A stretch of DNA of 24,147 nt, taken from IMG/VR virus record IMGVR_UViG_3300018014_000013, positions 1 to 24,147 of that record; one strand, written 5' to 3'. The first letter of the stretch is position 1, and each line of letters opens with the position of its first letter. Position numbers and translations under genes: made by a program. Under the pieces are notes generated by a model. That model saw only the letters and a program-made list of their open reading frames with translations. It made no database searches and was not told where the DNA came from. This document shows positions 1 through 24,147 of this stretch, piece after piece. This DNA comes from a virus.

Positions 1-484
1 CGCCCGTGCTGAGGACGATGGTGCCCGGGGTCTGGAGCGCGAAGTTCTGCGCCCCGATCATCTTCTTGTCTTCCTGAATCATGAGCTGGTTCAGGGTGTT
101 GACGGTGGCGATGGCGCGAGCGTCCGCGTAGCCCTTCGCCAGAGCGACCGTCGAACGGGTCACGCGACCCGCGACGGAGTACTCTGCGAACGGGGCCTGC
201 ATGTCCTGCTCGTCAACGACCACGAGGTTACCGGCATAGTCGAATCCGACCGCCGGGTCAGCCTGTGAGGAGTTGACGTTGAGCAGAGCACGCCAGACCG
301 CGAACTTGGCGCCCATGGAGGCGGGCACACGCCGAACCGCATTGCGGAACGGGGTGTCCACCGGGATGAGCGAGATCCACTGGGACAGGTTGTAGCCGAA
401 CAGGCCGGTGGTGTTGAGCACACCAGAGGTCTGAGCCTTCTTGACCTGTTCCAAGGTCTCCTGGGTGATCTGGTCGAAGTCCAC
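1..484 (-). CDS. Major capsid protein, N-terminal part (cut by window edge)
   Basis: About 161 residues are visible, reading leftward from a GTG at 484; the gene runs off the left edge. It would form the icosahedral shell. The start is supported by AAAGGA six bases upstream. The visible part begins VDFDQITQETLEQVKKAQ, a charged helical start as in capsid N-arms. It continues with GLFGYNLSQWISLIP, a proline- and arginine-containing stretch (VDTPFRNAVRRVP), and a helix ending MIQEDKKMIGAQNF. This agrees with HK97-fold capsid proteins of actinophages. The call rests mainly on position, directly downstream of terminase, portal, MuF, protease and scaffold genes in the usual order. Without the C-terminal half I cannot verify the fold. 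Confidence 0.8.
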   Translation of the reverse strand, partial: MDFDQITQETLEQVKKAQTSGVLNTTGLFGYNLSQWISLIPVDTPFRNAVRRVPASMGAKFAVWRALLNVNSSQADPAVGFDYAGNLVVVDEQDMQAPFAEYSVAGRVTRSTVALAKGYADARAIATVNTLNQLMIQEDKKMIGAQNFALQTPGTIVLSTG

Positions 485-515
485 GATGTTTCCTTTCGTG
501 TGGGTGATGGGAGGG

Positions 516-1958
516 TTACTGGCCGGCGAGGTGCTGGCGGAGCATGAGCGAGGTCAACTCGCGACCCTTCTGGGCGCGCTTGACCTCGTCCGTGGCATCC
601 TCCATCTCCTTGCGGACCTTGGCGATCTCCGGGGTCTCACTGGGGCTCTGGTTGCGGAGCACCATGTGGCCGCCGTCGATCGGTCGGAGGTTGGCGCCGC
701 CCTGCGGCAGCGCGCTCACTCGTGGCCCACCCGCCGCCGGGAAGTGCCCCACCATCTCGATCTGCTCCCTCAGCTCCTTGACAACCTTCTCGGTGTCCTC
801 GTGAGCTGCCTTGAGCGCCTTCGAGACGGCGGCTTCGACTGCCAGCGTCAGGGGGTCGGGGTTTTCGGGGGTGTCCTGGGCCTTCGCCACGGGGGCGGCT
901 CCGGGAGCCTGCCCAGAGGCGTTGGAGGTCGCTGGCGCCGTGGCACCAGGCTGGGCCGCAGCGGCGGCGTCAGGGGCAGCAGGGGGCGGCGTGGTGCCAT
1001 CGTCGGCAGGCGTGTCGTCCACTTCTTCTGCGGGCTTCCCAGCGGCCGTGGTGACGAGGTCGTCCGGGTCCACCACGCCGATGAGGTCACCGTTGGCGTT
1101 GTAGCAGGCGACCATCGGGTCGTCCTTGGCCTTCTTGACCCGGATCGCGGCCCACGGCAGGAACGCCGACTGGGCGGTGATGCCGAGGTCGGACTTGTCG
1201 GACTTGTAGACGCGGAGCAACGGCTCCTCGGGGGTCGTGGGCTCCATGGGCGGCTCCTTGCTCTTGGCAACGGCCTCGTCCACCGCTGGAGCGGCGGGCA
1301 GGGAGGCCAGAACGGCGGTGATCTTGTCGCTGGCGTCACGCAACAGCGATTCGTTGGCAGCGGAGAGCACGCGCCCGGCCTTCTTGACGGCCCGCAGCGT
1401 GGCGATGGTGTCGCAGGCTTCCCCCAACCCCTCGTGGGCGGTGAGCGCCTTCATGACGTCCTGCGCTACCTCGTCGGCCTCAACCTGTTCGCCCACCGCG
1501 AAGGGGGCGAGGATGCCGAGAACCCAGTCAAGGGCTTCCGCGGCACCTTCAAGGTCGTAGGCGTTGTCGGCGTCCGCGCCGTCGCCGTTGCCGGAGGCGA
1601 CTTCCTGTGCCTCGCGATCCGCGAGCGTCTCCACGGCGATCTTCACCCGCGTGACGATGGCGGTCCACTTGGCGGCGGTGTCGGCGTCGATCTGCTCCCA
1701 ACCGGGGCTACCAGGGACGGCAGTCTCAGCGGTGGCAGGGTTGCCGACGAGAACCTCTCCGGCGTCCAGGTCCACATCGCCGTCGGCCTTCACGACGGGC
1801 TCGGTCGGGGTGTCCACGGGTGGCGCCACTGGCGCCTCGGTACGTGCGCGCATGGGCGTCTCCTGTGATTTGGCGACTTCACCGACCTCCGCGCCGGCGT
1901 CATCGAATAGGGATTGCATTGCCTGGCACTTGGCAACAGGCTCCAACTTCTCGGCCAT
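516..1958 (-). CDS. Scaffold-like head protein, acidic and proline/alanine-rich
   Basis: 480 residues starting at ATG 1958, with an AAAGGAGG ribosome site seven bases upstream. It lies between the protease side of the head operon and the capsid gene, where scaffolding proteins sit. The sequence is acidic and low-complexity, rich in Ala, Pro, Asp and Glu. One compact segment in the middle (LLRVYKSDKSD to GVVDPDDLV) resembles a short repeat seen in phage capsid-assembly proteins. The last 110 residues look coiled-coil, with KVVKELREQIEMV and KVRKEMEDATDEVKRAQKG; a C-terminal charged helix is typical of scaffold domains that bind capsid. The tetrapeptide VAK(S/A/C) occurs four times (near residues 8, 28, 231 and 358) and could be a processing site. 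The function is inferred from position and composition. Confidence 0.65.
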   Translation of the reverse strand: MAEKLEPVAKCQAMQSLFDDAGAEVGEVAKSQETPMRARTEAPVAPPVDTPTEPVVKADGDVDLDAGEVLVGNPATAETAVPGSPGWEQIDADTAAKWTAIVTRVKIAVETLADREAQEVASGNGDGADADNAYDLEGAAEALDWVLGILAPFAVGEQVEADEVAQDVMKALTAHEGLGEACDTIATLRAVKKAGRVLSAANESLLRDASDKITAVLASLPAAPAVDEAVAKSKEPPMEPTTPEEPLLRVYKSDKSDLGITAQSAFLPWAAIRVKKAKDDPMVACYNANGDLIGVVDPDDLVTTAAGKPAEEVDDTPADDGTTPPPAAPDAAAAAQPGATAPATSNASGQAPGAAPVAKAQDTPENPDPLTLAVEAAVSKALKAAHEDTEKVVKELREQIEMVGHFPAAGGPRVSALPQGGANLRPIDGGHMVLRNQSPSETPEIAKVRKEMEDATDEVKRAQKGRELTSLMLRQHLAGQ

Positions 1959-1971
1959 CCTTGGGCCTCCT

Positions 1972-2418
1972 TTACGAACCCGAGCCGAGGGCCGGGAAGT
2001 TGCCGCCCGCGGTGGACTTGGGATCGCGCCGTTTGAGTTCGGCGCAAATCTGGTTGTACATCCACTTCAGATCACCGTAGGTCGTACCGTGGGGCAGGTT
2101 GCCCGATGCCGCATATTGCGACAGCCGCCGGCACGCGCTACCGAGATCATGGGCGGAGTTCTTGCTGGTGTCCTTGATGTCGGACGAGAATTTGTCCTTG
2201 GCGGCCTGGGTGACACCCTTGTACTTCGGCGCCGGCTTCCTCTCAGCCTTGCGGATGCGTTCGATGGATGCCGGGTCCTGGCGTTCGTCGGCCTTGATGA
2301 CCACGAACCGCATTCCAGAGGCGGGACCGCTGACGATGTCCACCTCGGGAATCTCGGCGTCGAACATCTCTCGCGCCTTCACAACGCCCTCTTCCTCGGG
2401 GTCGATTCCGTCAGTCAT
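1972..2418 (-). CDS. Hypothetical head-operon protein, 148 aa
   Basis: The start is ATG 2418, which overlaps the stop of the protease gene by four bases (ATGA), so translational coupling is likely. A longer reading to 2478 would run inside the protease gene and is not needed. The N-terminus is acidic (MTDGIDPEEEG). The C-terminal half is basic and helical: SSDIKDTSKNSAHDLGSACR, then YGDLKWMYNQICAELKRRD. The helix-turn-helix-like tail and the location between protease and scaffold suggest a capsid-assembly accessory. No catalytic motif is visible and I do not recognise the family. Confidence 0.75.
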   Translation of the reverse strand: MTDGIDPEEEGVVKAREMFDAEIPEVDIVSGPASGMRFVVIKADERQDPASIERIRKAERKPAPKYKGVTQAAKDKFSSDIKDTSKNSAHDLGSACRRLSQYAASGNLPHGTTYGDLKWMYNQICAELKRRDPKSTAGGNFPALGSGS

Positions 2419-3014
2419 GCGTCGTCTCCTATCGGGGCCGGACGTATCCGTCTCTTTGCCCCTCCATCCATCGACCAACCGTCCGCCTTCTGGCTGAGAA
2501 CCATCTCGAACCCGGGCTCATCGAGCAGCCCGCCCAGCACCCAGTACCCGGACTTGATGACTTGTTCGTTGCCGTCGATGTCCTTGGTCACCCAGTCGGG
2601 TGCGCCGTCTGGCCAGATGTAGCTCTCCACGATCTCGGCGTGCCCCTCGACGCCAGCGTGGAACCAGCCCACCCGGCGGTGCTTCCGTACGTAGTCCCAC
2701 GCCACGCGCTCGAGGTTTTCCTTGCTCATCCACTCTTTGTGGCCGTCTGCCCGGTCGGGGTAGTAGGCGACACCGAGCACGAATCGCTTGGGGTTGTCGG
2801 GCGCGGCCAGCCGCTTCTCGACGGCCTCGGGTTCGTTCTCGACGGGAGAGGTCAGGGCGGCCAGCGAGGCCACGATGTTCTGGGCCACTTGCTCAGGCGT
2901 AAGCCCCTGAGCGTCGGCCGCCGCCTGGACGTCGCCCAGCGTCAGGTTGGCGTCGTTGTCGTGGTCATCGGTCGGGCTGCCGCCCGCGAGGGCGCATCCG
3001 CAGCTAACACACAA
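2415..3014 (-). CDS. Prohead maturation protease, XkdF-like (peptidase S78 type)
   Basis: 199 residues if translation starts at TTG 3014. An upstream in-frame TTG at 3020 touches the GGAGG box, while 3014 lies seven bases from it, so 3014 is preferred. The middle of the protein matches the XkdF-type serine protease layout: VLGVAYYPDRADGHKEWMSK, then RRVGWFHAGVEGHAEIVESY, then KADGWSMDGGAKRR. The likely catalytic residues are His119 and Ser181, with Glu130 a possible third member by analogy with herpesvirus and HK97-type prohead proteases. The N-terminus carries CVSCGCA followed by an acidic DDHDN patch and a helical segment. It should cleave scaffold and capsid proteins during head maturation, as its position between the MuF and scaffold genes indicates. 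Confidence 0.82.
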   Translation of the reverse strand: MCVSCGCALAGGSPTDDHDNDANLTLGDVQAAADAQGLTPEQVAQNIVASLAALTSPVENEPEAVEKRLAAPDNPKRFVLGVAYYPDRADGHKEWMSKENLERVAWDYVRKHRRVGWFHAGVEGHAEIVESYIWPDGAPDWVTKDIDGNEQVIKSGYWVLGGLLDEPGFEMVLSQKADGWSMDGGAKRRIRPAPIGDDA

Positions 3015-3033
3015 GGCCAATCCTCCTGGGAGG

Positions 3034-3084
3034 CTAAGAGGCGGAGATGTACGGCGGTCCCGCGGTGTTGCCGGGGACGTTCAT
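3034..3084 (-). CDS. Putative 16-aa micro-ORF bridging two head genes
   Basis: ATG 3084 overlaps the MuF stop codon by four bases (ATGA). The frame reads MNVPGNTAGPPYISAS and stops at TAG, 20 bases before the protease start. It fills the one sizeable gap in an otherwise overlapping operon. It may serve only to carry ribosomes across to the next gene. There is no evidence for a functional peptide. Confidence 0.3.
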   Translation of the reverse strand: MNVPGNTAGPPYISAS

Positions 3085-3878
3085 GTGTCCGACTGATCGC
3101 TCGCGCCCGGCTGGTCAGGAAGATCGGCGGGACTGCAACTGCACCGGCATCGCGGATGCTGGGGGGGCTCCGAGACACCGCCGGGGAAGTCCTCACCCAG
3201 CGCGATGATCCCCGCGTCCGCGTTCGCCTGGCAGTCGTCGCAGGGATCGGCGGCCACAAGCCACTCAACCCCGGTGACCCCGTTGGCGGCGTAGGTCTGC
3301 ATCGACGCCTGGGAGGACGCCCGGCAGGCTTCGGTGTCAGCGATCATGTAGGCGCGGGAGGCGTCACCGCCGACGTAATCCCGGAGACCCATGGCGATAG
3401 AATCCATCGAGGCACCCGAGGCCACCCCTGCGGCGATCTGAGATCCGATCTGGTCGATGGTGGACGAGGCGAGACCTTGGAGCGTGAACCCGAGGCCCGA
3501 GAGCACCGCGTCCAGCCCGGGATCGCTGATCGTCGCCGCGGCGCCGGCCCATCCGGGCGTCCACGCCCCCCAGTCGGTGGATTGCATCGCCGGGGGAAGA
3601 TTGCCCGCCTGGTTGGCGCTGAGGTTGGTCGGTCCTGCCTTGGCGACCCGCGTGGGGATCTGGGAGGCCGCGATCAGTGCCCCACCCATCCAGGCATCCC
3701 TTACTGCTGCAGTAAGGATAGGCTCCAAGGTATCCATATCGAGGTCGGCAGGGGAAGGATGGGCGAGCCACGCACTCCCCGCTGGCAAGCTGTCCGCCAA
3801 CGCCTTTGCGATCAGCGGGGCGTAATGCCCCACGATCTGCCCCATGAGCGCGTCATGGGGATGCTGGGCCTTGGTCAC
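3081..3878 (-). CDS. MuF-like minor head protein (SPP1 gp7 family type)
   Basis: 265 residues from GTG 3878, overlapping the portal stop by four bases (GTGA). The C-terminal third holds the signature of MuF/SPP1 gp7 proteins: EACRASSQASMQTYAANG, then EWLVAADPCDDCQANAD, then PPQHPRCRCSCSP. The CxxC pair and the PxHPxCRC motif are the diagnostic parts and probably bind metal. Members of this family sit inside the capsid near the portal and help assembly or accompany the DNA. The N-terminal half is helical and glycine/alanine-rich. Location directly after the portal gene is classical. A VAKAGP segment near residue 78 echoes the VAK motif found in the portal and scaffold proteins. Confidence 0.85.
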   Translation of the reverse strand: MTKAQHPHDALMGQIVGHYAPLIAKALADSLPAGSAWLAHPSPADLDMDTLEPILTAAVRDAWMGGALIAASQIPTRVAKAGPTNLSANQAGNLPPAMQSTDWGAWTPGWAGAAATISDPGLDAVLSGLGFTLQGLASSTIDQIGSQIAAGVASGASMDSIAMGLRDYVGGDASRAYMIADTEACRASSQASMQTYAANGVTGVEWLVAADPCDDCQANADAGIIALGEDFPGGVSEPPQHPRCRCSCSPADLPDQPGASDQSDT

Positions 3879-5752
3879 CCGAAAGGGTTTTCGCGCGTCG
3901 CGGCCTCCGCGAAGATCGCGTCCACCTGAGCCCGGGTGGTGGCACCTTCCAGCGCCTTGGTGATGCGTTCCAACACATCATCTGGGATCACCGTCGAGGC
4001 GAACGCCCGGAGCGGCTTACCGGCCTTGACCCGGTTGCGGGCGAAGTCACGCCAGCGGGCGAGCTCCTTGGCGACCGCTTCCTCGTCGTCCTCATCCTCG
4101 CCTGTCCCGAGGTCGTAGCCCGTCATCCCGGTCTGAGCGGTGACGCCCGCTGTCTCGCTCTTGGCGACGGCCGGAATGGTACTGGACGGCGGTGGGTTCA
4201 AGTTCTCGGCCTGCGGGAAGCGTGGTTCGTCAGGATTGAAGGCCGCCACCGTGGCACCCGGAGTGTTCAGCGTCTTGCCGGGAATCAGGCCGGCCACAGC
4301 ATCGATCGGCTTGACGCCAGTGTCCACCAGGGGAATGCTCTCCACTGGTGCCCCCGTCTCGGGGTCGATCGGGCCAGCGATGGCCAGCATGTTGGCGGCA
4401 GGAATCCAGCCACCGTGGGCGGTGATAAGTCCACGGGGCAGGGGTCGCTCATTGTCAACGGGAAGCCCGAACATTTCCGTACGCATGTCGTCAGGGCCGA
4501 CGGCCGCGTGCTGAATGCCGATCGCCCAGACCTGAGCCTCAGAGACGCGATCCTCCTTCTCGGCGGCGTAGGTGGTCTGCATCTTCACCGGCAGCCCCAG
4601 GTCGTTCTGGAGGTAGTCGGTGAAGATGCCGTCGACGTGCTCCGCGAGGGGCCGGTCAGAGACGCGCTCCTGCACATCCATCTGGGTGTCGGCGGTGGCG
4701 CGGTTCACGTCCTGGGTGATGCCCACGTCCTCGGGGACCACGCCAAAGGCCGCACACGTCTTGCGGGCCAACCAGAGGTAGGCGTCCTCGTCGAACGCCT
4801 GCTGGCGGTTGGCGGTGAACCTGAAGCCCGACGGGACGATGTGAACCTGAACCTTGACCTTCTGGTCCTGCCCGAGCTTGGCGTTGAGCCGATCTTCGAG
4901 TTCCTGCTGGGCCGCGGGGTCGGTCATCTCGGACGGAGCCTCACCGAAGCCGCCGGGGATGTTGCCGTCCGTCCAGTAGTCCAACAGCCCCATCGTCATC
5001 CGCATGTCGGTGTTGGCGGTGAGCAGCACGTCCTCGATGGGTGCCTGCCCGTAGGGGCTGTCCGGACGCGGCCAGAACGGCTGGTAGATAAGGTCGGTCG
5101 CCTGCTGCCAGTCGAAAGGCAGCCCCAGGACGAACTGCACGAAAGCGGGGGCCGGAGGGGTGGGGGTGCGGCCGTCATAGTCCACCAGGGGGGCGATGCT
5201 GGTCCCGTCCACCACGTCCAGCGCATAGACGCGACCGCTCACGTCCCGCCGCTTATACAGGCTCCCGGCGTCGTAGGTGAACATGTCCCAGAGGTACTTG
5301 GCGATAAATGACTTGTAGGGCGTGATCCCATCTGGCCTGGCGATGGCCGCCCTTCCCGCCTTGATGGCGGAGGTCAGGTCGCCACTCTCCCCGTCGGCGG
5401 GTACAATGGACCAGTCGAACGACCGGAAGCTGTCGATGCGCCGCTTGCGACAGATCCGCGCCCAGTCGTACGAGTAGCAGATCTGTCCGATGGTGTCGAA
5501 GCTCACCAGCCCGTTCCGGGGCCGAGTGGAGATGTTGAAGCCGGTCTGGTAGTCCCAGGCCCTCGGCTCGCCGCCGTAACTCAGCCACGGTGCCAGCGGC
5601 GTCCCCGGTGAGAACGGGCGCTGGTAGCCCATGCCCTGAATGTCCATGCTCGCCTGCGTCGCGGGGTCGGGGCTCTTGCCGGCGTTGGGCACGAAGATGG
5701 TCGAGGCAGCCTCCTTGGCCACCCGGGTCACCTGGAAAGGACCGATCTTCAC
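3875..5752 (-). CDS. Portal protein
   Basis: 625 residues from GTG 5752, overlapping the terminase stop (GTGA). The portal forms the dodecameric DNA gate at one capsid vertex. Family-like segments in order are WARICRKRRIDSFRSFDWSI near residue 97, KYLWDMFTYDAGSLYKRRD near 150, the conserved YGQAPIEDVLLTANTDMRMT near 235, and WLARKTCAAFGVVPEDVGIT near 327. These match the stem and wing regions of HK97/SPP1-type portals of actinophages. The C-terminal 150 residues are an acidic, proline-rich extension (GEDEDDEEAVAKELARW) that ends in a helical domain, longer than in minimal portals. Two VAK motifs occur, one at the extreme N-terminus. Confidence 0.9.
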   Translation of the reverse strand: MKIGPFQVTRVAKEAASTIFVPNAGKSPDPATQASMDIQGMGYQRPFSPGTPLAPWLSYGGEPRAWDYQTGFNISTRPRNGLVSFDTIGQICYSYDWARICRKRRIDSFRSFDWSIVPADGESGDLTSAIKAGRAAIARPDGITPYKSFIAKYLWDMFTYDAGSLYKRRDVSGRVYALDVVDGTSIAPLVDYDGRTPTPPAPAFVQFVLGLPFDWQQATDLIYQPFWPRPDSPYGQAPIEDVLLTANTDMRMTMGLLDYWTDGNIPGGFGEAPSEMTDPAAQQELEDRLNAKLGQDQKVKVQVHIVPSGFRFTANRQQAFDEDAYLWLARKTCAAFGVVPEDVGITQDVNRATADTQMDVQERVSDRPLAEHVDGIFTDYLQNDLGLPVKMQTTYAAEKEDRVSEAQVWAIGIQHAAVGPDDMRTEMFGLPVDNERPLPRGLITAHGGWIPAANMLAIAGPIDPETGAPVESIPLVDTGVKPIDAVAGLIPGKTLNTPGATVAAFNPDEPRFPQAENLNPPPSSTIPAVAKSETAGVTAQTGMTGYDLGTGEDEDDEEAVAKELARWRDFARNRVKAGKPLRAFASTVIPDDVLERITKALEGATTRAQVDAIFAEAATRENPFG

Positions 5753-7206
5753 GCTGCCTCCTTGGGCTCGTTACAGAGCGTGCATAGGCCGTCTCGCCAG
5801 AGGTGGTGGCCGTTCGGACGTCCGGGGCAGGTGGTCGCCGCCCTAGCCTCGGTCTGAGCGGCCAGGAAGGCGAGGTAGTTCTCGCCAGCCGCCCCACCCG
5901 CGAGGTTGAGCCACGAGACGGCCCACACTAGGGCGTCCATGCGCCCCGGGGACCACCCACTCTCAGGGGTCCACGAGATGAGTTCGTCCTCGAGCTTGGC
6001 CAACTGCCCGACGTGGTGAACCCGGCCCTGCTCGTACAGGGCGGCCACAGGCTCGGCACGCTGGCGCTTGGACCGGCTGGCGGTGACGATCTCAACCGGG
6101 ACCGTCTTATCCACGGCCTTGATGGTCTCCACCACCATGAGGCCGCCGTAGTTGCCCTCAGCGACGATCTTGTCGGCGCCGAACTCGCGGTAGGCCGCCA
6201 CAGCGCGACGTGCCCACTCGGCGGGGGAGGCGGTGACCGTGCGATCCGCGAGCACGTAGCCGTGGCCATCGATGCCCTTGCCGACGACAACGATGCCGCA
6301 CTCATCGGCGCCCTTGCTGTCGGACCCGCTCGGGTCCACCCCCACCACCAGGCGGCGCATCTCGGGGGGAACCTCGACGCGACCAGTCAAGAGCCTGCCG
6401 TCGTCACCCTCACGGTCCCGGAACAGTTCCAGGGTCCACAAGGCGCCCGGCACGTCCTCTAGCAACTCTGCCATCAACTCCTGGCGCCCGATCCGGGTGC
6501 CCTCATACGTTCCGATGGTCTGCTGCCGGTACAGCGGGGTCAGGTTGTCAAGGTTGTCGTAGGTCGTCCACGTCACCGTTCGCGTCGTCGGAAGCGAGCG
6601 GATCACCCGGGTCAGGGCGTTCTGCTGCGGTGTCGTGGTCACCACCACTCTCGGGTCGGTGCCCTCGCTCATGGTCAGCATGAGCATCGTCCAGGCGGTG
6701 TCCTGAGCGTCACCCTTGCGGGCGTCTGTCCAAGCCGCCACCTCATCACACCAGGCGGTGTCATGGCCAGGGCCGCGGAGAGAGGCCGGCACCTCGGCGC
6801 TGTAGGTGTGAGCTACGGCGCCGTTCGGCCAGGTCACCTGTGACATCGTCGGATGGTAGACGGGCCGGAAGTCGTCAAAGCTACAGGCGAGGATGCCGCT
6901 CGGCCCCTCGACCATGACATCTCGGACGGCCGCTGGCGTCCTTCCAACTAGGGCGATGCTCTTGGCCCGCCCATTCCTGACCCGGTCGTTGATCCACTCG
7001 GCGCCGGCCCGCGTCTTCCCTCCCCGCCTGCCGGCGAGGATGTACCAGACCACCCAGACGCCCTCGGGCGGATGCTGGAGGGTTCGCGCGTGCTTCCCGA
7101 AGCCGTCGTGGGGCTTGCCGTCGCAGTCGGGGCGGTCGCAGTACCAGCGAGATCGGGCACGGGCGGGAGGATCGAGGGCGTCGGCCTGTAGCGTCCAAAG
7201 AGACAA
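5749..7206 (-). CDS. terL: Terminase large subunit (packaging ATPase and nuclease)
   Basis: 485 residues starting at a rare TTG (7206), supported by CGGAGG eight bases upstream. It powers DNA packaging and cuts concatemers. Walker A is AGRRGGKT at residues 58-65. The Walker B-like segment TAWCDEVAAW has its Asp-Glu pair near 154-155. The RNase H-like nuclease domain shows VVGVDPSGSD (Asp291), KIVAEGNYGG (Glu350) and GRMDALVWAV (Asp424). Two extra clusters are unusual: an N-terminal CDRPDCDGKPHDGFGKH before the ATPase, and a C-terminal CPGRPNGHHLW...CTLC that looks like a zinc knuckle. The gene heads the head operon, directly downstream of the tRNA block. Confidence 0.93.
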   Translation of the reverse strand: MSLWTLQADALDPPARARSRWYCDRPDCDGKPHDGFGKHARTLQHPPEGVWVVWYILAGRRGGKTRAGAEWINDRVRNGRAKSIALVGRTPAAVRDVMVEGPSGILACSFDDFRPVYHPTMSQVTWPNGAVAHTYSAEVPASLRGPGHDTAWCDEVAAWTDARKGDAQDTAWTMLMLTMSEGTDPRVVVTTTPQQNALTRVIRSLPTTRTVTWTTYDNLDNLTPLYRQQTIGTYEGTRIGRQELMAELLEDVPGALWTLELFRDREGDDGRLLTGRVEVPPEMRRLVVGVDPSGSDSKGADECGIVVVGKGIDGHGYVLADRTVTASPAEWARRAVAAYREFGADKIVAEGNYGGLMVVETIKAVDKTVPVEIVTASRSKRQRAEPVAALYEQGRVHHVGQLAKLEDELISWTPESGWSPGRMDALVWAVSWLNLAGGAAGENYLAFLAAQTEARAATTCPGRPNGHHLWRDGLCTLCNEPKEAA

Positions 7207-7228
7207 GCGGTTTGCCTCCGTGGGACGG

Positions 7229-7329
7229 TCCCGGCCGTCGGGGCGGCGCCTACGTCCCTTGCTCCTGGTTCCGATGGTGACAGGTGGGTTACGCCTGGCA
7301 GCCGTGCTCCCCGACGGTTGGTCCGGTTC
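7229..7329 (-). repeat. Bracket repeat, copy A (upstream of terminase)
   Basis: This copy shares a 21-base block (7229-7249) and a 22-base block (7308-7329) with copy B at 7728-7837; the 58 bases between the blocks are not shared. In each copy the blocks contain CCGTCGGGG and CCCCGACGG, which can pair. After a four-base bulge (AGCA here), CGGC pairs with GCCG. This would give a hairpin about 100 nt long with a large variable loop in leftward transcripts. There is no following U-run, so it is not a standard terminator. It sits between the last tRNA and terL. The role is unknown: RNA structure, processing site or recombination boundary. Confidence 0.6.
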
Positions 7330-7332
7330 GTA

Positions 7333-7408
7333 TGGCGCCCCCGCGGGGAGTCGAACCAGCGGCCACTCGGTTAAGAGCCGAGCGCTCTGACCTCTGAGCT
7401 ACGGGTGC
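7333..7408 (-). tRNA. tRNA-Lys(CTT), mismatched and possibly chimeric 3' half
   Basis: The acceptor 5' strand GCACCCG, the D-arm GCTC/GAGC and the anticodon arm CTCGG/CCGAG (loop CTCTTAA, anticodon CTT) are all good. CCA is encoded. The T-stem does not close: GCTGG faces CCCCG, with three mismatches around a normal TTCGACT loop. The acceptor has an A3-G70 mismatch. The 3' part (CCCCG CGGGGGC G CCA) would fit a different tRNA with T-stem CGGGG and acceptor GCCCCCG. This suggests recombination at the shared TTCGACTCC. It may be non-functional. Confidence 0.7.
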
Positions 7409-7416
7409 CTGGCGCG

Positions 7417-7492
7417 TGGTGCACCCGGCTGGAGTCGAACCAGCGGCCCACCGGGTAAAGGCCGGCAGCTCTGTCCGCTGAGCTACGGGTGC
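7417..7492 (-). tRNA. tRNA-Lys(TTT) with C33
   Basis: A complete 76-base cloverleaf. The acceptor is GCACCCG/CGGGTGC with A73 and encoded CCA, the D-arm is GCTC/GAGC, and the T-arm is GCTGG/CCAGC around TTCGACT. The anticodon stem GCCGG/CCGGT encloses the loop CCTTTAC, so the anticodon is TTT (Lys, AAA). Position 33 is C instead of the almost universal U. It lies one base from the tRNA-Ile gene, so the transcript must be cut between them. Confidence 0.88.
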
Positions 7493-7493
7493 A

Positions 7494-7570
7494 TGGTACC
7501 CAGGGGAGGGGTCGAACCTCCGACCTCCGGCATATCAGGCCGACGCTCTGTCCGGCTGAGCTACCCGGGC
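7494..7570 (-). tRNA. tRNA-Ile(GAT)
   Basis: A complete 77-base cloverleaf. The acceptor GCCCGGG/CCTGGGT has two G-T wobbles, the D-arm is GCTC/GAGC, and the T-arm is GGAGG/CCTCC around TTCGACC. The anticodon stem TCGGC/GCCGG encloses loop CTGATAT, giving anticodon GAT with normal U33. CCA is encoded. It reads codon AUC, common in GC-rich genes. Confidence 0.92.
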
Positions 7571-7649
7571 CCGTAGTGCGCCTGCCGCTCGCGTGGCGCG
7601 GTTCGAGGCCCACCTGCCGTGTGGGCGACGCACCGCCGTCAGTGTACCG

Positions 7650-7724
7650 TGGCTGCCTCGGCTGGGATCGAACCAGCGACACGCCGGTTAACGGCCGGGT
7701 GCTCTACCGCTGAGCTACGAGGCA
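7650..7724 (-). tRNA. tRNA-Asn(GTT) with C33
   Basis: A 75-base cloverleaf. The acceptor is TGCCTCG/CGAGGCA with G73 and encoded CCA, the D-arm is GCTC/GAGC, and the T-arm is GCTGG/CCAGC around TTCGATC. The anticodon stem CCCGG/CCGGC has a C-C mismatch at its outer pair. The loop is CCGTTAA, so the anticodon is GTT (Asn) and position 33 is C instead of U, as in the tRNA-Lys(TTT). The 79 bases between this gene and tRNA-Ile (7571-7649) hold no tRNA or ORF I can support. Confidence 0.88.
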
Positions 7725-7727
7725 AGA

Positions 7728-7837
7728 TCCCGGCCGTCGGGGCGGCGCAGCGGGCCCGTTTCGTCCTGGCGCGCCGGTTGCCCGGTCTTAGGATGGATTC
7801 CGCTGAACGCCGTTGTCCCCGACGGTTGGTCCGGTTC
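7728..7837 (-). repeat. Bracket repeat, copy B (upstream of the tRNA block)
   Basis: Partner of copy A, with shared blocks at 7728-7748 and 7816-7837 identical to 7229-7249 and 7308-7329. The same paired arms occur (CCGTCGGGG with CCCCGACGG), again with a four-base bulge (ACAA) followed by CGGCG/CGCCG. The stem is therefore kept while the loop differs completely. It begins directly after the methyltransferase stop and ends three bases before tRNA-Asn. Confidence 0.6.
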
Positions 7838-8464
7838 TTAGGTAGGGCGGATCGCCTCCATCAGACGGGCACTGATCCATTCCGTGTAGGCGGGGGGGAT
7901 GGCTTGTCGTGCCTCGTCCACGGTCATCCAGTCGATCCCCATGGCGGGGCCGAACTCGCTCTCCGGGTAAGTGCCGCCATGGTCCCGTGGGTGCTCCCCG
8001 CGCTGGTGGCAGCATCGGGGGAGGAGCACGGCCCCGGTCAGCCACGGCATCTCAAAGTAGCGGTGGGACCGGACGGGGATGCCGAACATTGAACCGCAGA
8101 GCATCACGGGATGGATTAGTTCGCGGCGGGCGTCGGGCACGTTCTCGATCACCCACGGGCGCCCGGTGGCTGCGAGATGCTGCCGCACGGGGGCAATCAG
8201 CCGTGGATGCGCGTCCCGAGACCCCCGCCAGGCCGTCACGCCTGCGTACGCTTGGCAGGGTGGAGATGCGTGCATGGCAACGAAACGCTCGGAGTAGTCG
8301 TCCAACCACGGGAGTAGCTCCATGGCGTCGGCTCGATGGAACTCGAACGGGTAGTGGGGCTGAGGCTTGATGTCCACGCCCACCACCTCGAAGCCCGCGC
8401 GGTGGTAACCGACAGCGGCGCCACCCGCTCCACAAAACAGGTCCAGAAGGCGGGGCCGGGTCAT
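7838..8464 (-). CDS. DNA C5-cytosine methyltransferase, short phage type
   Basis: 208 residues from ATG 8464, overlapping the stop of the LAGLIDADG gene (ATGA). It transfers a methyl group from S-adenosylmethionine to C5 of cytosine in DNA, perhaps protecting phage DNA from restriction. Motif I is LLDLFCGAGGA (residues 6-16). Motif IV is ASPPCQAY, with catalytic Cys70. Motif VI is the ENV at 107-109, and motif VIII is the RSHRYFE segment. A motif X-like PPAYTEWISARLMEAI closes the protein. It is shorter than typical Dcm enzymes because the target-recognition region is small, but all catalytic motifs are present. No cognate restriction enzyme is nearby, so it is probably an orphan. Confidence 0.9.
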   Translation of the reverse strand: MTRPRLLDLFCGAGGAAVGYHRAGFEVVGVDIKPQPHYPFEFHRADAMELLPWLDDYSERFVAMHASPPCQAYAGVTAWRGSRDAHPRLIAPVRQHLAATGRPWVIENVPDARRELIHPVMLCGSMFGIPVRSHRYFEMPWLTGAVLLPRCCHQRGEHPRDHGGTYPESEFGPAMGIDWMTVDEARQAIPPAYTEWISARLMEAIRPT

Positions 8465-8850
8465 GCCGCCTCCTCGACGGCCCTGAGCACTCGCTCGGCC
8501 TGCTCTCGTTTCGGCTCACTCAGATAGGGCCAGAGCGCCTGGAGTGTGGCGATCGCCTCCGAGTGGCCCATGTAGACGCGGTGGATCGCGCGACGGTTGG
8601 GCGCTCGCGCTGGCCGCAGTGTGATCGCGCCAGGGCGCCCGACCGCAGCTCGGAACCGAACTAGCGGGCGAGGGTCCACCTGTTCAATGTCGAGATGGAC
8701 AACAACCGCCCGGCCGGGACGCCTGTCTCGGTGGACCGACACAGACCCCTCACCGTCGAAGAATCCGGCCGCCCAGGCAAGATCAACGTCAGAGCCCATC
8801 GCGGCCCCGCCAGCCCCGCAGAACAGGTCGAGCAGCCTAGGCTTGCTCAC
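8461..8850 (-). CDS. LAGLIDADG homing endonuclease fused to a methyltransferase N-terminal fragment
   Basis: 129 residues from GTG 8850. Residues 1-19 (VSKPRLLDLFCGAGGAAMG) are a second copy of the N-terminus of the C5 methyltransferase that follows, identical at 15 of 19 positions but diverged in codons. From residue 21 the protein changes to DVDLAWAAGFFDGEGSVSV, a single LAGLIDADG motif with the catalytic acid near Asp32. It ends with the family-like tail VYMGHSEAIATLQALWPYLS. Single-motif enzymes of about this size act as homodimers. The gene ends in TGA overlapping the methyltransferase ATG. It looks like a homing endonuclease inserted at motif I, with the host gene rebuilt by a duplicate start. 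It does not look like an intein, since no splice-junction residues are seen. Confidence 0.82.
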   Translation of the reverse strand: MSKPRLLDLFCGAGGAAMGSDVDLAWAAGFFDGEGSVSVHRDRRPGRAVVVHLDIEQVDPRPLVRFRAAVGRPGAITLRPARAPNRRAIHRVYMGHSEAIATLQALWPYLSEPKREQAERVLRAVEEAA

Positions 8851-9133
8851 GCTTCCCCCACCGTGCCTTGGCCGCCTTCCGTGCGGCTTCGGATCGTTGC
8901 TCTGGGGTGAGATGGGAGGCACGAGATTGACCGCCACGGCGGCCCGCCATGGCTTTCAGCGGGACGATGGCCTCGGGATTGTGCCGGGTCATGTCGCCCA
9001 CGTTGACGCGGGTGGGTGGCGGCACCAGACCGCCAAACTTGCCGGGTCGCCGCGAGCACGTCGGGCGATGGAGCAAGGACCCCCGCGTCTCGGAAGCCCC
9101 ACACTCGTCACAGTGGGTTGGGTTGCTACGCAT
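8837..9133 (-). CDS. Small basic protein with CxxC and KARWGK tail
   Basis: 98 residues from ATG 9133. It begins MRSNPTHCDECGASETRG, a half zinc knuckle. It ends in a basic, alanine-rich helix (SEAARKAAKARWGKREQA) of a type common in phage hypothetical proteins and probably nucleic acid-binding. It overlaps the next gene by 14 bases. A promoter-like TGCTATGCT with operator-like repeats lies directly upstream. The function is unknown. Confidence 0.75.
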   Translation of the reverse strand: MRSNPTHCDECGASETRGSLLHRPTCSRRPGKFGGLVPPPTRVNVGDMTRHNPEAIVPLKAMAGRRGGQSRASHLTPEQRSEAARKAAKARWGKREQA

Positions 9134-9166
9134 CTCTGCTACGCAGCATAGCAGGTTTGCTACGCA
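9124..9166 (-). promoter_or_regulatory. Promoter with repeated TGCTACGCA operator-like sites
   Basis: Reading leftward, TGC-TATGCT forms an extended -10 (hexamer at 9150-9145) 11 bases before ATG 9133. The 9-mer TGCTACGCA (plus strand) occurs at 9124-9132, 9137-9145 and 9158-9166. An inverted partial copy, GCATAGCA, lies at 9146-9153, so TGCTA...TAGCA makes a dyad across the -10. The last copy covers the stop codon of the upstream gene. This is what a repressor-controlled promoter would look like. Confidence 0.5.
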
Positions 9167-9690
9167 TCCACGATCCGCAGATGCCGGGCGAGCACCCGCC
9201 GTAGCACGTCCTGCCGCTCAGGCTCCAAACCCGCCTCAGGATCAGCGAGGACCGCCAGCCACACGGCCACCATCACGGCCGAACGCTTCTCGTCGATCAC
9301 GACCACCCGCTCTTCCAGATTCAGCCGGGCGATGTCTACCAGGAGCTTCCCCGCCGCCGCCAGCGCCCGTTCGTAGATCGCGACCTCTGACCGGAGCTGT
9401 TCGCCCCCCTTGTCATCGGTGAACCGGATCTCCGTCAGCCGGGCGACCGCCTCCCTGGCGTCGTCCTTCATCTGCATGAGTTCACCGGCCAGGGATTGCA
9501 GCGCCCCGATGGTGTCCACCACGGGCTCACTCTTGCCCCCGCCGAGCAATGCCCGGCTCTCAGCGAGCCTCAGAGCTGCCTTCGCTTTCACTTGGGGAGC
9601 AGAGCCGCCGTGCATCCGGCAAACCGTCGCCCCCGAGTTAGCCCACGATCGACAAGCCGTCCCGTCGCGCCTGGTAGCCGAGCACCTCAT
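9160..9690 (-). CDS. HGG-motif zinc-binding protein, candidate small terminase
   Basis: 176 residues from ATG 9690. A longer frame reaches 9804 but overlaps the neighbouring gene heavily. The N-terminus MRCSATRRDGTACRSWA, then CRMHGGSAPQVKAKA, is the Cys3His cluster with HGG seen in many actinophage proteins, some annotated as terminase small subunits. The rest is helical (LQSLAGELMQMKDDAREAV, YERALAAAGKLLVDIARLN), as expected for an oligomeric DNA-recognition protein. It lies upstream of terL, although the methyltransferase genes and tRNAs intervene. The small-terminase assignment is an inference. Confidence 0.6.
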   Translation of the reverse strand: MRCSATRRDGTACRSWANSGATVCRMHGGSAPQVKAKAALRLAESRALLGGGKSEPVVDTIGALQSLAGELMQMKDDAREAVARLTEIRFTDDKGGEQLRSEVAIYERALAAAGKLLVDIARLNLEERVVVIDEKRSAVMVAVWLAVLADPEAGLEPERQDVLRRVLARHLRIVDA

Positions 9691-9712
9691 GAGGTCAGGA
9701 CACCGTATGGGG

Positions 9713-9931
9713 TCAGGAGGCCAAGAAGTAGTCGCAGTCTCGCCGACGGCGGGGGTCAGTCCGAGCCCAACGCTTCCGCATAGCCCTCGCTTTGGCTCCG
9801 GCATCGCAGTCAGGGCAGTCGTGAATCCAGAAGCCTTCCATAACCCCCCCGCCTCCTTGGCAAGTGGGGCACCGCGACCCAGGAAGGATCACACACCCGT
9901 CCATGGCTATGGGGGTTACCTCCTTGGTCAC
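9713..9931 (-). CDS. Zinc-ribbon mini-protein, 72 aa
   Basis: GTG 9931 follows a strong AGGAGGGGAGG box and overlaps the preceding stop by four bases (GTGA). The protein contains CPTCQGGGG and, 16 residues on, CPDCDAGAKAR, a two-CxxC zinc ribbon with a DnaJ-like glycine patch. An arginine-rich tail (RKRWARTDPRRRRD) suggests nucleic acid binding. The role is unknown. Confidence 0.75.
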   Translation of the reverse strand: MTKEVTPIAMDGCVILPGSRCPTCQGGGGVMEGFWIHDCPDCDAGAKARAMRKRWARTDPRRRRDCDYFLAS

Positions 9932-10143
9932 GCCCTCCCCTCCTGTCCCACCGGGATCACGGACGGGTTGCCACCCCCTGCCTCGAAGTGAGAGGCGCAA
10001 GAGAGGGTGAGTACCCCCCAGAGGGTGTGTTGGATGACGGCGGGGTTCTTGCATCCACCGAGGATGAGGCCATTGCCTGCTCGGGTGCCAGAGCATCGGG
10101 CTCCGACGGGAGGGGTGCGATAGACGGGGCTAGGTGCGGGCAT
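9928..10143 (-). CDS. Hypothetical protein, 71 aa, scattered cysteines
   Basis: ATG 10143 overlaps the end of the upstream gene by 14 bases, and the stop overlaps the next start (GTGA). It reads GARCSGTRAGNGLILGGCKNPA, then LTLSCASHFEAGGG. The cysteine spacing is loosely like a zinc finger and faintly recalls the RCSATRRDG start of the HGG protein. The ribosome site is weak. The reading is supported by the overlap pattern on both sides. Confidence 0.6.
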   Translation of the reverse strand: MPAPSPVYRTPPVGARCSGTRAGNGLILGGCKNPAVIQHTLWGVLTLSCASHFEAGGGNPSVIPVGQEGRA

Positions 10144-10306
10144 CGGCCATCCCGTGGAACTTCGGCGGGAGTGGCCGTCCCTCATCTCGACGCGGAGGCT
10201 TGACCGCCTCCCCCAGCACGACGCGGTTTCCCGTGAACGGCAGCCCGAACGTCGGCCCGTGAGGGGTGGTCCGGGAGCGCCAGGAGGATCGACGGGTACG
10301 GCTCAC
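10130..10306 (-). CDS. Hypothetical basic protein, 58 aa
   Basis: GTG 10306 has GCGGAGGAAG upstream and overlaps the previous stop (GTGA). The protein is arginine- and proline-rich: it begins MSRTRRSSWRSRTTPHGPTF and ends PPKFHGMADART. No domain is recognised. The start was chosen for the ribosome site and the overlap; longer readings run into the zinc-finger gene upstream. Confidence 0.6.
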   Translation of the reverse strand: MSRTRRSSWRSRTTPHGPTFGLPFTGNRVVLGEAVKPPRRDEGRPLPPKFHGMADART

Positions 10307-10536
10307 GCTTCCTCCGCACACTTGGCCGAGCAGAACTCGGACACCAGCGAGGCGGGCCGTCCGTACACCTTCCCACAACCCTTGCAGACGGTGGGCCGGG
10401 GAGCGTGGAGCTTGGCGTAGCAGATCGGAGAGCCACACAGCGGGGTGGGGGTCTTGGCGAGCACGGTCACCCGTAGTCCACAGCCTCCCGCACAGTCCCG
10501 CTCGATCCACAACCGCTGCTCAGTGAGGGTAGGCAC
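10303..10536 (-). CDS. Zinc-finger protein with two CxxC pairs, 77 aa
   Basis: The likely start is GTG 10536, inside the end of the previous small gene. The protein has DCAGGCGLRV, then CGSPICYAK, then CKGCGKVYGRP and FCSAKCAEEA. The last two form the treble-clef-like C-x2-C...C-x3-C pattern common in phage HNH-less zinc proteins. It is probably a DNA- or RNA-binding accessory. The family is not identified. Confidence 0.72.
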   Translation of the reverse strand: MPTLTEQRLWIERDCAGGCGLRVTVLAKTPTPLCGSPICYAKLHAPRPTVCKGCGKVYGRPASLVSEFCSAKCAEEA

Positions 10537-10675
10537 GGGGCGCCGTGGCCTCCCGCTTCCGCTTGGCAGCGAGTACCTTGCGGACGGTGGCCTGTTGTGC
10601 CTGCTCATCGAGGTAGGCTCTGATCTGCTCGACCCTTGCCGCCTCTGCCTGAGCGATGCGCTCGACCCTGGTCAT
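10520..10675 (-). CDS. Small helical protein, 51 aa
   Basis: ATG 10675 overlaps the preceding stop (ATGA). The product is one long charged helix: MTRVERIAQAEAARVEQIRA, then LAAKRKREATAPRAYPH. It looks like a short coiled coil with a basic tail. It overlaps the next gene by 17 bases. The function is unknown. Confidence 0.68.
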   Translation of the reverse strand: MTRVERIAQAEAARVEQIRAYLDEQAQQATVRKVLAAKRKREATAPRAYPH

Positions 10676-10860
10676 CGCTCCACCCACGGCATCCCGTCGC
10701 TACGGTATGGCCCTTGGATGCGCTCTCGGGAGGCTTCGTCGTCCAGTTTCGCTGCGGCTAGTTCCACCGAGCAGTCATGGCAGGGTTCGCCGGGTTGCCC
10801 GTGGAGCGCCAAACGCTTACCGTGGGCGCAACACCCCTTCGGGCCGGGAAACGTCGTCAT
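10672..10860 (-). CDS. Hypothetical protein, 62 aa, cysteine-bearing
   Basis: ATG 10860 overlaps the preceding stop by four bases. It contains GPKGCCAHGKRLALHGQ and GEPCHDCSVELAAAKLDD, possibly one zinc site (CC...H...CxxC), followed by a helix. No known family. Confidence 0.68.
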   Translation of the reverse strand: MTTFPGPKGCCAHGKRLALHGQPGEPCHDCSVELAAAKLDDEASRERIQGPYRSDGMPWVER

Positions 10861-11222
10861 GGTCCGTCTGCCCCTCCGAGCGCCCGGACCTCCGCCCTGA
10901 CGGCGGCTCCGTAACTGCGCCCCACCTCGATGCGTAGCCCGATGGAGGCAATCCGCTGGCGGAGATAGCGCACCGCAGCCTCAGCCACGATCGCCTGTTC
11001 CTCCTGGGGTGCCGCGGCAATCCGGGCGAGATGGCGGCGGAGGTCCATGGCCCCGTTCGCGTTCACAAAGGCGTTGCTCTCGGCCAGGTCGGCAGCCAGC
11101 CGCTTGCGGGCTGCGTCCACGTCGGCCTCTTTGAGCGCCGAGACTACCCCGTCGAGCTCTGCCCCCAAGTGGGAGAGCTGGACGACTACCTCATTCGCGG
11201 TGAGCAGGGTGTCCCTAGCCAT
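10857..11222 (-). CDS. Hypothetical helical protein, 121 aa, leaderless start
   Basis: ATG 11222 is preferred over GTG 11225. No ribosome site is present, and the ATG begins eight bases after a TAGAAT -10 element, which suggests a leaderless mRNA. The product is nearly all helix, with VVVQLSHLGAELDGVVSALK, then DAARKRLAADLAESNAFVN, then VAEAAVRYLRQRIASIGLRI. It could be a coiled-coil dimer. It heads a run of seven or more coupled mini-genes. The family is not recognised. Confidence 0.75.
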   Translation of the reverse strand: MARDTLLTANEVVVQLSHLGAELDGVVSALKEADVDAARKRLAADLAESNAFVNANGAMDLRRHLARIAAAPQEEQAIVAEAAVRYLRQRIASIGLRIEVGRSYGAAVRAEVRALGGADGP

Positions 11223-11229
11223 CACCTAG

Positions 11230-11238
11230 ATTCTAGCA
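11230..11238 (-). promoter_or_regulatory. Extended -10 promoter, leaderless type
   Basis: Read leftward the site is TGCTAGAAT, an extended -10, with the ATG starting eight bases after the hexamer. There is no clear -35 match. The same arrangement recurs at 18,670-18,678 and 21,095-21,103. The 91 bases between the two genes here hold nothing else I can support. Confidence 0.55.
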
Positions 11239-11313
11239 CACCCGTTCGCACCGGGGAGCCTCCGGGTTGCGGTCCCGGAAACCCTGACGCCGCCCGGCCG
11301 GTGGATGAATCGC

Positions 11314-11493
11314 TCACCGTTCGTCCACCGCATACTCCACCCACAACTCGGGCGGGTAGCTGATCCACTTGCCCCGGTGGCGGAGGCGGAGCTTGCCGTC
11401 CACGATCTCGGCGTCCGTCGCCTCGATGTGTTGGGTGAACTCCCGCCCGTCTTTGTCCCGACAGTGGATCACGTAGACGACGGACTTGCCCAC
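11314..11493 (-). CDS. Hypothetical protein, 59 aa
   Basis: GTG 11493 follows the previous stop directly (TGAGTG). The product is compact and beta-rich: MGKSVVYVIHCRDKDGREFT, then KLRLRHRGKWISYPPELWVE. A frame-shifted alternative (MSGQVRRLRD) has a poorer, arginine-rich composition and is taken as a shadow. No family is recognised. It is the last gene before an 88-base gap with a promoter for the next group. Confidence 0.72.
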   Translation of the reverse strand: MGKSVVYVIHCRDKDGREFTQHIEATDAEIVDGKLRLRHRGKWISYPPELWVEYAVDER

Positions 11494-11610
11494 TCACTGA
11501 GCCTCGTCAGACTTCACCCACGCCTTGGCGAGAATCCACAGGATGCCCCACAGTCCGAGGGCACCAACGAGCAGGCCCGCAGCGGCGGCGCAGAGAACTA
11601 CCCAGATCAT
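11494..11610 (-). CDS. Single-span membrane peptide, 38 aa
   Basis: ATG 11610 overlaps the peptidase stop (ATGA). Nearly the whole product is one hydrophobic helix (MIWVVLCAAAAGLLVGALGL), ending in KAWVKSDEAQ. Coupling to a cysteine peptidase gene raises the idea of a lysis role (holin or spanin-like), but size and sequence are not diagnostic. Confidence 0.7.
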   Translation of the reverse strand: MIWVVLCAAAAGLLVGALGLWGILWILAKAWVKSDEAQ

Positions 11611-12464
11611 CGGATCAACCCCAGGGTGAGCGCAGACAGGCACCCCGGCGCTGGCGTTGGGCTCGGCGTCGGGGTGGGGGCTGGCGTCGGTGCGGGTCCG
11701 GGTGTCGGCGGAGGCGTCACGCTCCCGTGCAGCGCCTCGAGCTCCGCGATCAGCGCGGGCCAGTTGACGCTCGGGTCGTCGGCGTCGAAGATCACCCAAG
11801 CATCCGTGGGGTTCGCAGCCTGCCATGAGGCCGTCGCCCACTGGAGCGCACCCCAGGTCACGTACTGGTACTCGCCCTGGGCGTTCCAGCCGATGAGCAG
11901 GATGTCGTGCCCGTCGTTGGGGTCAGGAGGGGGTGGGTTGTCCCACGGCTTGCCCGCCTCGAAGTTGGCCTCAGCGTCGTCGCCCAGTAGGCAGCCCACC
12001 AGGACACCGCCAAACTCCAGGGCGACCGTCTGCACTTCGGGCAGCGGCACCTCAGCGTACCCCGCGATGATGCCGTTCTTCCACAGGAATGCCAGCCAGG
12101 TGGCGTTGTCCACGCCCTCATCGGGGTTCGGCCCCGGCTCGCCCTGCGCGATCCCATAGGCGAAATAGGTCGCCAGCGTGCCCGCGTACTTCGGCTCACC
12201 CAACGTGTCCTCGACCGATACGTTGCCGACCTTCGCCATGTTGTAGTGGTCGGTTGCGGCGGCTCCGCAATCCCCGTACTGGTCGTTTCCTTCCATGCCC
12301 CAGGCGGTGATATTGTGGGTGCCGTCCCAGGTCGCCGGGGGTGCTTCCGTGGCCCACGCACGACGGAAGCGCGACAGCGCCAAGCGCGGCTCATGGCTCT
12401 CGCGCAGTCCGCGCTTGCCTGCGATACGACGGGGAACCATGGCGTCAGGCTTGGGCACGGTCAC
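11607..12464 (-). CDS. Papain-like cysteine peptidase with proline/threonine tail
   Basis: 285 residues from GTG 12464, with CCGGAGGG seven bases upstream and a GTGA overlap with the gene before. The segment EGNDQYGDCGAAATDHYN places a catalytic-type Cys66 after a DQYGDCG motif, and DGHDILLIGWN supplies His186. This Cys-before-His order and the GHDILLIGW strand fit papain/C39-fold peptidases. The glutamine of DQYGDC could be the oxyanion residue. After residue 248 comes a PT-repeat linker (TPPPTPGPAPTPAPTPTPSP) and a short hydrophobic end, CLSALTLGLIR. Possible roles are cell-wall or virion peptidase. No signal peptide is seen. Confidence 0.72.
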   Translation of the reverse strand: MTVPKPDAMVPRRIAGKRGLRESHEPRLALSRFRRAWATEAPPATWDGTHNITAWGMEGNDQYGDCGAAATDHYNMAKVGNVSVEDTLGEPKYAGTLATYFAYGIAQGEPGPNPDEGVDNATWLAFLWKNGIIAGYAEVPLPEVQTVALEFGGVLVGCLLGDDAEANFEAGKPWDNPPPPDPNDGHDILLIGWNAQGEYQYVTWGALQWATASWQAANPTDAWVIFDADDPSVNWPALIAELEALHGSVTPPPTPGPAPTPAPTPTPSPTPAPGCLSALTLGLIR

Positions 12465-12691
12465 TCGTAGTCCCTCCGGTTGCGGTAATCGCAAAATGCG
12501 TTGTAGGCGATCAGCCGGGCCAGGTAGACCGTGCGCGCCCAACTGTCCAGCGGATGCACCCCGGCGTCAGCGTCGGCCGTCATCGCAGCCTCCGCGTCCA
12601 TGAGCCAGAGGTACCAGCGTGCTTGCTCAACGTCACGCATGACGGTGACATCTGCTTGCACCACGGCTCCTCGGAAGTCCCAGCCGAACAC
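12461..12691 (-). CDS. Hypothetical protein, 76 aa, aromatic helix
   Basis: GTG 12691 starts four bases after the previous stop, and the end overlaps the peptidase start. The product reads RDVEQARWYLWLMDAEAAMT, then PLDSWARTVYLARLIAYNAF, two amphipathic aromatic helices, and ends CDYRNRRDYE. The ribosome site is weak. No family is recognised. Confidence 0.68.
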   Translation of the reverse strand: MFGWDFRGAVVQADVTVMRDVEQARWYLWLMDAEAAMTADADAGVHPLDSWARTVYLARLIAYNAFCDYRNRRDYE

Positions 12692-12695
12692 GCGA

Positions 12696-12911
12696 TCATC
12701 CGTCGCCAGCTACGCAGGCCCGTGCGTTGCACGTCACCACCTCGGCGTCCCGGCCGGGGGTGCATTCCATCTCAATCTTCGCCTCCGCGTGGGCACCGCT
12801 GAGCGTCGAGGAATACGCGCCCAGCCGGTGCGTCCCGTCGGGCTCGGTCACCCGGACGTGGAAGTGCGGGCCACCTCGCGGTGGGCGGTGGCGAGGATCG
12901 TAGTTGGACAC
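12696..12911 (-). CDS. Hypothetical protein, 71 aa
   Basis: GTG 12911 lies just after the stop of the micro membrane gene. The product is beta-like: HFHVRVTEPDGTHRLGAYSS, then KIEMECTPGRDAEVVTCNAR. Its layout recalls small phage proteins built from three strands. No motif identifies a function. Confidence 0.65.
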   Translation of the reverse strand: MSNYDPRHRPPRGGPHFHVRVTEPDGTHRLGAYSSTLSGAHAEAKIEMECTPGRDAEVVTCNARACVAGDG

Positions 12912-12912
12912 C

Positions 12913-12996
12913 CTAGTCCTGCTCCATCCCGCGCCCAATCTCTACCAGAGCGACCAAGGCTACTGCCGCAGTAAGGATCAGCGCCGTGGTGGTCAA
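12913..12996 (-). CDS. Micro membrane peptide, 27 aa, TTG start
   Basis: TTG 12996 overlaps the previous stop (TTGA). The product MTTTALILTAAVALVALVEI is one membrane helix with the tail GRGMEQD. The overlap on one side and the near-adjacent next start support it as a real coupled gene. It could be a lysis or membrane-stress peptide, but this is speculative. Confidence 0.55.
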   Translation of the reverse strand: MTTTALILTAAVALVALVEIGRGMEQD

Positions 12997-13157
12997 TGCT
13001 CCGTGCTCCACTCCAGGCCGTCCTCACCGTAGTCGTCGCCGTCGAACGCCGGGAGGATGATCGACGGGTACGTCTCGTCGTCATCCAAGTCCGGGGGGTC
13101 GGCGGGGCGCGGGGTCGCCGGCTCTTGGGCTGCCCGGTCAGCCGGGGAGAGGATCAC
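12993..13157 (-). CDS. Acidic hypothetical protein, 54 aa
   Basis: GTG 13157 overlaps the stop of the four-helix membrane protein (GTGA). It is acidic and proline-rich, with RPADPPDLDDDETYPSIILP and then DGDDYGEDGLEWSTEH. It is probably disordered. No family is known. Confidence 0.65.
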   Translation of the reverse strand: MILSPADRAAQEPATPRPADPPDLDDDETYPSIILPAFDGDDYGEDGLEWSTEH

Positions 13158-13579
13158 TTGCGAGCCACCACCCGCGCACGGCGAGCCAACTCGGCGGCGG
13201 ATGCGTTCTGGAACCAACCGGCGAACAGCGAGACGAACAACGCGCCCCCACCTAGCGCCAGCGTCACCCACGGCGTCAGCGACGGGTACGGGGAGACGTA
13301 CTGTAAGATCGCGCCACCAGCCGCCACCAGCGTCACGGCGATCCCGTTGACCCACGAGAGCACATCGTAGACACCGGCGGGAACAGGGATGCTCACGGAC
13401 GCCAGATAGGTGTGCCCGACGAACGCCACCAGGGCGATGAAGCCGAGGACGGAGCCCGCGATCACGTCGGCCTGGGAGTTACCAAAGCCCCGCACGAAAA
13501 CGAGGACGGCGGCCTGTGCTCCCACGAGGACCGACAGGAACACGTAGAGATTGATTGTCTTGGCTAGAGCTGCGCGCAT
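13154..13579 (-). CDS. Four-helix membrane protein, holin candidate
   Basis: 141 residues from ATG 13579, with GAGGGAATC before the start. There are four hydrophobic spans: INLYVFLSVLVGAQAAVLVF (near 10-29), VIAGSVLGFIALVAFVGHTY (near 38-58), VNGIAVTLVAAGGAILQYV (near 75-95) and WVTLALGGGALFVSLFAGWF (near 103-122). A basic tail (AELARRARVVARK) follows. Size and topology fit phage holins, and a peptidase lies three genes downstream. No lysin with a recognised peptidoglycan-binding domain is in the window, so the holin call remains tentative. Confidence 0.6.
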   Translation of the reverse strand: MRAALAKTINLYVFLSVLVGAQAAVLVFVRGFGNSQADVIAGSVLGFIALVAFVGHTYLASVSIPVPAGVYDVLSWVNGIAVTLVAAGGAILQYVSPYPSLTPWVTLALGGGALFVSLFAGWFQNASAAELARRARVVARK

Positions 13580-14118
13580 GATTCCCTCACTTCCCTTGGT
13601 TTCTCGGTACAAAACTCCAACGGGAGCGCGGTGTGCTTGGCCCGCACGCCCGGAACTGGCCCTTGGTGCGGGCATCCGCCATAGAGCCCCTTGGCCGTGT
13701 TGCAGTTATGGCAGAGCAGTTGAAAGCGGCCGTCCTTGGGATAGCCGTTCCTTGCCAGCCACAGATAGATCGCGCGACCGTAGCCCTTGAGTTCGCGGCG
13801 GTGCGCCTCGCCGTCATTGAACACGTGATCGATCGCCAGGAACTCCGGGGTCGTCTCTCCACAGCAAGCGCAGGCACCGCCGTACTCAGCCAGAACGCGC
13901 TCGCGACGCCTGCGCGCCCTTAGAATATTGCCCTCCCGGTGCTTACGGGAGTACGCCTGGCTTTGTAGGTTGTATTTGCGGGGGTTCTCGACGTAGCGCC
14001 GTTTGCGATCGGCCTTGACGCACTCTTTACACACGGAGTGATGGCCGTTGCCATGCGTGGCATCCGGGTAGAACTCGGCGTCGTCTTTGTCCGTCTGGCA
14101 CTTGCGGCAGAAGTACAC
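13564..14118 (-). CDS. Free-standing HNH endonuclease
   Basis: 184 residues from GTG 14118, overlapping the membrane-protein start by 16 bases. An N-terminal zinc pair (YFCRKCQTDKDDAEFYP, then HHSVCKECVKADRKRRY) is followed by a basic helix. The HNH core is ACACCGETTPEFLAIDHVFN, then FQLLCHNCNTAKGLYGGCPH. The Asp-His of IDH and the CHNCN segment supply the metal-binding and catalytic residues. Proteins with this double-zinc layout are common in tailed phages as homing or nicking enzymes. I see no duplicated neighbour segment around it, unlike the other two endonucleases here. Confidence 0.85.
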   Translation of the reverse strand: MYFCRKCQTDKDDAEFYPDATHGNGHHSVCKECVKADRKRRYVENPRKYNLQSQAYSRKHREGNILRARRRRERVLAEYGGACACCGETTPEFLAIDHVFNDGEAHRRELKGYGRAIYLWLARNGYPKDGRFQLLCHNCNTAKGLYGGCPHQGPVPGVRAKHTALPLEFCTEKPREVRESCAQL

Positions 14119-14120
14119 GG

Positions 14121-15194
14121 CTACCAGCCCTCGACCTTCCGGTCTTGGCAGAATATCTGCATTGGGAAGGTAACGCCGTGTTCCGGGGTGGCTATCCAGA
14201 ACGCCTGGTTGGCGGGCTCAAAGTCGAAGTTGTGTCCGTAGGCGAACTCGTCATAGCCCTTGAGCGCCCCCCCCGCGATGATGCCGCGGGACGGCAACCA
14301 GATGTGCTGGTGCCAGTGACCCAGCACCATGATATCGAACGGCTGGTCCGACGACATCGCACGCCGGGTCTTGCGGCTCGACCCCAAGAGGAGCGGCGAC
14401 AGCGCGCCGGCGATCCCCGTCCCGCCGTGGAACTGGTCGCCATGAGTGAGCACGTACCGCACACCGTAGCTCTGCACGTGGCAGTCCATGCCGTCGGGAA
14501 TCTGGAACGTGACCGCCTTGGACCCGGAGAAGTGTTTGGCGAGGTGACAGTACATGAGCCACTCGAAGGTGTCCCACGCCCTGTTCTTGTAGATCGGCTT
14601 GCGGCTCTGCCGCCCGTGGTTGCCGTAGGTGCAGGCGACGTGAACCTTGCCGTACTCGGTGGCCAGCCGGTCGATCGCGGCGGCCAGCAAGTCCTCCCAG
14701 AAGTCAACCGACCGGAGGATGGGGGCCTCGTTCGTCTCCCGAAGCTCCTGGTGGATGATCCCCGAGAAGATGTCCCCGCCGAACATCAGTAGGAACCCGT
14801 CGTAGGTCAGGCCGGAGAGGAACTCCCGAGACAGCATGATCGTCGTCTCGATGCAACGCTTCAGCCGGGAGACGGCGATCTCGCGGTTGTAGGCGTTCAG
14901 CCAGTCGATCTCCTCTGGCCGTGTAACCTCATCGAAGTGGGTGTCGGTCAGGAGCAGCGTCGGGGTCGCGTGAAAGACGCCCCGCTTGGCCTTGGTCGCC
15001 ATCCACTTAGGCGGCGTGATCTCTCTGGCAAGCGTGCGACCCGTGGCCTCGAGTCTGCGGGCTAGGTCGTCCCGCTCGGCGCTGACCGAACGCAGTCGCC
15101 GCTCGGCGGCCTTCGCCTCAGCGAGCTGACGCTGGAGCGAGATGGTGGCGCGCTCTAGTTCCTCAAGCCTCGAGAACTCCGCGAGGTCAGCCAC
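14121..15194 (-). CDS. Calcineurin-like metallophosphoesterase with N-terminal coiled coil
   Basis: 357 residues from GTG 15194. Residues 5-55 are heptad-like (EELERATISLQRQLAEAKAA). The dimetal motifs come in order: TDTHFD (Asp84, His86), FGGDIFSG (Asp141), TYGNHGR (Asn192, His193), LTHGDQFH (His251) and LGHWHQH (His293, His295). These are the signature residues of phosphoesterases such as SbcD/Mre11 nucleases and phage DNA phosphatases. The substrate cannot be told from sequence. The gene overlaps the preceding CxxC-HTH gene by eight bases and is followed by an HNH endonuclease, so a nucleic acid role is plausible. Confidence 0.85.
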   Translation of the reverse strand: MADLAEFSRLEELERATISLQRQLAEAKAAERRLRSVSAERDDLARRLEATGRTLAREITPPKWMATKAKRGVFHATPTLLLTDTHFDEVTRPEEIDWLNAYNREIAVSRLKRCIETTIMLSREFLSGLTYDGFLLMFGGDIFSGIIHQELRETNEAPILRSVDFWEDLLAAAIDRLATEYGKVHVACTYGNHGRQSRKPIYKNRAWDTFEWLMYCHLAKHFSGSKAVTFQIPDGMDCHVQSYGVRYVLTHGDQFHGGTGIAGALSPLLLGSSRKTRRAMSSDQPFDIMVLGHWHQHIWLPSRGIIAGGALKGYDEFAYGHNFDFEPANQAFWIATPEHGVTFPMQIFCQDRKVEGW

Positions 15195-15402
15195 GGGCGG
15201 CGTGCCCCTTGTGGAAGTGTTCGGCGATGCACGTCTCACCCACGGCCGGAGCGCCATCTGGATCGGCCGCCGTCCAGCGGGCCATCGTTCGGAAAGAGAC
15301 GCCCTTTAGGCGCGCCGCATGGATGTCGGCGAGCCGGGGGTGAACACAGACCTTACAGGGAGGCTTGGCCGCAGCGGCGGCGAACTCCTCGAGGGTGCTC
15401 AA
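15187..15402 (-). CDS. Small CxxCxHP DNA-binding-like protein, 71 aa
   Basis: TTG 15402 is preferred because GGAGG lies nine bases upstream and the codon overlaps the stop of a micro-ORF (TTGA). It contains CKVCVHPRLADIHAARLKG, then VSFRTMARWT and IAEHFHKGH. This follows the pattern of small phage and transposon proteins that join a CxxCxHP zinc site to a resolvase-like HTH and a final HxxxH. It is likely a DNA-binding regulator or accessory. Confidence 0.72.
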   Translation of the reverse strand: MSTLEEFAAAAAKPPCKVCVHPRLADIHAARLKGVSFRTMARWTAADPDGAPAVGETCIAEHFHKGHAARG

Positions 15403-15440
15403 ACCGCATCGCCTCCGTCGCACTCGCAGCCGAAGGTCAT
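15399..15440 (-). CDS. Putative 13-aa micro-ORF coupled on both sides
   Basis: ATG 15440 overlaps the preceding stop (ATGA) and has GAGGAAG upstream. Its own stop overlaps the next TTG start (TTGA). The peptide is MTFGCECDGGDAV. Its codons also contain the GGAGG site of the next gene. It probably works as a translational relay; a peptide function is unproven. Confidence 0.4.
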   Translation of the reverse strand: MTFGCECDGGDAV

Positions 15441-15718
15441 CGGAGCTTCCTCACGCGGACGATCGCACCCAACGGGATGGCAAAGCCGCCGTCATAGATG
15501 CACGGTCGCCTGCGAAACTCACCCCGCGTCTGGGTGAGCACCAACCGCCCCCGCCTGATCTCGTGGAGAAACCCTACGGTGAGGTACGTCCCCACGTCGG
15601 CCGCCGCCTTGCTGATATCCTTGGCCGTCGCCCATGCGGGCGAGGCTAGCGAGGCCGAATCGTCCCACTCCACCTGAACTCGTGTGCCCCGCTGGATGGC
15701 CTTGAGGTCAGCGGTCAC
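15437..15718 (-). CDS. Hypothetical protein, 93 aa, SH3-like beta fold
   Basis: GTG 15718 follows GGGAGGG by eight bases. The product is beta-rich with alternating charges: RGTRVQVEWDDSASLASPAW, then VGTYLTVGFLHEIRRGRLVL, then FAIPLGAIVRVRKLR. It reads like a small barrel. No family is recognised with confidence. Confidence 0.72.
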   Translation of the reverse strand: MTADLKAIQRGTRVQVEWDDSASLASPAWATAKDISKAAADVGTYLTVGFLHEIRRGRLVLTQTRGEFRRRPCIYDGGFAIPLGAIVRVRKLR

Positions 15719-15775
15719 GCGGATGCCCTCCCGGTGGGGTGGTGGGGCGGAGGTTTGCAGGCAGGCAGGAGGTCC

Positions 15776-15994
15776 CTATTCTCCCGTCCACGCCTCCGCC
15801 CCTGGGGACCAAGAGAAAGCGGGCCGGGGTGTTGCCCACACGCTCACCCGGCCCTTGACGCCGCGCATTTCCCCCGCCGCGATCTTGGCGCCCGTCAACG
15901 ACGCAGGGGTGTGGCAAAGAGAGACGGCGGGAGCGGAAGCGCACATCCCCCGAGGGCACAGGGGGTCGCGGGGCCGGAGCGCCGCGTGCGTCAT
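15776..15994 (-). CDS. Low-confidence ORF in a 298-base gap, 72 aa
   Basis: The gap 15,719-16,016 has two overlapping minus-strand frames. This one (ATG 15994) has the better third-position GC and a more protein-like end, GEMRGVKGRVSVWATPRPAF. The other starts at ATG 15998, ends at 15708, overlaps the next gene and is arginine/proline-rich. Neither has a strong ribosome site. One of them may be a gene, or the region may be a leader for the gene at 15,718. Confidence 0.3.
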   Translation of the reverse strand: MTHAALRPRDPLCPRGMCASAPAVSLCHTPASLTGAKIAAGEMRGVKGRVSVWATPRPAFSWSPGAEAWTGE

Positions 15995-16016
15995 TCATCG
16001 CTCACCGCCGCCCGCC

Positions 16017-16241
16017 TCACCAGACGTCCCCTGGGCCGTAGTCGCAGTCGCAGATACCGCACGGCCCTTCCTCGCCGTTGCCGTGGATGCATTCGTACTC
16101 TGCGGGCGGCGCGGCGCCATCTTCAGTGAGGCGGTCCCTAAGTTCATGAGCAATGTCCCGACACGGGGAACACAGCCAGCACTCGCCGGGGTGATACCAA
16201 AACGAGGCGGGGCGTCGCTGGCAACGCCAGCACAGCGGCAT
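16017..16241 (-). CDS. Zinc-ribbon protein, 74 aa
   Basis: The start is ATG 16241, with GAGGAACCG before it; an in-frame GTG at 16274 is an alternative. It contains CWRCQRRPASFWYHPGECWL, then CSPCRDIAHELRDRL, then ECIHGNGEEGPCGICDCDYG. The first half has a rubredoxin-like C-x2-C...C-x2-C set and the second half another cysteine cluster. It may be a DNA- or protein-binding accessory. Confidence 0.72.
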   Translation of the reverse strand: MPLCWRCQRRPASFWYHPGECWLCSPCRDIAHELRDRLTEDGAAPPAEYECIHGNGEEGPCGICDCDYGPGDVW

Positions 16242-16326
16242 CGGTTCCTCGTCCCCGTCGGACGGAGCCTCCACAACGAGGCCCCTGGGTACTGAAGTGC
16301 CATGGTGATCCCGATCACGAAACCGT

Positions 16327-16941
16327 TCACCGGGCCAGACGGCGGCCATCTTTCTCCCGCCCCGCGCTTGGGATCGCCTCAAACTCCGCCCCGGCCGCGA
16401 TCTCGCGCTCCTGGCGGCGTCGCATTTGGCGATCCGTGAGAACTAGGTAGGGAGGCTTAGGCCGTGTATAGGTAATTTGCGGCACCCAAGGAGCTCCCTC
16501 ACTAACTACCCCTTTGCGGTGTCCTACTAATCTGTGTAGGTTGTCCAGCCCTCGGCGAACGTGAGAGTTGGCATTCCAGCGAGAGGTCCGCATCTCATCG
16601 GCAATGGCCGGGCCCTCCCAACCGAGCAGGTACAGGGATACCGCCTGGCGCTGTTTCTCGGTAACCCCGGCGGCCTCGTAGATGTCCTCAGCGTCCCGCC
16701 AGCCATGCTCGGCCATGATGCGCTCATTGTCGCTAGACATGAGGATCGGCGGGGGGGCATCCTGATACGCCTGTACGTCGGCGGGCCAGCTGTCCCGGCC
16801 CCAAATGAGCGCATCGCAGACAGCCGCGGCCAGCGCCACATCCTCCGGCATCCCCCGATAGGCACGGTCGGGGGAAACGGGCACCCCGCCGCCATCATAG
16901 GGGCTGAGACGCGTGTCCTCGGGCCAGGGGGGCGAGGTCAT
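16327..16941 (-). CDS. HTH protein, sigma region 4-like
   Basis: 204 residues from ATG 16941, with GAGGTGG upstream. Around residues 90-145 it reads AAGVTEKQRQAVSLYLLGWE, then PAIADEMRTSRWNANSHVRR, then LDNLHRLVGHRKG. This resembles the sigma-70 region 4/LuxR type HTH, in which 'TxxQRxAV' precedes a recognition helix. A basic tail (DRQMRRRQEREI) follows. It may regulate phage transcription. Its N-terminus (MTSPPWPEDTRLSPYDGGG) is echoed by the micro-ORF just upstream. Confidence 0.7.
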   Translation of the reverse strand: MTSPPWPEDTRLSPYDGGGVPVSPDRAYRGMPEDVALAAAVCDALIWGRDSWPADVQAYQDAPPPILMSSDNERIMAEHGWRDAEDIYEAAGVTEKQRQAVSLYLLGWEGPAIADEMRTSRWNANSHVRRGLDNLHRLVGHRKGVVSEGAPWVPQITYTRPKPPYLVLTDRQMRRRQEREIAAGAEFEAIPSAGREKDGRRLAR

Positions 16942-17000
16942 CCCGGTCGCCCACCTCGATCGTAGGGGGAGAGCGTGGCGTCGAGGGACCAGGAGGTCAC
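16938..17000 (-). pseudogene. 20-codon micro-ORF, partial copy of the next gene's N-terminus
   Basis: GTG 17000 overlaps the preceding stop (GTGA) and its own stop overlaps the next start (ATGA). It reads MTSWSLDATLSPYDRGGRPG. The next gene starts MTSPPWPEDTRLSPYDGGG. With a two-residue gap, 13 of 20 positions match, including LSPYD and GG. I infer a partial tandem duplication or the stub of a lost inserted element. An AGGGG box lies before the GTG, so it may still be translated. Confidence 0.5.
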
Positions 17001-17668
17001 GCCCCGTCCCCTAGATACTCGCCGCACCAAGCTGCATAAGCGGCCAAATAGTTGATTGCGTCGAGCACGGTGTCATCCTTCCACGGGCCGATCATCCGCG
17101 AGAGCTTCACGTCCACCATCGCGGCCACGATCAGCAGCCGCTTCTCGGCCGGGGTTAGGGCGATGAGTTCCACGTCCGTGCCGTGGTGGCCCTGTTGCTC
17201 CGAGATGCCCCGCAGCGTCGCGTCCAGAAACGCCGTCCGTAGGTTCGCCTCGGACCATGTGTCCTGGTACTCCCCTCCCCGCTGGTTACTGATCAAGAGA
17301 CAGCGGTTGAGGGTGGAATCGACTGCGCGGTTAAAAGCGTGGGTACTGACGGTCGGTTTCGGCGCGATCCCAGCGCAAAGCTCGCTGTCGATCTCGCTCC
17401 ATCCGGCGAGGGGAGAATGGGACTTGCACGAAGGATACTCATACCGGCGCGGTTCCATGGCCTCACCGTCGGGAGGCTCTACCCAGGAGGTGCCGTTCCA
17501 GTGGGTGCGCTCGGCGGTCGGGTGGGACGTACATGTCGGGTATTTCCACTGACGCGGGGCAGGCTCGGCTGCACAGTGGTACGGCGGGTCGCCAAGGATC
17601 TCGCGATGGCGCCGCCCCGTCGCGGGGTTGATGCAGTCGCACAATTGGGCGGAAGTGTGCTTAGGCAT
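16997..17668 (-). CDS. Hypothetical protein, Cys/His N-terminus with helical nucleotide-metabolism-like C-terminus
   Basis: 223 residues from ATG 17668, overlapping the deoxyribosyltransferase-like gene by eight bases. Residues 1-100 hold repeated Cys/His pairs (YPTCTSHPTAERTHWNG, YPSCKSHSPLAGWSE), which look like two related short units. The C-terminal half is helical: ALTPAEKRLLIVAAMVDVKL, then SRMIGPWKDDTVLDAINYLA. That end recalls phage proteins of the DUF6378/MazG-like kind, whose final helix reads D-x2-D-x2-NYLA-like; I am not certain. A nucleotide-related role would suit its neighbour. Confidence 0.65.
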   Translation of the reverse strand: MPKHTSAQLCDCINPATGRRHREILGDPPYHCAAEPAPRQWKYPTCTSHPTAERTHWNGTSWVEPPDGEAMEPRRYEYPSCKSHSPLAGWSEIDSELCAGIAPKPTVSTHAFNRAVDSTLNRCLLISNQRGGEYQDTWSEANLRTAFLDATLRGISEQQGHHGTDVELIALTPAEKRLLIVAAMVDVKLSRMIGPWKDDTVLDAINYLAAYAAWCGEYLGDGA

Positions 17669-18116
17669 CTAGCGCCTCCAAGAACTCCGCCCAGGTGGGA
17701 TACCGCTCCCATTCGCCTAAGCTGTGGAAGATGTTCTCGGCGGGGCCGACGATGACAAGGGGCGACGTAACCGCGCCACACTCACCGTTCCAGAGCTTGC
17801 GGTCCCGGTGGAAGCCCCACGCATAGCCGCTCTCGAAGTGGCGTCCGCCCCTGCCCGACTGCGGCGGGGGTGCCGTGAAGGCCACGAACACGTCGCAAGC
17901 TTCGATGTCCTCGATGTCATCCTCTGCGAAGGGTCGCGCCTGTTCGACGGGGACGGGGCCACCCGACTGCACCAGACGAGCAGCCTCCACCCCGTGCACC
18001 TGATGCTCACCGAGGAGCCATCGGGCGGGGACGGTGTGTCCTCGTGCCTCTAGGTCAGAGCGGTAGCCGCAGAGTTCCTCTCGGCGGTTGTACTGGGCGG
18101 CGAGATAGAAGATCAT
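17661..18116 (-). CDS. Nucleoside 2-deoxyribosyltransferase-like protein
   Basis: 151 residues from ATG 18116, overlapping the preceding stop (ATGA). It begins MIFYLAAQYNRREELCGYRS, a first beta strand and active-site Tyr/Arg region seen in this superfamily. The middle is EDDIEDIEACDVFVAFTAPP, with a conserved acidic Asp-Val pair. Then comes GRGGRHFESGYAWGFHRDRK, where Glu is the likely catalytic residue, and SPLVIVGPAENIFHSL. Members exchange bases between deoxynucleosides or cleave the glycosidic bond. In phages they may serve DNA base modification or nucleotide salvage. Confidence 0.8.
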   Translation of the reverse strand: MIFYLAAQYNRREELCGYRSDLEARGHTVPARWLLGEHQVHGVEAARLVQSGGPVPVEQARPFAEDDIEDIEACDVFVAFTAPPPQSGRGGRHFESGYAWGFHRDRKLWNGECGAVTSPLVIVGPAENIFHSLGEWERYPTWAEFLEALDA

Positions 18117-18397
18117 CGCTGACGCGGGTCGCCCCGCTTGATGGTGACCCGAAGGTCCCATGCGTCAGGGATCGACGTGACGTCGGTTCCACCCTGGGCA
18201 CGGATGATCGAGCAGAACTCCTCAAGGTCGGCCACGCAACAGGACCGTCGCTCAATGTAGCCCCCGGCCCAGGGGTAGATCTTGGTGGTGGCCACGGGTC
18301 CGTGATGGCCACACCGCACGGTTACCTCCGTGCCCGCCTCAATGACGGTTGCCTCGGCCACCTCCAGTTCCGTGGGCGGCTTTGCCTTACGTCGCAC
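18113..18397 (-). CDS. Hypothetical protein, 94 aa
   Basis: GTG 18397 has a perfect GGAGGGAG site seven bases upstream, inside the end of the previous gene. The product is VRRKAKPPTELEVAEATVIE, then VRCGHHGPVATTKIYPWAGG, then EEFCSIIRAQGGTDVTSIPD. A CGHHG turn and a later CC may bind metal. The family is not recognised. Confidence 0.72.
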   Translation of the reverse strand: MRRKAKPPTELEVAEATVIEAGTEVTVRCGHHGPVATTKIYPWAGGYIERRSCCVADLEEFCSIIRAQGGTDVTSIPDAWDLRVTIKRGDPRQR

Positions 18398-18662
18398 GTA
18401 TCTCCCTCCGTTGGCGCGCGGTCTCTGCGGCTTGCTTGACCTTCCCGTCCTCCCGATGCCGTGAGCGGACCATCCGTCGGATGTCGGTCCGGCTCGGTCC
18501 CGGCGAGGGGACAGGGCGGGGCTTCTCGGGCAGGGCGTCAGCCTTGACCCTTGCGGAGTTCCATGCGTCTGCCTTGACCTGTGCCGCCTCGATGTGAGAC
18601 GCAAGAGCCGCCCCGCTCAGGGAGGGTCGTTTGCTGCGCTTGGGGGCGGCTCCTGATCTCAC
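18387..18662 (-). CDS. Basic helical protein, 91 aa, first gene of the left arm, leaderless start
   Basis: A longer frame starts at ATG 18671, but that codon lies within the -10 element TGATAGGAT. GTG 18662 begins eight bases after the hexamer, the same geometry as at 11222 and 21110, so it is preferred. The protein is strongly basic: AAPKRSKRPSLSGAALASHI, then RRMVRSRHREDGKVKQAAET. It may bind nucleic acid. The function is unknown. Confidence 0.65.
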   Translation of the reverse strand: MRSGAAPKRSKRPSLSGAALASHIEAAQVKADAWNSARVKADALPEKPRPVPSPGPSRTDIRRMVRSRHREDGKVKQAAETARQRREIRAT

Positions 18663-18669
18663 AGACGGC

Positions 18670-18678
18670 ATCCTATCA
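18670..18678 (-). promoter_or_regulatory. Leftward extended -10 promoter
   Basis: Read leftward the site is TGATAGGAT, a consensus-like extended -10, with GTG 18662 eight bases further on. It would start the left-arm transcript as a leaderless mRNA. It faces the rightward promoter at 18,738 across about 60 bases. Confidence 0.5.
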
Positions 18679-18737
18679 CGCCGAACACCCGTGCGCTACC
18701 CCTTTCGGGAAGATGGCCACACATTGGCCGCCGGCCG

Positions 18738-18746
18738 TGCTATGCT
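18738..18746 (+). promoter_or_regulatory. Rightward extended -10 promoter
   Basis: TGCTATGCT is an extended -10, identical to the site before the gene at 9133. It stands 35 bases before GTG 18782. This transcript would have a short leader with a GGAGG site (18771-18775). No convincing -35 is seen. Confidence 0.5.
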
Positions 18747-18781
18747 CCCCCCGTCGTATTCGGACCAGCGGGAGGCAGGCC

Positions 18782-19018
18782 GTGCCCAGTCAACCCCGGA
18801 TGAGGACGATCCGCCGATGTAGGGCGCGGCTCGCCGCCCTCGCGGTGAGCAGGTTCATCAACGAGCACGGGGTTCCGCCGACCTCCCTCCAAGTGGGGGT
18901 GGCGTTGGGGATGAGCGAGAGGACCGCCCGCCGGCGTCTTGCCGACGCGAGGACGCTGGGGCTCATCGTGGAGGGGCCATGGCCCGCGAACATGCCCCTG
19001 CCGGGGTCGCCAGCATGA
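18782..19018 (+). CDS. Small winged-helix DNA-binding protein, 78 aa
   Basis: GTG 18782, with GGAGG six bases before it. The fold is helix-turn-helix then wing: VSRFINEHGVPPTSLQVGVA, then LGMSERTARRRLADARTLGL. The 'MSERTARRRLADARTLGLI' segment is a typical recognition helix of LexA/MarR/replication-initiator winged helices. As first gene of the right arm, next to both divergent promoters, it could be their regulator or an early gene. Confidence 0.78.
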   Translation: MPSQPRMRTIRRCRARLAALAVSRFINEHGVPPTSLQVGVALGMSERTARRRLADARTLGLIVEGPWPANMPLPGSPA

Positions 19019-19587
19019 GCGCCTGTGACGGCGGCTGCGGTCGCACCGTGGAGGGGCGGTTCCACTACTGCCCGGTGTGCGTCGCCCTCCGGGAGATCGA
19101 GCAGAACCACCAGTACCGGAGGCGTCGGGCTCGCCAGCAGCACGGAACCCGCTGCCGCTGCGGCGCTGATCTGTTCGGGGAAGCCAAGTTCTGCCCGTCC
19201 TGCCGCACCATCCGCCGACAAGAGGCGTGGCGAGAGCACCACCCTGCCTCAGCCCCCAAGCCCACGCCCCCACCCCGCGCCGCCTTCCTGTGCGAGCACG
19301 GCCGGAGCTGCCCCTACCGCTGCCGGAAGTGCGGGCTGCACGTCTCCGACGCACTCCCGGACATCTACTGGCTGGGGGAGAGCCTGAGCACCCGCCACCT
19401 GTGTGCGGTCTGCGAGAAGGAGCAGACGGACGGTCACGCCCTGGTCTGCGCCCCCCGGACCGCCGGGGAACAGATCACGGCGGAGAGCAGCGTCATCTAC
19501 GTCCCGGAGCGCACCTGGCACCCGCCGTCTCAGGCGAGGCAGATCTACTCCTGGGGGCACAATGGCCAGCGGGGGGCGACGGCATGA
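19015..19587 (+). CDS. Zinc-rich protein, 190 aa, several CxxC/CxC clusters
   Basis: ATG 19015 overlaps the preceding stop (ATGA). The clusters run MSACDGGCG and HYCPVC, then RCRCGADLFGEAKFCPSC, then CEHGRSCPYRCRKCGLHVSD and finally HLCAVC. That is probably three or four zinc sites. The tail is SSVIYVPERTWHPPSQARQI. The rest is charged linker. It may bind nucleic acid. No specific family is recognised. Confidence 0.75.
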   Translation: MSACDGGCGRTVEGRFHYCPVCVALREIEQNHQYRRRRARQQHGTRCRCGADLFGEAKFCPSCRTIRRQEAWREHHPASAPKPTPPPRAAFLCEHGRSCPYRCRKCGLHVSDALPDIYWLGESLSTRHLCAVCEKEQTDGHALVCAPRTAGEQITAESSVIYVPERTWHPPSQARQIYSWGHNGQRGATA

Positions 19588-19733
19588 GCGGCCCCCTTGC
19601 CGCTGGCCTCGCCCTGATCGCGCTCGGGCTCTACCTGCTCTGCCCCTCGCTGTGGGTGATCGTTGCCCTGGTATTCGGGGTGGCTGTGTTCGTAGGGTTC
19701 GATTGGAGCACAGAAGGCCATCCGCATGGCTGA
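19584..19733 (+). CDS. Two-span membrane protein, 49 aa
   Basis: ATG 19584 overlaps the preceding stop (ATGA) and the end overlaps the next start by eight bases. The spans are LAAGLALIALGLYLLC and LWVIVALVFGVAVFVGF, with tail DWSTEGHPHG. No function is assigned. Confidence 0.7.
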   Translation: MSGPLAAGLALIALGLYLLCPSLWVIVALVFGVAVFVGFDWSTEGHPHG

Positions 19734-20550
19734 GCAGTACGTCAAGGTGGAAACGCGCATCCTCGGTCACCCAAAGTTCCTTGGGCTCTCCATGGCCGCT
19801 CGAGGTGTCTGGTTGACAGGGTTGCTCTATGCCAAGGGTCAATTGACCGGGGGCCGCGTTCAAGCGTTCGCCATGGACTTTGCCACGGGTTGCGGTCCCG
19901 CTGAGGACGAGTGGATTCAGGAACTACTCGAACACGGGCTCTGGGCGGTGGCTGGCGATGGCGACGGGTGGGTGATCCACGGATACTCAGACCACCAGAC
20001 AGACCCGGACTTCGCCGCGATGGGACGGCATTCCGCCGCCTCCCGCCGTGCACGCTATGGGACAGCCCAACCCCCAGCACCCGAACGCATCCCGAACGAT
20101 CCTTCGGTACCCGTTCCGAACGTAGTTCGACCGAACGTCCCGAAGGAAACAGAGACAGGAGACAGGAGACAGGAGACAGATATACACGTCTCCCTCTCTC
20201 CCGATGACGTGACGCGCATCTGGAACGAGAACCGGGGACCGTTGCCTGGGCTCCGCAAGACACCCGAGACGGGGGAACTCGCTCGTCTCTTGGAGCGGGC
20301 GCTGGTATGGTTCACCGGAGATGCCGAGGCGATGGCCCGTTCCGTCCGCCGTGTGGCGGGGGATGAGCACTATCAGGCCGAACGGTACGGGTTCCAAGCA
20401 TGGGCGAGGCACCTTGACCGCTGGGACGACCCCGGGGAGCAGCACATAAATGGCGGCAACTTTATGCCACTTGCCGATCCCCTCCCCGCCGAGATCGACC
20501 CCGAGGGGCAGGCGAGAATCCATGAGCTGTTGGCGGGGGCGGGGATGTGA
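19726..20550 (+). CDS. Replication initiator or replisome organizer
   Basis: 274 residues from ATG 19726. The N-terminus (YVKVETRILGHPKFLGLSMA, then GVWLTGLLYAKGQLTGG, then WVIHGYSDHQTDP) matches the winged-helix start of phage replisome organizers. Residues 100-155 are a disordered linker (RIPNDPSVPVPNVVRPN...) whose DNA carries tandem repeats, described separately. The C-terminal domain is helical (RLLERALVWFTGDAEAMARS, YGFQAWARHLDRWDD) and may load the helicase. The gene lies two genes upstream of the DnaB-like helicase. The initiator assignment follows from the N-terminal domain and this context. Confidence 0.75.
   Translation: MAEQYVKVETRILGHPKFLGLSMAARGVWLTGLLYAKGQLTGGRVQAFAMDFATGCGPAEDEWIQELLEHGLWAVAGDGDGWVIHGYSDHQTDPDFAAMGRHSAASRRARYGTAQPPAPERIPNDPSVPVPNVVRPNVPKETETGDRRQETDIHVSLSPDDVTRIWNENRGPLPGLRKTPETGELARLLERALVWFTGDAEAMARSVRRVAGDEHYQAERYGFQAWARHLDRWDDPGEQHINGGNFMPLADPLPAEIDPEGQARIHELLAGAGM
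20081..20200 (+). other. Candidate replication origin inside the initiator gene
   Basis: CCGAACG occurs at 20081, 20092, 20116 and 20131. Then GAGACAG repeats four times without interruption (20152-20179), followed by ATATACAC. GGAGAC (20172-20177) and GTCTCC (20188-20193) form a hairpin with a ten-base AT-rich loop. These sit in the linker of the initiator gene, like iterons in the lambda O gene. Function is inferred from layout. Confidence 0.45.
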
Positions 20551-22283
20551 GCGTGGTCATCCACCACGGGGACTGCCTCGTGGTGCTGCCGACGCTCGAC
20601 GCCGACTCCGTCGGCGCCGTGGTCACCGACCCTCCCTACGGCCTCGGGTTCATGGGCAAGGAGTGGGACGGCGGAGGCGTGGCCTTCGACCCCGCGACTT
20701 GGGAGGCTGTGGCCCGCGTCCTGAAGCCTGGCGGGCATCTGGTCGCCTTCGGGGGGACGCGCACCTTCCACCGGCTTGCCTGCGCGATCGAGGATGCAGG
20801 GTTCGAGATTCGCGATTGCCTCTCGTGGCTGTATGGGTCTGGCTTCCCGAAGTCGCTGGACGTGAGCAAGGCGATCGACAAGGCGGCGGGGGCGGAGCGG
20901 GAAGCAACGCGGGAAGCAACGCGGGAAGCAACGCGGTCCACCACGGCGATCTCATGGGACCAACGAGGGTCGGGGGAGCGCGCACGCTTCGATCTTCCCG
21001 CGACCGAGGAGGCCCGCCAGTGGGAGGGCTGGGGCACGGCGCTCAAACCGGCCTGGGAAAGTGTGATCTTGGCCCGGAAGCCGAGATCAGAGAGTGATAG
21101 AATAGGCTCATGCCTGTTGCGGTTGTATGCGAGCATTGCGGCGCTGAGTTCAGCGTCAAACCCAAGCGTCTCCGGGGCCGCCGGGTCCGCTGGTGCTCCC
21201 TCGGCTGTCGCCGGGCCGCCCAATACGTCGGCCGGTTCGTCCGCTCTGACGGATACGTCGCCGTCCGAGTCGGTGACGACTACGAGCTTGAGCATCGTGT
21301 CCTCATGGCTCAATACCTGGGCCGAGCACTGCTCCCTGATGAGCACGTCCACCACCGCAACCACGTCAAGTCCGACAACCGACTGGACAACCTTGTGGTC
21401 CTGTCTATCGCGGATCACGCCCGAGGCCATCATCGAGGCCGCGACGAGGGGACGTGGGGCGATGCCGCTTGTCGATGGTGCGGAGGCCCTATTCGGCGCC
21501 GTCTCATCGAACTCCGCCGTCACCCGGTCGCTTTCTGCTCTCGGGAGTGCTATCGACGAGGCGCCCATCTCACCGCTGGCCGAGGACGAGGCGCCTCTTA
21601 GTCCGCTCTGGGAGCCGATCATCCTGGCCCGCAAGCCGCTCTCGGAGCGGTCGGTGGCGGCAAATGTCCTCCGTCACGGGACGGGAGGGGTGAACGTCGA
21701 TGCGTGCCGGATTGAGGGGGACGTGCCGAAGCCCGGCAATATCAAGCCGACGAATCTTAGCGGAGCGAACGGCATCTACGGGATCGACAAGCGGGCCACT
21801 CGCCAGGCCGAATGGGAGCCCGCGAATGGCGGTCGCTGGCCCGCCAACGTCGTCCTCGACGAAGAGGCGGCCCGGTTGCTCGATGAGCAGGGCGGGGAGC
21901 GTCCGAGCGGCTCGAGAGTAGCGGGCGTCCGAACCGGGCTCGGTTACCACGGCGCGAACGGTGACGGCGGACCGGCCATTGAGGGATCGGCGGGAGGTGC
22001 CGCCCGCTTCTTCTACACCGCCAAGGCCGACTCCGCCGAACGCTCCGAGGGGTTGGGGAAGCGCAACGCCCACCCCACCGTTAAGCCACTCTCGCTGATG
22101 GCGTGGCTGGTCAAGCTGGTGACCCCTCCCGGCGGGACGGTGCTCGACCCCTTCCTGGGGAGCGGGACCACGGCCATCGCCTGCCTCGGCAACGGCTTCT
22201 CCTGTATCGGGATCGAGCGGGAGGCGGAGTACGTCGAGATCGCCGCGGACCGCATCGGACTCGGGTGCGAGGTGGTCGCGTGA
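20547..22283 (+). CDS. DNA N4-cytosine/N6-adenine methyltransferase interrupted by a homing element
   Basis: 578 codons, GTG 20547, GTGA overlap upstream. Motif IV is TDPPYG (Asp28-Tyr31); motif I is DPFLGSGTTA near residue 534. This order fits the beta class. The N-part (KPGGHLVAFGGTRTFHRLAC, then CLSWLYGSGFPKSLD) and C-part (RNAHPTVKPLSLMAWLVKLV) are typical. Codons 170-354 are an insertion: WESVILARKP before and WEPIILARKP after duplicate the host sequence, and the frame stays open. The inserted host-frame segment is Ser/Thr/Ala-rich, without domain character. Removing it leaves a normal 393-residue enzyme. Whether the long form is active is not known. An (REAT)3 repeat lies before the insertion. 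Confidence 0.85.
   Translation: MSVVIHHGDCLVVLPTLDADSVGAVVTDPPYGLGFMGKEWDGGGVAFDPATWEAVARVLKPGGHLVAFGGTRTFHRLACAIEDAGFEIRDCLSWLYGSGFPKSLDVSKAIDKAAGAEREATREATREATRSTTAISWDQRGSGERARFDLPATEEARQWEGWGTALKPAWESVILARKPRSESDRIGSCLLRLYASIAALSSASNPSVSGAAGSAGAPSAVAGPPNTSAGSSALTDTSPSESVTTTSLSIVSSWLNTWAEHCSLMSTSTTATTSSPTTDWTTLWSCLSRITPEAIIEAATRGRGAMPLVDGAEALFGAVSSNSAVTRSLSALGSAIDEAPISPLAEDEAPLSPLWEPIILARKPLSERSVAANVLRHGTGGVNVDACRIEGDVPKPGNIKPTNLSGANGIYGIDKRATRQAEWEPANGGRWPANVVLDEEAARLLDEQGGERPSGSRVAGVRTGLGYHGANGDGGPAIEGSAGGAARFFYTAKADSAERSEGLGKRNAHPTVKPLSLMAWLVKLVTPPGGTVLDPFLGSGTTAIACLGNGFSCIGIEREAEYVEIAADRIGLGCEVVA
20897..20932 (+). repeat. Three perfect 12-base tandem repeats in the methyltransferase gene
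   Basis: GCGGGAAGCAAC is repeated three times without change. It encodes REAT three times, in frame. Copy number could change without frameshift. It lies in a variable linker of the methyltransferase. Confidence 0.85.
21095..21103 (+). promoter_or_regulatory. Leaderless promoter of the HNH gene
   Basis: TGATAGAAT is an extended -10, with ATG 21110 starting seven bases after the hexamer. It would let the endonuclease be expressed independently of the methyltransferase. It has the same form as the sites at 11,230 and 18,670. Confidence 0.55.
21110..21601 (+). CDS. HNH homing endonuclease nested in the methyltransferase gene
   Basis: 163 residues from ATG 21110. The N-terminal zinc site is VVCEHCGAEFSVKPKRLRG, then VRWCSLGCRRAA. 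The HNH_3-type core is YELEHRVLMAQYLGRALLPD, then EHVHHRNHVKSDNRLDNLVV, then SIADHARGHHRGRDE: His, a second His and Asn in the expected order. The C-terminal zinc site is CRWCGGPIRRRL with FCSRECYRRG. This is a phage HNH homing endonuclease with zinc clusters at both ends. It is read in a different frame from the methyltransferase and has its own promoter. It probably cuts methyltransferase genes lacking the insertion. Confidence 0.88.
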   Translation: MPVAVVCEHCGAEFSVKPKRLRGRRVRWCSLGCRRAAQYVGRFVRSDGYVAVRVGDDYELEHRVLMAQYLGRALLPDEHVHHRNHVKSDNRLDNLVVLSIADHARGHHRGRDEGTWGDAACRWCGGPIRRRLIELRRHPVAFCSRECYRRGAHLTAGRGRGAS

Positions 22284-23599
22284 CCCTCGCCCCCCCCGCC
22301 GAACTCGACGCCGAGGCCGCGGTGCTCTCGTGCCTGATGATCGCGCCCGACGCGTACTCCCAGGTGGCGGACCTCCTGGAGCCCGACGACTTCTCCGTGG
22401 ACCGCAACCGACGCATCTACGGGGCCTGTGTGAAGCTCACCGAGGCAGGCTCCCCCGTCGAACTCCTGACCATCATGGCGCGGCTCCGAGAGGTGGGGAA
22501 GCTGGAGCAGGCGGGCGGGGTGGAGTACCTGTCGGAACTCTCGCTGAAGATGCCCACCGCGGCCTCGGTCCGTCACTACGCCGAGATCGTGCTGGACCGC
22601 TCCCTTCGGCGCAGGCTCCAGGCGACCGGCGAGAGGCTGGCCCGCGAGGCAGTCTCAGAACTCACGCGGGATGAGGTGATCGTCAACGCCGAAGGCGCCC
22701 TGCTCGCGGTGCAGGGGCGGACCCCGACGGAGACGGCATCGGCAGACCAGGCGGTGACGGAGTTGATCGCGGAGATCGACGACCGGGGCAAGCGCCAGGG
22801 GTCGCACTTCGGGGTGCTCTCAGGCTTTCGCCATCTGGACGCGCTGACCCTGGGGCTGCACCGGGGGGAGATGACCATCCTCGCCGCCCGCCCCTCGGTG
22901 GGAAAGACGGCGATGCTCTGCCAGTGGGCGCGGTACGCGGCCGGGGACGGCAAGCGCGTCCTGCTGTGCTCCCTTGAGATGACCCGCGCCCGGGTGATGG
23001 AACGCCTGCTCGCCGCCGACGCCGGGGTGGACCTGATGGCGATCCGCGCGGGGCTGCCGGGGGCGGGGCCGAACATCTGGGGGAAGATCGCCAACGCCGG
23101 AGCGGTGCTGAGCGAACTGCCGCTCTCCATCGACGACGCGGCGGGGCGAACCATCTCGTCCATCAAGGGCGCAGCGGTGCGGTACGGGAACAAACAGAAA
23201 GGCATCGACCTCCTGGCGATCGACTACCTGGGGCTGATGCGGACCCCGGGCCGCCAGCAGTCGTCCTACGAGCGCGTGACGGAACTCTCCGGCGACCTCA
23301 AGGCGCTGGCGCGGGAGTTGCATGTCCCCGTGCTGGTGGCGGCGCAATTGAACCGCGCCTCGGCGCGAGAGAACCGCGCCCCCCGCCTTGATGACCTGCG
23401 CGATTCTGGCTCCGTCGAGCAGGACGCCGACGCCGTGCTGTTCCTCCACCGCGCCCCCCGTGAGGACGGGTCGGGGATGAGCGACGCCACGGACCTGTTC
23501 GTCTCGAAGAACCGCAGCGGGCCACCGGGGAGGGTGCGCCTAACATTCCGACCGCAATACACCAGCTTCTATGAGAGAGCAGAGGAGATGCAGGGATGA
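22280..23599 (+). CDS. dnaB: DnaB-like replicative helicase
   Basis: 439 residues from GTG 22280, overlapping the methyltransferase stop (GTGA). It unwinds DNA at the fork as a hexamer. Residues 1-110 are the DnaB N-terminal domain (LDAEAAVLSCLMIAPDAYSQ, then GGVEYLSELSLKMPTAASV). The RecA-like ATPase has Walker A AARPSVGKTAML (near 202-213), a Walker B strand LLAIDYLGLM near 312-321, and the motif H4 region AAQLNRASARENRAPRLDDL followed by RDSGSVEQDADAVLFLHR. The C-terminal arginine finger lies in the KNRSGPPGRVRLTF region. All motifs are intact. It is placed after the initiator and methyltransferase genes. Confidence 0.93.
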   Translation: MTLAPPAELDAEAAVLSCLMIAPDAYSQVADLLEPDDFSVDRNRRIYGACVKLTEAGSPVELLTIMARLREVGKLEQAGGVEYLSELSLKMPTAASVRHYAEIVLDRSLRRRLQATGERLAREAVSELTRDEVIVNAEGALLAVQGRTPTETASADQAVTELIAEIDDRGKRQGSHFGVLSGFRHLDALTLGLHRGEMTILAARPSVGKTAMLCQWARYAAGDGKRVLLCSLEMTRARVMERLLAADAGVDLMAIRAGLPGAGPNIWGKIANAGAVLSELPLSIDDAAGRTISSIKGAAVRYGNKQKGIDLLAIDYLGLMRTPGRQQSSYERVTELSGDLKALARELHVPVLVAAQLNRASARENRAPRLDDLRDSGSVEQDADAVLFLHRAPREDGSGMSDATDLFVSKNRSGPPGRVRLTFRPQYTSFYERAEEMQG

Positions 23600-23727
23600 A
23601 CACACCTGTAGGTCACTGGACAGCCTACGACTGGATCTCGTTCGGGATCGGCCTGTTCTTTCTCGCGGTCCTGATTGCGGCCGTGGGGTGGTATCTCGGG
23701 GCGATGCTGGTGGAGGCGGGGTGGTGA
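23596..23727 (+). CDS. Single-span membrane peptide, 43 aa
   Basis: ATG 23596 overlaps the helicase stop (ATGA) and the end overlaps the next GTG. The span is WISFGIGLFFLAVLIAAVGW; the ends are MNTPVGHWTAYD and LGAMLVEAGW. No function is assigned. Confidence 0.7.
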   Translation: MNTPVGHWTAYDWISFGIGLFFLAVLIAAVGWYLGAMLVEAGW

Positions 23728-24147
23728 GCGTCCCCCGCCGTCGCGGCTCTGCGTTCGAGGCTGAGGTGTGCGCGTTCCTGCGAGAGCGGGGCTTCCCCCT
23801 GGCGGAGCGTCGGGTGATGGGAGGCTCGCAGGACCGCGGGGACGTGGCGGGAGTGCCCGGGTGGACGCTGGAACTCAAGGCGACCCAGCGAATCGCACTC
23901 GCGGAAGCCCTGACCGAGGCCAAGGTGGAAGCGGCCCACGCGGGGACGCTGGACTACGCCGCGATCATCAAGCGCCGGAACCACCCGGTGGCATCCGCCT
24001 ACGTGGTGATGCCGCTGGACGGGTTCGTCCACCTGCTCAACCGGAGCCAGGGCTCGGCGGCATCCTCGGCCGGGGTCACCATCAACATGGGGCCGCCGCC
24101 TGACCCCGGTGTCCGGTTCGTTCCGGTCCCGATGGAGCCGGGAATAA
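23724..24147 (+). CDS. PD-(D/E)XK nuclease, Holliday-junction resolvase-like (3' end outside window)
   Basis: 141 codons are visible from GTG 23724, overlapping the previous stop (GTGA); the frame is open at the window edge. It begins AFEAEVCAFLRERGFPLAER, a helix with the conserved N-terminal Glu. The catalytic core is SQDRGDVAGVPGWTLELKAT: Asp of GDV, then Glu and Lys of ELK. YAAIIKRRNHPVASAYVVMP follows. The layout matches archaeal-type Hjc and phage resolvases. It may resolve recombination or replication intermediates. Confidence 0.78.
   Translation, partial: MSVPRRRGSAFEAEVCAFLRERGFPLAERRVMGGSQDRGDVAGVPGWTLELKATQRIALAEALTEAKVEAAHAGTLDYAAIIKRRNHPVASAYVVMPLDGFVHLLNRSQGSAASSAGVTINMGPPPDPGVRFVPVPMEPGI

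Follow-up and report, generated by a model that had tools for sequence, protein, structure and literature searches.

A probable phage homing element that interrupts the start of a C5-methyltransferase gene and would restore its target with a diverged terminus

How does a small endonuclease come to begin with the first residues of a DNA methyltransferase (MTase) that is itself encoded, complete, directly behind it? The question is raised by a locus on the minus strand of an IMG/VR record of 24,147 bases (which may itself be a fragment); the whole record is referred to here as the window. Read along that strand, a 98-aa ORF is followed by an ORF in which an MTase start is fused to an endonuclease, and then by a C5-type MTase, four tRNA genes and the large terminase (Table 1). 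A preliminary description had the first 19 residues of the endonuclease repeating the MTase N-terminus, and the translation bears this out: copy 1, which opens the endonuclease, and copy 2, which opens the MTase, are identical at 15 of 19 residues (16 when Met is assigned to the two start codons). The described overlap is also exact, the fusion ORF ending in GCATGA, which contains the ATG of the MTase within an ATGA overlap; the GAGGAGG, read directly from the sequence, lies four bases ahead of that ATG. The MTase exceeds the Pfam DNA_methylase cut-off (23.9 bits against 22), and the 98-aa ORF has weak matches only, to PHROGs of unknown function.

Table 1. Features of the locus, in window coordinates.
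Feature	Position	Strand	Details
98-aa ORF, upstream	8837..9133	minus	its end overlaps the captured GTG start
Fusion ORF	8850..8461	minus	129 aa, GTG start, VSKPRLLDLFCGAGGAAMG-SDVDLAWAAGFFDGEG...; MTase start and motif I, then single-motif LAGLIDADG
Copy 1 (19 residues, VSKPRLLDLFCGAGGAAMG)	8794..8850	minus	GTG and motif I codons; opens the endonuclease ORF
Endonuclease body and stop codon, single-motif LAGLIDADG	8461..8793	minus	PHROG 5046, AlphaFold, Foldseek and profile matches
GAGGAGG, Shine-Dalgarno-like, for the MTase	8469..8475	minus	within the 3' codons of the endonuclease
Full-length MTase gene	8464..7838	minus	208 aa, begins MTRPRLLDLFCGAGGAAVGYHRAGF
Copy 2 (ATG and motif I, MTRPRLLDLFCGAGGAAVG)	8408..8464	minus	5' end of the complete MTase
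C5-type DNA MTase body (P0002)	7838..8407	minus	phrog_363, E 1.4e-35
tRNA cluster, n=4 (Lys-CTT, Lys-TTT, Ile-GAT, Asn-GTT)	7333-7724		between MTase and terminase
Large terminase	7206..5749	minus	Pfam Terminase_6N

The repeat on the two flanks of the endonuclease is beyond chance. Upstream and downstream flanks match by blastp at E 9e-11, and their score of 98 lies above the 99th percentile (62.8) of 480 mismatched-pair controls; the control maximum, 164, probably came from related neighbourhoods. This test used 80 de-replicated endonuclease instances of 104, with one short-flanked locus (L039) left out.

By its PHROG match and modelled fold, the endonuclease domain is a standard minimal LAGLIDADG enzyme; the motif I leader, the part modelled with least confidence, is an add-on. 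Pfam gives only LAGLIDADG_3, below threshold (E 0.02), and PHROG 5046 is matched at E 4e-16; in a family alignment of 50 sequences, all 50 match PHROG 5046, 22 match Pfam LAGLIDADG_1 and eight LAGLIDADG_3. The AlphaFold model (pLDDT 91.3) contains the LAGLIDADG helix and an alpha-beta-beta-alpha-beta-beta-alpha core, with elements H21-34, E35-41, E49-57, H60-70, E75-79, E89-94 and H96-109, and Foldseek matches it to I-MsoI (2fld, E 1.4e-5) and I-CvuI (5a74, E 2.3e-5); profile matches are to I-CreI, I-MsoI and I-CvuI. Residues E34 and Q57 (each conserved at 90% or more of the 50 sequences) and the invariant K114 align with the D, Q and K of I-CreI-type and I-MsoI chains, columns that we take to be the catalytic positions. 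Order in the model is lowest in the leader, where mean pLDDT is 75 for the first ten-residue block and 63 for the second; elsewhere it is at least 90. A search with the endonuclease body recovered 79 viral loci with N-termini that are mostly short and unlike motif I; judged from these sequences, the leader is not a trait of the endonuclease family. I-CreI, I-MsoI and I-CvuI are intron-encoded, and although the window endonuclease has the fold and active-site columns in common with them, it is free-standing and carries a host-gene leader. We also note that PHROG 5046 is labelled 'HNH endonuclease', yet the 50 aligned sequences that match it carry the LAGLIDADG motif, and that several phage genes in GenBank bear the HNH label as well.

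The preliminary description proposed looking for the same junction elsewhere, and an independent copy of the whole arrangement was found at a second locus, L227 (contig MGYJ01000097.1), which is filed as a gammaproteobacterial MAG and has neighbours that look phage-like. Here a GTG is followed by PRLLDLFCGAGGAAMG/S (the slash marks the junction), the endonuclease and then a complete MTase, which restarts within the end of the endonuclease ORF after a purine-rich stretch. The junction residue is identical in the two loci, in agreement with the earlier proposals that the insertion lies at the motif I codons and that the endonuclease captured the start of its host gene. The copy 1 peptides are identical at 17 of 17 residues (PRLLDLFCGAGGAAMGS) with synonymous changes only, although the residues ahead of this block differ (VSK in the window, MTCAR in L227), and both full MTases begin M(T/S)RPRLL. 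The endonucleases are 62% identical over the whole alignment and 59% over the body alone. A six-frame scan of 271 loci found motif I followed within 80 residues by a LAGLIDADG motif in just two, L227 and the record of the window itself (L001), with an MTase directly behind the endonuclease in both. The 5' MTase form is thus confined to two loci among those searched, and none of the 271 holds an endonuclease with this N-terminus and no MTase nearby, the finding that would have spoken against the described origin. The L227 contig also carries, at 3937-5373, a second MTase (phrog_67/498) with an in-frame LAGLIDADG domain (phrog_5046, residues 148-281), and so has two homing endonucleases in two MTase genes, the second like the reported Taj_79 type.

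Comparison of the motif I codons, also proposed earlier, bears on which copy is native. Relative to 62 natural motif I blocks, the codon log-likelihood of copy 1 falls at the 82nd percentile in the window and at the 37th in L227, and that of copy 2 falls below all 62 in both. In leave-one-out scoring, synonymous choice in copy 2 has a z of -2.38 in each locus, a value as low or lower being found in 2 of 73 natural MTases; the next 33 MTase codons are normal (z +0.36 and +0.02). The Met position of motif I, which is Met in 66 and Val in 11 of 78 sequences (the four copies included), is Val in copy 2 at both loci. Copy 1 thus has ordinary codons, and the oddity of copy 2 stops at the edge of the repeat; from this, the element probably introduced copy 2 as a diverged substitute, leaving in copy 1 what had been the MTase gene's own 5' end. 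Such a pattern would be expected if a 5' patch had been exchanged on an otherwise native MTase body; with two loci the evidence is moderate, and some of the oddity could come from the allele of an unsampled MTase lineage. At DNA level the copy 2 segments of the window and L227 are dissimilar, with differences in 11 of 14 codons, and show no sign of being a single recent cassette. Among 287 relatives of the window MTase in viral_contigs, no close element-free one was found (best 57%). The earlier suggestion that the host gene kept its function through a duplicated start thus stands in part, in that the MTase ORF is open and conserved and would be functional; simple duplication is unlikely, copy 2 being by the codon evidence a diverged replacement.

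Taken together, we consider it probable that a homing endonuclease element resides in the 5' end of a phage C5-MTase gene, having split its target and restored it with a diverged terminus. In an MTase gene free of the element, the LAGLIDADG enzyme would cut the codons of motif I at a presumed site GCGATGGGC/TACCACCGC, the insertion point being placed directly after the Gly codon of motif I (GAAMG/YHRAG). The pseudo-palindrome expected of a site cut by a homodimer is a weak hint here: the insertion point scores 4.53 of 11 pairs, the mean being 2.84, and is sixth among 96 offsets. Along with the endonuclease gene, repair would then introduce a diverged MTase 5' end, mostly synonymous in its differences and carrying its own ribosome-binding site and ATG, at which the MTase would restart, and the recipient's own 5' end would remain upstream, in frame with the endonuclease, to which it would supply start signals. 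The replaced codons would change the presumed left half-site from GCGATGGGC to GCTGTCGGT or GCCGTTGGC. Differing at the presumed target, the imported end should be uncuttable, and, sharing little DNA identity with the remnant, it should also hinder recombinational loss of the element.

The same pattern is seen at other genes. In L006 (4968-5392), whose endonuclease is related to that of the window, a helicase gene shows the mirrored arrangement at its 3' end, with the same sequence there in L007: the helicase ends in KWEWIRTILGG and a stop codon, and the endonuclease follows and then a remnant, KWSWIRTILGG, again with a stop codon. Here the direction of replacement can be decided because element-free relatives are available for comparison. 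Against the uninserted L311, the L006 remnant agrees at 29 of 33 nt, and the bases after it at 59 of 60. Agreement with the joined copy falls to 21 of 33, below that of every one of 30 windows of 33 nt upstream (minimum 24, average 30.7 of 33). In L308-L310, which are more distant, the tendency is the same but weaker, with 28 of 33 for the remnant and 24 of 33 for the joined copy, the upstream minimum being 25. At L006, then, the end behind the endonuclease is native and the joined end is the divergent copy; the comparison with L308-L311 is the cleanest empty-site case seen. In L039 the host gene ends HFQLRRGQTYP and the endonuclease HFQLRHGQTYP, and a search for relatives of this host gene returned only L039's own contig. 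In L047 (4983-5600) the endonuclease begins MAWTA and the next gene keeps ATGGCGTGGACTGCG; relatives of that gene start with MAWTAPRT or near variants in most of the 15 loci examined, of 30 found. The old start of the L047 gene is now out of frame, with the shift just after the start, and an internal GTG may be used. The clear cases are therefore the window, L227, L006 (with the L007 sequence) and L039, and the short L047 repeat is suggestive. In a flank-repeat screen of 110 instances many matches were low-complexity and in the wrong frame, and those used here were checked by eye.

Terminus replacement is not universal in the endonuclease family, since none of the seven named-phage relatives L371-L377 has a convincing terminal repeat. 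One of these, from Mycobacterium phage BaboJay (L372, 1312-3141), has a LAGLIDADG gene, annotated HNH, that splits an RNA ligase gene just past the HGTS motif; ahead of the insert, about 85 nt have diverged from relatives that are 98-99% identical, which resembles a co-conversion tract, and the stretch with the endonuclease is covered whole by one of 147 matching records. In an actinobacterial MAG (L253, 980-1475), a LAGLIDADG ORF is likewise flanked by an imperfect repeat about 39 codons in length. Searches for further copies of the window arrangement gave no match by tblastn against phages with P0001, its body or the L227 homologue, or against plasmids with P0001, and the junction DNA pattern, which recovers both known loci among the 271, is absent from viral_contigs. 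A terminase search for sister phages gave a nearest TerL of 58%, with neither motif I nor the LAGLIDADG motif in the three best (L272-L274) of 34 terminase loci.

How the element reached two MTases bears on the alternatives. When pairs of 50 endonucleases are ranked, the 59% identity of the window and L227 bodies reaches the 99.6th percentile, and the endonuclease tree unites the two (SH-aLRT 97); their MTase bodies are 48% identical, at the 14th percentile of pairs among 75 MTases. By path length in the MTase tree the window MTase is nearest to L147, L148 and L151 (support is 99 for a four-row set containing the window), and that of L227 to L157, L201 and L163. Separate homing into two MTase lineages is nevertheless unproved, because an AU test does not reject the two MTases as sisters (p 0.38), and a single old insertion inherited by both is possible. 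In its full form this alternative supposes one ancient insertion passed on vertically in both phages, with copy 1 kept as a working part of the endonuclease, as leader or autoregulatory binding site, while copy 2 drifted. The strict conservation of the copy 1 peptide, with only synonymous changes, is what it would require, but the peptide is unchanged beside an endonuclease body that has diverged by 41%, a combination easier to explain if each recipient supplied copy 1 afresh; moreover, the MTase bodies are less alike than typical pairs and the low order of copy 1 in the model makes a structural role doubtful. We judge vertical inheritance of this kind to be improbable.

Slightly better placed, though still unlikely, is an origin by start capture without homing, in which two MTase genes lay in tandem or were illegitimately merged and the endonuclease became fused to the first codons of one, the rest of which was deleted, beside the complete second. 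Phage MTases of this type are common, as the 287 viral_contigs relatives attest, and the many codon differences between copies 1 and 2 are such as two genes would show. Against this, L227 repeats the exact junction residue and gene order with an endonuclease body that is 59% identical, the odd codons are restricted to the duplicated block of the MTase, and the same logic recurs at other genes with relatives of the endonuclease. Least likely by some distance is a spliced element, an intein or group I intron joining copy 1 to the MTase body. Intronic endonuclease ORFs are commonly fused in frame to exon 1, as the endonuclease would be here, but splicing is not needed here, since the MTase has a second start and motif I that are complete, and the interval of about 390 nt is almost all endonuclease codons. 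A group I intron was rejected, no Rfam intron being found at E up to 1 in the window (7700-9200) or in L227 (5700-7200), as was an intein, with no intein family in the Pfam scan and a host ORF that restarts at its own ATG.

If homing with terminus replacement is the correct reading, it would be a third route, beside introns and inteins, by which phage homing elements occupy conserved codons and leave the gene alive. It would explain odd fusions of endonucleases with host genes that annotation might call chimeras or errors, and self-immunity by recoding would become testable with a 129-residue enzyme and a predicted site. More broadly, we would put at about even the chance that phages carry a minimal PHROG 5046-type family of natural 'home-and-rescue' drives, counterparts of the engineered ones, that enter the 5' or 3' coding ends of valued genes, with a recoded terminus that escapes the enzyme and blocks recombining out, so that a selfish element could sit in an active-site motif without cost.

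Phage methylase genes are known as homing targets from endonucleases within actinophage DNA methylases, LAGLIDADG in Taj_79 and HNH in ShiLan, although as described in the relevant passages (PMC9957025, PMC11855218) these are internal insertions in another methylase family. The main text of PMC9957025 makes no mention of duplication, a start codon or an N-terminus, and recoding or restoration is not mentioned in the passages searched of PMC10448857, which surveys phage endonucleases lying at boundaries of recombination. Known elements that are flanked by a duplicated host-gene segment and exchange gene fragments are mostly described as introns, such as the Tremella introns in which N-terminal parts are duplicated, whereas no intron was found at the window locus. 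Replacement of a host-gene terminus by a phage homing element was not found in the literature searched, in which subscription journals were thinly covered; terminus replacement is known from fungi, and the phage form appears to be unreported.

The closest parallels are indeed fungal. In the WHO elements of Torulaspora and Lachancea, as presented in the parts of the report consulted (PMC7282813), homing exchanges one end of the host gene for a resistant one, and the displaced end persists as a fragment beyond the element; as in the window, the endonuclease is of LAGLIDADG class and splicing is not involved, and the gene product survives, as the MTase would. A similar layout, with the endonuclease between a gene with a replaced terminus and the native fragment, is seen in the window, L227 and L006, and the match of that fragment to uninserted alleles rests on codon choice in the window and L227 and on direct empty-site comparison only for L006 against L311. 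By analogy the window element would work like a WHO element, a likeness claimed for its operation only. The WHO elements act on the yeast nuclear gene FBA1, at a 3' end of about 400 bp, with an intein-derived zinc-finger protein (same passages of PMC7282813), in contrast to the phage MTase, 57-nt 5' end, minimal single-motif enzyme and in-frame fused remnant of the window. The pattern is also reminiscent of fungal mitochondrial mobile ORFs with C-terminal duplication, for which the relevant sections of PMC3630166 describe Glomus atp6, atp9, cox2 and nad3, with Allomyces atp6 as reference: the endonuclease ORF lies between inserted and native copies of the terminus, the native copy is like that of uninserted relatives, and the inserted copy differs mostly in its DNA. 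As these elements are mitochondrial and occupy 3' ends, L006 is their nearest match, and the window would be the mirror image at a 5' end.

Follow-up and report, generated by a model that had tools for sequence, protein, structure and literature searches.

The DNA methyltransferase gene examined here very probably carries a frame-transparent homing element of the ShiLan type, in which an HNH endonuclease is encoded in an alternative frame and the long methylase is read through the insert without splicing. A homing gene that breaks up a coding sequence is generally believed to require an intron or an intein if the host is to be spared. This family shows an alternative to both, a nuclease written in such a way that it leaves the host frame open. 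The reading builds on the anatomy and site of the insert, the conserved phase of the nuclease gene, selection against host-frame stops, protein-level constraint on the upstream flank copy and spread between divergent methylases.

Anatomy of the interrupted methylase gene

The window, meaning the whole stretch of DNA analyzed, is 24,147 nt of an IMG/VR virus record. Its host gene encodes an N6/N4 DNA methyltransferase of 578 aa with a GTG start (positions 20547 to 22283, plus strand), and the ORF is open across the whole insert. The N6_N4_Mtase and phrog_67 profiles match the ORF on both sides of the insert, with a DPPY motif in the first half and DPFLGSGTT in the second, both of which are invariant in the family alignment. 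The mobile insert occupies 21054 to 21608 on the plus strand, a length of 555 nt or 185 codons. The initial annotation had described it as an in-frame insertion bounded by WESVILARKP at 21054 and WEPIILARKP at 21609, and had predicted a complete HNH endonuclease in another frame; both descriptions hold. The endonuclease ORF (21110 to 21601, plus strand) encodes 163 aa in a frame two bases ahead of that of the methylase (h-a mod 3 = 2) and matches Pfam HNH_3 (E 4.7e-10) as well as many PHROG HNH families. The HNH_3 domain spans roughly 21293 to 21424, and zinc-finger-like cysteine pairs (CxxC) are found on either side of the HNH core. A PDB sequence search with the HNH profile returned no relative of known structure.

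A segment of the host gene is present on both flanks of the insert, as had been noticed from the sequence. Copy 1 of the target segment (WESVILARKP), upstream and diverged, lies at 21054 to 21083 and copy 2 (WEPIILARKP), the canonical one, at 21609 to 21638, both on the plus strand. The flank stretches WESVILARKPRSE and WEPIILARKPLSE are identical at 27 of 39 nt, and the pair is the best 10-codon self-match in the whole methylase ORF (8 of 10 aa, 22 of 30 nt). Because the duplication is the best self-match of the ORF and recurs in essentially all lineages of the family, it is not a product of chance. The same ORF contains two other repeats: GGAAGCAACGCG in imperfect tandem at 20895 to 20935, which encodes (REAT)n in the methylase, and an imperfect 30-nt repeat at the 3' end of the insert (21549 to 21608), read as DEAPISPLAE / DEAPLSPLWE.

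Relatives and range of the family

A megablast of the window against isolate phages matched only about 1% of its length and recovered no near-identical isolate. When the HNH protein was searched against isolate phages by tblastn, the best matches lay inside genes annotated as single DNA methylases. The closest is in cyanophage Cr-LKS3 (62%), and mycobacteriophage matches fall at 48-51% (Starcevich, OwlsT2W, ShiLan, Filuzino, Pollywog, MISSy, Murica, Bipolar, Mantra and Totinger), with that to phage ShiLan at 51.2% over 158 aa (E 5e-37). In all 10 regions that were opened, the insert lies within one deposited methylase gene. These HNH relatives (47-62% identity) are inserted where the HNH of the window is, in the same methylase family and in identical phase. 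Wider searches added virus contigs and one contig from a betaproteobacterial MAG, where the HNH again has this phase relative to the methylase, giving 51 loci with an HNH gene at this site on contigs with a GC content of 0.27-0.67; they form 23 lineages, defined as groups below 70% HNH identity. In one locus (L047, 2597-4213), the HNH replaces the GSGFPKS-LKPA stretch and flank copy 1 is absent.

Uninterrupted relatives share one conserved segment, GTALKPAxEPIIxARKPLxGTVAxNV, so that alignment to them places a single GTALKPAxEPIIxARKPL where interrupted genes have two flanks. The insertion point is a conserved ALKPx|EPIxxARKP site, which is also seen in the window. The uninterrupted sequence is nearer to copy 2 than to copy 1. 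A close relative of the window's own lineage with an empty site was not found.

Selection for an open host frame

An open frame across a single insert is not in itself rare, and it is possible to view it as a by-product of HNH codon content, with a dead methylase and an ordinary free-standing homing gene. In the window copy alone, the probability of an open frame is about 0.11, which is not significant. This figure comes from a null model in which synonymous codons are shuffled within each HNH gene while its protein and codon usage are kept. Applied across the 23 lineages, the same model expects 39.7-39.9 stops in the methylase frame and none is observed; host-frame stops are absent in 50 of the 51 same-site loci. 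The null is calibrated, since the unused third frame of these lineages holds 287 stops against 282 expected and the corresponding frame of 35 free-standing HNH lineages holds 132 against 140, with 1 open frame against 1.1 expected. That open free-standing case (L056), considered as a possible further example, lies beside a capsid gene and is within this chance expectation. The combined probability of about 10^-28 (log10 P about -28) treats lineages as independent and so overstates the case, as they share ancestry, although synonymous sites should be close to saturated at such divergence.

The one copy with a broken methylase is in locus L049 (2998-3495), which has an HNH at the same site; the methylase ORF ends just before it, at GTSLKPAFEPVCVGYKRV*, and a separate methylase gene runs from 3801 onward. 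The host frame of this broken copy has 12 stops against 9.1 expected. Openness in the 23 lineages is thus far beyond chance over a wide GC range, while free-standing relatives and the broken copy sit at chance, and the methylase motifs are kept on both sides of the insert. Taken together, these comparisons show, by codon statistics, selection on host-frame openness across the relatives, and the by-product account is left highly unlikely.

The absence of stops where 40 are expected, with control frames at chance, also argues that translation of the methylase runs across the insert with no splicing. This bears on the idea of an undetected self-splicing intron, for instance a group I intron that has degenerated and contains an HNH ORF. 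Phage group I introns commonly carry HNH endonucleases, the flank similarity could be read as an intron signature, and similarity between the insert 5' end and the 3' flank has been considered as an intron sign (PMC11855218). A spliced insert, however, needs no open host frame. Rfam models gave no intron match in the window, around the insert at permissive E-values, or in seven relatives; in the window they detected only four tRNAs, all located elsewhere than the insert. The HNH ORF fills 492 of the 555 nt, which leaves too little for a catalytic core, and the flank copy is constrained as protein rather than RNA (see below). The earlier view that the insert is not an intron, which was offered as far as sequence could tell, is therefore borne out by the covariance-model search for group I and II introns across the insert, and an intron now seems wildly improbable.

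An intein-like element removed after translation would explain the open host frame, and other phages have true inteins at a different site of this methylase family. The read-through protein has no match to an intein family, though, and the last in-frame residues vary among lineages and show no conservation of the N or C/S/T used in splicing. The insert is also predicted at low confidence by AlphaFold2, with no evident intein fold. As with the intron, we give this explanation almost no weight, in agreement with the initial annotation. Over the 185 residues the host frame is kept open, and evidence of conservation as protein is confined to the flank copy.

Constraint on the two flank copies

Copy 1 was compared in 24 lineages, in which its E, A/G and K are kept in 24 of 24 and its P in 22 of 24. 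Divergence at first, second and third codon positions is 0.37/0.34/0.69 in copy 1 and 0.67/0.69/0.71 in the next nine codons, which are saturated at all three positions. By this pattern the upstream copy is constrained as protein, not RNA, which indicates that methylase reading continues into the insert.

Structure prediction favors copy 2. With an alignment that included uninterrupted relatives, AlphaFold2 models copy 2 as a core strand of the methylase (residues 356-362). A bias was suspected, as uninterrupted relatives align to copy 2, and the prediction was rerun with interrupted members only; copy 2 was again the core strand (residues 358-362). Both models are of low confidence over copy 1 and the greater part of the insert. 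As both runs choose copy 2, prediction gives no support to a core strand formed by copy 1. A core made of copy 2 only, as modeled, gives no account of the constraint on copy 1 and counts against the read-through element favored here. One could speculate that copy 1 caps the first half of the methylase during folding on the ribosome.

Homing and the proposed mechanism

Measured from copy 1 to the KP of copy 2, the inserts of six relatives show nucleotide identities of about 90-96%, while identity drops to 30-80% in the adjoining methylase sequence. One of these six contigs has a GC content of 0.40 and the others are near 0.6. Likewise, HNH pairs at 92-97% identity have N-flanks that fall to as low as 47%. 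Inserts of about 90% identity in methylases that share only some 50-60% indicate, at the level of sequence comparison, homing in lineages other than that of the window. This pattern agrees with the disjunct distribution already published. The element had been suggested to carry its own copy of the target flank, which fits both the single copy in uninterrupted relatives and the movement of insert and copy as one unit.

In the mechanism that we favor, the HNH would be translated from its own start codon in the alternative frame and would presumably cut the empty ALKPAx|EPIIxARKP site of methylase alleles that lack the element, which would then be inserted by repair from an occupied copy. The cost to the host would be small, since the length of the insert is divisible by three and its methylase frame has no stop, and the methylase would be made as one longer, presumably active protein with a looped-out linker and neither RNA nor protein splicing. 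Since the element brings a diverged copy of the target strand, host sequence lies on both sides and the occupied allele is mismatched to the empty site; the diverged copy may thereby protect the occupied site.

Translation of the HNH endonuclease

Alignment of the families places the HNH start at the Met or Val that immediately precedes the first pair of cysteines. Of 27 sequences, 10 have a Shine-Dalgarno sequence of at least 5 bases at a distance of 4-10 nt upstream of the start, compared with 4.9% of random windows, and the carriers include mycobacteriophages with GGAGG 4 nt before a GTG. A ribosome-binding site thus likely precedes the HNH in many lineages, as judged from these motifs. A different start has been published, an upstream GTG inside the flank copy, for which no ribosome-binding site was detectable and leaderless initiation was suggested (PMC11855218).

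The HNH start in the window has no Shine-Dalgarno sequence, and its expression there is uncertain because this feature of many relatives is missing. A leaderless promoter-like site had been proposed, and a -10-like hexamer, TAGAAT, does lie at 21098 to 21103 on the plus strand, 6 nt before the ATG. It might suit a leaderless start; a sigma-70-type promoter scan for the window HNH found nothing, and the promoter part of the proposal stays weak.

Comparison with known systems

The closest known system is the ShiLan domain of mycobacteriophage methylases, named in 2023 (PMC9957025) and recognized as an out-of-frame HNH in 2025 (Arsenault, PMC11855218); within the literature searched, the name occurs in only two papers. 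The latter study already reported the open host frame, the lack of an intron or intein and a similarity of about 11 residues. The window shares with this domain the methylase family, insertion site, phase, open host frame and homologous HNH, again with no intron or intein, and the start of its insert likewise resembles the downstream flank over about 11 residues. It differs in being a distant lineage on an uncultivated virus contig, with an ATG start, a TAGAAT box and no Shine-Dalgarno sequence. By these sequence criteria the window insert is best classed as a new, distant member of the published kind. The published set consists of mycobacteriophages, to which the family described here adds Cr-LKS3, the betaproteobacterial MAG contig and AT-rich virus contigs; many relatives have GGAGG, whereas no ribosome-binding site was detectable in the published study. 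A published oddity of about 10 mycobacteriophages thereby becomes a statistically supported rule across many virus lineages. New here are evidence of selection for read-through, the protein constraint on the flank copy, the likely ribosome-binding site in many lineages and the wider range. The initial reading, of a frame-keeping HNH homing element that has its own target-flank copy and is neither intein nor intron, is supported by all of the tests.

Other systems are more distant. The Pacc40 gp60 insert (PMC11855218) is also an out-of-frame nuclease ORF nested in a phage methylase, but the methylase, site and nuclease are different. Free-standing phage HNH homing genes (HNH_3) have the same domain family and presumably the same cutting chemistry, yet they lie between genes and keep no alternative frame open. 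Mobile ORFs of fungal mitochondria that come with a duplicated gene terminus (Allomyces atp6; Glomus atp6, atp9, cox2 and nad3; PMC3630166) are alike in that a homing gene carries a synonymously diverged copy of the target flank and the host gene stays complete. They are mostly LAGLIDADG genes (GIY-YIG in atp9), replace the C terminus and have a nuclease that is not overprinted.

Parallel cases

Three other loci (L125, 2423-2989; L165, 2462-2989; L123, 2283-2918) have other HNH types out of frame with the host frame open, inserted at two further positions in this methylase family. Two methylase inteins (L002, 1833-2570; L049, 1401-2402) contain an HNH ORF in another frame, with the intein frame open. 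The third frames of these five cases have 6-18 stops. In-frame LAGLIDADG domains with no intein motifs seen occur in the N-terminal part of the methylase in L006, L017 and L018 (Mantra, Totinger), and a lone LAGLIDADG insert in this methylase family has been described (PMC9957025).

The window itself holds a LAGLIDADG-like ORF (8850-7838, minus strand) fused to the N-terminus of a C5-methylase (VSKPRLLDLFCGAGGAAM, 8850-8797). A complete C5 methylase (7838-8464, N-terminus MTRPRLLDLFCGAGGAAV) comes next and overlaps it by ATGA. Over 18 codons, the two C5-methylase starts are identical at 14 first, 16 second and 6 third positions, a pattern that points to synonymous divergence. On this comparison the ORF is a putative second homing-type gene with a diverged flank copy in the window, and the fungal mobile ORFs are the nearest precedent for that copy. 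The surroundings of 80 LAGLIDADG relatives gave no C5-methylase match on the forward strand.

Whether frame-transparent homing nucleases are a general third strategy beside introns and inteins, with several origins, is in our estimate evenly balanced. Several origins are suggested by this methylase family, in which different HNH types lie out of frame within an intein as well as at three insertion sites, and by the LAGLIDADG-like element that, in a different methylase of the same window, has a flank copy with synonymous divergence. If such a strategy is real, selection keeps the host gene readable, and a diverged copy of the cut segment would be a natural form of 'home-and-rescue'. The window also contains a free-standing HNH / endonuclease VII-like ORF of 184 aa at 13564-14118 on the minus strand.
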